Source of the DNA: Corynebacterium falsenii | GTDB lineage: Bacteria; Actinomycetota; Actinomycetes; Mycobacteriales; Mycobacteriaceae | NCBI RefSeq assembly: GCF_020099275.1 | Contig: NZ_CP083646.1 | Location: forward strand, 2,480,001-2,544,000 | Reading direction: 5' to 3' | DNA: 64,000 nucleotides | Shown here: positions 1 through 64,000 of the stretch, piece after piece | How positions within the stretch are numbered: the stretch's first letter is position 1 | Layout of the letters: each line of letters opens with the position of its first letter | Notes under the pieces: generated by a model | Told to the model about the DNA's origin: nothing | Seen by the model: the letters and a program-made list of their open reading frames with translations, nothing else | The model's database searches: none | Translations under genes and position numbers: made by a program

Positions 1-1027
1 CGTTGCCATTGCCCGCCCCATACGGGAACACCCATGAGTTCGGGCGGCAGGTGAGGTCGTTGTCGGCGTAGGACTCCTCCGGGTTGATGTCGTACAGCTG
101 CTTGTTGTTCAAGCTCAAGGTCTGCTGCATCATGATCGGTGCCAGCGCCCCTGCCTTCTCACAGGGCTGGTGCGCCGCGTAGCCGATGCCGTGACCCACC
201 TCGTGGTTCACCATGTACTGGCGGTAGGCCCCGATGTCCCCATCGAAGGGCGAAGCGCCCCGGATCCACCGAGACTCGTTGAGCACCACGCGGTTGCCGA
301 TCGGCATGTAGCAGCTGGTCTCCATCTGGTAGGAGTTACCGCACACCTCGTGCGTGGTCTGGGTGGAACTCAGCTGAATGCGCAGATCGGGCTTTTCCTT
401 CGAATCCGCAGCGATGTGCCGGAAGGAAAACCGGGGGTCACCGATCCACGATTTCGGGTTCGCCAGCGTGGCATCAACCACCGAAGCGAACGCATCGTCG
501 CCGCCGAACTGCCCCGGGTTGATGCCCTCTTCCACCTCGATGACGTAGGTGTATTCCTCTTTACCCTTGCCCACCTTCGGGCCGGGCGCGCCCACGGTGC
601 GGTACTTGCCGGTTCCCTTACTGGTGAACGGCCCGCCTGGAGGCAGCTCGCCGATTTTGAGGTGCGAATAGTCGCCCTTGGGCGTGGGGCTGTCGCTGCG
701 CTGCGGCGCGTCAGAGTTGCCCGCAGCAGCCGGTGTTGCGGTGTTATCCGCGGTCGCGTCGGAATCCCCGAGCCCCCGCAGCAGCGTGGTGAGCACCAGC
801 AGCGTGACCACGGCAATCGCGCCGGCCATCACCAAGGTGCCCCGGCTCCAGCCACCGCCACCGCTACCATTCGCGCTGCTTCGCCGACGCCGCCCCTGGT
901 ATCCCCGCCCGCCTGAGTACGGATCACGGCCACGCGAAGAAGCGCCCTCTCTGCTCGGTGGCAGGGGGCGCCGCGATACCCGAGGGGCCTCGTGCTTGCC
1001 GTTGTCGGAGCGTCGGTTCGTGGCCAT
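1..1027 (-). CDS. DUF3152 family membrane-anchored zinc-metalloprotease-like protein (3' end cut by window)
   Basis: Reads from an ATG at 1027 off the left edge, so the C-terminus is missing. The first ~55 residues are basic and Gly/Ser-rich, followed by one hydrophobic segment (about residues 58-78, GAIAVVTLLVLTTLL) and a Ser/Pro/Asp linker, which fits a type II membrane protein with an outside domain. The domain carries a metzincin-like zinc motif HEVGHGIGYAAH (H275, E276, H279, H286), which matches HExxHxxGxxxH. DUF3152 proteins (Rv3207c in M. tuberculosis) occupy the same position next to the DUF3107 gene. The substrate is unknown. Family assignment is from the motif and neighbourhood. 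Confidence 0.85.
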   Translation of the reverse strand, partial: MATNRRSDNGKHEAPRVSRRPLPPSREGASSRGRDPYSGGRGYQGRRRRSSANGSGGGGWSRGTLVMAGAIAVVTLLVLTTLLRGLGDSDATADNTATPAAAGNSDAPQRSDSPTPKGDYSHLKIGELPPGGPFTSKGTGKYRTVGAPGPKVGKGKEEYTYVIEVEEGINPGQFGGDDAFASVVDATLANPKSWIGDPRFSFRHIAADSKEKPDLRIQLSSTQTTHEVCGNSYQMETSCYMPIGNRVVLNESRWIRGASPFDGDIGAYRQYMVNHEVGHGIGYAAHQPCEKAGALAPIMMQQTLSLNNKQLYDINPEESYADNDLTCRPNSWVFPYGAGNGN

Positions 1028-1072
1028 GAAGTGCTCTATGTACCTTGCGTCGGGGAAAACTCTCGAACGTGC

Positions 1073-1324
1073 TTAGCGGATGAAGCCCACGGAGTGCTTC
1101 GTCTCCGGGCCCACCTCAACGTAGGCCACCTCGGAACGCACCAGGATGTAGCGAGAGCCCTTGGCCCCCTCCAGCACGGTGGTGGCGTGATCGTCGGTCT
1201 GGCTCAGAAATTCTTCCAGCTGGCGCACGATCTCGTCCTGGCTCTTGCCATCACCTTGTTCGGTGTTCTCGGTGCTAATGACGAGCTCACGAGTACTACG
1301 CGCAAAGCCAATTTTGATCTGCAT
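1073..1324 (-). CDS. DUF3107 family protein (TB9.4-like)
   Basis: An 83-residue acidic protein beginning MQIKIGFARSTRELV and ending with a conserved-looking VAYVEVGPETKHSVGF segment. Length and both ends fit actinobacterial DUF3107 (Rv3208A/TB9.4), a small cytosolic protein of unknown function. It lies between the DUF3152 gene and the divergent DEAD-box helicase, as in mycobacteria. No signal peptide or membrane segment is visible. The 69 bp to the helicase start must hold both promoters. Confidence 0.85.
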   Translation of the reverse strand: MQIKIGFARSTRELVISTENTEQGDGKSQDEIVRQLEEFLSQTDDHATTVLEGAKGSRYILVRSEVAYVEVGPETKHSVGFIR

Positions 1325-1393
1325 GAGAGGCGCTACCTGTCCTTTACTTTTCAGAGTGCAGTAATGTGACCATCATAGCTGTAATTACCGACC

Positions 1394-2788
1394 GTGACGG
1401 AAAGGCGGTTGCACGTGGCCCACGGCGCTCATGATCCTCAGGGCTCCTCGGCGGGGGCTCCCCCGACATTCGCTGAGCTGGGTGTAGCTGCGGAAATCGT
1501 CGATGCGCTGGCGGAAAAGGACATCCTTCGTCCCTTCGCCATCCAGGAGTACGCGGTGCCGATCGCCCTCGGCGGACAGGATCTCATCGGCCAGGCTCGC
1601 ACGGGTATGGGCAAAACTCTCGGTTTCGGCATCCCCGTTGTTGATCGGGTTTTCGACGACGCCACAGTCTCCGCACCCAACGGCACGCCACGGGCCCTCG
1701 TGGTGGTACCCACCCGGGAACTTTGCCTGCAGGTTACCGACGACATCGCACTGGCAGCGCGCTATGCCACAGTCCCGGTCGATCCCAACGCCCCGGGCGT
1801 GCATACTCCTGAGGGCTCCGGCGAGAAAACCCGTCCGCTGTCGGTGCTCTCCACCTACGGCGGCGTGGGCTTCGACAGGCAAGTGGAGGCCACCCGCGCG
1901 GGCGTGGACATCATCGTGGGCACCCCCGGCCGGCTGCTGGATCTTTCCCGCCAGAAGCTCCTCGATCTCTCGACAGTCGAGATCGTGGTGCTCGATGAGG
2001 CCGACGAGATGCTGGCCCAAGGATTCCTCGAGGATGTGCAGGACATCCTGGCTCTAACAAACCCGCAGCGGCAGACGATGCTGTTTTCCGCAACGATGCC
2101 CGGCCCCATCCTCGCTTTGACCCGCACGTTCATGAACCACCCGGTGATGATCCAGGCCGATAACGCGGCCACGGAGGCCACGCACTCCACCACCACGCAG
2201 ATCGCCTTCCAGTCGCACAAGATGGATCGCATGTCCGCTTTGTCGCGCATCCTGCAATCCCCCGGGCGTGGGCGCACCATCGTATTTGCGCGAACCAAGC
2301 GGCAAGCAGCAACGGTGGCCCAGGACCTCGCGGCCCTCGGGTTTAAGGTCGGCGCAGTGCACGGCGACATGAAACAGCCCGATCGTGAAATCTCGCTCAA
2401 CGAGTTCCGCACCGGCTCGATCGACATCATGGTGGCCACGGACGTTGCGGCGCGCGGCATCGACGTGGACGATGTCACCCACGTCATCAACTACCAGGTC
2501 CCCGACGACGAGCGCACCTACGTGCACCGCATTGGCCGCACGGGCCGCGCTGGGCACACGGGAACCGCCGTGAGCCTCGTCGGCTGGGACGAAGTGCAGC
2601 GCTGGAACGCCATCGACGATGCGCTGAACCTTAACCTTGCCAATCCCCCGCAGTGGTTCTCCTCGAGCCCGGAGTTCCTTGACCGCTTCGACCTGCCGGA
2701 GGACATCACCGATCGGGTGGGACCGCGCCGGCACGTCCGCGGCGCGCAATCCGCCACCGCCCCCGCACGAAAGCGCCCACCCCGGTGA
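1394..2788 (+). CDS. DEAD-box ATP-dependent RNA helicase
   Basis: A 464-residue cytosolic helicase that should unwind RNA using ATP. The motifs appear in order: Q motif (FAELG...RPFAIQ, residues ~25-55), motif I ARTGMGKT, Ia PTRELCLQV, GG, TPGRLLDL (Ib), motif II DEAD (VLDEADEML), motif III SAT, then the second RecA domain with IVFARTKR (IV), ATDVAARGIDV (V) and HRIGRTGRAG (VI). A short basic tail (APARKRPPR) follows. The start is GTG at 1394. It overlaps the next gene by 4 bp (GTGA), so the two are probably translationally coupled. It matches the Rv3211 (rhlE-annotated) position; the exact paralog name is uncertain. Confidence 0.95.
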   Translation: MTERRLHVAHGAHDPQGSSAGAPPTFAELGVAAEIVDALAEKDILRPFAIQEYAVPIALGGQDLIGQARTGMGKTLGFGIPVVDRVFDDATVSAPNGTPRALVVVPTRELCLQVTDDIALAARYATVPVDPNAPGVHTPEGSGEKTRPLSVLSTYGGVGFDRQVEATRAGVDIIVGTPGRLLDLSRQKLLDLSTVEIVVLDEADEMLAQGFLEDVQDILALTNPQRQTMLFSATMPGPILALTRTFMNHPVMIQADNAATEATHSTTTQIAFQSHKMDRMSALSRILQSPGRGRTIVFARTKRQAATVAQDLAALGFKVGAVHGDMKQPDREISLNEFRTGSIDIMVATDVAARGIDVDDVTHVINYQVPDDERTYVHRIGRTGRAGHTGTAVSLVGWDEVQRWNAIDDALNLNLANPPQWFSSSPEFLDRFDLPEDITDRVGPRRHVRGAQSATAPARKRPPR

Positions 2789-4083
2789 GCAAGCACCACC
2801 GCAGCCTCTTCCAGCCCCCGGAGCGTCGCACGCGCGCGGATCTCGCGGTCACTGCGGCAATCGCGATCGGTGCCGTGGGCCTTGGCCTCGCCACATGGTG
2901 GGGATCGGACGCCCGCGATGCGGACCTGCAGGTCTACTCCCCCAGGACCCAGTGGTCAGACAACGTCTCGGCCAGCGCCCAGCCGATGCCGACTGCGGTC
3001 GAACAGGCCTGGTCAGCCCCCACGAAGACCCGTGGGTTGTTGGTGGATGCTCGGGGTGGCGTCGGGATAGAAAAGGCCGACGGGACGTTTGAGATGCTCG
3101 ACGCCGACAGCGGCACCCCGCTCTGGTCCTACCACCGGTCCGAGGCGTTGTGCGCGGCCGCCATCGTGTGGGACCAAGCCAACCTCGTGTACGAGGGACC
3201 GAAGGGCTGCGGCCAAGCGGTGAGCATCAAGGCCGCGACCGGCGAGTACGAGGCGACCCGCGACGCGCTCGCGCCCCAATCAGTGGACGTGTTCCACAGC
3301 CGGGACAAATTGGGGCTTATCTCCCCGAAGACCGTGGAGCTGTGGCGCTCGGATCTGGTGCGGACCGTGATCGTTGGTAACCAGGAAGCACCCGCGAAGC
3401 CTAACCTGCAGGAGCACCCGGAGTGCACGTTCACCTCGGCACTAACCCGCACGTCGCTGCTCGCGACCGCCCAGACCTGCCCGGGCCAGGAAAAGAAGCT
3501 CGTGCGTCTGCTCAAGACGGTCCCGAAGGAATCCGATCAACCGGAGAAAATCCACGAATTCACCGTGCCCGCCGGCAGCGAACTGGTGGCCATTGGCCAG
3601 CAAGCGGCGGTGATCTACATTCCCGGCAACGGCCAACCCGCACGGGACCCCGCCGATAACCTCGGCGCGCGCTTCCAGGTGCTCAACAAGGACGGCACGT
3701 TCCAGCAGTATCCGGCACAGGTCGCCCCACCCTTGCAGCCGACCCCCGGTGGCCCGGAGGGGATCTACGAGCCGCAGACCGCCGACCTGGCACACAATAT
3801 GACCTGGTTCGACGGCGCACGGCTCGTGGCCTTCAAGCCCGGCTCGATGGAGCCAGATTATGTGGTGGAGGGCGCCTTGGGCACGGGTGCGTCGATGGGC
3901 CAGCGGCTGCTCGTACCCACGGCGGAGGGTATCGCGGTGGTGAACTGGACTACGGGCAAGACCGAGCGAACCATTCCGGTGGATCGCGGCGGCTACGCAG
4001 GCCCGGTGACACTGCGCGTTGCCGGAAAGACCCTTGTGGAGCAGCGCGGGGAGCAGATCGTGGCGCTCCGAGCAATCGCGTAA
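2785..4083 (+). CDS. Membrane-anchored PQQ-like beta-propeller protein (Rv3212-like)
   Basis: A 432-residue protein with a basic N-terminus and one membrane segment (about residues 20-38, DLAVTAAIAIGAVGLGLATWW). The rest is predicted extracytoplasmic and rich in propeller-type strands such as EKADGTFEMLDADSGTPLWSY and VVNWTTGKTERTIPV. Four well-spaced cysteines (in EALCAAAI, PKGCGQ, EHPECTF, AQTCPGQ) could form disulfides. The GTG start overlaps the helicase stop. The helicase-propeller pairing is conserved in mycobacteria (Rv3211-Rv3212). No enzymatic motif is visible and the function is unknown. Confidence 0.8.
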   Translation: MSKHHRSLFQPPERRTRADLAVTAAIAIGAVGLGLATWWGSDARDADLQVYSPRTQWSDNVSASAQPMPTAVEQAWSAPTKTRGLLVDARGGVGIEKADGTFEMLDADSGTPLWSYHRSEALCAAAIVWDQANLVYEGPKGCGQAVSIKAATGEYEATRDALAPQSVDVFHSRDKLGLISPKTVELWRSDLVRTVIVGNQEAPAKPNLQEHPECTFTSALTRTSLLATAQTCPGQEKKLVRLLKTVPKESDQPEKIHEFTVPAGSELVAIGQQAAVIYIPGNGQPARDPADNLGARFQVLNKDGTFQQYPAQVAPPLQPTPGGPEGIYEPQTADLAHNMTWFDGARLVAFKPGSMEPDYVVEGALGTGASMGQRLLVPTAEGIAVVNWTTGKTERTIPVDRGGYAGPVTLRVAGKTLVEQRGEQIVALRAIA

Positions 4084-4113
4084 GGCCGCGCGGTGGTGGT
4101 GCGGTGGTCTAGG

Positions 4114-5202
4114 ATGATCCGGGTGGACCTTCTAGTCATCTCCAACCTCAATTCGACCAGCATCACGGAGCGTTCGATGCGCCGGGTCATTCCCACGCTG
4201 GTATCGATACCCGGGGTGCACGTGACCGCGCATTTCACGCAGTACAAGGGCCACGCGCAGGAGCTCGCGGCCCAGGCGAAGAAAGATGGCCGCGACGTGG
4301 TGGTGGTCATCGGCGGTGATGGCACCGTCAACGAGGCCATCAATGGGCTCGTGGACGCGGAAGCGACGCCCGGAGCAGAATCGGATACCGCATCAGATTC
4401 AGAGCACATGCCCCTGCTGGGCGTGGTGCCCACGGGATCCGCGAATGTGTTTGCCCGCGCGCTCGGGTTCTCGGCCACGCCCCGGCATGCCGTAGAGCAG
4501 CTCGCCGAGGCCATCAAGCAACGTTCGGTGCGCCGCGTGGCGCTGGGAACGTGGAAGGTGCCGGAGTCCACCGAGGGCAAGCGCCGCTTCTTCGTGGTTA
4601 ATGCCGGGTTTGGCCTGGACGCAGACGTGATCCGCTACATGGAGGAATACCGCTCGGACGGCAGCGCGGCCACGCCATTGCAGTACATGATCGCGTCGCT
4701 GAAAATGTGGGCACAGCTGCTGCGCTATCCGCCGAAGATTGCGGTCTCGGCGCGCAATAGCTCCGATTCGTTGGAGCTGACGGACATGCCGGTGGTGTTT
4801 GTTTCACACTCGGATCCGTGGACGTATCTGGGCCCTTTCCCTGTGCGAACCAACCCGGGGTGTGGTTTCGATGACGGTCTGGGATTGTACGCACTGCGCA
4901 ATACTGTGGGGGTGCGGCCGCTACTGGCGATCATGAGCCTGTTGTTCCCCTCGCTGCGGAGAGTTTCCTCCTCGCAATTTGTGAGCTTCGCGGGGGCGAG
5001 CACGGCACGGTTGGCGCTGAAGCATTCCGATTCCGAAGACGATCCGATTCGCGGGTTCCAGGTGGACGGCGAATATGTGGACCTTGAGGAGTATGGCGGA
5101 GATCCGGAGCATCCGCAGGTGGAGCTGGGGGTATATCCGGAGGGCATTGAGCTTCTTGCCCCGGTCGCGGTGCCAACCCGGCGTTTCCGACGCCGCCGCT
5201 AG
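4114..5202 (+). CDS. Diacylglycerol/lipid kinase family protein (DAGK catalytic domain)
   Basis: A 362-residue protein with the lipid-kinase nucleotide-binding signature GGDGTVNEAINGL (residues ~67-79) and the second conserved segment GVVPTGSANVFARALG. The family phosphorylates diacylglycerol, sphingoid bases or related lipids at the membrane face with ATP. The C-terminal beta-sandwich (FQVDGEYVDLEEYGGDPEH) is also typical. ATG 4114 was chosen. An in-frame GTG at 4093 adds seven unlike residues, and GTG 4123 is a further possibility. It follows the propeller gene closely. A possible transcription end or DtxR-like box lies just after the stop. Confidence 0.85.
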   Translation: MIRVDLLVISNLNSTSITERSMRRVIPTLVSIPGVHVTAHFTQYKGHAQELAAQAKKDGRDVVVVIGGDGTVNEAINGLVDAEATPGAESDTASDSEHMPLLGVVPTGSANVFARALGFSATPRHAVEQLAEAIKQRSVRRVALGTWKVPESTEGKRRFFVVNAGFGLDADVIRYMEEYRSDGSAATPLQYMIASLKMWAQLLRYPPKIAVSARNSSDSLELTDMPVVFVSHSDPWTYLGPFPVRTNPGCGFDDGLGLYALRNTVGVRPLLAIMSLLFPSLRRVSSSQFVSFAGASTARLALKHSDSEDDPIRGFQVDGEYVDLEEYGGDPEHPQVELGVYPEGIELLAPVAVPTRRFRRRR

Positions 5203-5210
5203 CCACCAAG

Positions 5211-5229
5211 TTAGGTTCCCCTAATTCAT
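5211..5229. promoter_or_regulatory. DtxR-box-like inverted repeat (weak)
   Basis: TTAGGTTCCCCTAA at 5211-5224 is an inverted repeat (TTAGG-N4-CCTAA). Compared by eye with the 19-bp DtxR/IdeR consensus, the first half matches fully and the last five positions poorly (about 13 of 19). It could be an iron-regulator site upstream of whiB1, whose product carries an Fe-S cluster, or simply a small hairpin after the lipid-kinase gene. Confidence 0.3.
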
Positions 5230-5277
5230 AACGTGGCAGGGTAAAGCTGACACAACACTTTCACCAAATCGTTTTTG

Positions 5278-5293
5278 TGTGACGTTCGTCACT
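5278..5293. promoter_or_regulatory. CRP/GlxR-type operator upstream of whiB1
   Basis: TGTGACGTTCGTCACT fits the CRP/GlxR consensus TGTGA-N6-TCACA with one mismatch at the last base. It lies about 390 bp upstream of the whiB1 start, within a 480-bp gene-free stretch. In M. tuberculosis the whiB1 promoter is a known CRP (Rv3676) target, so a GlxR site here is expected by family knowledge. The sequence alone does not show whether it activates or represses. Confidence 0.7.
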
Positions 5294-5581
5294 TTTTTCC
5301 CCTAGGTCTAGCGCGATTCCCAGAATCGTGCCATTATCGTCCAAGTAACCGCTAAGGGACCGGCAGGTTAACACAATCTAAACGGCCCCTTAACCTTGAC
5401 GAGAAGCTGCCGCTTGATTTCCTGCGGGAATAAGCCCACCACGTCGTCAACCACCACGCTCACCAGCTGCATCCTCTGGCGCATGCCATTTTCTCACCTC
5501 GAATTCGAGGTTGGGTCTTGTGCGCTCGAAAAACGGGTGACAGCCGGCCCCAGGGTGGATTTACGTGACAAGCAACTGCCA

Positions 5582-5629
5582 GAACATCGCTGCACTGCGC
5601 CCAGCACTGCGCGTGGAAAGACGATGTTC
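5582..5629 (+). repeat. Stem-loop with internal direct repeat in whiB1 leader
   Basis: Perfect 8-bp inverted arms GAACATCG (5582-5589) and CGATGTTC (5622-5629) enclose a loop holding two copies of GCACTGCGC (5592-5600 and 5604-5612, period 12). It sits 54 bp before the whiB1 start. It could be a regulator-binding repeat or an RNA structure in the leader. The rest of 5203-5682 holds no credible ORF. Confidence 0.55.
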
Positions 5630-5682
5630 GCACCGACTGAACCGATTAACTCGACTGACTTACCACTAGAAGGGACCCCACC

Positions 5683-5946
5683 ATGGATTGGCGCCACAAG
5701 GCAATTTGCCGCGACGAAGACCCCGAACTGTTCTTCCCCGTCGGAAACTCCGGCCCGGCCCTGGCTCAGATCGCCCAGGCCAAGCTGGTCTGCAACCGCT
5801 GCCCCGTTTCTCGCGAGTGCCTGAGCTGGGCTATCGAGTCCGGCCAGGACGCCGGCGTGTGGGGTGGCATGGCTGAAGACGAGCGCCGCGCACTGAAGCG
5901 TCGCAACAACCGCGGCCGTCGCACCCGCACCCGCGTGACTGTCTAA
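5683..5946 (+). CDS. whiB1: WhiB1-type Fe-S transcriptional regulator (WhcE-like)
   Basis: An 87-residue WhiB-family protein. The four [4Fe-4S] ligands are C9, C37, C40 and C46 (CRDED...CNRCPVSREC), followed by the GVWGG turn motif and an Arg/Lys-rich DNA-binding tail (RRALKRRNNRGRRTRTR). Cysteine spacing and length match WhiB1, which binds DNA and the primary sigma factor and reacts with NO. An AGAAGGG ribosome site precedes the ATG. In C. glutamicum the equivalent next to sigH is called whcE. A strong terminator follows. Confidence 0.92.
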   Translation: MDWRHKAICRDEDPELFFPVGNSGPALAQIAQAKLVCNRCPVSRECLSWAIESGQDAGVWGGMAEDERRALKRRNNRGRRTRTRVTV

Positions 5947-5975
5947 GGACAACTCAACCACTTTCACGACGCTTC

Positions 5976-6008
5976 AACCGCGCCCCGCACACCACGGGGC
6001 GCGGTTTT
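5976..6008 (+). terminator. Rho-independent terminator after whiB1
   Basis: Perfect 12-bp stem AACCGCGCCCCG (5976-5987) / CGGGGCGCGGTT (5995-6006) with a 7-nt loop, followed by TTTTCG. It ends whiB1 transcription before the bL37 gene. Confidence 0.9.
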
Positions 6009-6079
6009 CGCAATTGTTTCCCTTGACCGTTAGACTAAAGCGGTTAAAAGATGTCCCCCACCCACCCAAAGGAGCTGCA

Positions 6080-6154
6080 ATGAGCAAGCGTGGCCGCAAG
6101 CGCAAGGACCGTCGCAAGAAGAAGGCTAACCACGGTCGTCGCCCCAACGCTTAA
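6080..6154 (+). CDS. 50S ribosomal protein bL37 (24 residues)
   Basis: A 24-codon gene beginning MSKRGRKRKDRRKKK and ending NHGRRPNA, preceded by AAAGGAG (6068-6074) at 5-nt spacing. Size and the KRGRKxRDRK...KANHGKRPNA-like pattern match bL37, the small extra large-subunit protein seen in mycobacterial ribosome structures. Older annotations call such proteins AURKAIP1/COX24-domain proteins. It is transcribed alone, bounded by terminators on both sides. Confidence 0.88.
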   Translation: MSKRGRKRKDRRKKKANHGRRPNA

Positions 6155-6172
6155 GCGTTGACCAGGTACCAG

Positions 6173-6219
6173 CAAAGCCCCATCACCACTGGCTCGATTC
6201 CAGTGATGATGGGGCTTTG
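6173..6219. terminator. Bidirectional terminator between bL37 and rshA
   Basis: Long hairpin: CAAAGCCCCATCA (6173-6185) pairs with TGATGGGGCTTTG (6207-6219), and the inner CACTGG pairs with CCAGTG. The outer ends are short A and T tracts, so it can work for the + strand bL37 gene and for the convergent rshA. Confidence 0.85.
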
Positions 6220-6231
6220 TTCGCTAGCGCG

Positions 6232-6501
6232 CTAGCCGCGCTCCACTCGGTACTGCACCCGGAGTTGCCGCGTGATTCTCGTGCGCAGCTCCACGGGCGC
6301 CTGCTGGGAACAACAGCTGCGCAGCAACTGCCGCACCTGCTGCTCGATTCCCAGCTGCTGCAGGCATGCCGGGCATGCATCCGCGTGGGCCTGTAGTTTC
6401 GCACGAGCCTCCGGCGATCCCCCGCCGTCGACATATTCATAGAGTGCGTCTAACAGGTCCTCGCAGCGGACCTTCGAGACGTTTTTTGGATCTTCTAGCA
6501 T
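6232..6501 (-). CDS. rshA: Zinc-binding anti-sigma factor RshA (mycothiol-system type)
   Basis: An 89-residue anti-sigma factor with the ZAS motif HADACPAC (H-x3-C-x2-C) in the middle and a further CC pair (LRSCCSQQ) downstream. Family members hold SigH inactive in the cytosol and release it when the cysteines are oxidised. It starts 9 bp after the sigH stop, so the two form one operon and are likely made together. Length is standard. Confidence 0.92.
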   Translation of the reverse strand: MLEDPKNVSKVRCEDLLDALYEYVDGGGSPEARAKLQAHADACPACLQQLGIEQQVRQLLRSCCSQQAPVELRTRITRQLRVQYRVERG

Positions 6502-6510
6502 CGCGTTGAC

Positions 6511-7194
6511 CTATCCTTTCTGTCCGCTGTCTGCTGTTGCGACCGGTTGAGCCTTCTTCTGTGCCGGTTTCTTCGCCGTGGAACGCCCCGGCTGCGCGCC
6601 CAAGCCCGTGTCAATGCCGTGCTCGGCTGCCACGTCCTTGAGCTTGGCTCGCAGTTGCTTGCGCCCGCGGTGCAGCCGACTCATCACGGTGCCGATGGGC
6701 GTGTCCATGATCTCGGCGATTTCCTTGTACGGCAGGCCCTCGACATCCGCGTAGTAGACCACCATGCGGTAGTCCTCGCCCAGGCTCATGAGCGCATCCT
6801 GGATACGCTGGTCCGGGATGTGCCGCAGCGCTTCGACCTCGGCGGATTCCAGGCCCACCGAGTCGTGCTTGGCCGTTTCGGCCTGCTGCCAATCGGTCAT
6901 GTCTTCGGCGCTGGATTCCGCCGGGCGGCGCTGTGCCTTGCGGTAGTTGTTGATGTACGTGTTGGTGAGGATGCGATACATCCACGCCTTGAGGTTGGTC
7001 CCTGGCTTGTAGCTTCCGAAGGCTTGGTAGGCCTTCATGTACACGTCTTGAACCAGGTCCTGCGCGTCCGCGGGGTTGCGGGTCATCCGCAGCGCTGCAC
7101 CATACATTTGGTCCAGCAGCGGCAGCGCTTCTGCTTCGAACCTGGCCAACAGTTGCGCGTCGCTATCGTTGCTGCGCTTGGGTGTGGGAGCCAT
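6511..7194 (-). CDS. sigH: ECF RNA polymerase sigma factor SigH
   Basis: A 227-residue ECF sigma factor. The sigma-2 region spans about residues 20-85 ([26 protein letters not shown], split by short gaps in the family) and sigma-4 about 125-190 ([30 protein letters not shown]). SigH drives heat and thiol-oxidative stress genes. Here it precedes its antagonist rshA. The last ~30 residues form an Ala/Lys/Gln-rich tail ([14 protein letters not shown]) beyond the usual end. GAGAGGAG precedes the ATG. An autoregulatory GGAA-type -35 element may lie in the 54-bp gap upstream, but I could not settle its -10. Confidence 0.93.
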
Positions 7195-7248
7195 GGTCTC
7201 CTCTCTACGGGTGGGTCCTACTCGGTTCCAACGGGTGATCCCGCCAGC

Positions 7249-7890
7249 TTATTCCAGAAGCGCGGGGCTATTGTTCGCCACGTTGCCCACCGCTGTGCTG
7301 ACCTTCCGGCTGGTGAGCGTTCGGGTCGCCTCCATATTCGACGCCGCAACGAACCCCTTCCGTTCAGCATCCGGTGCGTCGGACAGCCAGAAATCCATTT
7401 CGTCTCCCACGAGGATGCGTGGCATGCGGTGGTGGAGCCACTGCAGATCAGGCAGCGCCTCCGTGGTGATGATCGTGCCGTACAGTACCCCGTCGATGGC
7501 TGTGCAAAGGCCCGCCATGAACAGCGGCGAGCCGTCCTTGTTGGCGGTGAACCAGGGCTGCTTGCGGGTGCCATCCTTGGTCCATTCGTACCAACCGTCC
7601 ATGGGGAAAGCGCACGGGAGGGAACCGGCGAACAGGGGTTTGTCGTAGGCCGTTTCCCCGCGGGCATTAAACACGGTTTTTGGTGGATAGCCCCAGGTTG
7701 CGGGGCCGATGGTGGGCACGTCTTTGAACGTGCGCACGATGGGCACCACGTGGGTGGGGGCCACATTATAATTTGGTTTCGGTGCGCCCCGGTCGGCGCC
7801 GACTGTGTTCACTTGTTCGGCGTGAGTGCGGCTTTTTATGGCCGCGATGATCTGTTCCGGGGCGGAGAATAATACGTATCGGCCACACAT
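7249..7890 (-). CDS. SRAP-domain (YedK/HMCES-like) abasic-site processing protein
   Basis: A 213-residue protein beginning MCGRYV. After Met removal, Cys2 is the catalytic nucleophile that crosslinks to abasic sites in single-stranded DNA. Other family residues are visible: the NVAPTHVVP segment, the active-site Glu in DGWYEW, and the His in HHRMP. It corresponds to Rv3226c beside aroA in M. tuberculosis. It is divergent from aroA across a 71-bp spacer with a tandem 9-bp repeat. Expected role: protecting the genome at AP sites. Confidence 0.9.
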   Translation of the reverse strand: MCGRYVLFSAPEQIIAAIKSRTHAEQVNTVGADRGAPKPNYNVAPTHVVPIVRTFKDVPTIGPATWGYPPKTVFNARGETAYDKPLFAGSLPCAFPMDGWYEWTKDGTRKQPWFTANKDGSPLFMAGLCTAIDGVLYGTIITTEALPDLQWLHHRMPRILVGDEMDFWLSDAPDAERKGFVAASNMEATRTLTSRKVSTAVGNVANNSPALLE

Positions 7891-7905
7891 AGTGATCCAT
7901 TATCC

Positions 7906-7925
7906 CCCTGTGATAGCCCTGTGAT
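7906..7925. repeat. Tandem CCCTGTGAT repeat in the SRAP/aroA divergent promoter
   Basis: Two copies of CCCTGTGAT (7906-7914 and 7917-7925) with an 11-bp period, one helical turn, in the 71-bp spacer between two divergent genes. The arrangement suggests a protein-binding site, but no known regulator motif is recognised. Confidence 0.45.
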
Positions 7926-7961
7926 CGCCTTTGCGGTCGCACAAGTGACAGAATAGGAAGC

Positions 7962-9251
7962 ATGACTGAACTACTTTGGCCTGCCCCAGTGGTCGCTGAG
8001 CCCGTAGAGGCGTCGGTATCGATACCTGGCTCGAAGTCCATCACCAATCGGGCTTTGATTCTGGCAGCGTTGGCCGATGGGCCATCGACGATCCACGATG
8101 CGCTAATCAGCCGTGATACGGAGCTGATGATGCAGGCGCTGCGTGCTTTGGGCACGCAGGTCAGGGAGGACGGCACCCAGATCCATGTGGTCCCGGCCGA
8201 TGAGCTGCACGGCGGCCAGATCGATTGTGGCCTCGCCGGCACGGTGATGCGGTTCATGCCTCCTGTGGCGGCGCTGGCGAAGGGAACGGTGGAGTTCGAT
8301 GGCGATCCGCAGGCGCGGCGCCGCCCGATGGCCACCACGCTGGATTCCTTGCGTGCGCTGGGGGCGGATGTGGAGGTCTCCACGGAATCGAACCCGCAGG
8401 GGCTGCCGTTCCTCGTGCGCGGCACGGGTTCGATTAAGGGCGGGGCGGTAACGATCGACGCTTCCGCATCCTCGCAGTTCGTCAGCGGTTTGCTGTTGGC
8501 AGCGGCCCGCTTCGACGAGGGGGTGCATGTGGTGCACGAGGGCAACGCGTTGCCCAGCCAGCCACATGTGGAGATGACCGTGGCGATGCTGCGCGAGGCC
8601 GGGGTGCTGGTGGATACCTCCTTTAATTCGTGGACGATCCACCCCAGCAGCATCAAGGCTCGTGACTGGCGGGTGGAACCGGACTTGTCCAATGCCACGC
8701 CGTTCATGGCCGCCGCGGCTGTCACTGCGGGCACGGTGCGGGTGGAGAATTGGCCGCAGTCCACTACTCAGCCCGGTGACCAGTTCCGCCAGATTCTGCA
8801 GGATATGGGCGCGGACGTGGAGTTCGATGCACACACCAACGAGCTCATCGTGCGCGGAAACAAGTCGCTGCAGGGCGTGACGTGGGACATGCACGATATC
8901 GGCGAGCTGACCCCCACCGTCGCGGCAGTGGCCGCGCTAGCGAAGACACGCAGCCACCTATACGGCATTGCTCACCTGCGTGGGCACGAGACGGACCGGC
9001 TGCAGGCCCTCGCGGATAACATCAACGCTCTCGGCGGCAACGTCACCCAGACGGACGATGGGCTGATCATCGAGCCCGTTCCCCTAGAGGGCGGCCGCTG
9101 GGCATCGTACGCTGATCACCGCATGGCAACCGCAGGCGCCATCCTGGGCCTGCGCGTCCATGGCATCGAGGTCGAGGATATCGACACCACAGCTAAGACC
9201 CTGCCTGGATTCCGTCGCCGCTGGGCGCAGTTCCTGGGCCAGGAGCGGTAG
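7962..9251 (+). CDS. aroA: 3-phosphoshikimate 1-carboxyvinyltransferase (EPSP synthase)
   Basis: A 429-residue cytosolic enzyme of the shikimate pathway that joins PEP to shikimate-3-phosphate. The N-terminal substrate-binding segment is [18 protein letters not shown] (residues ~21-38), the PEP-site segment is [15 protein letters not shown], and the C-terminal conserved segment is [14 protein letters not shown]. Length is normal. It lies 5 bp upstream of rsgA, the same pair as Rv3227-Rv3228. Confidence 0.96.
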
Positions 9252-9256
9252 CGCCT

Positions 9257-10261
9257 ATGGCTCGAGGACGCGGCAACTGGGACGAATCAGACATTAAGGT
9301 GCGGCCGGGCAAGGGCTCGCGCCCGCGCACCAAGGAGCGCCCCAAGCACAAAGACGCCCGCTTCGGCATGGTTGTCTCAAAGGACCGGGGGCGCTGGGGT
9401 GTGGTGCTCGACGACGCGGATGGCGGCACCCAGGTGACGTGCATGCGCGCCCGCGAGATGGGCCGCACCCCCGTGGTCGTGGGCGACCGCGTGGGCGTCG
9501 TGGGCGATACCTCAGGGCGCAAGGACACGTTGGCGCGCATCGTCAAACTGGAAGAGCGCAGCAGCGTGCTGCGCCGTACGGCGGACGACACGGATGCCTA
9601 CGAGCGCGTCGTCGTCGCGAACGCCGACTATCTTCTGATCGTCACCGCCGTGGCCGATCCCCCGCCCCGGGCCGGGTTCGTGGAGCGTGCCCTCATCGCC
9701 GCGTTCGTCGGCGGGCTCACTCCGCTGGTCTGTCTCACGAAATCAGACCTCGCCGATCCGCAGTCCTTCGCCGCAGAATTCAGCGACCTCGACGTGAAGG
9801 TGCTCCTCACTGGTGTGGACAACCCCCTCGAGGATCTCAACGAGTACATTACCGATCACGTCAGCGCCCTCGTGGGACACTCCGGCGTCGGCAAGTCCAC
9901 GCTGGTCAACCGCTTGGTGCCCGACGCCGACCGTGCGACGGGGGAAGTGAGCGGCGTCGGAAAAGGTCGGCACACATCAACACAATCGGTGGCGCTACGG
10001 TTGCCCGAGGGCGGCTGGATCATCGACACCCCCGGTATCCGGAGCTTCGGGCTGGCACACGTGGAGCCGGACACGATCATCGACGTGTTCGAGGATCTCC
10101 GCGAGGTCGCCGAGGATTGCCCGCGCGGCTGCACGCACATGGGCCCGCCCGCAGATCCGGAGTGCAAGCTCGACACCCTCGAAGGTGCGTCCGCCCGCCG
10201 CGTCACGGCCGTGCGCAAGCTCCTGGAGGCGCTACGCAGCAACAATGAGTGGGAGATGTAA
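9257..10261 (+). CDS. rsgA: Ribosome small-subunit-dependent GTPase RsgA
   Basis: A 334-residue circularly permuted GTPase. An N-terminal OB-fold-like part is followed by G4-like LTKSDL, then the P-loop GHSGVGKSTLVNRL, a switch region, and G3 DTPG (IIDTPGIRSFG). The C-terminal zinc-knuckle region holds CPRGCTHMGPPADPEC. RsgA matures 30S subunits in the cytosol. It is co-directional with aroA and probably shares its transcript. Confidence 0.94.
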   Translation: MARGRGNWDESDIKVRPGKGSRPRTKERPKHKDARFGMVVSKDRGRWGVVLDDADGGTQVTCMRAREMGRTPVVVGDRVGVVGDTSGRKDTLARIVKLEERSSVLRRTADDTDAYERVVVANADYLLIVTAVADPPPRAGFVERALIAAFVGGLTPLVCLTKSDLADPQSFAAEFSDLDVKVLLTGVDNPLEDLNEYITDHVSALVGHSGVGKSTLVNRLVPDADRATGEVSGVGKGRHTSTQSVALRLPEGGWIIDTPGIRSFGLAHVEPDTIIDVFEDLREVAEDCPRGCTHMGPPADPECKLDTLEGASARRVTAVRKLLEALRSNNEWEM

Positions 10262-10363
10262 CACAACACCCATCTCGTTTTTTATCCAAAACAACCACAT
10301 GCCCCGCCTCTGTTCGCTACGTTCCTGGTACCTGACGTTTACTAATTGGGAATGGAGGCGACC

Positions 10364-11610
10364 GTGGCGACCACCACTGAGCACCCGGAAAGCATTAAGA
10401 AGTGGAAGGTCATTGGCCCAGGCCTCGTTGCCGCTGCCACCGGCGTGGGCGCCGGAGACCTCGTTGCCACCCTCATCGCCGGTCAACGCTACGGATACGC
10501 CCTGCTGTGGGCGGCCATCGTGGGCGCGATTATGAAGATCTGCTCGTAGAGGGCGTAGGCCGCTACAGCCTCTCCACCGGTCACACCATTTACACCGGCT
10601 GGCGCAAGCTCGGGCCATGGACGTCCTGGTACTTCGCCCCCTACATCGTCATCTGGGGCTTCGTCTATGGTGCCGCGGCTATGTCCGCCACAGCCATGCC
10701 GCTCGCAGCACTCTTTCCCGCCATCGATCTCAAGGTCTGGGCCATCCTCACTGGACTACTGGGATTCGTCCTCACTTGGGTGGGGCGCTACTCTTTCTTC
10801 GAAAAGCTCATCGCCGTCCTCGTGGGCATCATGTTCCTCACCGTCGTCGGCATCGCCACACTATCCCTGAGCCACTTCCCCGAGATCATCGGTGGACTCG
10901 TTCCACGGGTTCCCCACAGCGCCGGTGTCTACGTCCTGAGCTTGGCCGGCGGTGTGGGCGGCACAATCACCCTGGCCGCCTACGGCTACTGGTGCCGCGA
11001 AAAGGGCTGGCGCTCCCCCGCGTGGATGCGCGTCATGCGCCTCGACAACTCCGTGGCCTACATCGTCACCGGAATCTTCGTTGTCGCCATGCTCATCCTG
11101 GGAGCTGACCTCCTTTACAGCAGCAACATCGCGTTGGAAAAGGGGGATAAAGCCCTCCTCGGGCTTTCCAACGTGCTCGCCGACCGCTACGGGCAGACCA
11201 TCGGAAACATCTTCCTCATCGGATTCTGGGCCGCAGCATTCTCCAGCGTTCTCGGCGTATGGAACGGTGTATCCCTCATGTTTGCGGACTACATTGGCCA
11301 CCTCAAGAAACTGCCGGAAAACGACGAGTCCACCCGCGTGGGCGGGCGCTACTACAAGTGGTACCTCATCTGGTTGACCTTCCCGCCCATGATCCTGCTG
11401 TTCATGAACAAGCCCGTTGCCATCGTATTGCTGTACGGGGTGCTCGGGGCCCTCTTCATGCCCTTCCTCGGTTTCACGCTGCTCCTTCTCCTCAACACCA
11501 AAGCAACTCCCAAGGAATGGCGCAACGGATGGTTCGCAAACCTCATGATGGCTGTCATCTCGTTGGCGTACGTAGCCATCTGCGTCAACGAGATCATCAA
11601 GCTCTTCTAG
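10364..11610 (+). pseudogene. Nramp-family divalent metal transporter, broken by a 1-base frameshift
   Basis: The first 59 codons (start GTG 10364 behind GGAGG 10354-10358) encode KWKVIGPGLVAAATGVGAGD, the first Nramp helix. The reading then meets a TAG after MKICS. The adjacent frame continues with LVEGVGRYSLSTG and about ten further membrane helices to 11610. One base is missing between 10540 and 10541: adding it restores an MKI-x-LVEGVGRY join. Nramp proteins import Mn2+ or Fe2+ with protons. Everything downstream is intact and well conserved, so this is a very recent mutation, a sequencing error or, less likely, programmed frameshifting. It is not coupled to rsgA (102-bp gap). Confidence 0.85.
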
Positions 11611-11615
11611 ACCCC

Positions 11616-12122
11616 TCACATGAGGTCAACGAGGAACGGGAGCTCCTTCGCGTCGTACCAACTCATTAGGTTGTCTTCGCAATCCCCCAGCGCCATCTCC
11701 GCGTCTTCGTCACCCAAGTCAGCGGCGTCGATGACCTCCATTGCCGCTCGAGTGGCCTCTTCAGCTGCGGCGTCGTCCACATGAATAGCGGCGAGCTGCT
11801 TGACCGTGAACACGGGAGGATCCAGGCGCACCACGGACTCCCCATCTTCCGGGGCGTAGTTAATCGCGGAATCATCCAGGTCCACACTGATGACCACTCG
11901 GCGGTGCGGGAAGCTCTGCTCGTCCCCGATGGTGAGCAGGCGCAGCGATGCTCGCGCGGCATCCAGAAACGCCGTGTATGCCAGCTCCTCTTCGTCCCCG
12001 CCGGTGTAAAACTCACGCACCGCCGGGGTGAGGGCGAAGCCCACGCCCGAGCGAGCCGGGTGCTGCCCCTCCTCAGCGAGGGTCTTGAGCATGTCGAACG
12101 TTGCCGGGATGTAGACGCGCAT
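11616..12122 (-). CDS. DUF6912 family conserved actinobacterial protein
   Basis: A 168-residue acidic cytosolic protein beginning MRVYIPATFDMLKTL, with internal FALTPAVREFYTGGDEEELAY and a C-terminal acidic stretch (DLGDEDAEMALGDCEDNLMSWYD). The opening and the LTPAVREFY segment are typical of an actinobacterial family of unknown function found near aroA/rsgA. It lies 3 bp after the HAD-like gene, forming a two-gene unit convergent with the Nramp gene. Confidence 0.7.
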   Translation of the reverse strand: MRVYIPATFDMLKTLAEEGQHPARSGVGFALTPAVREFYTGGDEEELAYTAFLDAARASLRLLTIGDEQSFPHRRVVISVDLDDSAINYAPEDGESVVRLDPPVFTVKQLAAIHVDDAAAEEATRAAMEVIDAADLGDEDAEMALGDCEDNLMSWYDAKELPFLVDLM

Positions 12123-12125
12123 GGG

Positions 12126-12536
12126 TTAGAACTCCCCCTCGAGGCCGAACAGGCCCGTGATCTCCACGACCGCGCGATCGAACTGCTGGTAGTACACGCC
12201 GATGAGACCGGCATCCACGGCACCGCGCACGTTAACGATGGAATCGTCGACGAGCACCAGGTCGTTCTGCGGTAGATCCAGCTTCTCCGCGGTAATGGCA
12301 AAGACTTCCTCACTGGGCTTTTCCGCCCCCACCTCGCCGGAGAGCACCACGGTGTCCACGTAGCCGTTTTCCTGCCACTGCCGGATCGGCGCGGCACCCT
12401 CCCCCCCGGGGTCGTTGGACAAGATGGCGGTGGAAATACCCTCCGCCCGCGCAGCGGTCAACAGCTTCCGCCAGCGGCGACGGTCTTCCTCCGCGCCATC
12501 CAAAACACCGCAATAATCTACAACTAGTCCACGCAT
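12126..12536 (-). CDS. HAD-like protein with altered first catalytic motif
   Basis: A 136-residue HAD-superfamily core. Motif II (AILSND), motif III lysine (AEKPSEEVF) and motif IV (LVLVDDSIVNVRGA) are present. Motif I reads VVDYCGVLDG, so the second Asp of the usual DxDGT/V is Cys, which would remove the general acid/base of HAD phosphatases. No cap domain fits in this length. It precedes the DUF6912 gene in one unit. It may be a catalytically altered or regulatory HAD protein. The substrate is unknown. Confidence 0.75.
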   Translation of the reverse strand: MRGLVVDYCGVLDGAEEDRRRWRKLLTAARAEGISTAILSNDPGGEGAAPIRQWQENGYVDTVVLSGEVGAEKPSEEVFAITAEKLDLPQNDLVLVDDSIVNVRGAVDAGLIGVYYQQFDRAVVEITGLFGLEGEF

Positions 12537-12607
12537 GCTTACATTCTGGCATAATTATCCACGCAAGGGGATAAGCACCATCAAGGGGAAATGGGGACGG
12601 CTCAGCC

Positions 12608-13113
12608 GTGATAACACAAGACACTCATGCACCGACGCACACCACTGGATTCGTATACCTGCGAACGCCTGCCGCGCCGCGGGAAGAAACAGACGCAGCC
12701 GCCACCGTGCGGCTCCCGGCGCGGATCGCCACCAACCCGCCGCCGCAGGCCCCGCCCCAGCTGCGCGCTCTGGTACAGATCTGGGTGGAGGCACTCGATG
12801 GGCGCAGACCCGTGGAAAGCCTGCGCCGCGGCCCGTTCACCGCAGAAGTCATCGACCACTTGCGGTCGCGAGTGTCGGAATGGCAAATGCGGGGAACCGT
12901 AGCGGCGTCGATACTCAAAAGCGTGCACCTACAGCCCTGCGAAGTCGGCAAGATCCGCTTCACCGCCACGATCGAAGCGGGCGAGCGCGTGCGAGCCATC
13001 AGCGGGAGCCTGCAGAAGCTGCGGGTGCGGCCCACCCGCGCGCTGCACGAGCTGCACATAGGAAAACCCGCCAAGCGGGAATACCGCTGGCGGGTCGATA
13101 GCATGCTGCTTAT

Positions 13114-13117
<4 letters not shown>
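12608..13117 (+). CDS. Rv3235 family protein
   Basis: A 169-residue protein from GTG 12608. The N-terminal ~55 residues are low-complexity (Thr, Pro, Ala). The C-terminal two thirds contain [19 protein letters not shown], a basic helix ([20 protein letters not shown]) and WRVDSMLLI at the end, matching the Rv3235 family that accompanies secA1 in actinobacteria. Its stop overlaps the convergent secA1 stop by 4 bp. Function unknown; no signal peptide. Confidence 0.75.
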
Positions 13118-15717
<2,600 letters not shown>

Positions 15718-15841
15718 GTTGCTGCCTGTCCTTTTTCTTGGGATCTGTCGTGTATCTCGGCGCGCTCGGGTAGACGAGCGTCACCTATCGCTTCGACTAT
15801 CCTACCCGCAACCGGTGAGAGGGAACCACTAGCGCATAGAG

Positions 15842-15878
15842 AAAACCGGCGACCTCCACTGCGTGGAACTCGCCGGCT
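15842..15878 (-). terminator. Hairpin terminator after hpf
   Basis: On the minus strand, AGCCGGCGAG and the inner TTCCAC pair with GTGGAG and TCGCCGGTTTTC, giving a long interrupted stem that ends in TTTTCTC. It lies 20 bp past the hpf stop and before secA1. Confidence 0.8.
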
Positions 15879-15897
15879 GGGCTTGCGCTAGCCCTTC

Positions 15898-16581
15898 TTA
15901 ACCTTCGATGTCATGCACTTCCTTGAGTGCAATGAGGCCGTAGTCGTAGGCGTGGCGGCGGTAGACCACGGATGGCAGGTCGGTTTCTTCGTTAATGAAC
16001 AGGAAGAAATCGTGGCCCACCAGCTCCATCTCGCTCAGAGCCTCATCCACGCTCATCGGGGTGGCCTTGTGCACCTTGCGGCGCACGACCTGGCCGGGCT
16101 TGAACTGATCCTCGTAGGGATCCACGTCGAAGGGGCCGGGCTGCTTCTGATCCTCGTGGGCTTCCTCCACGAGCACGGCGGAGGCCTCGCCCATGGACAG
16201 CGGTGCGCGGTGGCCGGAGCGGGCGATCTTGCGGCGAGCCTTCACCTTGCGCAGGGAACGCTCCATGCGGCCGAGGGCAACTTCCAGCGCAGCGTAGAAG
16301 GAATCTTCCTTCGCTTCTGCGCGGGCAATGTGACCCTTACCGGTAGCGGTGATCTGAATGCGATCGGACTCATCCGAGCGGCGAGGGTTGGGCTCGTGCT
16401 TGAGCTCCACGTGGAAGTAGTTCAGGGTCGGATCCAGGCGCTCAATCTTCGCGAGCTTCGCGTTGACGCGCTCAGCGAAGTGGTCTGGTACCTCAACGTT
16501 GCGTCCGGTGATTTCCACCTGAGCTTCGGGGGCGGCAACTTCCTCTTGCGCGCCGGCGGACGTGTTGTTGACGGTCGACAT
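15898..16581 (-). CDS. hpf: Long-form ribosome hibernation promoting factor
   Basis: A 227-residue protein. After a ~20-residue N-terminal extension comes the ribosome-binding HPF domain (EITGRNVEVPDHFAERV..., residues ~25-120), a linker, and the C-terminal dimerisation domain (RRKVHKATPMSVDEALSEME...RHAYDYGLIALKEVHDIEG). Long HPF dimerises 70S ribosomes into inactive 100S particles. ATG 16581 is preferred because GGGAGG (16588-16593) sits 6 nt upstream; TTG 16587 abuts the site. Equivalent to Rv3241c between comF and secA1. Confidence 0.94.
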   Translation of the reverse strand: MSTVNNTSAGAQEEVAAPEAQVEITGRNVEVPDHFAERVNAKLAKIERLDPTLNYFHVELKHEPNPRRSDESDRIQITATGKGHIARAEAKEDSFYAALEVALGRMERSLRKVKARRKIARSGHRAPLSMGEASAVLVEEAHEDQKQPGPFDVDPYEDQFKPGQVVRRKVHKATPMSVDEALSEMELVGHDFFLFINEETDLPSVVYRRHAYDYGLIALKEVHDIEG

Positions 16582-16779
16582 TCTCAACCTCCCGGGTGTT
16601 GTTCACCGGTGCGGGATGAGCCGGATTACTCACCTTGTCCCGGTGATCGTTCCACCTCGAGTTTACCTTCAACTTTTTCGCCGGGGGCGAGCCTGCCCAT
16701 ATCCAACGCGATCGTTCAGCAATCTCCCAGGAATGCTCCACCAAACCCGAGGTCATCTCCACCCCCTTTTGCCCCACCC

Positions 16780-17460
16780 CTACGCCCCGGCGATGGCGAG
16801 GGCCACCGAGACGCGCACCCCGTGGGCCGCCAGAGCGAGCGCCGACTGGGTGATGGTCGCCCCAGTCGTGCACACATCATCCACCACAACCACGTGCTGC
16901 TCCCCCGCCCGCCGCACGGATTCCACGGACTTCGAGTTCACCCTGACCGCCGCAGCTACGTTCTCCCGCCGCTGGCCGCGCCCCAGCCCCACGGAGTCAC
17001 GGCTCCCCTCGGCCAAGTGCAGGCACGGCGCCACCTGCACCAAGGGGAATTTTCGGCTCACCTCGCGGGCCATCGCCGTGACGATATCCCCGCCGCGCGC
17101 CCGCGCCGCGCTGGCTCGGGTGGGTGCTGGCACAAGGATGACGGGAGCCAGCCGCGGGTGCGCGATCAATCCCCGCCCCGCCACCGACTCCAACCCGGCG
17201 GCAAGCATCCTGCCTCCCACGACCGCAGCCGCCCCGCGCAACCGTTCTTTGGCCGCAATGATCAGCGACCTCCGCGCTCCTCCGTAGGCTCCTGCCGTGT
17301 ACACGGGCACCAACGAGGTTGGCGGGTTCCACCTCTGCCACGGCTCCGCCAGATCCAGCGCGCAGTCGTCGCAGACCTCCCGCCTCGCCAGCGCGGGGGG
17401 CAGCCCCTGCCCGCAGCACATGCAGTCGGTGCGCCACACCAGATCAACGAGCCCCCACAT
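16780..17460 (-). CDS. ComF family phosphoribosyltransferase-like protein
   Basis: A 226-residue protein with an N-terminal CMCCGQGLPP...CDDCALDL four-cysteine knuckle (residues ~10-35) and a C-terminal PRTase fold. The PRPP loop is VVVVDDVCTTGATI. ComF proteins are linked to DNA uptake in other bacteria; in actinobacteria the role is unproven. It begins 7 bp after the lpqB stop, so it is probably the last gene of the mtrAB-lpqB run. The 198-bp gap to hpf carries the hpf promoter. Confidence 0.88.
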   Translation of the reverse strand: MWGLVDLVWRTDCMCCGQGLPPALARREVCDDCALDLAEPWQRWNPPTSLVPVYTAGAYGGARRSLIIAAKERLRGAAAVVGGRMLAAGLESVAGRGLIAHPRLAPVILVPAPTRASAARARGGDIVTAMAREVSRKFPLVQVAPCLHLAEGSRDSVGLGRGQRRENVAAAVRVNSKSVESVRRAGEQHVVVVDDVCTTGATITQSALALAAHGVRVSVALAIAGA

Positions 17461-17467
17461 GGTCTGA

Positions 17468-19201
17468 TCAGTAACCGAGCACCGGCATCGCGCGTTGTCC
17501 CTGCATCGACGGCACTTCGCGCCAGAAGCGCGCCGATTGGCTGTCGTAGTTGAACTGCATCAACGCCCTGGCATCGGTGGCGTAAATGACTCGGCCATTG
17601 CTGGCCACCGCCACCACGGGGGCGCTGAGGTTGCGCCCGGAGAGCTGGTTGGAGACCGATCCGTCGAGTGCCACCGACCAGATGGGCGCATCGTTGGCGC
17701 GCGTGCCGACGAGGATGGTGCCATCCGCAGTCCAGTCCGCACTCACGGCGGTATCGCCCAGCTGGTGACCGACCTGCTCGGGCTTGCCCAGCGACACGTC
17801 GCCCTTGGAGTTTCGGCTGATGACCGAGACGTAGATCTTGCCCTGGATGAGCATGACGGCGCGCGCCCCGTCGTGGGAGACGCGGAACACGCTGATGCGT
17901 TGATCATCCGCCTGCAGGTTGTCGACTGCACTGGTATCGACCGCCTGCGCGGTCACTTCCCCAGTGTTGGGCGTGCGGTTGAGCCTGATCACACGTTTGC
18001 CGTCGGCGACGGTGTACAGCGCGGTGGCGTCGCTGCTCCAGCTCGGCCGCGTGAGCGCGTCGGCTTCCACGACCCGTTGCGGTTGGTCGTTGGCCCCGCC
18101 GACTTCCAGCGTCCGCTTCTCCTCGCCACGGCCCACCACGGCCGCAAAGATGTTTTCCTGCGGGCTCACGGCGACGGACTCCAGGTACTGGTTGTTGATC
18201 CACCCGCTCATCCGCCGCGACTGCCCGTTGTCCTCTTCATAGAGCACGCCGCTGGCGAGCATGCGCAGCGGCACATCGGCCTCGGCGGTGGGGTTGAACT
18301 GGCTGACGTCCTGGACGCGCCACTTCCCCGCGTCCTGGTCGCTCAGGGGTGCGCCGTCGGCAAACAGCCCGTAGGGGCCGCGGATATCCGCGCCCACGAG
18401 TGTCCAGATGACCTGGGCGGCAAGCTCCTGGCGCTGCTGCGCGTTGAGGTCTTTGAGCCCGGAGAATTCCACATTGTAGCCACCCGATTCGCCCTGCTCG
18501 ACCTGCGCGGTCGCGTCCTTCGGCAGGGTGCGCGTGATCGCCCCAGCCAGGCGTGGGTTGGGGCCTGCGACGAGCAGCGACACCAGCGAAGCCGCCATGG
18601 ATTGTTGCCGGTTGTACACCCACCGGCGATCCGGCACCAGCTCCTTCGTCTGGCTGCCGAGGAAGTAGATATCACGCGGCTGGTAGGCCCCCATGAAGTC
18701 TTGCCGGTCGAGCACCACCGCGTCGGGGAGGTTGGAGATGCGCCATTCGCCGTTGACCCTTGTGAGCTCGTACGTCGTCTCGAAGGCCGTGTATTCGGGG
18801 TTGAACACGCCGCCGATGCCGAGCGTTCCGATGATGTTTCCGCGCACTCGGTAGGTGATTTTGTCGCGGCTCGCTTCGCCTTCGCTGGCGATGTCCATGC
18901 GGTCGAGGATCATCGCCGACCCCGTCCCCTGCCACCGTTGCGCGGTCTTATCGGTGAGGAATTTCTTCGCGGCCTGGTGGTCGGACGAGGGATGCGCGCT
19001 CGCGGCGAAGAAGTCTCGCAGCATGAGGTCGGACGGCTGGTTTTGCACCGGCTCCGGCACGTTGTCCTGGGTCGGCGTGGGCGCGTAGGTGCTGATGGCC
19101 TCTGGGTTGGAGCTGTCGGGCAGGGTTGTGCACGCCGCGAACAGGCTCGTTGCCGTCAGCACTGCGGAGATCGTCATGGCCCGGGTTGATGTGATTCTCA
19201 T
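17468..19201 (-). CDS. lpqB: Lipoprotein LpqB (MtrAB accessory protein)
   Basis: A 577-residue lipoprotein. The signal peptide ends in the lipobox LFAAC (Cys ~24). A GerMN domain lies around residues 180-310 (QSMAASLVSLLVAGP...GGYNVEFSGL) and a C-terminal propeller-like region around 330-577. LpqB interacts with MtrB outside the membrane and influences MtrA phosphorylation in mycobacteria. Its ATG overlaps the mtrB stop by 4 bp (ATGA), so translation is likely coupled. Confidence 0.94.
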   Translation of the reverse strand: MRITSTRAMTISAVLTATSLFAACTTLPDSSNPEAISTYAPTPTQDNVPEPVQNQPSDLMLRDFFAASAHPSSDHQAAKKFLTDKTAQRWQGTGSAMILDRMDIASEGEASRDKITYRVRGNIIGTLGIGGVFNPEYTAFETTYELTRVNGEWRISNLPDAVVLDRQDFMGAYQPRDIYFLGSQTKELVPDRRWVYNRQQSMAASLVSLLVAGPNPRLAGAITRTLPKDATAQVEQGESGGYNVEFSGLKDLNAQQRQELAAQVIWTLVGADIRGPYGLFADGAPLSDQDAGKWRVQDVSQFNPTAEADVPLRMLASGVLYEEDNGQSRRMSGWINNQYLESVAVSPQENIFAAVVGRGEEKRTLEVGGANDQPQRVVEADALTRPSWSSDATALYTVADGKRVIRLNRTPNTGEVTAQAVDTSAVDNLQADDQRISVFRVSHDGARAVMLIQGKIYVSVISRNSKGDVSLGKPEQVGHQLGDTAVSADWTADGTILVGTRANDAPIWSVALDGSVSNQLSGRNLSAPVVAVASNGRVIYATDARALMQFNYDSQSARFWREVPSMQGQRAMPVLGY

Positions 19202-20925
19202 CCCTCATCCTTCCCGCTCGTGGGGTTGCCTTCATCGTCGACGCCACCAGCCTCCTCAGCCTCGGTTCCATCATCGATGGTCAGGGGCAGCGGGGATCCA
19301 GAGATCTCGTGCCCGGCCACGAGCGGCAGCGTGAGGCGGAAGCAGGCTCCCTTTCCGGGTTCGCCGGTGGCCTCAAGGTCACCGCCGTGGAGGATCGCGT
19401 CCTCCTTGGCGATGGCGAGCCCCAGTCCGGTGCCGCCGGTGCGGCGCTCACGGGACGGGTCGGAGCGCCAGAACCGGTTGAACACCATGTCGGATTCGCC
19501 GGGTTTGAGGCCCACACCATGGTCGACGACCGTGATGGCCACCGCGTCCCCTTCGACCTTGAGGGTGACGTTGATCGGCTTGCCTTCGGAGTGGTCCACC
19601 GCGTTGGCGAGGAGGTTGCGCAGGATGCGCTCCACGCGGCGCGAGTCGATCTCCACCGGCACGGGCTCGTCCGGCATGTCGATGTCGAAGGTTGTGCCGA
19701 CTTCGTCGGCGATGGCGCGGACCTGTTCCAGGCTGGAGCGGACCGCCCCTCGGATGTCCACGCGCTCCGCCGAGAGGTTCGCGACTCCGGCGTCGTGACG
19801 AGAAATCTCGAGCAGATCGCCGAGTAGGGTTTCGAACCGATCGAGTTCCCTGTTCATGAGCTCGCTGGCGCGGCGGGTCATGGGGTCGAGGTTGTCGGCG
19901 TTGTCGTGAATGAGGTCCGCGGCCATGCGCACCGTGGTCAGCGGTGTGCGCAGCTCGTGCGAGACGTCCGAGGTGAATTGGCGCTGTAGTGAACCGAATT
20001 CCTCGAGGTTGCGGATCTGGGTGGACAGCTTCTCGGCCATGTCGTTGAAGCTGATGGCGAGCGTGGCGACTTCGTCGCGTCCGTCGACGACCATGCGCTC
20101 GCGCAGGTGGCCGTCCGCAAACCGCTTGGCGGTGCGGCTGGCCGTGCGGACCGGAACGGTGAGCTGTTGGGAGAACACCCACGCGATGACCACGAGGAGC
20201 ACGAGCAGCACGATGCCGCCGGCCAGCAGCAGGCCGCGCATGAGCGAGAGCGTGGCCTCCTCCGAGTTCAGGGGCATGATGAGGTAGAGCTCCAGCCCGG
20301 GGATGTCCGCGGCGACGGGGGTTCCGATGACGAGCGCCTTGTAGCGGCCCTGGTCGTTGGTGAAGGTGGAGTATTGGTAAGCCACCTTGCCCTGCTGCAC
20401 GAAACGGCGCAGCTCGTCGGGGATGTGTGCGTTGCTGGGCACGACGGTCTCGGTGGAGTTGGCGTCCGAGGCGATGAGCACCGGGTCGTACACGGTGGCG
20501 TTGGAGTTCTCCACTCCACCGCTGCGGTCGACGAGCACCGCCCGGGCGGAGGTGAGCCGCACATTGATCGGGTTGGACGAGTCGGTCGCGTTGATCTGTT
20601 CCTCCACCGCGATGCGGGCGCGGTCGATCTCCTCGGTGGCGGTGGTGTACTTAGAGTTCAGTAACTGCTGGCCGAGGAAGCTGATGAGCACGAAGCCCAG
20701 CAGCAGAATGACGATGGAGCTGGACAGCAGCACGCTGCCGATGACGCGCATCTGGATCGACGTGCTCCAGCGCCACATGATGGAGTTTCCGATGCGCCGG
20801 AGGGTATCCATCGGGCGCCGGAACAAGTCCTGGGCAAGGGACTTGATCGTCCATCCTTCTTGGAGTGTCGCCCCCACCGGTGCGACGGCCTCGTCCTGCC
20901 CGGAACGAGCCTTCTCAGAATCCAC
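19198..20925 (-). CDS. mtrB: Sensor histidine kinase MtrB
   Basis: A 575-residue membrane kinase. Two membrane helices (about residues 60-85, VIGSVLLSSSIVILLLGFVL, and ~235-255, GGIVLLVLLVVIAWVF) flank an extracellular sensor. HAMP, HisKA with phospho-acceptor His in DVSHELRTPLTTVR, and HATPase with the N box, G1 DHGVGL and G2 GTGLGLAIAKE follow. MtrB works with MtrA in osmoregulation and cell-wall homeostasis. It is 18 bp downstream of mtrA and overlaps lpqB. Confidence 0.96.
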   Translation of the reverse strand: MDSEKARSGQDEAVAPVGATLQEGWTIKSLAQDLFRRPMDTLRRIGNSIMWRWSTSIQMRVIGSVLLSSSIVILLLGFVLISFLGQQLLNSKYTTATEEIDRARIAVEEQINATDSSNPINVRLTSARAVLVDRSGGVENSNATVYDPVLIASDANSTETVVPSNAHIPDELRRFVQQGKVAYQYSTFTNDQGRYKALVIGTPVAADIPGLELYLIMPLNSEEATLSLMRGLLLAGGIVLLVLLVVIAWVFSQQLTVPVRTASRTAKRFADGHLRERMVVDGRDEVATLAISFNDMAEKLSTQIRNLEEFGSLQRQFTSDVSHELRTPLTTVRMAADLIHDNADNLDPMTRRASELMNRELDRFETLLGDLLEISRHDAGVANLSAERVDIRGAVRSSLEQVRAIADEVGTTFDIDMPDEPVPVEIDSRRVERILRNLLANAVDHSEGKPINVTLKVEGDAVAITVVDHGVGLKPGESDMVFNRFWRSDPSRERRTGGTGLGLAIAKEDAILHGGDLEATGEPGKGACFRLTLPLVAGHEISGSPLPLTIDDGTEAEEAGGVDDEGNPTSGKDEG

Positions 20926-20943
20926 GGTTGATTATTCCCCTGA

Positions 20944-21618
20944 CTACTCCCCCGTCTTGTAGCCGATGCCACGGACGGTGAGGATGATCTGAGGGTCGTC
21001 GGGATCGTGCTCGATCTTCGCGCGCAGCCGCTGCACGTGAACGTTGACCAGGCGGGTGTCGTTGGACTTGCGGTAGCCCCACACCTGCTCCAGCAGCTCC
21101 TCGCGGGAGAAGACCTGTCGGGGGCGGGAGGCCAGGGTGACGAGCAGCTCGAACTCGATGGGGGTCAGCGAGATTTCCTTGCCGTCACGCAGCACCTGGT
21201 GGCCGGGAACGTCGATCTTCAGATCGGCAATGTCGATGTTCTCTGGGCGCTCCTCCGGGCTCCGGCGCAGGCGGGCACGAACTCGGGCCACGAGCTCCTT
21301 CGGCTTGAAGGGCTTGTGCACGTAGTCATCGGCGCCGGATTCGAGGCCGAGCACCACGTCCACGGTGTCCGTGCGGGCGGTGAGCATGACGATCGGCACG
21401 GTGGATTCTTCGCGGATCGCCTTGCACACGTCGATGCCGTTCATGCTCGGCAACATGAGGTCGAGCAGGATGAGGTCGGGATTGTGTTCCCGGGCAGCCA
21501 CCACAGCCTCCTGGCCGTCGCCGACTACCACGGTGTCGAAGCCCTCGCCCTGCAGGACGATGGTGAGCATTTCGGAGATTGCGGGGTCATCATCGACCAC
21601 CAGGATTTTCGCTGCCAT
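20944..21618 (-). CDS. mtrA: Response regulator MtrA (OmpR/PhoB type)
   Basis: A 224-residue regulator. The receiver domain has an acidic pocket DDD 9-11, phospho-acceptor D53 (LILLDLMLP) and conserved Thr and Lys (MLTARTD, HKPFKPKEL). The winged-helix DNA-binding domain ends with QVFSREELLEQVWGY and VRGIGYKTGE. MtrA controls cell-envelope and division genes. It follows tmk by only 5 bp, so it is transcribed with sahH-tmk and possibly from internal promoters. Confidence 0.97.
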   Translation of the reverse strand: MAAKILVVDDDPAISEMLTIVLQGEGFDTVVVGDGQEAVVAAREHNPDLILLDLMLPSMNGIDVCKAIREESTVPIVMLTARTDTVDVVLGLESGADDYVHKPFKPKELVARVRARLRRSPEERPENIDIADLKIDVPGHQVLRDGKEISLTPIEFELLVTLASRPRQVFSREELLEQVWGYRKSNDTRLVNVHVQRLRAKIEHDPDDPQIILTVRGIGYKTGE

Positions 21619-21623
21619 GGTTC

Positions 21624-22273
21624 TTATCGTCTCATATCGGTGATCAAGTTTGCGATAGCCTCCGCGCGGGCGGAGACATTGTCATCGGTCGAGTCCACGA
21701 CCTCCCAAGGGCTGTACCACTGCGCGTGCGCCAACTGGCGGTACGCCTCCACGGTGCGCTGCTGAAGCCCATTGTCGGTCTCGTAGGCATCGCGCGCGCG
21801 GGACGCATCCTCGGCCTCGCGCTGCTCGGCCCGCTCGGCCGCGACGTCCGCAGCAACGTCCACGAGGATGTGGAGATCCGGAACCGGGATACCCAGCGAG
21901 TCGAACTCAAGGTCGGCGACCCACTGAATAACCTGCTCGCTCGTGTCCGGCTCGCGCGCCGCGGAGTAGGCGGCGTTGGACGCGGTGAAGCGGTCAAGCA
22001 GCACCACGTAACCGTCGTCCGAGAGCTCTTGGAGCTGCTCGCCCACCTCCGCGCGATCGAGCGCGAACAGGGTGGCCATGCCGTAGGTCGAATCGATGAG
22101 ATCGCCCATATTGCGATGCAGCGCCGCGCTGGCGAGCTGGGCGTGCACGGATTCCTCGTAGCGTGGGAATCCCGCCCGCGCCACGGCCACCTCGCGGGCG
22201 ATCAGTTCCTGCTCCACGGCGCTGACCAGCGTGTTCTTGCCCGCCCCGTCTACTCCTTCGAATGCGATAATCA

Positions 22274-22274
<1 letters not shown>
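21624..22274 (-). CDS. tmk: dTMP kinase
   Basis: A 216-residue kinase making dTDP from dTMP. The P-loop is EGVDGAGKNT (residues 5-14), where Asn replaces the usual Ser/Thr, as is common in actinobacterial Tmk. The DR(Y/F) motif appears as LLDRFTASNAAYSAAR and the lid region is RAEQREAED. Its start overlaps the sahH stop by 1 bp. Same order as Rv3247c-Rv3248c. Confidence 0.94.
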
Positions 22275-23761
<1,487 letters not shown>

Positions 23762-23828
23762 GGGGATCTTAAGTCTCCTTAGTCGTAAGCGGTTGTCAAT
23801 AGTCTAACCGCTCGACCGGACAGTCACC

Positions 23829-24199
23829 CTAGCTGAGGGCCTCCACGCACGTCTCCAGTCCCTCCGGAGCATCGCTGCCGCCGCGTTCCAGCTCGCGGTC
23901 GAGTAGCTGCAAGGACAGCTCCTGCAGCTTCGGCTCCAGCGAGCCGATGTAGCGCCGAATGAACTCGTGCTCATCCGCAGTGTTGGCGGAGCTGAACGGC
24001 GCCCCGGCCCAAATCGCCGCCACCGTAGCCGCGCACAACCCCACCCGATAATCGGAGCTTCCCTGATCGGCGTGCAACAGGGCGATGTTGATCGCGCTTC
24101 CAGGGCCTCTTCGATTTCGCGGTGGTCAAGGTCGATCAATTCGTCGAGGAATTCTTGATTGTCCTCGTCGTTGAAAATCTTTTCGTCCCACGTGCTCAC
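23829..24199 (-). pseudogene. DUF4259 domain protein broken by a 1-base frameshift
   Basis: Starts GTG 24199 behind AAGGAG and reads MSTWDEKIFNDEDNQEFLDE...REIEEALE, then loses frame. The next frame resumes INIALLHADQGSSDYRVGL and continues to TAG at 23829. A single base is missing between 24096 and 24097: restoring it gives EALEDAINIALLHADQ, a smooth DUF4259-like join. The whole product would be about 123 residues, acidic and cytosolic, function unknown. Both halves are otherwise clean, so the lesion is recent or a sequencing error. Confidence 0.8.
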
Positions 24200-24315
24200 G
24201 GTCTTCTCCTTTTCGCCCGCAGCAGTTGTGTCGTACTTCCTCACTTCGACTGTATCCCCACGTGACGCCCTACGTACGTGTGGGACACCCCATAGCGCGT
24301 GGGCTAGCTAAGAGA

Positions 24316-24362
24316 GTAACGAACTGTTATAGTACAGCCAGATATGTAACTGAATTGTTATA
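24316..24362. repeat. Direct repeat of a GTAAC-N5/6-GTTATA dyad
   Basis: GTAACGAACTGTTATA (24316-24331) and GTAACTGAATTGTTATA (24346-24362) repeat with a 30-bp period. Each contains an inverted TAAC...GTTA pair. They lie ~120 bp upstream of the secreted Thr/Pro-rich protein gene at 24479, in a locally AT-rich stretch of a 279-bp spacer. The GTAAC core resembles reported MtrA half-sites (from memory), so MtrA is a candidate binder. Confidence 0.5.
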
Positions 24363-24478
24363 TTTGGTTCGATAAGGCCGCGGTCACCACATCCGGCTTT
24401 CACCTCAACTCGTATGGACGCGGGGGACACCGTCACCACGGGTTCACCACACAACACTGCCAGGCAGGAGGCAACGCC

Positions 24479-25147
24479 ATGAGCGACCAAGGGCACGCCA
24501 AGCGGTTCGTCGTTGGATTTGCCGTCATCGGACTCATCCTCGCGGGCATCATCGGCGTGTGGACGTGGCAAGCCACCAGCAAAGGTTCGGCGTCCAGCAG
24601 CAACGTGTCCGTCACGGACGACGATCTCGCCGAGTCCTCACCGACCACCAGCTCCGCCAAGGACACCCCCTCCACGTCACCCTCCCGCCAGCCGAGCGTT
24701 TCCCGCACCCGTCCGACCGACGAGTCCACCAAGAACAACGTGGCACCCTTGGGTGCCGATCCCTACTTGCCCCCGAACTCGTGGGGCGGAACGGAAACCG
24801 GGCTGGCTCAGCCCACCGCCACCCTCGTGGCCGATGCCATCGACCCGAACGGCACCGACACGACCGGGCCGACCGGTCAGACCGGGCCGACCACGGCGAA
24901 GCCCACCTCCCCCAACTTCATCCCGCCTCTCCCCACTCAGGTGCCCACCCAGGTACCAGCTCTCCCCGAGAACGTCCCGAATCCTGGACACAACTTGGGC
25001 GGAATGGGCTCCAGCGATCAGTCCGCGCAGACCACTACGGCCGCTGATCACCCCCTGCTGGACATCATCCCCCCACGCTGGCGAGCCGAGGCTCAGCAGG
25101 CTCCGACGGACACCACCACCGACGCGCCTAACCAACCCGCGCGATAA
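24479..25147 (+). CDS. Membrane-anchored or secreted Thr/Pro/Ser-rich protein
   Basis: A 222-residue protein with one N-terminal hydrophobic helix (residues ~10-30, FVVGFAVIGLILAGIIGVW). The remainder is low-complexity and rich in Thr, Ser, Pro and Asn (SSPTTSSAKDTPSTSPS, TDTTGPTGQTGPTTAKPT, PTQVPTQVP). It looks like an extracytoplasmic, possibly O-mannosylated stalk. CAGGAGGC precedes the ATG. Its last 20 bp overlap the convergent manA. No family is recognised. Confidence 0.75.
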   Translation: MSDQGHAKRFVVGFAVIGLILAGIIGVWTWQATSKGSASSSNVSVTDDDLAESSPTTSSAKDTPSTSPSRQPSVSRTRPTDESTKNNVAPLGADPYLPPNSWGGTETGLAQPTATLVADAIDPNGTDTTGPTGQTGPTTAKPTSPNFIPPLPTQVPTQVPALPENVPNPGHNLGGMGSSDQSAQTTTAADHPLLDIIPPRWRAEAQQAPTDTTTDAPNQPAR

Positions 25148-26312
25148 AGGCCACGCCCCCGGTACGCACCGTCGCCGAGGCTTCGGCAGCGGCCACCCAC
25201 ACAGCCTCAGTGGCGTGCAGGGTGGCCTTTTCTCCATCCTGTGCCACCTCGGTGTCTCCGGACACGCCGAGGATGATCGCCGGCCCGGCCACCTGGGATT
25301 CGGTCACGGTCTCCGAGCTGAGCTTCTGCAGCTGAAACTCGTCAGCCGCCGTTCGGTATACGCCCTGCTCATCAGGCTCAAACGTGGGATCCTCCAGCGG
25401 CGCACACCGCACGATGCGCATGAGCTCCGGCACGTCCATGTGCTTGGTCGTCAGCCCGCCGCGCAGCACGTTATCCGAGTTCGCCATCACCTCGACACCC
25501 ACGCCCTTGACGTAGGCGTGGAGCTGACCGGCATCGAGGAACATCGCCTCGCCCGGCTCCAGCACCACGTAGTTGAGCAGCAGCGCGCACAGCAGGCCAC
25601 TGTCGCCGGGGTGCTGATCCGCGAGTTCACAGATCATCGCAGCGACGTCATCCATCCATTGCTCCCCCAGCGATGCACCCGCGCGGACTGCGGCGCAGCG
25701 CCGCGTGAGGGCGTCGAGCAACGGCCCCAGCACCGAGGAGGGCAACGTGATGAGCGTGGTGAGCAGCGATCGGAGGTCGCCACTATCGTCGCCGCTGCCG
25801 AGCAGGCCCAGGTACGGGCGTAACTCCGGCACGTCGAGGGCGGTGCACAGCGCCTGTGTCTGCGCCACCGGTCGTAGCCCGGCCAGCGCCTCGAACGGGG
25901 TGAGGGCCACGAGGAGTTCGGGTTTGTGGTTGTCGTCGCGATAATTGCGCTCGAACGCGTCCACGGGGATCCCCGCGGCGTTCTCGCGCGCGAAACCCTC
26001 CTCTGCCTGCAGCTTCGTGGGGTGCACCTGGATGCTCAGGGGCTGGGCCGCGGCCAGCAGTTTGAGTAGGAAGGGCAAGCGCCCCTCAGCCTGTCCGACC
26101 TGCGCCTCAGGATCGGCATCGATGAGGTCTTCGAGCGTATCGACGCCACCAGCCTCCCCCGCTGACACCAACGCACTGGGGCTACCAGGATGCGCGCCGA
26201 ACCACATTTCGGCTTCCGGATGCTCGGAGGGAGCCTCGAGACCGCGCATCTGCGCTAGAGCAGTGCGGGATCCCCAAGCGTAGTTGCGGATGCTACCTGC
26301 GATGGGTTGCAC
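25128..26312 (-). CDS. manA: Mannose-6-phosphate isomerase, class I
   Basis: A 394-residue zinc enzyme interconverting fructose-6-P and mannose-6-P. It has the type I PMI core: GSRTALAQMRG at the N-terminus, zinc-ligand segments QVHPTKLQAEEGF and HKPELLVALTPFEAL, and the catalytic-region DAGQLHAYVKGVGVEVMANSDN. It feeds GDP-mannose for lipomannan and protein mannosylation together with the adjacent phosphomannomutase (21 bp upstream) and manC at 35 kb. Confidence 0.95.
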   Translation of the reverse strand: MQPIAGSIRNYAWGSRTALAQMRGLEAPSEHPEAEMWFGAHPGSPSALVSAGEAGGVDTLEDLIDADPEAQVGQAEGRLPFLLKLLAAAQPLSIQVHPTKLQAEEGFARENAAGIPVDAFERNYRDDNHKPELLVALTPFEALAGLRPVAQTQALCTALDVPELRPYLGLLGSGDDSGDLRSLLTTLITLPSSVLGPLLDALTRRCAAVRAGASLGEQWMDDVAAMICELADQHPGDSGLLCALLLNYVVLEPGEAMFLDAGQLHAYVKGVGVEVMANSDNVLRGGLTTKHMDVPELMRIVRCAPLEDPTFEPDEQGVYRTAADEFQLQKLSSETVTESQVAGPAIILGVSGDTEVAQDGEKATLHATEAVWVAAAEASATVRTGGVAFIARVG

Positions 26313-26333
26313 AACAATCGCCGTCCTTCCCGG

Positions 26334-27710
26334 TTACGCCCGGATGATGGCCAGCGCCTCATCCACGATCGCTTGCACCTCGTCGGCTGTCTTGGCCTCC
26401 ACGTTGAGACGCAGCAGGGGCTCGGTGTTGGAGGCGCGCACGTTGAGCCACGCCCCGTCGGTGAGCTCGATGGTCACGCCGTCGAGGCGGTCGACGGACG
26501 CGGTGCGGTCGGCGAAGTGCTCCACCACGGCCTCGGTGCGGCCGGCCTGGTCGGCAACCTCGGAGTTGATCTCGCCGGAGGCCTGGTAGAGCTCGTACTT
26601 CTTCTTCAGCTCGCTGAGCGGCTGGTCCTGGCTGCCCAGGGTGTTGAGGACGTGGAGGGCGGCCAGCATGCCGGAATCCGCATTAAAAAAATCAGCGAAG
26701 TAGTAGTGCGCGGAGTGCTCGCCGCCGAACGTGGCGTGGTGCTCGGCCATCTGAGCCTTGATGAAGGAGTGGCCCACGCGGGTGCGCACCGGGGTGCCGC
26801 CGAGCTTGGTTACGAGCTCAGGCACGGACTTCGACGTGATGAGGTTGTGGATGATCGTGGCGCCGGGGTTGGTGGTGAGGTACTGCTCGGCGATCATGGC
26901 GCAGATCGTCGAGGGAGAGACGGCCTCGCCCTTCTCATCGACGATGAAGCAGCGGTCGGCGTCTCCGTCAAAGGCGATGCCCAGATCCGCGCCCTTGTCC
27001 ACGGTGAACTTTTGCAGGTCCACGAGGTTTTTCGGGTCCAGCGGGTTGGCTTCGTGGTTGGGGAAGTTTCCGTCGAGTTCGAAGTAGAGCGGGTGAACCG
27101 TCAGCGGGGCCTTCTCGAACACCGCGGGGACGGTGAGCCCGCCCATGCCATTGCCTGCATCCACGGCCACGGACAGGGGGCGAATGTCGAGCGGGACCAG
27201 CGAGTTGAGGTAGTCCGCGTAGTCCTGCAGCACATCCTTGTCGGTGTTGGTGCCAGGCTCGCCGTCGTAGTCCGGCACGCCGGTGACGAGTTCCTCGGAG
27301 ATGCGGTTAAGCCCGGTTTCCTGGCCCACGGGGCGCGCTCCGGCGCGGCACATCTTGATGCCGTTGTATTTCGCCGGGTTGTGGGAGGCGGTGAACATGG
27401 CTCCGGGGCAGTCCAGGGCGCCGGAGGCGTAGTACAGCTCGTCGGTGCTGGTCAGGCCGAGGCGGATAGTGTCCAAGCCCTGACTGTTGACGCCCTCGAT
27501 GAAGGCTGCGGCCAGTGTCGGGGAGCTATCGCGCATGTCGTGGCCCACCACGACCTTCTCGGCGCATTCCTCACGCATGAGGCGGCCGAAGCTGGCTCCG
27601 ACGTCGCGGACGAAGTCGGGGCTGATCTGCCCAGGCTCCTCACCAACGACTCCACGAACGTCATAGGCCTTGATCGCCGCGGCTACGTCTTCGCTGGCAT
27701 ACGTTGGCAT
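26334..27710 (-). CDS. manB: Phosphomannomutase/phosphoglucomutase
   Basis: A 458-residue alpha-D-phosphohexomutase. The active-site phosphoserine loop is TASHNPAKYNGIK, the metal loop is DGDADRCF, the sugar-binding loop GGEHSAHYYF, and the phosphate-binding loop near the C-terminus RASNTEPLLRLNVEA. It converts mannose-6-P to mannose-1-P. It is directly upstream of manA on the minus strand, so the two form an operon. In mycobacteria the equivalent is Rv3257c. Confidence 0.95.
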   Translation of the reverse strand: MPTYASEDVAAAIKAYDVRGVVGEEPGQISPDFVRDVGASFGRLMREECAEKVVVGHDMRDSSPTLAAAFIEGVNSQGLDTIRLGLTSTDELYYASGALDCPGAMFTASHNPAKYNGIKMCRAGARPVGQETGLNRISEELVTGVPDYDGEPGTNTDKDVLQDYADYLNSLVPLDIRPLSVAVDAGNGMGGLTVPAVFEKAPLTVHPLYFELDGNFPNHEANPLDPKNLVDLQKFTVDKGADLGIAFDGDADRCFIVDEKGEAVSPSTICAMIAEQYLTTNPGATIIHNLITSKSVPELVTKLGGTPVRTRVGHSFIKAQMAEHHATFGGEHSAHYYFADFFNADSGMLAALHVLNTLGSQDQPLSELKKKYELYQASGEINSEVADQAGRTEAVVEHFADRTASVDRLDGVTIELTDGAWLNVRASNTEPLLRLNVEAKTADEVQAIVDEALAIIRA

Positions 27711-27750
27711 GTGTTTGGGAACTCCTTATTTTGGGTAATTTCTATAGATC

Positions 27751-28188
27751 TTAGTTGCCCGCGGGGCCGGTGTCTCTCACGGCGCGCAGATGCCGGCGGG
27801 GCCCTTTGGTGGGCAGGTTTCGGCGGGACGGGTGCCGCCCGGTCGGTGCCGGCACGTCCACCCTGCGCACGATGCGCGATGGCGTTGGTTCCGGTTCCAC
27901 CACCTCTGCCGCTTCTGCCGCCTCCTGCACCGCTTTTGCGAGTGCCATGAGGTCGTCATCGTCGGCATCGGCTGCATCCACCGTGTCGGGGTTGTCGTTG
28001 ACCTCGAGCGTCCATCCCACGGGCACCGTGGTGCGGCGTGCATGCTCGGCGCACAGGTCCCAGCGGTGGGGATCCGCGTGGATGTGCAGTGGCCCCACGG
28101 TCGCGATTTGCTGGGCGTAATCGTACGTCAGCGTGGCGACGGCGGGGTTATGGCACCCGGGCCGGGAACAGGGTCGGTGGAAAGTCAC
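27751..28188 (-). CDS. DUF3499 family protein
   Basis: A 145-residue protein whose N-terminus carries putative metal-binding Cys/His residues (CSRPGCHNPAVATL, then DLCAEHARRT). This pattern is typical of actinobacterial DUF3499 (Rv3258c). The C-terminal half is acidic then basic and poorly conserved. It lies upstream of manB on the minus strand and divergent from the metallopeptidase-family gene, the same arrangement as in M. tuberculosis. Function unknown. Confidence 0.85.
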   Translation of the reverse strand: MTFHRPCSRPGCHNPAVATLTYDYAQQIATVGPLHIHADPHRWDLCAEHARRTTVPVGWTLEVNDNPDTVDAADADDDDLMALAKAVQEAAEAAEVVEPEPTPSRIVRRVDVPAPTGRHPSRRNLPTKGPRRHLRAVRDTGPAGN

Positions 28189-28256
28189 GCGGAATACTTT
28201 ACTCGATGGTGCACCGTCGCGGGCCGGTATGTCGAAGCCGCGCGTGGCCTGGTTCG

Positions 28257-28274
28257 GGGGCTACACTTAGCCCC
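28257..28274 (+). repeat. Perfect hairpin abutting a start codon
   Basis: GGGGCTA (28257-28263), loop CACT, TAGCCCC (28268-28274): a perfect 7-bp stem ending one base before ATG 28276. It would hide the ribosome-binding region, which favours the downstream start ATG 28294 (AAGG at 28285-28288) or implies translational control. Confidence 0.5.
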
Positions 28275-28275
28275 T

Positions 28276-28740
28276 ATGGGATACAAGGCGCGCATGAGGC
28301 AAGATCCGCGTGGTCGCGGCCTGCGCGGGATTTTCCTCCCCGATGTGCCGCGGTATAAGACCCGCTCGCAGAAGTTCGATGACGCCGTGATCGAGGCCTT
28401 TGAACCGATCGCCGAGCGTTACGCGGATGAGCTCGCCGCCGTTGACGTGGCGGTGGATGTGGTGCCGCGAATGCGCCTGAACACAGGCTACCGGCAGTGG
28501 CCCGATGACGTGGTGGCTGCTGGCCAGGTTCCACTGGGTCGATTGGTGCCCGCTGGCGTCGACGCCGATGGTCTCCCAACCCGGCCGAGGATTATCATTT
28601 TTCGCCGACCGATCGAGTCCCGGGTGGATAACAGGTCGGAGTTGTCGGAGATGCTGACGTATATCCTCACGCGGCTCGTCGCGGTCTATCTCAACGTCAC
28701 ACCCGAGACCATAGATCCCACGTTCACGTGGGAGGAATGA
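28276..28740 (+). CDS. Metallopeptidase-family (zincin-fold) protein without HExxH
   Basis: A 154-residue (ATG 28276) or 148-residue (ATG 28294) protein of the Rv3259 family: RSQKFDDAVIEAFEPIAERYADEL, then the PLGRLVPAGVDADGLPTRPRII segment and PIESR. The helix that carries HExxH in related zincins reads ELSEMLTYILTRLVAVYLNV, with no His-Glu pair, so zinc protease activity is doubtful. It is divergent from DUF3499 and convergent with whiB2, ending directly against its stop. Start choice is uncertain because of a hairpin just upstream. Confidence 0.8.
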   Translation: MGYKARMRQDPRGRGLRGIFLPDVPRYKTRSQKFDDAVIEAFEPIAERYADELAAVDVAVDVVPRMRLNTGYRQWPDDVVAAGQVPLGRLVPAGVDADGLPTRPRIIIFRRPIESRVDNRSELSEMLTYILTRLVAVYLNVTPETIDPTFTWEE

Positions 28741-29106
28741 TTAGCCGAGTCGCTTCTTCAGGCGACGGCGCTCACGCTCGGAGAGTCCGCCCCAGATGCC
28801 GAAGCGCTCATCGTGCTCGAGCGCGAACTCGAGGCATTCATCACGCACCTGGCAGGCCTGGCAGATGCGCTTTGCCTCCCGGGTGGAGCCTCCCTTTTCT
28901 GGGAAGAATGCCTCGGGGTCGGTCTGCGCACAGAGGGCCTGCTCCTGCCAATCCTGCTCGACTGCGTCGAAGAGGAGATCGAAGTCTTGGGTCAGATCGA
29001 AGAGGTTCGTGCGACGTGCGTTGTTGTCCACATTTCCTTCCCGCGCCGGGGCAGCGGAACCGCGCGTAGACAGACCCTGGTACGCAGTATCAACTGACTC
29101 GTCCAC
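28741..29106 (-). CDS. whiB2: WhiB2-type Fe-S regulator (WhmD/WhcD-like)
   Basis: A 121-residue WhiB protein. A ~50-residue acidic N-terminal extension precedes the cluster-binding cysteines in ALCAQTD, RICQACQVRDEC, the GIWGGLSE turn and a basic tail RERRRLKKRLG. WhiB2 orthologs control septation and are essential in mycobacteria. GTG 29106 was chosen because AGGAGG stands 5 nt upstream. Position next to the Rv3259 homolog supports the WhiB2 name. A consensus promoter lies about 100 bp upstream. Confidence 0.92.
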   Translation of the reverse strand: MDESVDTAYQGLSTRGSAAPAREGNVDNNARRTNLFDLTQDFDLLFDAVEQDWQEQALCAQTDPEAFFPEKGGSTREAKRICQACQVRDECLEFALEHDERFGIWGGLSERERRRLKKRLG

Positions 29107-29213
29107 TGAGGCCTCCTTCGATTCGTTTCCGCAGAAATTGGATTGTGAGTGATGGTGTGTAGCGACGCGGCGGGTGCGGTGCTTGACCGTTCTCGTTTTT
29201 TCGCTATAGCAAG

Positions 29214-29242
29214 ATTACACACTGGTAATTACACCGCGTCAA
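29214..29242 (-). promoter_or_regulatory. Housekeeping-type promoter of whiB2
   Basis: On the minus strand TTGACG (-35, 29237-29242) is followed after 17 bp by TGTAAT (-10, 29214-29219). This gives a start near 29207 and a ~100-nt leader before whiB2. Spacing and hexamers fit a SigA promoter well. The rest of 29107-29311 holds no gene. Confidence 0.7.
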
Positions 29243-29311
29243 ACTTTGCGCAAATCCTTTGCGTCACACGAGTATCACTCAGTCACATGCGCCACGCGAG
29301 ACTGAACGTAT

Positions 29312-30367
29312 TTACGGAAGCAAAATTTGTTTGACCACGACATATCCACTTTTCCCTGCGTCCGACCACAATATGTGGGCGTTATTGTCAACTCTGGCTT
29401 GAACGACCGCAAGATGTTGTGAATTTCGGAGAATTTTTTTGCCGCCCTCCGAACCGGGGCGTCGAAGTGACACAGAGACCCCCGAGGTGTATCGAGACAC
29501 CTCGAGGGCCAATGAGCAAAGGGGGCGCTGGAGGCGGCGTCGGAGCCAGGCGCTGAACTGATCCACCGCGATGACCAGGATGAGCACCATGATGATGTAG
29601 GTCATCATCTGATCGAATTGAAAGGTCTTGATCGCGCGGTTGATGAGCAGGCCGATGCCACCGGCGCCCACCAGACCCAGGACGAGTGAGCTTCGGACGT
29701 TGACATCGAAGCGGTACAGCAGCAATCCGGTCAATTGCGGCAGCGTCATAGGCAAGGTGGCATGTGCCACCTGCTGCAGCCTATTCGCCCCGGATGTCTT
29801 CAGGGCGATCTGCGGTCCGTTGTCGACTTCTTCCAGCGCCTCTGCCCACAACTTTCCCATGACGCCGGTGTTGTGCAAGATGAGGGCCATCACGCCTGCA
29901 AATGGTCCAAGCCCCACGGCGGTGACAAAGATCAAGGCGAAGACAATGTCTGGAACGGCTCGGAAAAAGGACAAGATGGCTCGGCAGATCTGGTAGACCC
30001 CGCGATGAGGGCTCACGGTTTCGGCGGCGCCGAGAGCGAGGAGAAAGGCGAGGGGAACGGATAGCGTGGTGCCCAGCAAGCCGATCCACAGCGTCGTGAG
30101 AAGTCCGTTGAGACCTGGCTTCACAACCTCGGACCATCGAAGGTCGGGTGGAAAGGCCTCGGAGAAGAAGTGCACCATGTTGGACCAGTCTGCGGCCAGT
30201 TTCTCCACGTAGAACTCGGTGCTGTACACCGCGATGAGGTGAACGATGACGAGAAGCGTGAGGGCAACACCCCAGATAAGGTAGCGCCGGGCGCGATTCT
30301 GCTTGGGGACGGGAACTCGATAGACAAGGGGTTCCGAGGGGATTCGTTGGGCAGTCTTTGGGCTCAT
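29312..30367 (-). CDS. phnE: Phosphonate-type ABC transporter permease (PhnE) with unusual C-terminal extension
   Basis: A 351-residue membrane protein with about six helices. The first is RRYLIWGVALTLLVIVHLIAV, and the permease EAA-type loop is ALEEVDNGPQIALKTSGA. It forms the channel for a phosphonate/phosphite importer with PhnC and PhnD. The family normally ends near residue ~280 (FSAWLRRRLQRPL). Here ~70 polar residues follow, encoded by lower-GC DNA containing a strong hairpin, which looks like non-coding sequence read through. AAGGAG precedes ATG 30367, 12 bp after the phnC stop. Confidence 0.88.
   Translation of the reverse strand: MSPKTAQRIPSEPLVYRVPVPKQNRARRYLIWGVALTLLVIVHLIAVYSTEFYVEKLAADWSNMVHFFSEAFPPDLRWSEVVKPGLNGLLTTLWIGLLGTTLSVPLAFLLALGAAETVSPHRGVYQICRAILSFFRAVPDIVFALIFVTAVGLGPFAGVMALILHNTGVMGKLWAEALEEVDNGPQIALKTSGANRLQQVAHATLPMTLPQLTGLLLYRFDVNVRSSLVLGLVGAGGIGLLINRAIKTFQFDQMMTYIIMVLILVIAVDQFSAWLRRRLQRPLCSLALEVSRYTSGVSVSLRRPGSEGGKKILRNSQHLAVVQARVDNNAHILWSDAGKSGYVVVKQILLP
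29479..29508 (-). terminator. Hairpin at the natural end of phnE
   Basis: Arms 29479-29490 and 29497-29508 (CCCTCGAGGTGT type) pair over 12 bp with one mismatch and a 6-nt loop, inside the annotated phnE extension. There is no T-run after it on the minus strand, so it is a possible but imperfect terminator or mRNA-end structure. Confidence 0.45.
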
Positions 30368-30379
30368 GGGTGAAACTCC

Positions 30380-31153
30380 TTAATCCAGTGCGTAGAGGGT
30401 GTTGATGAGCTCATGCGTACATTGAGCGGCGGGGCGGTCGAAGGCGATCCGTCCTTGTCGCACTCCGATGATGGTGTCGCAGTATTCGAGGGCCAGCTCT
30501 GGCTGGTGCACCACGGAGATGCAGGCCACGCCCGCCGTCTTGCAGATGTCTCGGAGCAATTCCATGACCTGGTGCGCGGCAGTCGGGTCGAGAGCAGAGG
30601 TGGGTTCATCCGCCAGGATCACCTGGGCCTGCTGACACAGGGCTCGGGCCACCGCGACTCGCTGTTGCTGCCCTCCAGATAGCGATCCACACCGCTCGTG
30701 GGCGCGATCTGCCAGGCCAACGCGGCGCAGGCAACCCATTGCCTCTTCGCGCAGAAGCTTGGGGAAAGTCAGCGGTGTGTAGGAACGCCATCGGGGGATG
30801 TGGGCAAGGCCGCCGGCGCAGACATTGTCGAGCGCACTCCGGCGGGGAACCAGATGAATCTTTTGGAAGATCATGGCCGTTCCAGTGAACCCGGGAACAG
30901 CGATCTCTCCCTGATCGGCGGTCTCCAATCCCGCCACGATGCACAGCGCGGTCGATTTTCCGCATCCGTTCGCGCCCAGCAGAGCTACCATCTCACCGCG
31001 GTGCGCGTCGAGGTTGATGTCGTGTAGCACCCGGTGGGAGCCGAAAGCCTTGGCCAGTCCGCTGACGCTGACGAGCTCCTCGGTCGTGAATGGTTCGTTC
31101 TTTGTTGACGACACGTTTCTTGCCTGTGAGTGAGTATCTTGGGTGGTGTTCAT
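30380..31153 (-). CDS. phnC: Phosphonate ABC transporter ATP-binding protein
   Basis: A 257-residue ATPase: Walker A GANGCGKST, signature LSGGQQQRVAVARAL, Walker B VILADEPTSALDP, and the switch His in SVVHQPE. A ~25-residue polar N-terminal lead precedes the domain. It powers uptake through PhnE. ATG 31153 overlaps the phnD stop by one base (TAATG), which fixes the start and indicates coupled translation. An upstream in-frame extension is just the phnD reverse frame. Confidence 0.93.
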   Translation of the reverse strand: MNTTQDTHSQARNVSSTKNEPFTTEELVSVSGLAKAFGSHRVLHDINLDAHRGEMVALLGANGCGKSTALCIVAGLETADQGEIAVPGFTGTAMIFQKIHLVPRRSALDNVCAGGLAHIPRWRSYTPLTFPKLLREEAMGCLRRVGLADRAHERCGSLSGGQQQRVAVARALCQQAQVILADEPTSALDPTAAHQVMELLRDICKTAGVACISVVHQPELALEYCDTIIGVRQGRIAFDRPAAQCTHELINTLYALD

Positions 31154-32073
31154 TACTGCACGTCCTCGGTGGTTAGGCCCAGGCTGTCCCGGAGCTCGAA
31201 CAATTGCTGGTAGTCCTTCTTGGTGACGGGGACCATGGGGCCGGGCGGGTCTACGTCGAGGTAGCTGGCCACAGCCTTGACTGTCTCTGGTTTCAGACTC
31301 AGCAGTGCCTTCCGGATGCGCTTTTTCAGCTCCGGGTTGGCATCGCCGGCCACGGTGATGGGGTCGTTGGGGATGGGAGCAGACTCCCAAATCTGTCGGT
31401 AGTCGTTGGGGTTGAAGCGGCCGTCAGCCTGAGCGGTGGCGAGCGTTTGAGAGTTGATCTCTGCCGCGTCGACGGCGCCATTGGTGAGCGCAAGGAGGGC
31501 TTCGGGGTGGCCTCCCGCGTAGTCCATGGTGAGATCGCTGTCGCTCAAACCGGCATTCTTCACGGCCATGCGAGGTAGGGCGTCGCCAGAGGTAGACCCC
31601 ACCCCACCCAGCGCGAGTTGCTTCCCGCGCAATTCGGTGAGGTTAGTGATCCCGCTGTCTTTTTTGACCCAGATTCCGGCGGTGTAGGTTGAGAGTTTTC
31701 CGTCGGCGTTGCCGAAGGACACCACAGGTTCTGCGTGAGCCTCGGAGCTCGCGAAGACATATCCCAGGGGGCCGAATTGCCCGAGGATGAGCGAGCCGTT
31801 GCGCATGGCGAGCACCTCGGCGGCATAGTCTTCGACGATTTGGACCTCGACTTTGCACTCGAGGCTCTGGCTCAGATCGTCAGCGATGGTTCGATAGGCG
31901 GGTTCCAGTGCGGTGGGGTCTTCGAAGGGTTCCACTCCGAAGGCGATTTTGCCGTAGGGACAGGTGTCACTATCAGCGGATTCTCCGCCGGGCGCACAGG
32001 CTGTGACGCCGAGGGACAGGACGGTGGTCAGGGCTAGTAGGGTACGACGAGCACGGGTGACGTGGTGTTTCAC
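31153..32073 (-). CDS. phnD: Phosphonate/phosphite ABC transporter substrate-binding lipoprotein
   Basis: A 306-residue lipoprotein with signal peptide and lipobox LGVTAC (Cys ~26). The mature part is the PhnD/phosphite-binding type II fold: KIAFGVEPFEDPTALEPAY near the start, GQFGPLGYVFA, GGVGSTSGDALPRM and IPNDPITV in the ligand cleft. It captures a phosphonate-like ligand outside the membrane for PhnCE. It is 45 bp after the FAD oxidoreductase gene and probably on the same transcript. Confidence 0.92.
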   Translation of the reverse strand: MKHHVTRARRTLLALTTVLSLGVTACAPGGESADSDTCPYGKIAFGVEPFEDPTALEPAYRTIADDLSQSLECKVEVQIVEDYAAEVLAMRNGSLILGQFGPLGYVFASSEAHAEPVVSFGNADGKLSTYTAGIWVKKDSGITNLTELRGKQLALGGVGSTSGDALPRMAVKNAGLSDSDLTMDYAGGHPEALLALTNGAVDAAEINSQTLATAQADGRFNPNDYRQIWESAPIPNDPITVAGDANPELKKRIRKALLSLKPETVKAVASYLDVDPPGPMVPVTKKDYQQLFELRDSLGLTTEDVQ

Positions 32074-32118
32074 GACAATGGTTCTCTCGATCTCTCGTAG
32101 TGCGGTGCAACGGGGTAG

Positions 32119-33261
32119 TTAGAAGGTCGGCGCATCGTCGTGATTGATGATCAACGATGCGATTCCGAAGGACAGGGTCATGCCGATGCCGGAGGTCACC
32201 ACGGCTACCGTGGTGCGGTCATCGGGTCGGTGGAGGACAAGGTTGGTGGACGAGCTGTCGGCGTACCTGCCTTGCCAGCGTTGGCGAACGACGGGCCGGT
32301 CGATGCCGAGAAGTCGGCTGGCCCGATCGAGAAGCAGGGATGCCGTGGATTCCTCGATGAAAGGCTCTGGGCTGTCGCTGTACGAATGCGAATCCCCGAT
32401 GAAAAGCCCCCCTCGGGGATCCGGCATACCAGTGACCATGAGGTTGGCCACGCAGTCCACGAGTTCGGGCTCCCGGTCAGCCAACTCCGCGCGGAGCGCA
32501 GTGGCAGAGGGCATGGCTGCGAGGCCGTCATAACGTGCCATGGACGTGCCGGTCAGCATTGCCAGATCAGCGGAAATGTGGTCGGGTCGGTCGATGCTGG
32601 CCATCGTGAGGACGCACGTTCGTACGCCTTGGTCGTTGGCCAGGTCGGGGAAGATCGTGGACAGGTGGTGGCCTGGGCAGACCACCACCTCGGCGGCGCG
32701 AAACTCGCCGCGTGAGGTATGAACACAGCCATCGGACACCGAGAACACGCTGGTGTTCCAGGTGAACGTCACTCCGTGGGAGGCAAGCCATTCCGCCAAC
32801 GCGGGTGCGGCTTCACGGGGATTGACCCGCATGTCTCGGGGAAGATGAGCTCCGCCGATGATGCCGGACGACATGCCGGACACTCCCAACCGAGCACACG
32901 TGTCCTCGGCGTTGAGCAGAAGGACCTCGCGCTCCCCACGGTGCGACGCGAACTCGCGAAGCACCTCGAGTTCGATCTCCGTGGTGGCGGGAAGGATCGT
33001 TCCCGGGGTCGCCGCCCACAGTCCCACCTCAGCAGCGGCGTCCACCCACCCCTGCCGGGATAGGCTGGCCACCGTCTGGATGGCATCGGCCTGTGCCGTG
33101 AAGCACGCGTGGCCGAAGTTTTGGATGGATGCACCGGTCGGCCGCGCCGCCGCGTCAATGACTTGTACGGACATGCCGCGATGCCATGCTCTCCACGCCG
33201 TGGCAAGGCCGATGATTCCGGAACCGACAACGATAAGGTCTGGGGTTGAAGCTGTGCTCAT
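32119..33261 (-). CDS. FAD-dependent oxidoreductase of the phosphonate-associated TIGR03364 type
   Basis: A 380-residue DAO-family flavoenzyme. The Rossmann FAD site is DLIVVGSGIIGLATAW (residues ~9-24), the FAD tail segment ASIQNFGHACF, and a C-terminal FAD-contacting TSGIGMTLSFGIA. Glycine-oxidase relatives oxidatively deaminate amines. The TIGR03364 clade is known to sit beside phosphonatase-like hydrolases, with a proposed role in deaminating an aminophosphonate. ATG 33261 starts the conserved MSTASTPDLIVVG. It is the first gene of the minus-strand phn operon, 38 bp from a perfect palindrome. Confidence 0.85.
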   Translation of the reverse strand: MSTASTPDLIVVGSGIIGLATAWRAWHRGMSVQVIDAAARPTGASIQNFGHACFTAQADAIQTVASLSRQGWVDAAAEVGLWAATPGTILPATTEIELEVLREFASHRGEREVLLLNAEDTCARLGVSGMSSGIIGGAHLPRDMRVNPREAAPALAEWLASHGVTFTWNTSVFSVSDGCVHTSRGEFRAAEVVVCPGHHLSTIFPDLANDQGVRTCVLTMASIDRPDHISADLAMLTGTSMARYDGLAAMPSATALRAELADREPELVDCVANLMVTGMPDPRGGLFIGDSHSYSDSPEPFIEESTASLLLDRASRLLGIDRPVVRQRWQGRYADSSSTNLVLHRPDDRTTVAVVTSGIGMTLSFGIASLIINHDDAPTF

Positions 33262-33298
33262 GTTTCCAATACTGAAGGCTGCACATCCGCTTGTCCAC

Positions 33299-33314
33299 AC
33301 TTGTACGTACAAGT
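33299..33314. promoter_or_regulatory. Perfect 16-bp palindromic operator between the two halves of the phosphonate cluster
   Basis: ACTTGTACGTACAAGT is fully self-complementary. It lies 38 bp upstream of the oxidoreductase start and 92 bp upstream of gntR. Extra half-sites occur nearby: CACTTGT at 33327-33333 repeats 33298-33304, and GACAAG lies at 33366-33371. The shape (TTGT...ACAA) fits a GntR-family dimer site, most likely for the adjacent regulator. Confidence 0.75.
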
Positions 33315-33405
33315 TTCCCTAAACTTCACTTGTTTACCCAGATGTCACCCAAATCCAATCTCTTAGACAAGATAAACAGCGCTCCCACCTGCTAAAGTTC
33401 AGATC

Positions 33406-34176
33406 ATGCGTTCTGCTGGCGATAACCACTTGCACGAACAACTTGCTGATTACCTCCGCGACCTCATCGCGGAGGGGCATCTGCAACCTGGGGATACGCT
33501 CCCCAGCGAAGCTGAGTTGTGCCGCAAATTCAGCAGTTCGCGTAGCCCTGTTCGACAAGCCATCACTACCCTTCGCCGAGAGGGCCTGATCTCCGGCGGT
33601 CAGGGCCGGCGCTCCATTGTGCAATCCCCCGCGGCCACCCAAAGCTTCGGAACCCTCATTTCCTTTACGGAATGGTGCCGCTCGCTTGAGGTCACCCCCG
33701 GCCAGCGGACTCTCCTGCTGTCCCGTACATCAGCGACGGCAGCATCCGAAAGCCCCGATCCATTCGTGGCCTCCGCCTCCGCGGAACTGGGTCTAAGCCC
33801 GGAGGATAACTTCGTCCATCTGCTCCGACTCCGGTTCATGAACGATCGCCCCGCCATGCTGGAACGCGCAGCGTTCCCCCTCCATGTCGGTCGCCTGCTG
33901 TTCGACTTCGACACGGATTCCGGGTCGATCTACGAATATCTCACCTCGCAAGGAGTGGAACTGTACCGCGCCGAAAACCGCATCGACGCCCTCGCTGCAT
34001 CGGAATCGGATGCAACCCAGCTCGATGTCGATACGCACTCCCCCCTCCTCCGTGTTCGTCGCCGGACGACCGACACCCGAGGCCGCGTCCTCGAAGTCGC
34101 CGACGACCGCTACCTCCCCAAACACACCTCTTTCACCATCGTCAACACTCGGGATGCCTCCCCGACGACCCCCTAA
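33406..34176 (+). CDS. GntR/HutC-family transcriptional regulator with UTRA ligand domain
   Basis: A 256-residue regulator. The N-terminal winged helix (residues ~8-72) reads LHEQLADYLRDLIAEGHLQPGDTLPSE and continues with SSRSPVRQAITTLRREGLI. The C-terminal UTRA domain (~95-245) has HLLRLRFMNDRPAMLERA and a final VADDRYLPKHTSF. UTRA domains bind small effectors, and PhnF is the phosphonate example. It is divergent from the transporter operon across the palindrome and 10 bp before the hydrolase gene. It is probably a repressor released by the phosphonate or a breakdown product (inference). Confidence 0.9.
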   Translation: MRSAGDNHLHEQLADYLRDLIAEGHLQPGDTLPSEAELCRKFSSSRSPVRQAITTLRREGLISGGQGRRSIVQSPAATQSFGTLISFTEWCRSLEVTPGQRTLLLSRTSATAASESPDPFVASASAELGLSPEDNFVHLLRLRFMNDRPAMLERAAFPLHVGRLLFDFDTDSGSIYEYLTSQGVELYRAENRIDALAASESDATQLDVDTHSPLLRVRRRTTDTRGRVLEVADDRYLPKHTSFTIVNTRDASPTTP

Positions 34177-34186
34177 GGATTCCCCC

Positions 34187-34891
34187 ATGACTCTCCTCGT
34201 CTGCGATATCGCAGGAACAACCATCAACGAAGACGGCATCGTCTACCGCCAACTCCGCGCGTGTGTCGAAGAACAGGGCGCAACCGTCACCGCCGACCAA
34301 GTCAACGAAGTCAAGGGAACGGAAAAGCGCAACGCCATCATTACCTTGCTCTCCGCCGACGGCTCCACTCCCTCCACAGAAACAGTCGATCGCGCCCATG
34401 CGGCCTTCCTCGAGGGGCTGCAGCGGGAATACGCCGCCACCCCACCGCGCCCGATCGCTGGCGTCGAAGAGGTCCTGCAACGATTCCAACAAGCCGGCGG
34501 CAAGGTCGCCCTCACCACGGGCTTTCAACGGTCCATCGCCGATATCGTCCTGCAGGCCGCAGGGTGGGGAGTGCGCGGATCCTCCAGCGCGCCTGGCCTT
34601 ATCGTCGATGCCCTCGTGACCAGCGATACTGTGCCGGCCGGTCGCCCTGCCCCCTACCTCATCCACAACGCCATGCAGCTCACAGAAACGGATTCCGTGG
34701 CTCACGTGATTTCCGTCGGCGATACAGTGGCAGACCTCCGCGCCGCAGCTAACGCCGGTGTCCGCGGCATCGGTGTGCTCACGGGATCCGTATCCCGCGA
34801 GACCCTCGAGGCCGAGCCCCACGCTCTCGTCCTCGATTCCCTCGCCGACCTCCCCGATCAGCGCTCGCTCAACGTGCCCGAGTTCAGCTAG
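34187..34891 (+). CDS. Phosphonatase-like HAD hydrolase (PhnX-like, TIGR03351 type)
   Basis: A 234-residue HAD enzyme. Motif I is DIAGTT (D7, A9), the DxAGT form special to phosphonatases. Cap-domain lysines occur in VKGTEKRNAI (K43, K47); K47 is the best candidate for the Schiff base to the aldehyde. The residue before motif IV is Arg (AGRPAPY) instead of the usual HAD Lys, again as in this clade, then VISVGDTVADLRAA. Predicted reaction: C-P cleavage of a phosphono-aldehyde to phosphate. AAGGA precedes the ATG. It is co-transcribed with gntR, and its stop overlaps the manC stop. Confidence 0.86.
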   Translation: MTLLVCDIAGTTINEDGIVYRQLRACVEEQGATVTADQVNEVKGTEKRNAIITLLSADGSTPSTETVDRAHAAFLEGLQREYAATPPRPIAGVEEVLQRFQQAGGKVALTTGFQRSIADIVLQAAGWGVRGSSSAPGLIVDALVTSDTVPAGRPAPYLIHNAMQLTETDSVAHVISVGDTVADLRAAANAGVRGIGVLTGSVSRETLEAEPHALVLDSLADLPDQRSLNVPEFS

Positions 34892-35988
34892 ATATCCGAC
34901 GAGAAGCGCAGGCCGCCATCCGGCAGGGTTACCCCGGGCCACACCCGGGCACCACCCTGCAGTTCACACCGAGCGCCCACTACGGCACCTTCACCGATGA
35001 CGGCGTCGGTCAAATGAGCCCGCGCCCCAATGCGCGCACCGGCGCCGATCACGCAGCGCTCCACGGTGGCGCCGGCCTCGATCTCCACGCCGTCGAACAC
35101 CACGGAGGTGTCGACGCGGGCGCCGGCCCCGATCTCGGAGCCCCGGCCGATCACCGTGCCGCCGAGCAGCAGCGCCCCACCGGCGATCGCACTGGAATCA
35201 TCCACTAGCGCCTCGCCATGGCGCCCCTCCAACAGCGGCGACGGAGCAATGCCGCGCACCAAGTCGGACGACCCGCGGACGAAATCCGCCGGGGTGCCCA
35301 TGTCGCGCCAGTAGGACTGATCCACGTGGCCGAACACGCGCGCCCCGCGGTCCAGCAGGCCCGGGAACACCTCGCGCTCCACGCTCACCACACGCCCCGC
35401 TGGGATCTCCGCGATGATCTTCTTGTTGAACACGTACGTGCCCGCGTTGATCTGGTCCGTCGGCGGGTCCTCGGTCTTCTCCAAGAACGCGCTCACGCGC
35501 CCGTCGGCATCCGTGGGCACGCAGCCGAACGCCCGCGGGTCGGCGACGCGCAGCAGATGCAGCGTCACGTCCGCCTCCTGCTCCACGTGCGTCTGCAGCA
35601 CGGACTGCAGATCCGTGCCGCCCAGCACGTCGCCGTTGAACACCATCGCGCGCTCAAACCGCAGGTGATCCAGCACGTTGCGGATGCCACCGCCGGTGCC
35701 CAACGGCTCGTCCTCCACCACGTACTCGATCTCCAGGCCCAGCTCGGAGCCATCGCCGAAGTGCTCCTCGAACACCTCCGCCTTAAACGACGTCCCCAGG
35801 ACCACGTGCGTCATCCCCGCCGCCTTGATGCGGCCCAGCAGGTGCTCCAGGAACGGCCGCCCAGCCACGGGCAGCATCGGCTTCGGGATGGTGTTGGTCA
35901 GCGGCCGCAGGCGCGTGCCCTTGCCACCCACGAGGATCACTGCGTCCGTCTCAGCGGCCAGCGCCGCGCCGTTCTCTGCATTGGTCAC
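34888..35988 (-). CDS. manC: Mannose-1-phosphate guanylyltransferase
   Basis: A 366-residue nucleotidyltransferase. The N-terminal signature is ILVGGKGTRLRPLTNTIPKPM (split across the pyrophosphorylase loop, residues ~17-37), with metal/sugar site VFNGDVLGGTD. The C-terminal half has left-handed beta-helix hexapeptide repeats (IAGGALLLGGTVIGRGSEIG). It makes GDP-mannose for mannosylation. It corresponds to Rv3264c (ManB/RmlA2). The GTG start at 35988 gives MTNAENG. It is followed upstream on the same strand by wbbL and rmlD. Confidence 0.92.
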   Translation of the reverse strand: MTNAENGAALAAETDAVILVGGKGTRLRPLTNTIPKPMLPVAGRPFLEHLLGRIKAAGMTHVVLGTSFKAEVFEEHFGDGSELGLEIEYVVEDEPLGTGGGIRNVLDHLRFERAMVFNGDVLGGTDLQSVLQTHVEQEADVTLHLLRVADPRAFGCVPTDADGRVSAFLEKTEDPPTDQINAGTYVFNKKIIAEIPAGRVVSVEREVFPGLLDRGARVFGHVDQSYWRDMGTPADFVRGSSDLVRGIAPSPLLEGRHGEALVDDSSAIAGGALLLGGTVIGRGSEIGAGARVDTSVVFDGVEIEAGATVERCVIGAGARIGARAHLTDAVIGEGAVVGARCELQGGARVWPGVTLPDGGLRFSSDI

Positions 35989-36014
35989 GGTGTGTTCGCA
36001 CCCTTTCTGTCTTG

Positions 36015-36884
36015 TTAAGAAACCTTGTTCAACCACACGGCGAGCTTCCCCCGCACCGCCAGCCCGAGTTTCAGCACCATGCGCACCGGCAGGTACCTCC
36101 ACCCCGTCAGCCGATCGGCTTGGAAGCGGTAGGCGCTGTCGTGGTGCGCCTTCAGAACGATCTCGGGGTGCTTGCCCGCGGCGTGCCCCTTCGCGTGCCG
36201 GATCTCGGCGGATGGGGTGAAGATGTTCAGCCACCCGCTGCGGCCCAGCCGGTCGCCCAGGTCCACGTCCTCCATGTACATGAAGTAGCGCTCGTCGAAG
36301 CCTCCCACGGCCTCGAATGCGTCCCAGCGCACCAGCAGGCACGATCCGCTGAGCCACCCTGCGGCCCGCTCGGTGTCCATATTGGCATCGTCGAGGTAGC
36401 GCTTGGTCCAGGGGTTTTTCGGCCACACCGTGCCCAACAGGGCGTGGCCGATGCCCGAGCCCAGCTTTGGCACGGCCCGCGCCGAGGGGTAGGCGCTGCC
36501 GTCGGCCTCCACGATCTTCGGCCCCACACACGCCGCGCGGGGATGCCGCCTGGCGGCGTCGACCATACGATCAATGCTGCCCGGGCTGAACACCACGTCG
36601 GGGTTGGAGATGATGAAGAACTCGCTATCGATCTCGCCGGCCGCGCGCCGCTGTGCCAGGGTGCGCACACCCAGGTTCATCGCCGCGCCGTAGCCGATGT
36701 TGCCGCCGCTGTAGTGCAGCTGCACGCCCGGCCCCACCGCGGCCTCTGGTGCGCCGTCGGTGGAACCGTTGTCGACCATCAGTACCTCCGCGCCAGCGGT
36801 GGTGGCCTGCGGTACTGAGTCCAAAAAATCCCGTAAGTATTGCCCCGGCGAATACGTCACGGTAATGATCGCTATCGGTGCCAT
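36015..36884 (-). CDS. wbbL: Rhamnosyltransferase WbbL (arabinogalactan linker)
   Basis: A 289-residue GT2 glycosyltransferase: IIITVTYSPG-like opening (IAIITVTYSPGQYLRDFL), nucleotide-binding VDNGSTDGAP, the DxD-region SNPDVVFSPG, and GGFDERYFMYMEDVDLGDRL, typical of rhamnosyltransferases. It adds L-rhamnose to GlcNAc-P-P-decaprenol for the cell-wall linker. ATG 36884 is used. A GTG at 36896 overlaps the rmlD stop (TAGTG) and is in frame, so coupled initiation is possible. Order manC-wbbL-rmlD equals Rv3264c-3266c. Confidence 0.92.
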   Translation of the reverse strand: MAPIAIITVTYSPGQYLRDFLDSVPQATTAGAEVLMVDNGSTDGAPEAAVGPGVQLHYSGGNIGYGAAMNLGVRTLAQRRAAGEIDSEFFIISNPDVVFSPGSIDRMVDAARRHPRAACVGPKIVEADGSAYPSARAVPKLGSGIGHALLGTVWPKNPWTKRYLDDANMDTERAAGWLSGSCLLVRWDAFEAVGGFDERYFMYMEDVDLGDRLGRSGWLNIFTPSAEIRHAKGHAAGKHPEIVLKAHHDSAYRFQADRLTGWRYLPVRMVLKLGLAVRGKLAVWLNKVS

Positions 36885-36895
36885 GGGCAAAAACA

Positions 36896-37777
36896 CTACC
36901 GCAGAGCCCGCTCCAGGCTGCCCTGCCACGCTGGGAGGGGCTGCAAACCCGCGCGTTCCCACTCGCTGATGTCCAACGCGCTGTTGGCCGGTCGTGGCGC
37001 CTGCGTGGGGTACTCGCTGGTCGGGATGGGGCGCACCCGGTCCGGGTCGTGCCCGCCCAGGGCGAAGATCCGCCGCGCGAACTCATACCACGTGATCACC
37101 GGCCCCGCCCCCGCCGCGTGGAGGATCCGCGGCACGTCCTTACCCTGCGCGATGTGCTGGGCCAGGTTGACTATCGCCGACGCCACCATGCCCGCCTCAC
37201 TCGGGCGGCCATACTGGTCATCCACCACGCCCGGATCTACGCCGTTCTCGGCGAGGCGCAACATTGTGCCCACGAAGTCACGGGAGGGATGCGCCGGGCC
37301 GCTGTACACCCAGGACGTCCGGACCACATGGCCGCCCTGCTCTAGCACCGCCTGCTCACCCGCCAGCTTGCTGCGGCCGTAGGCGTTGATCGGGTCCGTG
37401 GGCGCATCCACCCCGTTCTCCCTCCCCACGGGCAGCTCACCGTTGAACACGTAGTCGGTGGAGATGTGGATTATCGGTATGCCAAGTGCCGCCAGCCGGG
37501 CCGGGGCTTCAGCGTTGACGGCCCACACTGTGTCGGTCTTATCCGCGTCCTCGGCTGCATCCACGGCGGTGAAGGCTGCGGCATTAATGAGGATGGGGGC
37601 TGGGCCGGCTGGTGGCGTCGAGTAAAGAGAAGGCAGAGAGGATAGAGAGCCAGGATCCGCCAGATCCACCTCAGCCCGGGTCACGGCCACGGCGTCCGGA
37701 ACGAGGCGCACAATGGCCGAGCCGACCTGACCTGCCGCGCCGACGACGATGAGCTTCGGCGTGTGTTCTTCGGCCAC
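36896..37777 (-). CDS. rmlD: dTDP-4-dehydrorhamnose reductase
   Basis: A 293-residue SDR-type enzyme completing dTDP-L-rhamnose. NADPH site VVGAAGQVGSAIV, VNAEAPARLA, catalytic STDYVFNG and YGRSKLAGEQ (Tyr-x3-Lys), and RTSWVYS are visible. AGGAGG at 37784-37789 supports the GTG start at 37777. It is divergent from the LCP gene, with a 105-bp promoter region between, and provides the donor for the neighbouring WbbL. Confidence 0.94.
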   Translation of the reverse strand: MAEEHTPKLIVVGAAGQVGSAIVRLVPDAVAVTRAEVDLADPGSLSSLPSLYSTPPAGPAPILINAAAFTAVDAAEDADKTDTVWAVNAEAPARLAALGIPIIHISTDYVFNGELPVGRENGVDAPTDPINAYGRSKLAGEQAVLEQGGHVVRTSWVYSGPAHPSRDFVGTMLRLAENGVDPGVVDDQYGRPSEAGMVASAIVNLAQHIAQGKDVPRILHAAGAGPVITWYEFARRIFALGGHDPDRVRPIPTSEYPTQAPRPANSALDISEWERAGLQPLPAWQGSLERALR

Positions 37778-37882
37778 GGCGACATTCCTCCTGGTTGGTG
37801 ACTGCCGATATTCGCGGAAACGGCGTAGAGTGTTCGCAGTACAACAACAGCACGATATATATGGCAGTGAGTTTAACGATCG

Positions 37883-39586
37883 ATGACTGATGCTAATCGC
37901 TCCCGGCGCTCCCGGCGCACGGAACCGCGCCGATCCCGCCACATCCAAGCCGCCCCGAGTGGGCCGGAGGCCAAGCAAATTGGCTCCCGCACCGGGCGTG
38001 GCGTGCTCGCTGCTGTCTCGGCGCTGGCCCTCGGCGTGATGAGCATGGGCTACTTCACGGTCGGCAACCTCAGCAATGACCTGGCCCAAGCCAACAACCT
38101 CAACCTCGGCCAGCAAAAGGACGGCGCCACGGACATTCTGCTGGTCGGTGTGGATTCCCGCACGGATGCCAAGGGCAATCCGCTGAGCCAGCAGGAAATC
38201 GACATGCTGCGCGCTGGCGAGGAAAACGTGGCGAATACAGACACGATGATCCTCATCCGCGTGCCCAACGATGGCTCCTCGGCCACGGCTGTGTCTCTGC
38301 CGCGCGATACCTATGCGAAGACACCCGACCAGGGCAACATGAAGCTCAACGGCGTGTACGGCACGGCGAAGTTCGAAAAGGCGCAGCAGCTAGAGCAGAG
38401 CGGCGTGACCGACAAGGCCACCATCGACAAGGACTCCACCGAGGCGGGCCGGCAGGCGCTCATCAAGACTGTGGCAGATCTCACGGGCATCACCGTGGAC
38501 CACTACGCAGAGGTGGGCCTGCTCGGCTTCGTGCTGCTCACCGACGCCGTTGGTGGCGTGGACGTGTGCCTCAACAACCCCGTGGACGAGCCGCTGTCCG
38601 GTGCCAAGTTCCCCGCCGGTTACCAGACGCTCAACGGCCCCGATGCCCTGAGCTTCGTGCGCCAGCGCCACCAACTGCCACGCGGCGACCTGGACCGCAT
38701 CACCCGCCAGCAGGCCTACATGGCGAGCCTGGCAAACCACATCCTGTCTTCCAAGACCCTCACCGACCCTGGCTCGCTGGGGCGCATCAACTCCGCCGTG
38801 CAGCGGTCCGTGGTGCTGGATGATGGCTGGGATGTCATGAGCATGGCCTCGCAGATGCAGAACCTGGCCGGCGGCAACGTGAGCTTCCAAACCATCCCGG
38901 TGACCAGCATCGACGGCACCGGCGACTACGGCGAATCCGTGGTGACGGTGAACAAGAAGCAGGTGCACGACTTCTTCAGCCATCTACTCGGCGAAGACAA
39001 GAAGCAGGAAGAGGACAAGCCCACCGAGACGGCCGATCCGAATGCCCCCATCGAGGCTTTCGACGCGCGGTCCTACAAGGTCAATGTTTTCAACGCCAGC
39101 GATATCGGCGGTCTCGCGGGCCGCGTGGCGGAACTGACCACGACCTACGGCTACCGGCCAGGCGAGGTGGGCAACCACAACGAGACGGGCGTTTCCGAGT
39201 CCCAGGTCAACGCCAAGGATCCCAACGACCCCGCCGCTCGCGCGTTGGCGCGCCAGCTCGGCGGTCTCAAGGTGGTCGAGGACTCCAGCCTCAAGGACAA
39301 GGAAATCTCCGTCACGCTGGCCGGCACGTACAAGGGTCCGGGCCTGCAGGCTGGCTCCGCGCCGCTCACCGATCCCAACGATCCGAATGTTGGCACGATC
39401 ACGCCGGGCATGAAGGACCTCGATGGCGACGGTGTCCCGGACGACAGTACTGCCGCAGCCCCCACCGGCACCGCCACCGATGCGCCGAAGGAATCCGTGG
39501 TGGGCACGCCGGGCGAGATCGACGGTGGCCCGGACATGACGAAGCCGATCAACGCGGGCAGCAACGCCCCGATGTGTGTGAACTAA
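37883..39586 (+). CDS. LCP (LytR-CpsA-Psr) family cell-wall glycopolymer ligase
   Basis: A 567-residue protein with a basic N-terminus, one membrane segment (~residues 40-58, VLAAVSALALGVMSMGYF) and an outside LCP domain: DILLVGVDSR, NTDTMILIRV, AVSLPRDTY, LNGPDALSFVRQRHQLPRGDLDR. A LytR_C domain follows (~390-480, KVNVFNASDIGGLAGRVAEL), then an Asp/Thr/Pro-rich tail ending MCVN. LCP enzymes attach arabinogalactan to peptidoglycan in Corynebacteriales. Position matches Rv3267. Confidence 0.93.
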   Translation: MTDANRSRRSRRTEPRRSRHIQAAPSGPEAKQIGSRTGRGVLAAVSALALGVMSMGYFTVGNLSNDLAQANNLNLGQQKDGATDILLVGVDSRTDAKGNPLSQQEIDMLRAGEENVANTDTMILIRVPNDGSSATAVSLPRDTYAKTPDQGNMKLNGVYGTAKFEKAQQLEQSGVTDKATIDKDSTEAGRQALIKTVADLTGITVDHYAEVGLLGFVLLTDAVGGVDVCLNNPVDEPLSGAKFPAGYQTLNGPDALSFVRQRHQLPRGDLDRITRQQAYMASLANHILSSKTLTDPGSLGRINSAVQRSVVLDDGWDVMSMASQMQNLAGGNVSFQTIPVTSIDGTGDYGESVVTVNKKQVHDFFSHLLGEDKKQEEDKPTETADPNAPIEAFDARSYKVNVFNASDIGGLAGRVAELTTTYGYRPGEVGNHNETGVSESQVNAKDPNDPAARALARQLGGLKVVEDSSLKDKEISVTLAGTYKGPGLQAGSAPLTDPNDPNVGTITPGMKDLDGDGVPDDSTAAAPTGTATDAPKESVVGTPGEIDGGPDMTKPINAGSNAPMCVN

Positions 39587-39608
39587 AGTCCGGTTAGACT
39601 AGTCCACC

Positions 39609-40337
39609 ATGGACTTGATCGCGCCTTTGCTGGCCACTGACCCAGCGGCTCCCCGCCTGACCACCTACACGGATGCGGGCCGCATGGAGCTCTCCGCCCA
39701 AACCCTGGGCAATTGGATGAACAAAGTTGCCAACCTCCTGGCCGAGGTCGGCGCCGAACCTGGCGATGTTGCGCTCGTGGATTGTGCCCCCAGTTGGCAG
39801 CCCATTGCCATCACGCTGGGTTGCTGGCGCGCGGGAGTGTCCGTGACGTGCTCGGCGGGTTCTGCAGAGTCAGCGGAGTCAGCGGAGCCGATGGTGGCTT
39901 TCTGCGACGACCTCGCCACCGCCGAGAACCTCATCGACGGCGTAGGTGGTGTCGCGGTGGATACCGTGTTCCTGGTGTCTACTGACCCCTTCGGCCGCGG
40001 CGTGGAGGAATCGGGCGGGGATGTGCCGTTCGGCATTCAGGACTTCTCCCCCGAGCTGCGCGTGCAGCCGGATGCCTACCTGGGCTCCGATAATGATGGT
40101 CACGATCTGTTCCGCACGGCCTCTGGCTCCCTCGACTGGGACGACGTGGCGCGTCTCGCCGAGCCACTCGATGCCGGCGCCCGAGTCATCGTGGGCGGCT
40201 GGCAGGATGAGCTGGGTCTCGCTCAGGTCATTGCCCCCTTGTTCGCGGACGGCTCCGTGGTGATGACCACGGACACCTCCCCCGACCGCGTGGCTGAGCT
40301 CGCCCAGGCCGAAAAGACCACCCAGACGGGCTACTAA
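39609..40337 (+). CDS. TIGR03089 family protein
   Basis: A 242-residue protein of the actinobacterial TIGR03089 family (Rv3268 position). It resembles the N-terminal part of AMP-binding enzymes (ELSAQTLGNWMNKVANLLAEVG, GDVALVDCAPSWQPIAITLGCWRAG) but lacks the adenylation motif, so it is probably not an active ligase. A short Ala-Glu-Ser repeat (SAESAESAEP) lies near residue 90. It is 22 bp downstream of the LCP gene. Confidence 0.85.
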   Translation: MDLIAPLLATDPAAPRLTTYTDAGRMELSAQTLGNWMNKVANLLAEVGAEPGDVALVDCAPSWQPIAITLGCWRAGVSVTCSAGSAESAESAEPMVAFCDDLATAENLIDGVGGVAVDTVFLVSTDPFGRGVEESGGDVPFGIQDFSPELRVQPDAYLGSDNDGHDLFRTASGSLDWDDVARLAEPLDAGARVIVGGWQDELGLAQVIAPLFADGSVVMTTDTSPDRVAELAQAEKTTQTGY

Positions 40338-40343
40338 CTCCCC

Positions 40344-41087
40344 CTACTTCACGTCCCGCGATTCGTTGACGAAGAACGCGGCGGCGGCCAGCAGGCCAGC
40401 CCACAGGATCAGAATGATGCCGCTGATGGCCGGCGTATGAACCGTGGGCTGGGTGCTGGTGAGCATGAGCACATTATTGAACGGCAGGTAGGGCGCCACG
40501 TTGTCCGCGAGGAACTGGCTGGTGCTCACGAGGATCCCCTCGAACGCCGTTGCCCAGATCAGCGGCAGCGCCACAGCACCGGCCACCGACGGGATCAGCA
40601 CGCCCAATGCGGAGGCCATAACGCTGATGGCGGCGATGGCGAGAACCATCCAGCCGATCTTGCCCGCGTCGTTCGTCATGAGCGGCAGCGGCGTGCTGGA
40701 CAGAAGCACCAGCGCGATGGCTAGGCCGATCACGCCCGCCACCACGGACAGCAGCATGTTGACGAGCATGCTCGCCGCCACCTGCTTCCAGCGGGCAGAG
40801 ATCACCAAGAAGGATTGCGCGTGCAGGTTATGTGCCCGTTCGCTGGATACCCGCACCGCCGATAGGGCGATGATGAACATGAGCGCCGGCACGAGCCCGC
40901 CGCCCGCCTGGGACGCGTTGATCGCGCCCAGTTCAGCAAGATCGAGCCCCTGGCTCTGCAGATTCTGCACTGCGTTGAGCGTGAGCGCTGCGGGCAGTAC
41001 GAGGGACAGTACCGCGAAGCCCAGCAGGATCCACGTGCCCTTAAGCGACTTGGTGCGCAGCCATTCTGAGTTAATGATCCCGAGCAT
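40344..41087 (-). CDS. ABC-2 type permease (pair A)
   Basis: A 247-residue protein with six membrane helices (first WILLGFAVLSLVLPAALTL, last ISGIILILWAGLLAAAAFFV). It starts MLGIINSEWLRTKSLKG, the usual cytosolic lead of ABC-2 permeases acting on drugs, lantibiotics or lipids. Its start abuts the stop of the ATPase at 41088. It resembles the permease at 42058, suggesting a tandem duplication of the two-gene unit. Substrate unknown. Confidence 0.87.
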   Translation of the reverse strand: MLGIINSEWLRTKSLKGTWILLGFAVLSLVLPAALTLNAVQNLQSQGLDLAELGAINASQAGGGLVPALMFIIALSAVRVSSERAHNLHAQSFLVISARWKQVAASMLVNMLLSVVAGVIGLAIALVLLSSTPLPLMTNDAGKIGWMVLAIAAISVMASALGVLIPSVAGAVALPLIWATAFEGILVSTSQFLADNVAPYLPFNNVLMLTSTQPTVHTPAISGIILILWAGLLAAAAFFVNESRDVK

Positions 41088-42014
41088 CTACTTGCCTCCC
41101 ATGCGGTAGTCCACAGCAGCGTTGGTGGTATCGAGGAATCGCTGCTCCAAGCCTTGGCGCTGTTGCGAGAGCTCCAGCACCACCGCGTTGGTGTCGCGCG
41201 CGAGCTCGCCGATGACGCGGGCAAGGTCATCGCCGGCCATGTCCGCAGTGATGTCCATGATTCCGTTGGGCTTCGCGTCGATGGTGAAGGCAGAGTTGGC
41301 CGCTGCGGCGTCGAAAAAAGGAGCGGGATCGGCCACGCGCACGCGTACGGTCGCGCTGCCGCTGTTGAGGAACTCGTCCATGCTGTGCTCGCCGATGAGC
41401 TTGCCGCGGCCGATGAGCACGAGGCGATCGGCGGTGAGTTCCATCTCGTTGAGCAGATGGGAGCTGACCAGCACGGCGCGCCCCTGTTCTGCGTTGGAGC
41501 GGATGAGCTGGCGCATCCAGTGCACGCCCTCCGGATCCAGGCCATTGACGGGCTCATCGAGGATCAGGTGCTTGGGGTCGCCGAGCAGCGCGATGGCGAG
41601 GCCAAGGCGTTGCTTCATACCGAGGGAGAAGCCCTTGATCTTCTTCTTAGCAACCGTCTCGAGGCCGACCAACGCTAGGCATTCTTCAGCGCGGTCTAGG
41701 CTGATGCCTGCCGCAGCAGCGATGGAATTGATGTGCGTGGAGGCAGTGTGGTTGGGGATGTACCACGTAGGTTCCATGAGCCCGCCGACCACGTGTGGCC
41801 GTTCGGAACCGTAGCTGTCCAGGTCTTTTCCATCGAAGCTGACGGTTCCTTGGGAGGGGTTGTCGAGGCCCAGGATGCAGCGCATCGTGGATGACTTGCC
41901 CGAGCCGTTGGGCCCGAGGAAGCCGGTGACTTGCCCGTCGGGCACGGAGAACGTGAGGTCGTCGAAGGCCTGCGTGTCCCCGTAGCGTTTACTTAGGTTC
42001 TCTACGGTGATCAT
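41088..42014 (-). CDS. ABC transporter ATP-binding protein (pair A)
   Basis: A 308-residue ATPase: Walker A GPNGSGKSST, signature reads FSLGMKQRLGLAIAL, Walker B HLILDEPVNGLDPEG, H-loop SSHLLNEM. The C-terminal ~90 residues are the accessory part typical of BcrA/LnrL-like exporters. It pairs with the permease immediately downstream. It is closely similar to the ATPase at 42789 (both begin MITVE(N/S)LSKRYG). Confidence 0.92.
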   Translation of the reverse strand: MITVENLSKRYGDTQAFDDLTFSVPDGQVTGFLGPNGSGKSSTMRCILGLDNPSQGTVSFDGKDLDSYGSERPHVVGGLMEPTWYIPNHTASTHINSIAAAAGISLDRAEECLALVGLETVAKKKIKGFSLGMKQRLGLAIALLGDPKHLILDEPVNGLDPEGVHWMRQLIRSNAEQGRAVLVSSHLLNEMELTADRLVLIGRGKLIGEHSMDEFLNSGSATVRVRVADPAPFFDAAAANSAFTIDAKPNGIMDITADMAGDDLARVIGELARDTNAVVLELSQQRQGLEQRFLDTTNAAVDYRMGGK

Positions 42015-42057
42015 GGGTTTAAGTGTGTCACATCTTTCTTTCCGTCGACGCCACCAG

Positions 42058-42792
42058 CTAGCGCACGTCCCGGGAGGTGTTGGCCCACAGGCCGATTGTT
42101 ATCAGGGCGCCGAGCCAGGCAATGAGAACGATGATGCCCGTGGCCCCCAGCGATGCATGCTCGAAGATCGCGTTGTCGTAGGCGACGTTGACCATGGTGC
42201 TGTTCGGCAGGATCGTGGCGAGCGGACGGATAGCACTGACCGATCCTGCGCCCGTATTGATGAGTGGTTCGAGCACGAGGATCCACACCAGCGGCAGGGA
42301 AATGGCCGCCACCTGGGAGCGAACCAGCGCCGCGAGTCCCACGGTCGCCACGGCCCACAGCGGGAAGCCAATTGCAGTTGTGGTGAGATAACCCAGCCCC
42401 TCCCCGGCATCTACATCGATCCCCACGACGGTGGCCGCAACCCACGCCAACGCACAACCGACGACGAAGGCGGAGAAGGTGAATAGTCCCACCACGACCA
42501 TCTTGGCAACGAGCCAGTTGCTACGCCGCGGTTGGGTGAGGAACGCGTGCGCATTCATGTTGTGCTTGATGTCGCTGCCCACCCAGCTGCCTGCCATGAT
42601 GATCGCGATCATCTGGAAGATCTGCGCTCCTTGGAGGAGGCTGTCCCATCCCCGGGCTGGACCGTTGCTCGTTTCCCCGAACACTCCGAGAAGCACGACG
42701 GGGCCGTAAAGCGCTCCGGTGAGCAGGATGAGGTAGATCCAGGTTGACCGTACGCTGGTGAGTTTGGTGATTTCGCTGCGAAGTGAGTTCAT
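42058..42792 (-). CDS. ABC-2 type permease (pair B)
   Basis: A 244-residue permease with six helices (TWIYLILLTGALYGPVVLLG first, ATGIIVLIAWLGALITIGLW last). It starts MNSLRSEITKLTSVRST. Its ATG overlaps the stop of its ATPase by 4 bp. The domain order and the C-terminal (A/S)RDV(K/R) match the pair A permease, so the pairs likely arose by duplication. Confidence 0.87.
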   Translation of the reverse strand: MNSLRSEITKLTSVRSTWIYLILLTGALYGPVVLLGVFGETSNGPARGWDSLLQGAQIFQMIAIIMAGSWVGSDIKHNMNAHAFLTQPRRSNWLVAKMVVVGLFTFSAFVVGCALAWVAATVVGIDVDAGEGLGYLTTTAIGFPLWAVATVGLAALVRSQVAAISLPLVWILVLEPLINTGAGSVSAIRPLATILPNSTMVNVAYDNAIFEHASLGATGIIVLIAWLGALITIGLWANTSRDVR

Positions 42793-43715
42793 CGTTGCTG
42801 CTCCTGAGACGTGTATTCCTGTGCCCCGCTGGTTGCCGCGAGGAACCGCTGTTCAAGGTTTTCTGATTCGGTGCGCAGTCCGGTGATGAGAATGTCGTTT
42901 CGGTGGGCGATCTGCGCCGCGTGGACGCGGATCTCCGACTCCTTCTTGCCCTCGGGAATGCGGATTCGGAGGGTCTGCCCTTCGATCTCGTGCCCGAGCC
43001 CCTCGGCATGGAGCAGCTGGCTGAGGTTGGTCACCGCGGTGGTTTCCACGCTGACCGTCGTGCCGCCGGCGAGGAAGTCCGCGAGGGAGTACTCCCCGAT
43101 CAGCTCACCCTTGCCGATCACCACGAGGCGATCGGCGGTCTGCTGCATTTCACTGAGCAGGTGGCTGCTGACGAGAACTGCGTGCCCGTGGTCGGCGAGG
43201 GTGTGGATGGTGCGCCGCATCCAGCTCACGCCCTCGGGATCCAGACCATTAACCGGTTCATCGAGAATCACGTGTTTGGGGTTGCCAAGCAGCGCGGCAG
43301 CCAGACCGAGCCGCTGCTTCATGCCTAGGCTGTATCCCCTGACCTTCCCCTGCGCAGCCGACGTGAGGCCAACGAGATCCAGGCATTCATCAACCCGCCT
43401 GTCGGAAATGCCCGCTCCCCTGGCAAGAACGCGCAGGTGGTCACGCCCGCTGCGTCCCGGCGTGAACCACGTGGCTTCCAGCAGGGCGCCCACGTGCTTG
43501 GGCTTTTCGCGAAGATGACTGAACGCGGTGCCATCGATGAAGGCATGACCTGCACTCGGCGCATCAAGCCCGAGGATGCAGCGCATCGTCGTTGATTTCC
43601 CCGACCCGTTGGGGCCCAAAAAGCCCGTGACCTGCCCGTCGGGCACGGTGAACGTGAGATCGCGGATCGCGTCTTTCTTCCCGTACCTCTTACTGAGACT
43701 CTCAACTGTAATCAT
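42789..43715 (-). CDS. ABC transporter ATP-binding protein (pair B)
   Basis: A 308-residue ATPase: Walker A GPNGSGKSTT, signature YSLGMKQRLGLAAAL, Walker B HVILDEPVNGLDPEG, H-loop SSHLLSEM. ATG 43715 aligns with the paralog's start (MITVESLSKRYGKK); GTG 43730 would add five residues. It heads the four-gene minus-strand ABC block (B ATPase, B permease, A ATPase, A permease). Confidence 0.92.
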   Translation of the reverse strand: MITVESLSKRYGKKDAIRDLTFTVPDGQVTGFLGPNGSGKSTTMRCILGLDAPSAGHAFIDGTAFSHLREKPKHVGALLEATWFTPGRSGRDHLRVLARGAGISDRRVDECLDLVGLTSAAQGKVRGYSLGMKQRLGLAAALLGNPKHVILDEPVNGLDPEGVSWMRRTIHTLADHGHAVLVSSHLLSEMQQTADRLVVIGKGELIGEYSLADFLAGGTTVSVETTAVTNLSQLLHAEGLGHEIEGQTLRIRIPEGKKESEIRVHAAQIAHRNDILITGLRTESENLEQRFLAATSGAQEYTSQEQQR

Positions 43716-43876
43716 GTCCCCCATCTTCACTGGTCACTTGTGGTCTGCGCATCGGTCCTTGGGTTGATTTTGTGGCCTCATACCCAGGTATGAGGTGTCC
43801 CTTTTATCCCGACGCCCCCACGTTGTTTTCCCCTGATTTTCCTACATAGAACAGGTTATCTAACTCTAAAACTTTT

Positions 43877-43894
43877 TGCAAGCTAAATCTTGCA
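43877..43894. repeat. TGCAAG-N6-CTTGCA inverted repeat in an AT-rich promoter region
   Basis: Perfect 6-bp arms 43877-43882 and 43889-43894 in the 264-to-279-bp gene-free stretch between the ABC block and the HNH gene. The surroundings are distinctly AT-rich compared with the window. It may be a regulator site for either divergent unit. No ORF is seen here. Confidence 0.4.
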
Positions 43895-43994
43895 GTGGTC
43901 GATATTGTGTACTATTCTTATTGTTGTAAGGGAATGAGCACGGGGGACGTGCTCTCACAACACATCACAGGCGGGATAACTGAGGGGGAAATCG

Positions 43995-45266
43995 ATGAGT
44001 ACAGAAGACTCTAATACCCAGGGTGGACAACCCAGTTGGGTCACAGCAAACCCAACATGTCCGCTGGCGGCTGCGCAGCGGGATAGCATTCGTGCTCAAC
44101 TGACTTTGTGGGAGCTCTGCGCTCCTGACGGCGAAGACTTCGTGCCAGATGTCGCGACCGGCATTGCGGCGAAGCTGTCCATTACAGCCCATGCGGCAAC
44201 GCGTTTGGCCACACACGGCTGGCTTCTGGCTCGGTGGCCAGGGTTCCAGCGCTTATTTCACACTCTGACCATTCCGGTGAAGCACATGGTGGCTGTCCTC
44301 GAGCTCACCGAGGCCGTCGATGACGAGCACCAACCAGAGATCGAATCGGAAATCATTGCCGTGCTCACGCCGGAACACCCCGGCCAGCAGCTCCCGAGCG
44401 TGCGGAGCCTGAGCTACTGGGTGCGCACCATCATCGAACGCATTCAGCCAAACGCCCGCCCGCTCGAGGAGGGCGAGGAGCTGCGTACCGAGCACACCGT
44501 GGAGCACCAGGCCCCAGAGATCAGCTTCGATAACCGTGCCAACAGCCGGACCACAATCTTCATCGGCCTCCCCAAAGCCGATGGCATCCTCGTGGAGAAG
44601 TCTCTCCGGGCCGTCGCCTCCGCACACGGGTGCTCCGTGGCAGAGGCCCTCGTGGCGATCATCCGAGAAAAGCTCGATGTCCAGGTCACGCTCAACCTGT
44701 ACAAGAACACCGCGAACCCCACCGAAGACATCTTTGCGGAAGGGTCGTGGCTGCCCAAGGCCGTAGGTACGGCCTGGCTGGAGCGGGTCACGCACCTAGC
44801 GGCGCCGGGCTACGCGGAATCCGCAGGGTACTCCCCATCCGAGGCGGTAAAGGCAGCGGTGGCCGGGCGCGATGGCGGATGCCGAGCTCCAGGTTGCACG
44901 AAGGAACCCTACCTTTGCGATGTGGACCACGTGCACCGCTACGATCACGACAATCCGGAAGCCGGGGGCCCAACCAGCACGGCGAATCTCCACCTGCTCT
45001 GCCGGTACCACCACAAGCTCAAGACGGCGGGTGTCCTCGACGTCGAGCTTCGGCCGGATGGCTCCGAATGCTGGACCTCCGTCGGCGACGGCCACCAAAC
45101 CATCACCACCCCCTACGGACCGTTGGGACGGGAGACCTTCGAGCGCAGGCATGGGCGGCGCACGAAAGCACTGCACACTCATCATGAGCTCACATTCCGG
45201 GACTCGGTCGAGGACATCATCGAGGAGGCTCTGAAAGAAAAGGAAGAGGAGGCACTACCCTTCTAG
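43995..45266 (+). CDS. DUF222/HNH endonuclease-domain protein
   Basis: A 423-residue protein. The N-terminal ~300 residues are the helical DUF222-type region common in actinobacteria. The C-terminal HNH nuclease core reads CRAPGCTKEPYLCDVDHVHRYDHD, then NLHLLCRYHHKLK, with the Cys pairs and catalytic His of the zinc-stabilised HNH fold. Such genes are multicopy and often mobile or linked to introns/phages; the role is unknown. AGGGGGAA precedes the ATG. Its end overlaps the convergent response regulator by 12 bp. Confidence 0.88.
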   Translation: MSTEDSNTQGGQPSWVTANPTCPLAAAQRDSIRAQLTLWELCAPDGEDFVPDVATGIAAKLSITAHAATRLATHGWLLARWPGFQRLFHTLTIPVKHMVAVLELTEAVDDEHQPEIESEIIAVLTPEHPGQQLPSVRSLSYWVRTIIERIQPNARPLEEGEELRTEHTVEHQAPEISFDNRANSRTTIFIGLPKADGILVEKSLRAVASAHGCSVAEALVAIIREKLDVQVTLNLYKNTANPTEDIFAEGSWLPKAVGTAWLERVTHLAAPGYAESAGYSPSEAVKAAVAGRDGGCRAPGCTKEPYLCDVDHVHRYDHDNPEAGGPTSTANLHLLCRYHHKLKTAGVLDVELRPDGSECWTSVGDGHQTITTPYGPLGRETFERRHGRRTKALHTHHELTFRDSVEDIIEEALKEKEEEALPF

Positions 45267-45902
45267 CAACTGATCCGCGGACACCAATCCATTGCGGAAG
45301 GCATAGAGCACAGCGTGGACGCGGTCGCGGGAATCGGTCTTCATGAGAACGCGGCCCACGTGCGTCTTCACCGTGGGTAGCGAGATGAAGAGCTCGTCGG
45401 CGATTTCCTGATTGGTGTGGCCAAGCGCCATGAGCACCAGGATCTCACGCTCGCGCGGGGTGAGCGGTACGTCCACGGACTGCTTATCTCGAATACTTCG
45501 CAGCAAGCGCGCCGTAGCGGTGGGGCTAATCACGGCTGCCGATTCGCCGACCGTGCGCACGGCGGCGATGAGTTCTTCGGGGTCGGCATCCTTGAGCAGG
45601 AACCCGCTCGCGCCGGCCTCCACCGAGCCGAGAACATAATTATCAGTATCGAAGGTGGTGAGGATGACCACCTTCGCATCCGCATCGCGGGCAAGGATCC
45701 GCCGGGTCGCCTCGATCCCGTCCATCTCGGGCATCTGCACATCCATGAGGATGATGTCCACGGGCTGCTCGGCGGCGCGTTCGCATGCCTCGCGGCCCGT
45801 GGCGGCCTCCCAGACCACGGTGATGTCGTCCTGGGAATCGAGCACCATCGCGAAACCGGCGCGCACAAGCTGCTGATCATCGGCCAGGCCCACTGTTGTC
45901 AT
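45255..45902 (-). CDS. NarL/FixJ-type response regulator
   Basis: A 215-residue regulator: receiver with DD 8-9, phospho-acceptor D54 (IILMDVQMPEMDG), conserved Thr (ILTTFDTD) and Lys (LLKDADPEEL). The LuxR-type helix-turn-helix follows at the C-terminus (LTPREREILVLMALGHTNQEIADEL). ATG 45902 has AGGAG 6 nt upstream; ATG 45908 overlaps the kinase stop (ATGA). It is paired with the kinase just upstream. The ABC exporter pairs across the HNH gene are plausible targets (inference). Confidence 0.93.
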   Translation of the reverse strand: MTTVGLADDQQLVRAGFAMVLDSQDDITVVWEAATGREACERAAEQPVDIILMDVQMPEMDGIEATRRILARDADAKVVILTTFDTDNYVLGSVEAGASGFLLKDADPEELIAAVRTVGESAAVISPTATARLLRSIRDKQSVDVPLTPREREILVLMALGHTNQEIADELFISLPTVKTHVGRVLMKTDSRDRVHAVLYAFRNGLVSADQLLEG

Positions 45903-45904
45903 AA

Positions 45905-47122
45905 TCATCTCCTAATCTCAGCTCGCACACACCAGCCACCGGGATACACCTCGGAGGGTCCCCACCAGGCCGAACCGCCCACGATGCGCACGCGTTCCTT
46001 GATTCCGGTGAGCCCGCGGCCGGAGCCCTCCAACGTCTGCTCCCCCGGCGCGTTATCCACCTGCACCCGAAGGCTGTCCTCGCTCCATTCCACCGCCACG
46101 GTCGCCTCCACGCCGCCGGCATGCTTGAGCACGTTGGTCAGCGCCTCCTGCACGATGCGGTACACGGTCAGCCCGCGCACCTCGTCCAAGGGGCCAGGCT
46201 CCCCCGCGACGGTGTACGCGGCATGCACACCATTGCGGCGCGCATCCGCCACCAAGGCCGGGATGCCCGAGACACCCGGAGTGGAGGCGGTGTCTCGAGG
46301 GTCCGTGGTGGCGTCGTCGCGAAGAACGGATAACAGACCGCGCATCTGCCCCAGCGATTCGCGCCCACGCGCGGCGATGATATCCAAAGATTCCATGGCC
46401 TTAGCGGCGTCCTTGCGCCCGGCGTAGCGGCCGCCATCGGCCTGGGCGATGATGGCGGTGAGGGAATGGGCCACAATGTCGTGCATCTCGCGGGCGATGC
46501 GGTTGCGCTCGCTCACGGTCGCGAGCTCCGCCCGGGCGACCAGCGCCTCGATCTCCTGCGCCTTGCGCAACGAATTGCGCCCAATGGTCCACATCAACGC
46601 AATCGACACGGCAATGAGCAGGGCGGTGACCACGGTGACGATCCACATCCCCGGATCGCGGAGACCGTTGGCCACATTCTCGCGCTGCTCTTCCAGCGAC
46701 ACCACGGGGCTCGTGGACACCAACCACAGGTTCACCACCCCGGCCCACACGATTGCCGCGTAACTGCCCACCACGAGCGCAGCCAACCACCACGCACGCC
46801 GCGTCCGGATGCGCGCCGAGATGGCGTAGGCCTCGTAACACACCAGCAGGTAGCCGACCAGCATCAACGGCACAGCCGAAACTCCCTGGAGCACCATGCC
46901 GGCGCCGGCGATCGCAATGCCGGGGACAACTCGCCACTGCTGCACCACCACGCCCACGATCGACACCACCAACCCCACCACGTAGGCCGAGATCAGCGCG
47001 GAGTTCAGGCCGGAGACGTTGATTCCCACCCCGATCAGGCCGGTCACCACCACCGCCGCAGAGAGGGATAGCGCCATCCAGAGGCGGCCATCTCTCCACA
47101 GGGTCACGGTGCTGGTTGCCAT
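45905..47122 (-). CDS. Sensor histidine kinase of the NarL-type pair
   Basis: A 405-residue membrane kinase with about five N-terminal helices (ALSLSAAVVVTGLIGVGINV, SAYVVGLVVSIVGVVV, and others up to ~175). HisKA_3 carries the phospho-acceptor in REMHDIVAHSLTAII. The HATPase has N box QEALTNVLKHA and GRGLTGIKERV. ATG 47122 follows GAGG. A longer in-frame ORF upstream only reads the antisense of the next gene. It overlaps the regulator gene. No large extracellular sensor, so it may sense within the membrane. Confidence 0.92.
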   Translation of the reverse strand: MATSTVTLWRDGRLWMALSLSAAVVVTGLIGVGINVSGLNSALISAYVVGLVVSIVGVVVQQWRVVPGIAIAGAGMVLQGVSAVPLMLVGYLLVCYEAYAISARIRTRRAWWLAALVVGSYAAIVWAGVVNLWLVSTSPVVSLEEQRENVANGLRDPGMWIVTVVTALLIAVSIALMWTIGRNSLRKAQEIEALVARAELATVSERNRIAREMHDIVAHSLTAIIAQADGGRYAGRKDAAKAMESLDIIAARGRESLGQMRGLLSVLRDDATTDPRDTASTPGVSGIPALVADARRNGVHAAYTVAGEPGPLDEVRGLTVYRIVQEALTNVLKHAGGVEATVAVEWSEDSLRVQVDNAPGEQTLEGSGRGLTGIKERVRIVGGSAWWGPSEVYPGGWCVRAEIRR

Positions 47123-47182
47123 GGACCTCACCATAAAGCACTTTCGCCTACGCGCGCGTCCACCTGAAGTATGATTTCCCCC

Positions 47183-48205
47183 ATGGCTGATGTGAAGTTC
47201 GACAACGTAGAGATCCGCTACCCCGGCGCCGACAAGCCCACCGTGGCAAACATGAACCTGCACATCCAGGATGGAGAGTTCCTGGTTCTCGTGGGGCCGT
47301 CCGGCTGCGGCAAGTCCACCACGCTGCGGGCGCTGGCGGGGCTGGAGGACACGTCGGGCGGACACATCAGCATCGGCGGCCGCGATGTCACCGGCACGGA
47401 GCCGAAGGAACGCGACATCGCGATGGTGTTCCAGGATTACGCCCTGTACCCGCACATGTCCGTGCGCGAAAACATGGGCTTTGCCCTCAAGGTCGCGAAG
47501 ACCCCCAAGGACGAGATCAACCGCCGCGTCAACGAGGCCGCTGAGATCCTGGGCCTGCAGGAGTTTCTCGACCGCAAGCCGAAGGACCTCTCCGGTGGCC
47601 AGCGCCAGCGTGTGGCCATGGGTCGTGCGATCGTGCGCGAGCCGCAGGTGTTCCTCATGGATGAGCCGCTGTCGAACCTCGATGCGAAACTGCGCGTGCA
47701 GACCCGCGCGCAGATCGTCAAGCTGCAGCGCGACCTCGGGGTAACCACCGTGTACGTGACCCACGACCAGGTGGAGGCCATGACCATGGGCCACCGCGTG
47801 GCCGTGCTCAAGGATGGCGAGCTGCAGCAGGTGGATACGCCGAAGAAGCTCTACGATGAGCCGGCCAACGCTTTCGTAGCGGGATTCATCGGCTCGCCCG
47901 CGATGAACCTGGTGCGCACTACGGGCGGAGTGCAGGGGTGGAATCTGGACGTGCCGAATAAAGAGCTCATCGTCGGCGTGCGCCCGGAGGGACTGGAGCT
48001 GTCCGAGGACGGCATCCCCGGCACCGTGACGATGGTCGAGGAGCTGGGCGCGGATTCGTATATTTATGTCGATACCAACCTCGGCCAGATGGTCGCCCGC
48101 GGGGGTAACTCCGAAGTGGGCGCTCAGGTGCACTTGATGCCCCGCCCCGGTGCTCACATGCACTTTTTCGACGCCACTACGGAACAGCGGGTGAACGTGG
48201 GGTAA
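47183..48205 (+). CDS. tusK: ABC transporter ATPase of the trehalose importer (MsmK/UgpC/SugC type)
   Basis: A 340-residue ATPase: Walker A GPSGCGKSTT, signature LSGGQRQRVAMGRAI, Walker B VFLMDEPLSNLDAKL, H-loop VTHDQVEAM, plus the C-terminal OB-like regulatory domain (VGVRPEGLELS...GAHMHFFDA). ATG 47183 gives MADVKFDNVEIRY; ATG 47171 is an alternative. It heads the + strand sugar-transporter genes. Order and neighbours resemble the C. glutamicum trehalose uptake system Tus; the substrate assignment is by synteny. Confidence 0.85.
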   Translation: MADVKFDNVEIRYPGADKPTVANMNLHIQDGEFLVLVGPSGCGKSTTLRALAGLEDTSGGHISIGGRDVTGTEPKERDIAMVFQDYALYPHMSVRENMGFALKVAKTPKDEINRRVNEAAEILGLQEFLDRKPKDLSGGQRQRVAMGRAIVREPQVFLMDEPLSNLDAKLRVQTRAQIVKLQRDLGVTTVYVTHDQVEAMTMGHRVAVLKDGELQQVDTPKKLYDEPANAFVAGFIGSPAMNLVRTTGGVQGWNLDVPNKELIVGVRPEGLELSEDGIPGTVTMVEELGADSYIYVDTNLGQMVARGGNSEVGAQVHLMPRPGAHMHFFDATTEQRVNVG

Positions 48206-48307
48206 ACAAAACCCACAGTCCGGTTTTCCCAATTTTCCGTTTGAGCCACCCCCTATCAATTAAGCTGTAACAAGATTGACGTTTGCTTGAGAGGAAAGGC
48301 AACTACA

Positions 48308-49561
48308 GTGGCTCAGCACACGAAGAAGCTCCTGGCCGTGATGACTGCATCCGGCCTGGTTCTGGCTGGATGCTCGGATGACAAGGGCGGAAGCGACAAC
48401 GGCGGCGGCAACACCGACGGCCGTGGCCCCATCACCTTCGCCATGGGTAAGAACGACACGGACAAGCTCCGCCCGGTCATCGACAAGTGGAACGAGAAGC
48501 ACCCGGATGAGAAGGTGACGCTACAGGAGCTGGCCGGTGAGGCCGATGCCCAGCGCGACACCCTCGTGCAGTCCCTGCAGGCTGGTTCCGGTGATATCGA
48601 CGTCATGGCACTCGACGTGGTCTGGACCGCACAGTTCGCCGCCAACGGCTGGCTGGCCCCACTCGAGGGCGACCTGAAGGTAGACACCTCCAAGCTGCTC
48701 AAGGCCCCGGTGGAGTCCGCGAAGTACATGGACAAGCTCTACGCTCTGCCGCAGAACACCAACGGCCAGCTCCTCTACCGCAACACCGACGTGGTCAAGG
48801 ATGCCCCGCAGAAGTGGGAAGACGTGGTCAACGCCTGCAAGGCCGTGAAGGATCAGGACTGCCTGACCATGCAGCTGAAGCAGTACGAGGGGCTCATGGT
48901 TTCCACCGCCGACTTCATGAACAGCTGGGGCGGCGGCATCATGAACGATCAGGGCGAAGTCACCGTGACCTCGCCGGAGTCCCGCGCCGGCCTGCAGGCC
49001 ATGGTCGATGGCTACAAGGACAAGGTCATCAGCTCCGCCTCCACGGGCGCGACCGAGGAGGAGACCAACCTGGCCTTCACTCAGGGTCAGACCGCCATGG
49101 CCATCAACTGGCCGTACATGTACACCAACGCTGAGGAAGCTGGCTCCGCGGTGAAGGGCAAGACCGAGGTCTCCCCGCTGGTCGGCAAGGACGGCGTGGG
49201 CGTGTCCACCCTGGGCGGCTACAACAACGGCATCAACGCCAACTCCAAGCACAAGGCCACGGCCAAGGACTTCATCGAGTTCGTCACCTCCGACGAGAAC
49301 CAGAAGTCCTTCATGGAGAAGTCCTTCCCGCCAGTGCTCGCATCCGTCTACGATGACGAAGCCCTCAAGCAGAAGTTCCCCTACCTGGATGCTCTGAAGA
49401 TCTCCCTGGAAAACGCGAAGCCCCGCCCGGCGTCCCCGAACTACGACGCCCTGAGCAAGGCCGTGCAGGACAACGCCTACGCTGCCCTGACCGCAGGCAA
49501 GTCCGTGGACCAGGCAACGGACGACATGGCAGCAGCGATCAAGAACACCACCACGAAGTAA
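48308..49561 (+). CDS. tusE: Trehalose-type ABC transporter substrate-binding lipoprotein
   Basis: A 417-residue lipoprotein. The signal peptide ends with lipobox LVLAGC (Cys ~22), then an Asp/Gly/Asn linker and an extracellular family 1 solute-binding fold (ITFAMGKNDTDKLRPVIDKW, DVMALDVVWTAQFAANGWLAPL, GGYNNGINANSK). GTG 48308 is preferred, preceded by GAGGAAAGG. It delivers a disaccharide, by synteny trehalose recycled from mycolate transfer, to the two permeases downstream. A 102-bp spacer from tusK may hold its own promoter. Confidence 0.85.
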   Translation: MAQHTKKLLAVMTASGLVLAGCSDDKGGSDNGGGNTDGRGPITFAMGKNDTDKLRPVIDKWNEKHPDEKVTLQELAGEADAQRDTLVQSLQAGSGDIDVMALDVVWTAQFAANGWLAPLEGDLKVDTSKLLKAPVESAKYMDKLYALPQNTNGQLLYRNTDVVKDAPQKWEDVVNACKAVKDQDCLTMQLKQYEGLMVSTADFMNSWGGGIMNDQGEVTVTSPESRAGLQAMVDGYKDKVISSASTGATEEETNLAFTQGQTAMAINWPYMYTNAEEAGSAVKGKTEVSPLVGKDGVGVSTLGGYNNGINANSKHKATAKDFIEFVTSDENQKSFMEKSFPPVLASVYDDEALKQKFPYLDALKISLENAKPRPASPNYDALSKAVQDNAYAALTAGKSVDQATDDMAAAIKNTTTK

Positions 49562-49590
49562 TTCATTTCTCTTCCGACAAGGAGTAGCGC

Positions 49591-50559
49591 GTGACCACCA
49601 CCGCTTCCCGGCCACAACGGAAGAAGAGGGACTGGCGAGCCGTATGGCTCGTCGGTCCCTCCCTGCTGTTGTTGGCCGTTGTCATCGGCTATCCCGTCAT
49701 CCGGGCGATCTACCTGTCCTTCCAGGCCGACCGCCACCTCGATCCGGAAACGGGCATGTTCGTCACCGGCGGCTTCGCCGGTTTCCAGCACTACCTGTAC
49801 TGGCTCACGCAGCGGTGCATGACGCCCTCCGGCGTGGTGGCCGAGTGCGCCCCGGGCCAGCTATCCATGGACTTCTGGCCGGCGCTGAAGATCACCCTGT
49901 TCTTCACGGTCGTCACGGTGACCTTGGAGACGATGCTGGGCCTGTGGATGGCGCTGGTCATGAACCGCGCGTTCGCCGGCCGCGGCCTGCTCCGTGCTGC
50001 CGTGCTCGTGCCCTGGGCAATCCCCACGGCCGTGACCGCAAAGCTGTGGCAGTTCATCTTCGCCGACCAGGGCATCGTCAACTCCCTGTTGGGAACCACG
50101 ATCCACTGGACCACCGACCCCTGGGCCGCCCGCTTCGCGGTGATCATCGCCGACGTGTGGAAGACCGCGCCGTTCATGGCGATCCTCATCCTCGCCGGCC
50201 TGCAGATGGTGCCCAGCGGCGTGTACGAGGCCGCCCGTGTGGACGGAGCCTCGAAGTGGCAGCAGTTCACCAAGATCACCCTGCCGCTGATCCGCCCGGC
50301 GCTCATGGTCGCGATTCTGTTCCGCACCCTGGACGCCCTGCGCATGTACGACCTACCGGTCATCATGATCAGTGGGTCCTCGAACTCCCCCACTGCGGTC
50401 ATCTCCCAGCTGGTCATTGAGGACACGCGTCAGGGCAGGTTCAACTCGGCGTCGGCGCTATCGACCCTCATTTTCCTGCTGATCTTCGCGGTGGCGTTCA
50501 TTATGATTCGATTCCTCGGCGCGGACGTGTCCGGTAAGAAGCAAGGAGCCCAGCGATGA
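49591..50559 (+). CDS. tusF: Sugar ABC transporter permease (TusF/SugA type)
   Basis: A 322-residue MalF-type permease with about six helices (SLLLLAVVIGYPVIRAIYL first). The permease EAA loop reads YEAARVDGASKWQQFTKITLPLIRP. It starts at GTG 49591 after AAGGAG. Its stop overlaps the next permease start by 4 bp. In C. glutamicum a small gene lies between tusE and tusF (from memory); here the gap is only 29 bp. Confidence 0.86.
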   Translation: MTTTASRPQRKKRDWRAVWLVGPSLLLLAVVIGYPVIRAIYLSFQADRHLDPETGMFVTGGFAGFQHYLYWLTQRCMTPSGVVAECAPGQLSMDFWPALKITLFFTVVTVTLETMLGLWMALVMNRAFAGRGLLRAAVLVPWAIPTAVTAKLWQFIFADQGIVNSLLGTTIHWTTDPWAARFAVIIADVWKTAPFMAILILAGLQMVPSGVYEAARVDGASKWQQFTKITLPLIRPALMVAILFRTLDALRMYDLPVIMISGSSNSPTAVISQLVIEDTRQGRFNSASALSTLIFLLIFAVAFIMIRFLGADVSGKKQGAQR

Positions 50560-51374
50560 AAATGCTCCGCCACTACATCGGTGTGATCCTCATCCTCATC
50601 TGGGGACTGGCGCCGTTTTATTGGATGGTTGTGACCGCGCTGCGGGACAAGGACTACACGTTCTCCACGAACCCCATCCCCTCGCACGTGACGATGGATA
50701 ACTTCAAAGACGCCCTCGCCACGGACGCCGGAAACAACTTCCTGCGCGCCATCGGCAACAGCCTCATCATCGGCGTGGCCACCACGTCCATCGCGCTGGT
50801 GGTAGGCGTGTTTACGGCCTACGCGCTGGCGCGGGTTGAGTTCCCGGGCAAGGGCGCGGTCACGGGTATCATCCTGGCGGCCTCCATGTTCCCGGGCATC
50901 GCCCTGGTCACGCCACTGTTCCAGTTGTTCTCCAACATCGGCTGGATCGGCACGTACCGGGCCATGATCATCCCGAACATTAGCTTCGTGCTACCACTGA
51001 CGGTGTACACGCTGACCAGCTTCTTCCGCGAACTGCCGTGGAAGCTGGAGGAAGCCGCGCGCGTGGATGGCGCGTCGCGCGGGCTGGCGTTCCGCAAGGT
51101 GATCCTGCCGCTGGCCGCCCCGGCGCTGTTCACCACCGCGATCCTGGCTTTTATCGCCACGTGGAACGAGTTCATGCTGTCCAACCAGCTGTCCAATACC
51201 TCCACCGAGCCCGTGACCGTGGCCATCGCCCGCTTCAGCGGCGCCTCGGCCTTCGAGTTCCCCTACGCAGCCACCATGGCCGCCGGCGCGCTGGTCACGG
51301 TGCCGCTGGTGATCATGGTGCTGGTCTTCCAGCGCCGCATCGTCTCCGGCCTGACCAGCGGTGGTGTGAAGTGA
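50556..51374 (+). CDS. tusG: Sugar ABC transporter permease (TusG/SugB type)
   Basis: A 272-residue MalG-type permease with six helices (YIGVILILIWGLAPFYWMVV first). The EAA loop is LEEAARVDGASRGLAFRKVILPLAAP. It completes the channel with TusF. Start and stop both overlap neighbours by 4 bp (ATGA and GTGA), indicating tight translational coupling through to the small membrane protein. Confidence 0.87.
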   Translation: MKMLRHYIGVILILIWGLAPFYWMVVTALRDKDYTFSTNPIPSHVTMDNFKDALATDAGNNFLRAIGNSLIIGVATTSIALVVGVFTAYALARVEFPGKGAVTGIILAASMFPGIALVTPLFQLFSNIGWIGTYRAMIIPNISFVLPLTVYTLTSFFRELPWKLEEAARVDGASRGLAFRKVILPLAAPALFTTAILAFIATWNEFMLSNQLSNTSTEPVTVAIARFSGASAFEFPYAATMAAGALVTVPLVIMVLVFQRRIVSGLTSGGVK

Positions 51375-51565
51375 CCCGCAAGAAGCTGGCGTGGGAATCC
51401 GCGCTAGGGTTCGTGGGTTTCTTCCTGGTCTTGGCCGCGATTCAAGCGGTCTGGAATGTGCTCCAGCCCGAGCCCGCAGTGCTGCCCAGCGTGCTGCTCG
51501 CGGTGCTCGTGGTGGTGGAGTGGCTGATCTGGCTGCGCTACCGGTCCTTGCGCCACAGCCAATAG
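51371..51565 (+). CDS. Small two-helix membrane protein at the end of the trehalose transporter operon
   Basis: A 64-residue protein from GTG 51371, which overlaps the permease stop (GTGA). It has a basic start (MTRKKLAW), helix 1 SALGFVGFFLVLAAIQAVW, a short PEPAVLP turn, helix 2 [17 protein letters not shown], and a basic end. Coupled position suggests an accessory subunit of the importer. Its last 28 bp overlap the convergent YdcF-like gene. I do not recognise a family. Confidence 0.75.
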   Translation: MTRKKLAWESALGFVGFFLVLAAIQAVWNVLQPEPAVLPSVLLAVLVVVEWLIWLRYRSLRHSQ

Positions 51566-52368
51566 GCCACAAACTCCCGCAGGAACGCTGCGGGGCGGGC
51601 GCGCACGGGGGTGGGCGCGCCGATCACATAAGCCTCGAAGTCGCGCTCGCGCTGGGTATCGCGCACGAGCCCTTCGGTGCGCAGCACGTGGAAATCGCTG
51701 GTGACCAGGGCAATCGTGGGGGAATCGCCGAGCATGTCGAGGCTAAAGTTGATGTTGTCTTCCGTGTTGGCGGCCCGCGGTTCTTTCTCGACGCCACCCC
51801 GATAGCCCATCTCATCGATGAGGAATCGGGACATCGCATCTGCCTCGGTGCAGGGCTCGTCGGGGCCCTGACCACCACTGACGATGAGCGTGGTTCCCGG
51901 CGGACAGGCCGCCGCGCCCGCGCGGCAGCGATTGGCGAGCAACGGCCCCGGCCGGTCGCCGGCCAAGCCCGCGCCGAGCACCACCACGGCATCGGTGCCG
52001 GGCACAACCGTGCGGCGCTGGGTCCCCAGGGCGCAACCGACAAACCAGAGGAAACTGCCGACCACCACTAGCCACCCGATGACACCGACTGCGCCGAGGG
52101 GGAAGAATGTGGCGTCGAACAGAAGAACGAGAGCACCGTAGATCCACGTGACCATGAGGGTGGCACCGAGCTCCGTGGTCCAGTGCACCCACGCGCGGCG
52201 ATCGCCGGAGGCGAGCTTCGGGGACAGCACCGCGCCCACCACCACGACCGTGACGAGTGCCGCCGCAAACGCCCACCACATCGGCCGCAGCAGCAACTGC
52301 ACGCCCCAACCGGCAAGACCCAGGGCGCAGACGGCTAGGCCAACGCCGTCCCAGCGCTTGAGGTTCAC
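51538..52368 (-). CDS. YdcF/ElyC-family (DUF218) membrane protein
   Basis: A 276-residue protein with about four N-terminal helices ([19 protein letters not shown] first, ending near residue 115). The DUF218 domain follows: [73 protein letters not shown]. Related proteins act in envelope carrier-lipid metabolism or surface integrity. Its start overlaps the purE stop by 4 bp, so it follows purE-purK on one transcript. Confidence 0.88.
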
Positions 52369-52865
52369 ATCAAGCGCTCTCGGAGCGCCTGATCCTTCTG
52401 CAACACCTGGTCACGCATGGTGTCCTGGTAGGCGAGCATCTTGTCCATGAGGGCGTCATCGGCCACGGCGAGGGTGCGGACTGCCAACAGGCCGGCGTTC
52501 TTCGCGCCGTCGATGGACACCGTGGCGGTCGGCACGCCGCCCGGCATCTGCACGATGGAGAGCAGGGAATCCAGGCCGTCGAGGTTGCCGAGCGCGCGCG
52601 GGATGCCGATGACCGGCAGCGGCGTGGCGGCGGCGACCATGCCCGGCAGGTGAGCTGCCCCGCCCGCGCACGCGATGATGACCTTGATGCCGCGGGTGTG
52701 CGCAGTGCGGGCGTAGTCCAGCATCCGCTCCGGGGTGCGGTGGGCACTGACCACGCCGACCTCGAAGGGCACGCCGAACTCGGCGAACACCTCCGCAGCA
52801 GGTTCTACGGTGGGCCAATCCGAATCCGAGCCCATGATGAGGCCAACGAGAGGTGCAGAAGACAT
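52365..52865 (-). CDS. purE: 5-(carboxyamino)imidazole ribonucleotide mutase
   Basis: A 166-residue class I PurE of purine synthesis, moving the carboxyl of N5-CAIR to C4. Substrate-site segments GSDSDWPT and [10 protein letters not shown] (catalytic His) and [11 protein letters not shown] are present. It lies 11 bp after the purK stop, the usual PurK-PurE pairing, and corresponds to Rv3275c. Confidence 0.95.
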
Positions 52866-52876
52866 CGGGAAACTCC

Positions 52877-54103
52877 TTAGTTATCGGACCAGCGCGCCGT
52901 CTCGAGGAAGCGGGCGGCCTCGCGGGCCTGGGCGCGCACGGCGGCGGGATCGTCGCCGGTCATGTTCACGTGGCCGATCTTACGGCGCGGCCGCCAGTCC
53001 TTGCCGTACATGTGGATCTTCGCGTTCGGGAAGCGCTGCCACACGGCATCCATGCGCTCGGTCATGGGCATCTGGGGGTCCTCGTCCGCACCGAGGACGT
53101 TGGCCATGACCGTCACCGGCGCCAGCGGTGCCGTGGAGCCCAGCGGGCGATCCAACACGGCGCGCAAGTGCTGCTCGAACTGGCTGGTCACGCAGCCATC
53201 CTGGGTCCAGTGGCCCGTGTTGTGCGGGCGCATCGCCAGCTCGTTGACGATGATTTCCGGCTGGCCCACCTCGTCCACGGTCTCGAACAACTCCACGGCC
53301 AGCACGCCCGTCACGCCCAGCTCCGCGGCGATCTCTCGGGACAGCCGCTCGGCCTGCTCCAGCAGGAACGGGGCCGTGTCCGGAGCCGGGGCGGTGGCCT
53401 CCACGCAGATGCCATCGCGCTGGACGGACTCCACCACGGGCCAGGACTCCACGGCCCCGGACGGCGTGCGGGCCACCATCGCGGACAGCTCGCGGACGAG
53501 GGTGACCTTCTTCTCGGCCATGAGCGGCACGCCTTTATCGAGCAGCTCGGCGACCAGCTGAGTAGCCTCCTCGGCGGAGCCGGGGAACCACACGCCTTTG
53601 CCGTCGTAGCCCCCACGACGGGCCTTGAGACAGACATGGCCGGAGGTGGCGTCGAAAAAACCGGCGATGTCCTCGGTGGACTCAATGGCCAGGAAGGGCG
53701 GCACCGGCGCCCCAAGCTCGCGGAGCTTCTTGCGCATGACCAGCTTGTCCTGCGCGTGGATGAGCGCGGCGGGCTGCGGCTGCACGTTGATACCCTGAGC
53801 GATGAGGTCATCGAGGAAGTCGTTGGGCACATGCTCGTGGTCGAAGGTCACCGCATCCGAGCCCTCGGAAACGGCCATGACGTGCTCGCGGTTCGTGTAA
53901 TCCCCCAGCACCACGTCTGCGGTGACCTGCGCCGCCGACGCATCGGGGCGGCCGGCGAGCACGCGGGCGCTGAGGCCCAGCTCGATGCCGGCCTGCTGCA
54001 TCATGCGGGCCAGCTGACCGTCGCCGATGATCGAGACCACATTCATCCCCGGCGCGTGGGCCTGGGGGCGGGCAAGGGAAAAATCAGCGGAAGGAGTCAT
54101 CAC
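52877..54103 (-). CDS. purK: 5-(carboxyamino)imidazole ribonucleotide synthase
   Basis: A 408-residue ATP-grasp enzyme carboxylating AIR with bicarbonate and ATP. The N-terminal [21 protein letters not shown]-grasp core [16 protein letters not shown], and C-terminal [29 protein letters not shown] are visible. The ~20-residue lead before [10 protein letters not shown] is kept (ATG 54103 or 54100). The start overlaps the upstream PH-domain gene end by 20 bp. Confidence 0.94.
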
Positions 54104-54635
54104 GGTCCTTAACTATAGTGCGCACCAGGCGCGCGAACTTCTTGGCCTGCGGCACAGACTGCAGCACCACCGGCATCCGCTGCCCCACCACAAAGACGGA
54201 CACGGTCGAGCCGGTCGAACGAGCATCCATGATCGCGTACATCGGAATCTCGGCGATGCGGCTGCGCACGTGCCCACTGGCGGTGATGAGCCGACGATCC
54301 GTGAGCACCATCCGCGAGCGCGCGCGGTAGATAAGGTGGCGGATGCAGCGCCGCCACGCCAGCCACAGCCACAGCACCACCAGGCCCCGGCGCAGCCAGA
54401 GCATCGGGGTGAGCAGCGGATCGTTCACGTAGAAGCGCACGTCGGACAACGGCGTGAACTCGTAGCCCACGTTCGCCATGGCCACGGAGGCGAAGTAGCG
54501 GTCAATGCCGCCGATACCCAGCCAGATCAGGCCCGTGATGAGCAGCAGCTCCAGCACAGGGAAGATGACCGAGCGGCGGGTGGGGCTGAGCTCGGCGAGC
54601 ACCGGCTCGTCGGGGTCGAAGACAACCTTGCTCAT
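54084..54635 (-). CDS. PH-domain (bPH2/DUF304-like) membrane protein
   Basis: A 183-residue protein. Two membrane helices (about residues 25-45, VIFPVLELLLITGLIWLGI, and ~80-97, RRGLVVLWLWLAWRRC) precede a bacterial PH domain (YRARSRMVLTDRRLITASGHV...EIPMYAIMDARSTGSTV). It matches the Rv3278c position between birA and purK. ATG 54635 overlaps the birA stop by one base. Function unknown; probably membrane-associated. Confidence 0.87.
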   Translation of the reverse strand: MSKVVFDPDEPVLAELSPTRRSVIFPVLELLLITGLIWLGIGGIDRYFASVAMANVGYEFTPLSDVRFYVNDPLLTPMLWLRRGLVVLWLWLAWRRCIRHLIYRARSRMVLTDRRLITASGHVRSRIAEIPMYAIMDARSTGSTVSVFVVGQRMPVVLQSVPQAKKFARLVRTIVKDRDDSFR

Positions 54636-55483
54636 CAGTAGGCACCTCCGTAATCCCCTGTGCCGTCCGGGCGCAGGTGCACGATCTCCCCGGCGCGCAC
54701 CGTGTGGCGTTGGCCGTCCTCGGTGCGGATGATGAGCTCACCGTCGTCGTCGATGGCCACGGCCCTGCCCACCAGGGTCTTGTTACCCGGCAGGTGGGCG
54801 CGAACCTGAGTGTTGAGGGTGGAGGACAGCTCCCGGTAGCGCGGCAGAATCGTCTGCGGCGCCCCGCCGAGATTGCGCCACCGAGCGAGGTTTTCCGCCA
54901 AGGTCGTGAGGATCTCCACGGTAAAGTCCTCGCGGGAGGGCACGGTATCGCACAGAACCGCAATGGAGCTGGCGTGTTCCACGGGAATCTCGCCGGGCTG
55001 GAGGTCATAGTTCACGCCGAAGCCCAGAATGAGGGCCGCGTGGGGCTGCAGGTGGGCTGCCTCCACGAGGATGCCGGAAAGCTTGCGTCCCTCGTAGGTC
55101 ACATCGTTCGGCCATTTCACCGTGGCGGCCAGGCCGCTGGAGGAACGCACGGCCTCCGCGATCGACAGCCCCGTGAGCAGCGGCAGCAGGCTGATCCGCT
55201 CCACCGGCACCTCCGTGACGCGAATAAGCACCGAGCAGATCACCTGACTGTGTGCCGGGGCGAAGAACGCCCGGCCCTTACGCCCGCGGCCGGCGGTCTG
55301 CTCCTCGGCGAGCAGCACGCTCATGTCCGGCAGCTCGTCGCTGAGGCGCACGCGGTCGGCAATATCGGTGTTCGTGGATCCGGTCTGCTCCACCACCTCC
55401 ACGTGGCGATACCCCGCCTCGGCCAAGCGCTCACGCAGGGCAGCGGGGTCAAGAGGTGTGCGTGTGGGTTTATCCATGGTCAT
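54635..55483 (-). CDS. birA: Biotin-[acetyl-CoA-carboxylase] ligase
   Basis: A 282-residue monofunctional biotin ligase without the N-terminal DNA-binding domain. Motifs: VEQTGSTNTDIADR, biotin-adenylate loop GRGRKGRAFFAP, KWPNDVTYEGRKLSGIL, GFGVNYDL, and a C-terminal SH3-like domain. It biotinylates the carboxylase alpha subunit that works with the AccD/AccE products encoded divergently 37 bp away. Confidence 0.95.
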   Translation of the reverse strand: MTMDKPTRTPLDPAALRERLAEAGYRHVEVVEQTGSTNTDIADRVRLSDELPDMSVLLAEEQTAGRGRKGRAFFAPAHSQVICSVLIRVTEVPVERISLLPLLTGLSIAEAVRSSSGLAATVKWPNDVTYEGRKLSGILVEAAHLQPHAALILGFGVNYDLQPGEIPVEHASSIAVLCDTVPSREDFTVEILTTLAENLARWRNLGGAPQTILPRYRELSSTLNTQVRAHLPGNKTLVGRAVAIDDDGELIIRTEDGQRHTVRAGEIVHLRPDGTGDYGGAY

Positions 55484-55520
55484 TGAGCTTACCGCCTCTT
55501 ATTCCACGTAAACTATCCCC

Positions 55521-56993
55521 ATGACTTCTTCCACGGACATGTCCACGACCGCCGGCAAGATCGCAGACCTGCGCGAACGCCTGGCGGAGACTCGCATCCC
55601 GGTCGGTGAAGATGCCGTGCGCGCCACGCACGAGGCCGGTCATTTGAGCGCCCGCGAGCGGGTGGAACACCTGCTCGATGACGGCAGCTTCGTGGAGACC
55701 GATGCCCTCGCCCGCCACCGCTCCACCGCGTTCGGCGCGGACCGCAAGCGCCCCGTGACCGATGGCATCGTGGCCGGTCACGGAACCATCGACGGCCGCC
55801 CGGTGTGCATCTTCTCCCAGGACAACACCATCTTCGACGGCCAGGTCGGCGAGACCGCGGGCGAGAAGATCCTCAAGATCGTGGAACTCGCCGTGAAGTC
55901 CGGCACCCCGCTAGTGGCCATCTACGATGGCGCCGGCGCGCGCATCAAGGACGGCATGGCCGCCCTCGAGTACTTCACGCGCATTTACCGCCTGCAGTCG
56001 CTGGCCTCCGGTGTGATCCCGCAGATCGCCCTCGTGGCGGGGCCGACCTCCGCGGCCCAGGTGCACGGGGTGTCCCTGTCGGACGTCATCATCGAAGTCG
56101 AGGGCGAGGGCCACCTGCAGCTCTCCGAGGCAGATGCCGCCTCCACCGCCACCGATGTCGCATCGGGTAATACGCATCTGGTGGCGTCGGATGAAACAAC
56201 GGGCCTCGACCTCATCGCGGATGTGCTCAGCTACCTGCCCAGCAACAACCGCGCCATCCCCGCCCCGGCCGAGCCGAGCGCACCGGCAACCGAGCCCGCC
56301 ACCCTGGATGGGATCATTCCCGATTCCGACGCCGCCAGCTACAGCGTCCGCGAGGTCCTCTCGGCGGTCGTCGACGAGGGCAGCGCCCTGGAGCTGCAAC
56401 CGCAATTCGCCACCAACATGCTCACCGCACTGGCCAGGGTGGAGGGCCGTAGCGTGGGCATCGTGGCGAACCAGCCGGACGCGCTTGCCGGAGCCATCGA
56501 CGCCGACGGTGCCGAGAAGGCCGCGCGCTTCATCCGCCTCTGCGACGCGTTCAACATCCCGCTGGTGAGCGTGGTGGACTGCCCCGGCTTCGCCCCTGAC
56601 GAGGAGGGCGCGGGGCTCATCCGCCGCAGCGCGAAGCTCATCGGCGCGACCGCCGAGGCGACCGTGGGCAAGATCGCAATCGTCACCCGCAAGGCCTTCG
56701 GCTCCGCCTACCTGGCCTTCGGCGCCAAGCGGCTGGGCACCGACCTGGTGTACGCGTGGCCGACCGCGCAGATCGCCGTGGCCGATGCGGAGACCATCGC
56801 GCACGTCACGGGCAAGGACGAGGCCACGATCGCGGAGAAGCTGGTGAACCCGTACGCCGCCGCCGAGCGCGGGCTCGTGGATGCCGTGGTGCCGCCGCGG
56901 GAGACGCGCCAGCGGATCGCCGACGGGCTGCGGTTGCTCGAGCGCAAGGCCGAGGACCACTACCCTCGCAAGCACAACAACCTGCCCTTCTAG
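55521..56993 (+). CDS. Acyl-CoA carboxylase carboxyltransferase (beta) subunit, divergent
   Basis: A 490-residue AccD-family protein with both crotonase-like halves. N-terminal landmarks are LSARERVEHLLDDGSF and GAGARIKDGMAALEYF; C-terminal are VVDCPGFAPDEEGAGLIRRSAKL and KHNNLPF. The acyl-CoA oxyanion loop, normally GPCAGG, reads GPTSAA (A178-A179), and the biotin-side loop RKAYGGAY reads RKAFGSAY (G394-S395). C. glutamicum has dtsR1 and dtsR2 here; this looks like the AccD2 (DtsR2) partner for mycolate precursor carboxylation. It may be structural more than catalytic (inference). Confidence 0.85.
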   Translation: MTSSTDMSTTAGKIADLRERLAETRIPVGEDAVRATHEAGHLSARERVEHLLDDGSFVETDALARHRSTAFGADRKRPVTDGIVAGHGTIDGRPVCIFSQDNTIFDGQVGETAGEKILKIVELAVKSGTPLVAIYDGAGARIKDGMAALEYFTRIYRLQSLASGVIPQIALVAGPTSAAQVHGVSLSDVIIEVEGEGHLQLSEADAASTATDVASGNTHLVASDETTGLDLIADVLSYLPSNNRAIPAPAEPSAPATEPATLDGIIPDSDAASYSVREVLSAVVDEGSALELQPQFATNMLTALARVEGRSVGIVANQPDALAGAIDADGAEKAARFIRLCDAFNIPLVSVVDCPGFAPDEEGAGLIRRSAKLIGATAEATVGKIAIVTRKAFGSAYLAFGAKRLGTDLVYAWPTAQIAVADAETIAHVTGKDEATIAEKLVNPYAAAERGLVDAVVPPRETRQRIADGLRLLERKAEDHYPRKHNNLPF

Positions 56994-57011
56994 CCGAGAA
57001 TTCCTGTAGCT

Positions 57012-57221
57012 ATGACTGATTCTTCTGTGTACAAGGTCGTTAAGGGCCAGCTAGACGACACCCAGCTGCGCGCCCTGCACCGCACCCTCGACGGCATCGC
57101 CGAGCAGGCCCACGCCATGCGCCACGCCAAGCCGCACACCCGCGGCCACTTCGGCACGCACCACGCGCTGCACCACGCGAACCCGCTGGCTTTTCGCAAC
57201 CCCCGACTGCCCAGGGCGTAG
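57012..57221 (+). CDS. accE: Acyl-CoA carboxylase epsilon subunit
   Basis: A 69-residue protein with the short AccE signature YKVVKGQLDDTQLRALHRTL at the N-terminus, then a His-rich stretch (HAKPHTRGHFGTHHALHHA). AccE bridges AccA and AccD subunits in actinobacterial carboxylases. It starts 18 bp after the accD stop and 3 bp before maf, matching Rv3280-3282. The His-rich C-terminal half is unusual-looking. Confidence 0.85.
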   Translation: MTDSSVYKVVKGQLDDTQLRALHRTLDGIAEQAHAMRHAKPHTRGHFGTHHALHHANPLAFRNPRLPRA

Positions 57222-57224
57222 CTC

Positions 57225-57839
57225 ATGCGCATCGTGTTGGCGAGTTCGTCCCCATCGCGGCTGTCGATCCTGCGCTCCGCGGGCGTGGAACCGATAGTTC
57301 GGGTCTCCCACGTCGATGAGCCGGCTGCCGCCGCGGAGCTCGATGACCCGACGCCCGCCGAGTACGTGCAGCATCTCGCCGCGGCGAAGGCCGAGGCTGT
57401 GGTTGGCGAGGACGGCGTGATCATCGGCGGCGATTCCATGCTGCTCATCGACGGCGAACTGCAGGGCAAGCCGCACACGGAACAGGAAACGATCGCGCGC
57501 TGGCAGCGGCAGCGGGGTCGCACCGCTGAGCTCATCACCGGTCACGCGCTGCTGCTGGTAGAAGGTGGCCGAGTGGTGGATAGGTACCAAGAAACCGCCG
57601 CCACCACGATCCACTTCGCCGACGCCACCGATGCCGACATCGCCGCCTATGCGGCCACCGGGGAACCGTTCGGCTGCGCCGGAGCCTTCACCCTAGAGGC
57701 GCTGGGCGGCTGGTTCATCGACCGCATCGAGGGCGACCCATCGTCGGTGATCGGGCTGTCCCTTCCCGTGGTGCGGCGCGGGCTGGCGGCCTTCGGCTAC
57801 GGAGTATCCGATTTCTGGAACCGCACCGAGGGTCACTAG
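57225..57839 (+). CDS. maf: Maf-family nucleoside triphosphate pyrophosphatase
   Basis: A 204-residue house-cleaning enzyme that hydrolyses non-canonical or pyrimidine NTPs to NMPs. The Maf signature IVLASSSPSRLSILRSAG opens the protein. Catalytic-site segments are YVQHLAAAKAEAV, IIGGDSMLLIDGE and the GCAGAFTLEALGGWFI loop. It is in the accD-accE-maf operon, as in mycobacteria (Rv3282). Confidence 0.93.
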   Translation: MRIVLASSSPSRLSILRSAGVEPIVRVSHVDEPAAAAELDDPTPAEYVQHLAAAKAEAVVGEDGVIIGGDSMLLIDGELQGKPHTEQETIARWQRQRGRTAELITGHALLLVEGGRVVDRYQETAATTIHFADATDADIAAYAATGEPFGCAGAFTLEALGGWFIDRIEGDPSSVIGLSLPVVRRGLAAFGYGVSDFWNRTEGH

Positions 57840-57849
57840 ATTGGCCACA

Positions 57850-58989
57850 ATGGGCTCCACAACAACCGCACGCTTCGCGGGCATCGACCTAGCACGCGCC
57901 ATTGCCGTGCTGGGCATGTTCTGCATGCACACATTCGCGCACCGCTACCCGGATAACGACTGGTTGGCGCTGTTCGATGGGCGCGCATCCGTGCTGTTCG
58001 CCGTGTTGGCGGGCATTTCCGTGGTGTTCTTGACCCGCAGGCGCCGCGGACTGGCGATGGACCTGTCGCTGGCGATCCGCGGTGTGCTGCTGTTCGCGTT
58101 GGGCATTGCCCTATCGCAGCCGTCGGTGGGGCCGATCGTGATCCTCACGACGTATGGCGCGTTGTACGTGCTGTTCGCCCCGTGGATGTATCGGTTGCCC
58201 ACGTGGGGCTTGGCGGTGCTGACTGGCGTGACGGCGGTGGGATCACCGATTCTCACGTGGGTGGTGCGGCCGCACCTCGATGCGCCCCCGATGTTCGGCA
58301 CGGCGCTGACCCCGGAGATGCTCGCCGAGCACGAGTGGAGCGAGGCGACGCAAACGCTGTTTTTCACGGGTCTGTTTCCCGTGGTGACGTGGGTTCCGAT
58401 CTTCGCTGCCGGCATGGTGATTGGCCGGTGCCTCTTCCGCGTGCGGGAGGTGCACCTCTGGCTCATGGCCGTCGGCGTGATCCTCGCTGCCGTGGCCATG
58501 GGAATTTCCCGCTGGTTCCTGCAGGTCAGCGATTTGACGCAGCGGGTGATTGACGCAAACCCCAACGGGCTGGCGGGGGCGGTGGAAATGTTCGACCACG
58601 CCTACGGCATCCCCCCGGGACAGACCGCGGGATGGCTGTGGGTGTACGTGCCTCACTCGGGATCCATTGTGGAGATTGTCGCCAGCATCGGAGCGTCCGC
58701 AGCCGTGATCGGCGCATGCCTGGCGCTGTGCTCGCGGGTGACTTGGCCGCTCTACCCGCTGCGAGCGCTGGGACGCATGCCGCTGACGGCCTACACTGCG
58801 CACATCATCTTCCTGGGCTATTTGGCAGAGCAAGGCCACAACATCGCGGAGCCGAACTACTCGTGGATCAACCTGCTGGTGCCCATTGGCTTCGCGACGG
58901 TATGGTTCTGGTTCTTCCGGCGCGGCCCGATGGAGGCCCTGCTCACGCGGACCTCCCGCCTGCCGTTTACTGTGATGAAGCGGCCTTAA
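57850..58989 (+). CDS. Polytopic heparan-alpha-glucosaminide N-acetyltransferase-like/DUF418-like membrane protein
   Basis: A 379-residue protein with about ten helices. It opens with RFAGIDLARAIAVLGMFCMHTFAHRYP, the Asp-Leu-Ala-Arg plus His pattern of this acyltransferase-like clade, followed by DGRASVLFAVLAGISVVFL. Later DUF418-like segments include YPLRALGRMPLTAYTAHII. Such proteins may move acetyl groups across the membrane; the substrate is unknown. ATG 57850 is used, with TTG 57841 an alternative behind GAGGG. Its 3' end overlaps the convergent prpC by 23 bp. Confidence 0.8.
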   Translation: MGSTTTARFAGIDLARAIAVLGMFCMHTFAHRYPDNDWLALFDGRASVLFAVLAGISVVFLTRRRRGLAMDLSLAIRGVLLFALGIALSQPSVGPIVILTTYGALYVLFAPWMYRLPTWGLAVLTGVTAVGSPILTWVVRPHLDAPPMFGTALTPEMLAEHEWSEATQTLFFTGLFPVVTWVPIFAAGMVIGRCLFRVREVHLWLMAVGVILAAVAMGISRWFLQVSDLTQRVIDANPNGLAGAVEMFDHAYGIPPGQTAGWLWVYVPHSGSIVEIVASIGASAAVIGACLALCSRVTWPLYPLRALGRMPLTAYTAHIIFLGYLAEQGHNIAEPNYSWINLLVPIGFATVWFWFFRRGPMEALLTRTSRLPFTVMKRP

Positions 58990-60223
58990 CCTCGCGCTGC
59001 TCTGGGCCGTTGTAGCTGGAGAGCGGGCGGATGAGGGCATTGTCGGCGTTCTGCTCGACCACATGGGCGGTCCAGCCGACCACGCGCGACATTACGAAGA
59101 TCGGGGTGAAGAACGGGATGTCGATGCCCAGCATGTAGTACGTGGGGCCCGCCGGGAAGTCGAGGTTCGGCAAGATGCCGGTGCGCTCGGACATGGCGGA
59201 CTGCATGTTGTCGTACATCTGCACCCACTTGTCGCCGTCGTGCACCTTCGCGGTGCGGCGCATGGCGGCCTCCATGGTGGGCACGCGCGAATCGCCCTTC
59301 TTGTACACGCGGTGGCCGAAGCCCATGACCTTGTTCTTCGCGTCGCACTGGTCGTTGACCCACTGTTCGGCATCCTCGGGATCGCCGACTTCGAGGAAGT
59401 TGTACATCACGGCCTCGTTGGCGCCGCCGTGGAGGGGTCCCTTGAGGGCGCCGATGGCTCCGGTGATGGCGGAGTAGACGTCGCTCATGGTGGAGGTGAT
59501 GACGCGGCTGGTGAACGTGGAGGCGTTGAAGCCGTGCTCGGCGTAGAGGGTGAGGGATTGGTCAAATGCTTCCACGTCGTCCCGGTTGTTGGCGGGGCTG
59601 TCCTCGCCGTCGCCGAAGCACATGTAGAGGAAGTTCTCGGCGAAGCCGCGGTCGCGGCTCGGCGGGATGAACTCCTGGTTCCTGCGGCGGCGCAGGTCGC
59701 AGGCGATGATGGTGGGCAGCTTGGCCATGAGGTTGAGGCCGGTGCGGCGTACCGTCTCCGGATCGCGGTCGCTGGCCTCCAGGTCTTGGGTGCCGAAGAC
59801 GCTCACGGCGGTGCGCACCACGTCCATGGGGTGCGCGGACTTCGGCATGGAGTTGATGAGGTCCAGCATGACGCGGTCCACGGTGCGTAGGGCGCGCTCG
59901 CGCTCGCGGAACTGGGCGGCCTCGCGCCAGTCGGGCAGCTCTCCGTGCCAGAGCAGGTAGGCCACGTCTTCGAACATGCAGTGCTCGGCGAGTTCCTCGA
60001 CGGGGTAGCCGCGGTAGGTCAGTGAGTTGGTCTCCGGGTTGACCTTGGAGACACCGCTGATATCCACGACCACGCCGTTGAGGCCCTTGTTGATGTTCTT
60101 TGGGGTGCCTGTGGCGTTGTGGGTTGGGTCGGACTTTTGGCGCGGGGCGTCGAACTTGGTGCGCCCGCGGTCGAACTCGGCCTTCGAGACCTTGAACGGC
60201 TTGAATGAGCGTGGGTTAGTCAT
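58967..60223 (-). CDS. prpC: 2-methylcitrate synthase
   Basis: A 418-residue citrate-synthase-family enzyme condensing propionyl-CoA with oxaloacetate. Landmarks: LTYRGYPVEELAEHC, active-site GPLHGGANEAVMYNF (His), GFGHRVYKKGDSR (His), and PFFTPIFVMSRVVGWTAHVVEQ. AAAGGAG precedes ATG 60223. The pairing with prpD supports methylcitrate over citrate synthase. The ~45-residue lead before the core is typical of actinobacterial PrpC. Confidence 0.92.
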   Translation of the reverse strand: MTNPRSFKPFKVSKAEFDRGRTKFDAPRQKSDPTHNATGTPKNINKGLNGVVVDISGVSKVNPETNSLTYRGYPVEELAEHCMFEDVAYLLWHGELPDWREAAQFRERERALRTVDRVMLDLINSMPKSAHPMDVVRTAVSVFGTQDLEASDRDPETVRRTGLNLMAKLPTIIACDLRRRRNQEFIPPSRDRGFAENFLYMCFGDGEDSPANNRDDVEAFDQSLTLYAEHGFNASTFTSRVITSTMSDVYSAITGAIGALKGPLHGGANEAVMYNFLEVGDPEDAEQWVNDQCDAKNKVMGFGHRVYKKGDSRVPTMEAAMRRTAKVHDGDKWVQMYDNMQSAMSERTGILPNLDFPAGPTYYMLGIDIPFFTPIFVMSRVVGWTAHVVEQNADNALIRPLSSYNGPEQREVKAASSQ

Positions 60224-60254
60224 GGTGAGGTTCTCCTTTGAGTGAGGGTGAGGT

Positions 60255-61766
60255 TTAGAAGATGCCGCGGGGGATGGAGGGCGCCTTCGCGAGGATCGAG
60301 GGCTCAACGGAGACGTTGAGCTGGTAGAGGTCCTCGGGCTTGAGGTCGGCGGTGGATTCGGCGGCGTCGAGGAAGCGTTCCTGCTCCTTGTCGGAAACCA
60401 CGCCTTCGGCGAGGGTGCGGAACTTCTTGATGTAGTCCTCGCGCTGGAACGGGCGAGCTCCCAGGGGGTGTGCGTCGGCGACGGCCAGTTCGTCCTCGAT
60501 GACCGTGCCGTCCTTCATGGTGACAACCGCGCGGCAGCCGAAGGCCTTCTCGTTGGGGTCTTCAGAGTGGTAGCGGCGGGTCCACTCGGGGTCTTCCACG
60601 GTGGAGATCTTCTGCCACAGCTCAACGGTGGAGGGGCGCTGCGCGCGCTCGGGTGCGTAGCTGCGCTCGTGGTGCCACTCGCCGTCCTCGAGGGCCACGG
60701 CGAAGATGTACATCACGGAGTGGTCGAGAGTCTCGCGGCTGGCGTGCGGGTCGAACTTCTGAGGGTCGCCGCTACCGGTGCCGATGACGTAGTGGGTGTG
60801 GTGGCTGGTGTGCAGCACGATAGATTCCACGTCGTCGAGGTTGGGGATAGTCTCGCGCATGCGGCGGGCCAGGTCGATGGGCGCCTGGGACTGGTACTCG
60901 GCGGAGTGTTCCTTCGTGTAGGTCTCCATGATCCCGCGCTTGGGTTCGCCGGAGCCGGGCAGTTCGATGGTGTACTCGGCATCCGGGCCGTCGAGCAGCC
61001 AGGCGATGACTCCGTCCTCGCCTTCCCAGATGGGGGCGGGTGCGCCCTCGCCGCGCATGGCGCGATCCACGGATTCGACCGCCATCTTGCCGGCGAAGGC
61101 CGGGGCGTAGGCCTTCCAGGAGCTGATGAGACCCTTACGGGATTGGCGGGTGGCGGTGCTGGTGTGCAGTGCCTGACCGATGGCCTGGTAGATCACGTCC
61201 GGCTTGAGGCCGATGAGCGTGCCGATGCCTGCCGCGGCGGCGGGGGCGAGGTGGGCCACGTGGTCAATCTTGTGCTTGTGCAGGGAGATGGCCTTCACGA
61301 GGTCCACCTGCACCTCGTATCCGGTGGCGATCCCGCGGATGAGATCCTTGCCGCTGAGGTGGAGGTCGTCCGCGCGGTGCTGCGCCACGGCGAGGATGGA
61401 GGGAATGTTGTCGCCGGGGTGGGAGTATTCGGCGGCGAGGAACGTGTCGTGGAAGTCCAGTTCGCGGACGGCCACGCCGTTGGCCCAGGCGGCCCATTCG
61501 GGCGAGGTGGTGGCTCCGGAGCCGAACACGGCCGCGCGTCCGCCGGAGCGGGATAGTGCTTGGACGCGCGCGGAGGTTACGGGCCTGCGCAAGATCGAGG
61601 CCGATGCGACGGCGGCGTTATCGATGATGCGATTGATGACCATGTCGGTCACATCGCTGTCGATGGCCACGGGGTCTGCGGCCATCGTGGCGATCTTCCA
61701 CGCCAAGTGTTCTTCCTGGGGAAAATCGTCTGCAGACTTGTGAACGCGGATCTCATGTGTGATCAC
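60255..61766 (-). CDS. prpD: 2-methylcitrate dehydratase
   Basis: A 503-residue MmgE/PrpD-family enzyme dehydrating 2-methylcitrate to 2-methylaconitate. Landmarks: [52 protein letters not shown], and [28 protein letters not shown] 61766 gives [11 protein letters not shown] with GGAGG 10 nt upstream. prpC follows after 31 bp. No prpB lies between or nearby, unlike prpDBC of C. glutamicum. A GlxR-type site lies 23 bp upstream. Confidence 0.94.
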
Positions 61767-61788
61767 TGGGTGTAAACCTCCTTGTATA

Positions 61789-61804
61789 GGTGACACCCAT
61801 CACA
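61789..61804. promoter_or_regulatory. CRP/GlxR-type operator upstream of prpD
   Basis: On the minus strand TGTGATGGGTGTCACC fits TGTGA-N6-TCACA with one mismatch at the end. It lies 23-38 bp before the prpD GTG. Its closeness to the start favours repression or a short leader. cAMP-GlxR control of propionate use is plausible from family knowledge. Confidence 0.6.
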
Positions 61805-61830
61805 CTAATGATCCGCGTTCAATTGTGGGC

Positions 61831-61859
61831 GAGGTTTGTACTTTTTTGCACAAAACCTC
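61831..61859. repeat. Imperfect inverted repeat downstream of the ATP-grasp-like gene
   Basis: GAGGTTTGTAC (61831-61841), TTTTTT, GCACAAAACCTC (61848-61859): arms match except for one bulge and one G-U type pair. It sits between the stop of the gene at 61872 and prpD, so it may be a weak terminator, or an operator for prpD regulation. Confidence 0.45.
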
Positions 61860-61871
61860 CAGGCCAACTAA

Positions 61872-62936
61872 TTAATTCTTGTTGGCTTCTTCAACGCGCT
61901 TGATGGCTTCTTCGGCCACCAATTGCTGTATTCCCATATCCAATTCGGAAGTGAATCCCACGCACGAGCAATTGATTTCGCCCAGGACGTAGGTATCGGA
62001 GCCGTCATCCGCATCGGCGAGCATGAAGTCGGCGGTCCAAATCAGCGGGATATTGTCGCCGCCGAGCTTCTGGGCGATGACCGGGCGAGCCTCGGCGAAC
62101 ATGTCCACCAGCTCCTGCCATGCTTCCGGCTTGTCGTAGGTGTACTTCGCGCCGGAGAACAGGGTGGCGGAGAAGTTGTCACCGCCGGCTGCGGGCTTCT
62201 TGTGCACCACAAAGACAGGGTGCGGACCCACGAGGAGGATGCGAATCTCGCCCTCGACGATGCGGGGCATGAAGCGCATGTCTACGAGCATGCCGTTGTC
62301 GCCCACGATGTACTGGTCGCAGAAGTCCATGAACTCGCCGAGCTCGCGAATCTCGGTGTGGTTGTCCACGGCTTCGGTGCACTTCAGCTTGGTGTCCAGC
62401 GGCAATTCGGTGCCGGGCTCAACGGACTTGGCCAGCTCCTTGTCCTCGAGCTGCACGCGCCAGATGCCGGAGCCGGTGGAGCCACGGTTCTGCTTGAGCA
62501 CGCGCTCGCCGTAGGACAGGGTCTTCGGGAAGGTCTTGTGGAACTCTTCCACGGTGTAGTACGCCGCGGTGTCCTCAGGAACCAGGTCGGTCTTGTTGAG
62601 CTTGACCAGCGCATCCTTGGCGCCGTATGCCATCATCTCTTCCGGAGTGGACATGCCCACCAAGCCGGCTTCGTTCGACAGCTTGGTCAGCATGTCGAAG
62701 TAGCCCTTCTCGCCGCCGGGGATGTGTCCGGGGTTCACGCGGGAAATGTAGGCATCGTAGTTCTTCGAGACCTCGTCGTAGATCTCGTCGGCCTTGTTCG
62801 GGTCGAAGTAGGTTACTTCTGCGCCCCAGCCCTTGTCGCGGATGGCTTCGACGATGGGCATGGTGTCCTTGCGGTGCCCATCCTCCCCCTTGTCATTTCC
62901 GCCCTCAACTTCAAAAACAACAATATTCTTATGCAA
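61872..62936 (-). CDS. Cj0069 family ATP-grasp-like protein
   Basis: A 354-residue cytosolic protein. It opens IVVFEVEGGNDKGEDGHRKD. ATP-grasp-like features are RVLKQNRGSTGSGIWRV (residues ~145-160), VDMRFMPRIVEGEIRILLVG, and a terminal metal-binding-type segment GEINCSCVGFTSELD. The sequence resembles the 'Cj0069 family', found in distant bacteria and not characterised. It may ligate a carboxylate to an amine (inference). It is preceded by an AT-rich 140-bp spacer shared with the divergent rhodanese gene. Confidence 0.75.
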   Translation of the reverse strand: MHKNIVVFEVEGGNDKGEDGHRKDTMPIVEAIRDKGWGAEVTYFDPNKADEIYDEVSKNYDAYISRVNPGHIPGGEKGYFDMLTKLSNEAGLVGMSTPEEMMAYGAKDALVKLNKTDLVPEDTAAYYTVEEFHKTFPKTLSYGERVLKQNRGSTGSGIWRVQLEDKELAKSVEPGTELPLDTKLKCTEAVDNHTEIRELGEFMDFCDQYIVGDNGMLVDMRFMPRIVEGEIRILLVGPHPVFVVHKKPAAGGDNFSATLFSGAKYTYDKPEAWQELVDMFAEARPVIAQKLGGDNIPLIWTADFMLADADDGSDTYVLGEINCSCVGFTSELDMGIQQLVAEEAIKRVEEANKN

Positions 62937-63097
62937 GGAACTGTCCTTCCTCCAGTGAGTGTTCCTACGCTTTTAAATATATGCCTGTTAAATATCTTCA
63001 GCACTCTGAGAAGAACGTGTGAGAGCAATATCGCTACCCCTATTACCCCTCGACGTGGCACGGGTTACAATCTTGTGTGATCGAAAGGCAGGCCCCC

Positions 63098-63973
63098 ATG
63101 GGAATTGAGCAGGACCCGAGCTCGCAATTGGACCAGTTCGCGGACAGAAACAAGCTGGTCACCAACGCGTGGCTTGGCGCGAAGCTGGGCACGCCCGGCT
63201 TGAAGGTCGTAGAAAGCGATGAGGATTCGCTGCTCTATGACATTGGCCACATCCCCACCGCTGTGCGCATCACCTGGGATCGTGAGCTGTCCGATTCCCT
63301 CATTCGCGATGTGATCAGCCCGGAAGACTTCGCCCGTCTCATGGATGACAAGGGCATCTCCCGGGACGATACCGTGGTCATCTACGGCGATTACTCGAAT
63401 CTCTGGGCGGTCTACACCCTGTGGATTTTCGAGTTGTTCGGCCACCCCGACGTTCGACTCCTCGATGGTGGCCGGGATGCGTGGATGCAGGAGGAGCGGG
63501 AAATCTCCTACGAGTTTCCCGTCTCCCGCGTCTCCGGCTACCCGGTGACGGATCGGGACGATGCCACGCACCGCATCTTCGTCGATGAGCTGCGGGATCA
63601 GGTGGAGTCCACGCAGATCCTCGATTTGCGCGATGCGGCCGATTTCAACGGCGAGGACACTGCCTCGGCGGCGGAGATCAGCCGTCGCGGCCACATCCCC
63701 GGCGCGGTGAAAATCAGCGCCGACGCCTCACTTCACCCCAACTCCCGGTTCCGATCGGTCGACCAGCTCCGTGCTGTCCACGAGGGCCTGGATCCCGAAC
63801 GACCCACCGTGGTCTATTGCAACAATGGCGGCCGCGCGGCCCAGGAGTGGTTCGTGCTGCGTTACCTGTTGGGCTGGACCAATGTGCGCGTCTACGACGG
63901 CTCGTGGGTGGAGTGGGGCAACATGATGCGGATGCCGATTGAGCGGAAACACCAGGGTTATTCGATACGATAG
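63098..63973 (+). CDS. sseA: Thiosulfate sulfurtransferase (two-domain rhodanese, SseA-like)
   Basis: A 291-residue protein with two rhodanese domains. The N-terminal inactive one has HIPTAVRITWDRELSD and VVIYGDYSNLWAVYTLW (no Cys at the loop). The C-terminal one carries the catalytic loop VVYCNNGGRAAQEWF with the active-site Cys. It moves sulfane sulfur from thiosulfate or a related donor. ATG 63098 (MGIEQDPSSQ) has AGG just upstream; GTG 63077 is an alternative. Position next to maf/acc genes resembles Rv3283. The last 27 bp of the window hold nothing recognised. Confidence 0.92.
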   Translation: MGIEQDPSSQLDQFADRNKLVTNAWLGAKLGTPGLKVVESDEDSLLYDIGHIPTAVRITWDRELSDSLIRDVISPEDFARLMDDKGISRDDTVVIYGDYSNLWAVYTLWIFELFGHPDVRLLDGGRDAWMQEEREISYEFPVSRVSGYPVTDRDDATHRIFVDELRDQVESTQILDLRDAADFNGEDTASAAEISRRGHIPGAVKISADASLHPNSRFRSVDQLRAVHEGLDPERPTVVYCNNGGRAAQEWFVLRYLLGWTNVRVYDGSWVEWGNMMRMPIERKHQGYSIR

Positions 63974-64000
63974 GGCGCGTAGTAGCGTCTATACGTTAGC

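Follow-up and report, generated by a model that had tools for sequence, protein, structure and literature searches.

How might a bacterium use aminophosphonates without the transaminase PhnW or canonical PhnX? The question is raised by a block of six genes in a 64,000-nucleotide stretch of Corynebacterium falsenii DNA (hereafter, the window). The initial annotation described the block as a self-contained unit for uptake and breakdown, in which a flavoenzyme takes the place of the transaminase. We consider it probable that the block encodes a PhnW-independent, hydrolytic aminophosphonate pathway.

Organisation of the block

All six predicted genes are present as reading frames between positions 29312 and 34891, and each has a family profile or Pfam match in keeping with the component motifs originally described (Table 1). 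They encode an importer (PhnE, PhnC and PhnD), a TIGR03364 oxidase, a GntR/UTRA regulator and a PhnX-like HAD hydrolase. The phnC start overlaps the phnD stop (TAATG). Profile searches identified the flanking genes as a WhiB-family gene and manC, an NF052502 mannose-1-phosphate guanylyltransferase. No Rfam family was found in positions 28000-36000 of the window.

Table 1. Features of the block, in window coordinates.
Feature	Position	Strand	Evidence
phnE, ABC permease	29312..30367	-	TIGR01097 272.7 bits, residues 26-279
phnC, ABC ATPase	30380..31153	-	TIGR02315 best narrow match; PF00005
phnD, phosphonate-binding lipoprotein-like component	31153..32073	-	TIGR01098 177.4 bits; PF12974
FAD oxidase, TIGR03364 (PbfD) family	32119..33261	-	387.1 bits; DAO domain
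Candidate operator, perfect palindrome ACTTGTACGTACAAGT	33299..33314		Conserved in subtype loci
Second, weaker palindrome copy (3 mismatches)	33428..33443		First codons of regulator gene
GntR-family regulator with UTRA domain	33406..34176	+	PF00392 + PF07702
PhnX-like HAD hydrolase, TIGR03351 type	34187..34891 (ATG at 34187)	+	TIGR03351 215.4 bits; residues; model

PhnE and PhnD scored above the cut-offs of TIGR01097 (216.7 bits) and TIGR01098 (112.05 bits), respectively. Against the narrower PhnD model, TIGR03431, the score was 166.5 bits and under the cut-off of 261.1. PhnC matched TIGR02315 best (225.2 bits, under the cut-off of 266.1); this query, like the PhnC queries in our importer comparisons among loci, lacked the first 15 bases of the gene. 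At its 3' end, phnE has ~72 extra codons (about 29312-29530) that are absent from all five class B relatives. Aligned to E. coli PhnD, the window protein keeps Tyr47, Tyr93, Ser127-Thr128-Ser129, His157 and Asp205. In the E. coli protein, Asp205, Thr14 and Glu177 cap the amine of 2-aminoethylphosphonate (AEP) (PMC5700983). Beside the retained Asp205, the window protein has Gln for Glu177 and Phe for Thr14, the latter position aligned by eye.

A PbfD-type oxidase, probably in place of the transaminase

The oxidase scored well above the TIGR03364 cut-off of 285.1 bits. As expected for TIGR03364/PbfD, its gene is accompanied by genes for a phosphonatase-type hydrolase and an importer. PbfD belongs to TIGR03364, and those members that have been assayed convert both N-methyl-AEP and AEP into phosphonoacetaldehyde, AEP being used equally or less well (PMC10590968). 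That such an oxidase can stand in for PhnW was demonstrated for PbfD2 of Mariniblastus fucicola (PMC10590968). Thus, the central inference of the initial annotation is already published chemistry for relatives, and homology suggests that the oxidase here would likewise make phosphonoacetaldehyde. The annotation also called the roles of both enzymes proposed. For the oxidase this is outdated (PMC10590968); for the hydrolase it holds, and we found no assay of a TIGR03351-type partner in the open-licence literature searched.

A hydrolase related to, but distinct from, PhnX

TIGR03351 was by far the best family for the hydrolase, which scored just below the cut-off of 218.9 bits (215.4, or 214.8 in a second search) and is best called TIGR03351-like. 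The same cut-off excludes 17 of the 24 cluster hydrolases found in Corynebacterium. Conversely, the score against canonical PhnX (TIGR01422) was 105.7 bits, far under the cut-off of 220. The top-scoring sequence matches were PhnX structures, and PhnX was also closest by Foldseek to a structure model of the protein (pLDDT 93.8).

Alignment places Asp7, Lys47, Asp179 and Asp183 at the positions of PhnX Asp12 (the nucleophile), Lys53, Asp186 and Asp190. Ala50 and Phe113 occupy those of PhnX His56 and Tyr128; Tyr128 is grouped with His56 among the canonical active-site residues. The Lys53 equivalent occurred in 145/145 rows of an alignment that drew on the best 120 of 652 homologues and held the window protein three times (including P0001 and L047). 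It also occurred in 12/12 further TIGR03351-type rows, a count that excludes L182, which has lost the nucleophile and lies outside any cluster. Judged from both sets, His56 is replaced family-wide and Tyr128 mostly so. Cluster hydrolases in Corynebacterium keep the Schiff-base lysine and have Ala or Val at His56.

In three other loci (L083, L084 and L184) a TIGR03364 oxidase adjoins a canonical PhnX that scores above the cut-off. Since one oxidase family pairs with either hydrolase, the two hydrolases look interchangeable behind it, and phosphonoacetaldehyde is the likely substrate of the TIGR03351 type. We predict that the window hydrolase cleaves phosphonoacetaldehyde using Lys47, without a histidine at position 50.

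Proposed pathway and alternatives

In the pathway that we infer, PhnDCE would import AEP and/or N-methyl-AEP. The flavoenzyme would oxidise either compound to phosphonoacetaldehyde, with release of ammonia or methylamine and, with oxygen, formation of hydrogen peroxide. Lys47 of the hydrolase would then form a Schiff base, as established for PhnX (PMC10574752), and the phosphoryl group would pass to Asp7, so that acetaldehyde and phosphate would be released. The UTRA GntR protein would govern both divergent transcripts from the palindrome between them.

The same architecture could instead serve another aminophosphonate, such as a 1-hydroxylated one, with the altered hydrolase active site fitting a substituted phosphonoaldehyde. 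The initial annotation cited a proposal that the substrate is not plain AEP, and the TIGR03364 family note quoted in PMC10590968 suggests a 1-hydroxylated compound. The family-wide replacement of His56, and mostly of Tyr128, would suit such a substrate, as would the changed amine pocket of PhnD. Nevertheless, we consider this unlikely; tested PbfD enzymes accept N-methyl-AEP and AEP (PMC10590968), which leaves the proposal cited in the annotation unsupported, and at the three loci above the partner of such an oxidase is canonical PhnX. A more radical reading makes the hydrolase an ordinary HAD phosphatase, acting on phosphate esters or in house-cleaning, and the oxidase an enzyme for some other amine, so that the importer alone would link the block to phosphonates. 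This is very improbable given the Lys53 equivalent in every row counted, the PhnX structures that head the sequence matches and the tight linkage to oxidase and phosphonate importers.

Distribution in Corynebacterium and the phylum

With up to 14 candidates per genome scored, 24/121 Corynebacterium genomes had a TIGR03364-type oxidase. In all 24 the oxidase cluster also encodes a TIGR03351-type hydrolase, a co-occurrence, stated in the initial annotation, that goes beyond chance. None of the 24 had PhnW-AepZ or canonical PhnX over the cut-off. The annotation had suggested this presence/absence comparison; a version of the block in 24 genomes means that it is not special to this species. The window's own genome had no match to PhnW-AepZ at E<=1e-10 and no canonical PhnX over the cut-off, in agreement with a self-contained unit lacking both. 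PhnJ of C-P lyase was not found there either, and the E. coli control was positive. Among 396 genomes of the phylum, searches scoring up to seven and up to four candidates per genome found the oxidase in at least 16, the hydrolase in at least 16 and both in at least 13. The two genes lie no more than 200 bases apart in 12; in the window, one gene separates them.

The blocks in Corynebacterium fall into two subtypes. The window belongs to that of 7/24 genomes, which has its own importer and lacks the HpnZ dehydrogenase. Class A clusters, seen in both Corynebacterium and Brevibacterium (e.g. L034 and L080), share the oxidase, UTRA GntR regulator, PhnDCE and TIGR03351-type hydrolase. Unlike the window, they have a fused two-part PhnE and an HpnZ (TIGR03366-type) dehydrogenase behind the hydrolase. 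Their importer is only 29-42% identical to that of the window, and the class A stretches scanned held no copy of the palindrome.

A candidate operator

No narrow NCBIfam model matched the regulator above its cut-off. The perfect 16 bp palindrome lies 37 bases from the start codon of the oxidase gene and is a candidate for the regulator's operator. In relatives we scanned selected stretches; the window's own genome was scanned whole. The palindrome is exact in four of five subtype loci with the regulator (the window, L038, L045 and L046) and has one mismatch in L037. Counterparts of the second site, with two mismatches, occupy the equivalent position in L037, L038, L045 and L046, where coding constraint may explain the conservation. 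The window genome holds no other exact copy. One further genomic site has two mismatches, and the backward control pattern matches equally often, so there is no evidence for a wider regulon. A scan found no sigma-70 consensus promoter, a consensus that says little for corynebacteria.

Relation to known systems

Zangelmi et al. (2023, PMC10590968) described a PbfD2-PhnX pathway in Mariniblastus fucicola. The block resembles it in having a TIGR03364-type FAD oxidase, no PhnW, a PhnX-type HAD hydrolase and phosphonoacetaldehyde as the expected product. The block differs in its Corynebacterium host and in its TIGR03351-like hydrolase, which has Ala in place of His56 and Phe in place of Tyr128 and scores far under the PhnX cut-off. 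With canonical PhnWX (TIGR03301 + TIGR01422) it shares, by prediction, aminophosphonate import, a phosphonoaldehyde route and a Schiff-base HAD hydrolase, but it has neither transaminase nor canonical PhnX over the cut-off. The PcrP/PA2803 subfamily is also PhnX-related with an altered active site. PcrP is inactive, and it has neither the nucleophile nor the lysine and only an incomplete cap (PMC12632274). By contrast, the window hydrolase keeps nucleophile, lysine, metal ligands and full cap.

The oxidase step is known; here it is joined to a hydrolase without His56, a residue held catalytic in PhnX. To the published oxidase chemistry we add the co-occurrence within the genus, the hydrolase residues, the subtype, the candidate operator and the empty insertion site in relatives. 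More broadly, phosphonoacetaldehyde hydrolases could come in two classes, the second made up of TIGR03351-type proteins that use the Schiff-base lysine, dispense with His56 and are fed by a PbfD-type oxidase (from AEP and N-methyl-AEP) or by HpnZ (from 2-hydroxyethylphosphonate). We offer this tentatively, leaning slightly to doubt. If true, it would account for Terrabacterial PbfD homologues seen outside phnWX clusters (PMC10590968), and surveys based on phnX or phnW would have missed an Actinomycetota phosphonate pathway, phosphonate use in corynebacteria included. The module is small and complete, with a defined candidate operator, and each step is directly testable.

Origin of the block

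The initial annotation judged the block out of place between whiB and manC. These genes lie together in 23/24 other corynebacteria examined, without oxidase, hydrolase, regulator or PhnE between them; in the 24th, the contig ends there. This empty site indicates that the block arrived here secondarily, as had been suspected. Six of the 24 relatives carry a block elsewhere.

As to source, the block may be ancestral in corynebacteria, mostly lost and relocated within the genome, rather than acquired from outside the genus. We regard this as quite possible, though rather doubtful. In the oxidase tree, class B groups as a single corynebacterial clade (support 93/93). A search for mobile-element footprints at the block ends found none, turning up only short imperfect repeats, with no tRNA in the window, and overall GC is nearly equal (61.8% in the block, 64.1% in the window). 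Against this stand the empty site, with the block elsewhere in some relatives, and the nesting of Brevibacterium oxidases among class A (support 97/88). GC3 also differs, at 0.70-0.75 in five block genes (phnC left out) and 0.81-0.89 in manC, rfbD and pmm; that of whiB is 0.73.

Composition of the block

The six-gene block (see table) is as the initial annotation described it. In addition, the stop codon of the hydrolase gene overlaps that of the convergent gene manC. Curated profile cut-offs were passed by the window's oxidase and PhnE, and by its PhnD under the broad family model. Scores stayed below cut-off for PhnC, for PhnD under the narrow model and for the hydrolase (215.4 bits against a TIGR03351 cut-off of 218.9). 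The block is predicted from sequence to be a complete aminophosphonate module, of a kind already known, with an uncharacterised hydrolase variant.

Features of the block and its candidate operator
Feature	Window position	Strand	Remark
TIGR03364 FAD oxidase	32119-33261	minus	First gene in minus-strand reading order
phnD	31153-32073	minus	Second, after the oxidase gene
phnC	30380-31153	minus	Third; start overlaps phnD stop (TAATG)
phnE	29312-30367	minus	Fourth
GntR regulator with UTRA domain	33406-34176	plus	
PhnX-like HAD hydrolase	34187-34891	plus	10 bases after regulator gene
Palindrome ACTTGTACGTACAAGT, candidate operator	33299-33314		37 bases from oxidase start codon

Proposed replacement of the transaminase by an oxidase

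The initial annotation proposed that the flavoenzyme replaces the transaminase. This has already been demonstrated in relatives, according to the available text of PMC10590968, and would apply to the window by homology. There, PbfC and PbfD convert N-methyl-AEP (AEP, 2-aminoethylphosphonate) to methylamine and phosphonoacetaldehyde. PbfD1 and PbfD2 also oxidise AEP, using oxygen, and PbfD2 can replace PhnW in M. fucicola; A. baumannii PbfD1 carries the TIGR03364 annotation. According to the same text, many Terrabacteria, chiefly cyanobacteria, have PbfD homologues outside phnWX or phnWYA clusters; the window exemplifies this arrangement. The annotated lack of PhnW and canonical PhnX extends to the whole genome, which contained no PhnW-AepZ match at E≤1e-10 and no canonical PhnX over cut-off. 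No PhnJ was found in this genome. Neither PhnW-AepZ nor canonical PhnX exceeded cut-off in any of the 24 oxidase-positive Corynebacterium genomes described below.

Co-occurrence of oxidase and hydrolase

Presence of the block across Corynebacterium, a comparison proposed in the initial annotation, was surveyed in 121 genomes taken from a larger group. TIGR03364 exceeded cut-off in 24, each with the hydrolase inside the oxidase cluster. TIGR03351 was detected at E≤1e-20 in 26 genomes, including all 24 (hypergeometric 2e-23, a yardstick only, as kinship is ignored). In a phylum sample of 396 genomes, TIGR03351 (E≤1e-50) and TIGR03364 (E≤1e-70) each occurred in 16, and both in 13. Oxidase and hydrolase lay within 200 bases in 12 of these 13; in the window one gene intervenes.

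Three genomes of the phylum sample have the oxidase without TIGR03351 at E≤1e-50. Canonical PhnX adjoins the oxidase in G331 (locus L184; 268.2 bits against a cut-off of 220), a weaker TIGR03351-type hydrolase does so in G350 (L185), and what resembles a hydrolase in G392 (L183) has an interrupted reading frame. Beyond this sample, TIGR03364 is paired with canonical PhnX at two Comamonadaceae loci (L083, 423.4 and 320.2 bits; L084, 404.0 and 319.4 bits) and with TIGR03351 (219.8) in Chitinophaga (L086). One oxidase family therefore occurs with either hydrolase type, and this pairing argues for a single common product, which would be phosphonoacetaldehyde.

Five genomes have the hydrolase without the oxidase. 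An HpnZ dehydrogenase over cut-off adjoins it in G068 and G079, both in the genus, and an HpnZ-like match (52% and 49%) does so in G186 and G232. In G144 the hydrolase nucleophile is gone and no cluster is seen. A TIGR03351-scoring protein (L182 6257-6901) has Ala at the nucleophile position, with no phosphonate genes seen nearby.

Clusters that combine a TIGR03351-type hydrolase and HpnZ without a TIGR03364 oxidase are found at L157, L158, L180 and L181. HpnZ clusters lacking the oxidase suggest entry via a hydroxyphosphonate, e.g. 2-hydroxyethylphosphonate; they fit if HpnZ converts this compound to the same aldehyde, phosphonoacetaldehyde. Alternatively, HpnZ might remove acetaldehyde. Our literature search found no paper on HpnZ by name. 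In G080, HpnZ is over cut-off (G080:C72:23608-24564), with oxidase and hydrolase both under threshold.

Two cluster subtypes in Corynebacterium

Class A (17/24) has a regulator facing FAD-phnD-phnC-phnE1E2-hydrolase-HpnZ. An HpnZ-like gene is present at all 17 loci; at one of them, L036, neither importer nor regulator is present. Class B (7/24), which includes the window, has a single phnE, and no HpnZ-like match was found in the class B stretches examined. Its hydrolase gene follows the regulator in five loci and adjoins the oxidase in L040 and L042. These two lack the regulator, and L040 also lacks an importer at the locus. PhnD, PhnC and PhnE are 64-77% identical to those of the window in class B and 29-42% in class A. 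In the oxidase tree, class B forms one side of a branch (support 93/93) and Brevibacterium is placed within the class A set (97/88). Two hydrolases resembling those of class B, P0024 (58%) and P0023 (60%), are from sources given as C. bovis and C. lowii.

The palindrome was found in all five class B loci with a regulator: exact in the window, L038, L045 and L046, and with one mismatch in L037. Nothing within four mismatches was found in L040 or L042. The copy at the candidate operator is the only exact one in the genome. The window has three matches within three mismatches, against 0.04 expected. Each of the five loci with a regulator also carries a less exact copy, with 2-3 mismatches, within the opening codons of the regulator gene; coding constraint may account for it. 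The third match (33161-33176, three mismatches) falls within the oxidase coding sequence, at a distance of 138 bases from the main copy, and was not seen in the other four loci.

Importer ligand site

Window PhnD was aligned to E. coli PhnD, with mature numbering taken as precursor minus 26. Tyr47, Tyr93, Ser127, Thr128, Ser129, His157 and Asp205 are kept. The Glu177 position is Gln in the window and in all four other aligned class B proteins, and Thr or Ala in all four aligned class A proteins. The available portions of PMC5700983 and PMC12718374 assign the AEP amino group to Glu177 and Asp205. Window PhnD resembles a phosphonate-binding protein whose amine pocket is altered. N-methyl-AEP would be a fitting ligand, though this is a guess.

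Location and arrival

The initial annotation considered the block unexpected in a conserved neighbourhood. Consistent with this, WhiB was present in the 1.5-kb manC flank in 23 of the 24 other Corynebacterium genomes in a panel of relatives, the flank of the 24th (L049) being a contig end. No match to oxidase, hydrolase, regulator or PhnE was found in the flank of those 23. Six of the 24 (G003, G007, G010, G011, G013 and G017) carry the oxidase elsewhere. L052, the best match to the region upstream of whiB, is similar as far as position 29257. Five block genes (PhnC left out) have GC3 values of 0.70-0.75; the neighbours manC, rfbD and pmm have 0.89, 0.81 and 0.88, but whiB has 0.73. There is good support for the block having reached its present position after divergence from these relatives.

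The window phnE extends ~72 codons (29312-29530) beyond its end point in all five class B relatives compared. The extension crosses a 14-pair hairpin (91 nt fold, -45.9 kcal/mol, z -3.8) and may end in old whiB upstream DNA. C. falsenii was described from birds (PMC3945510); several oxidase-bearing corynebacteria have species names suggestive of birds, namely C. pelargi, C. pseudopelargi and C. uropygiale (L078, L081, FAD matches P0184 and P0215).
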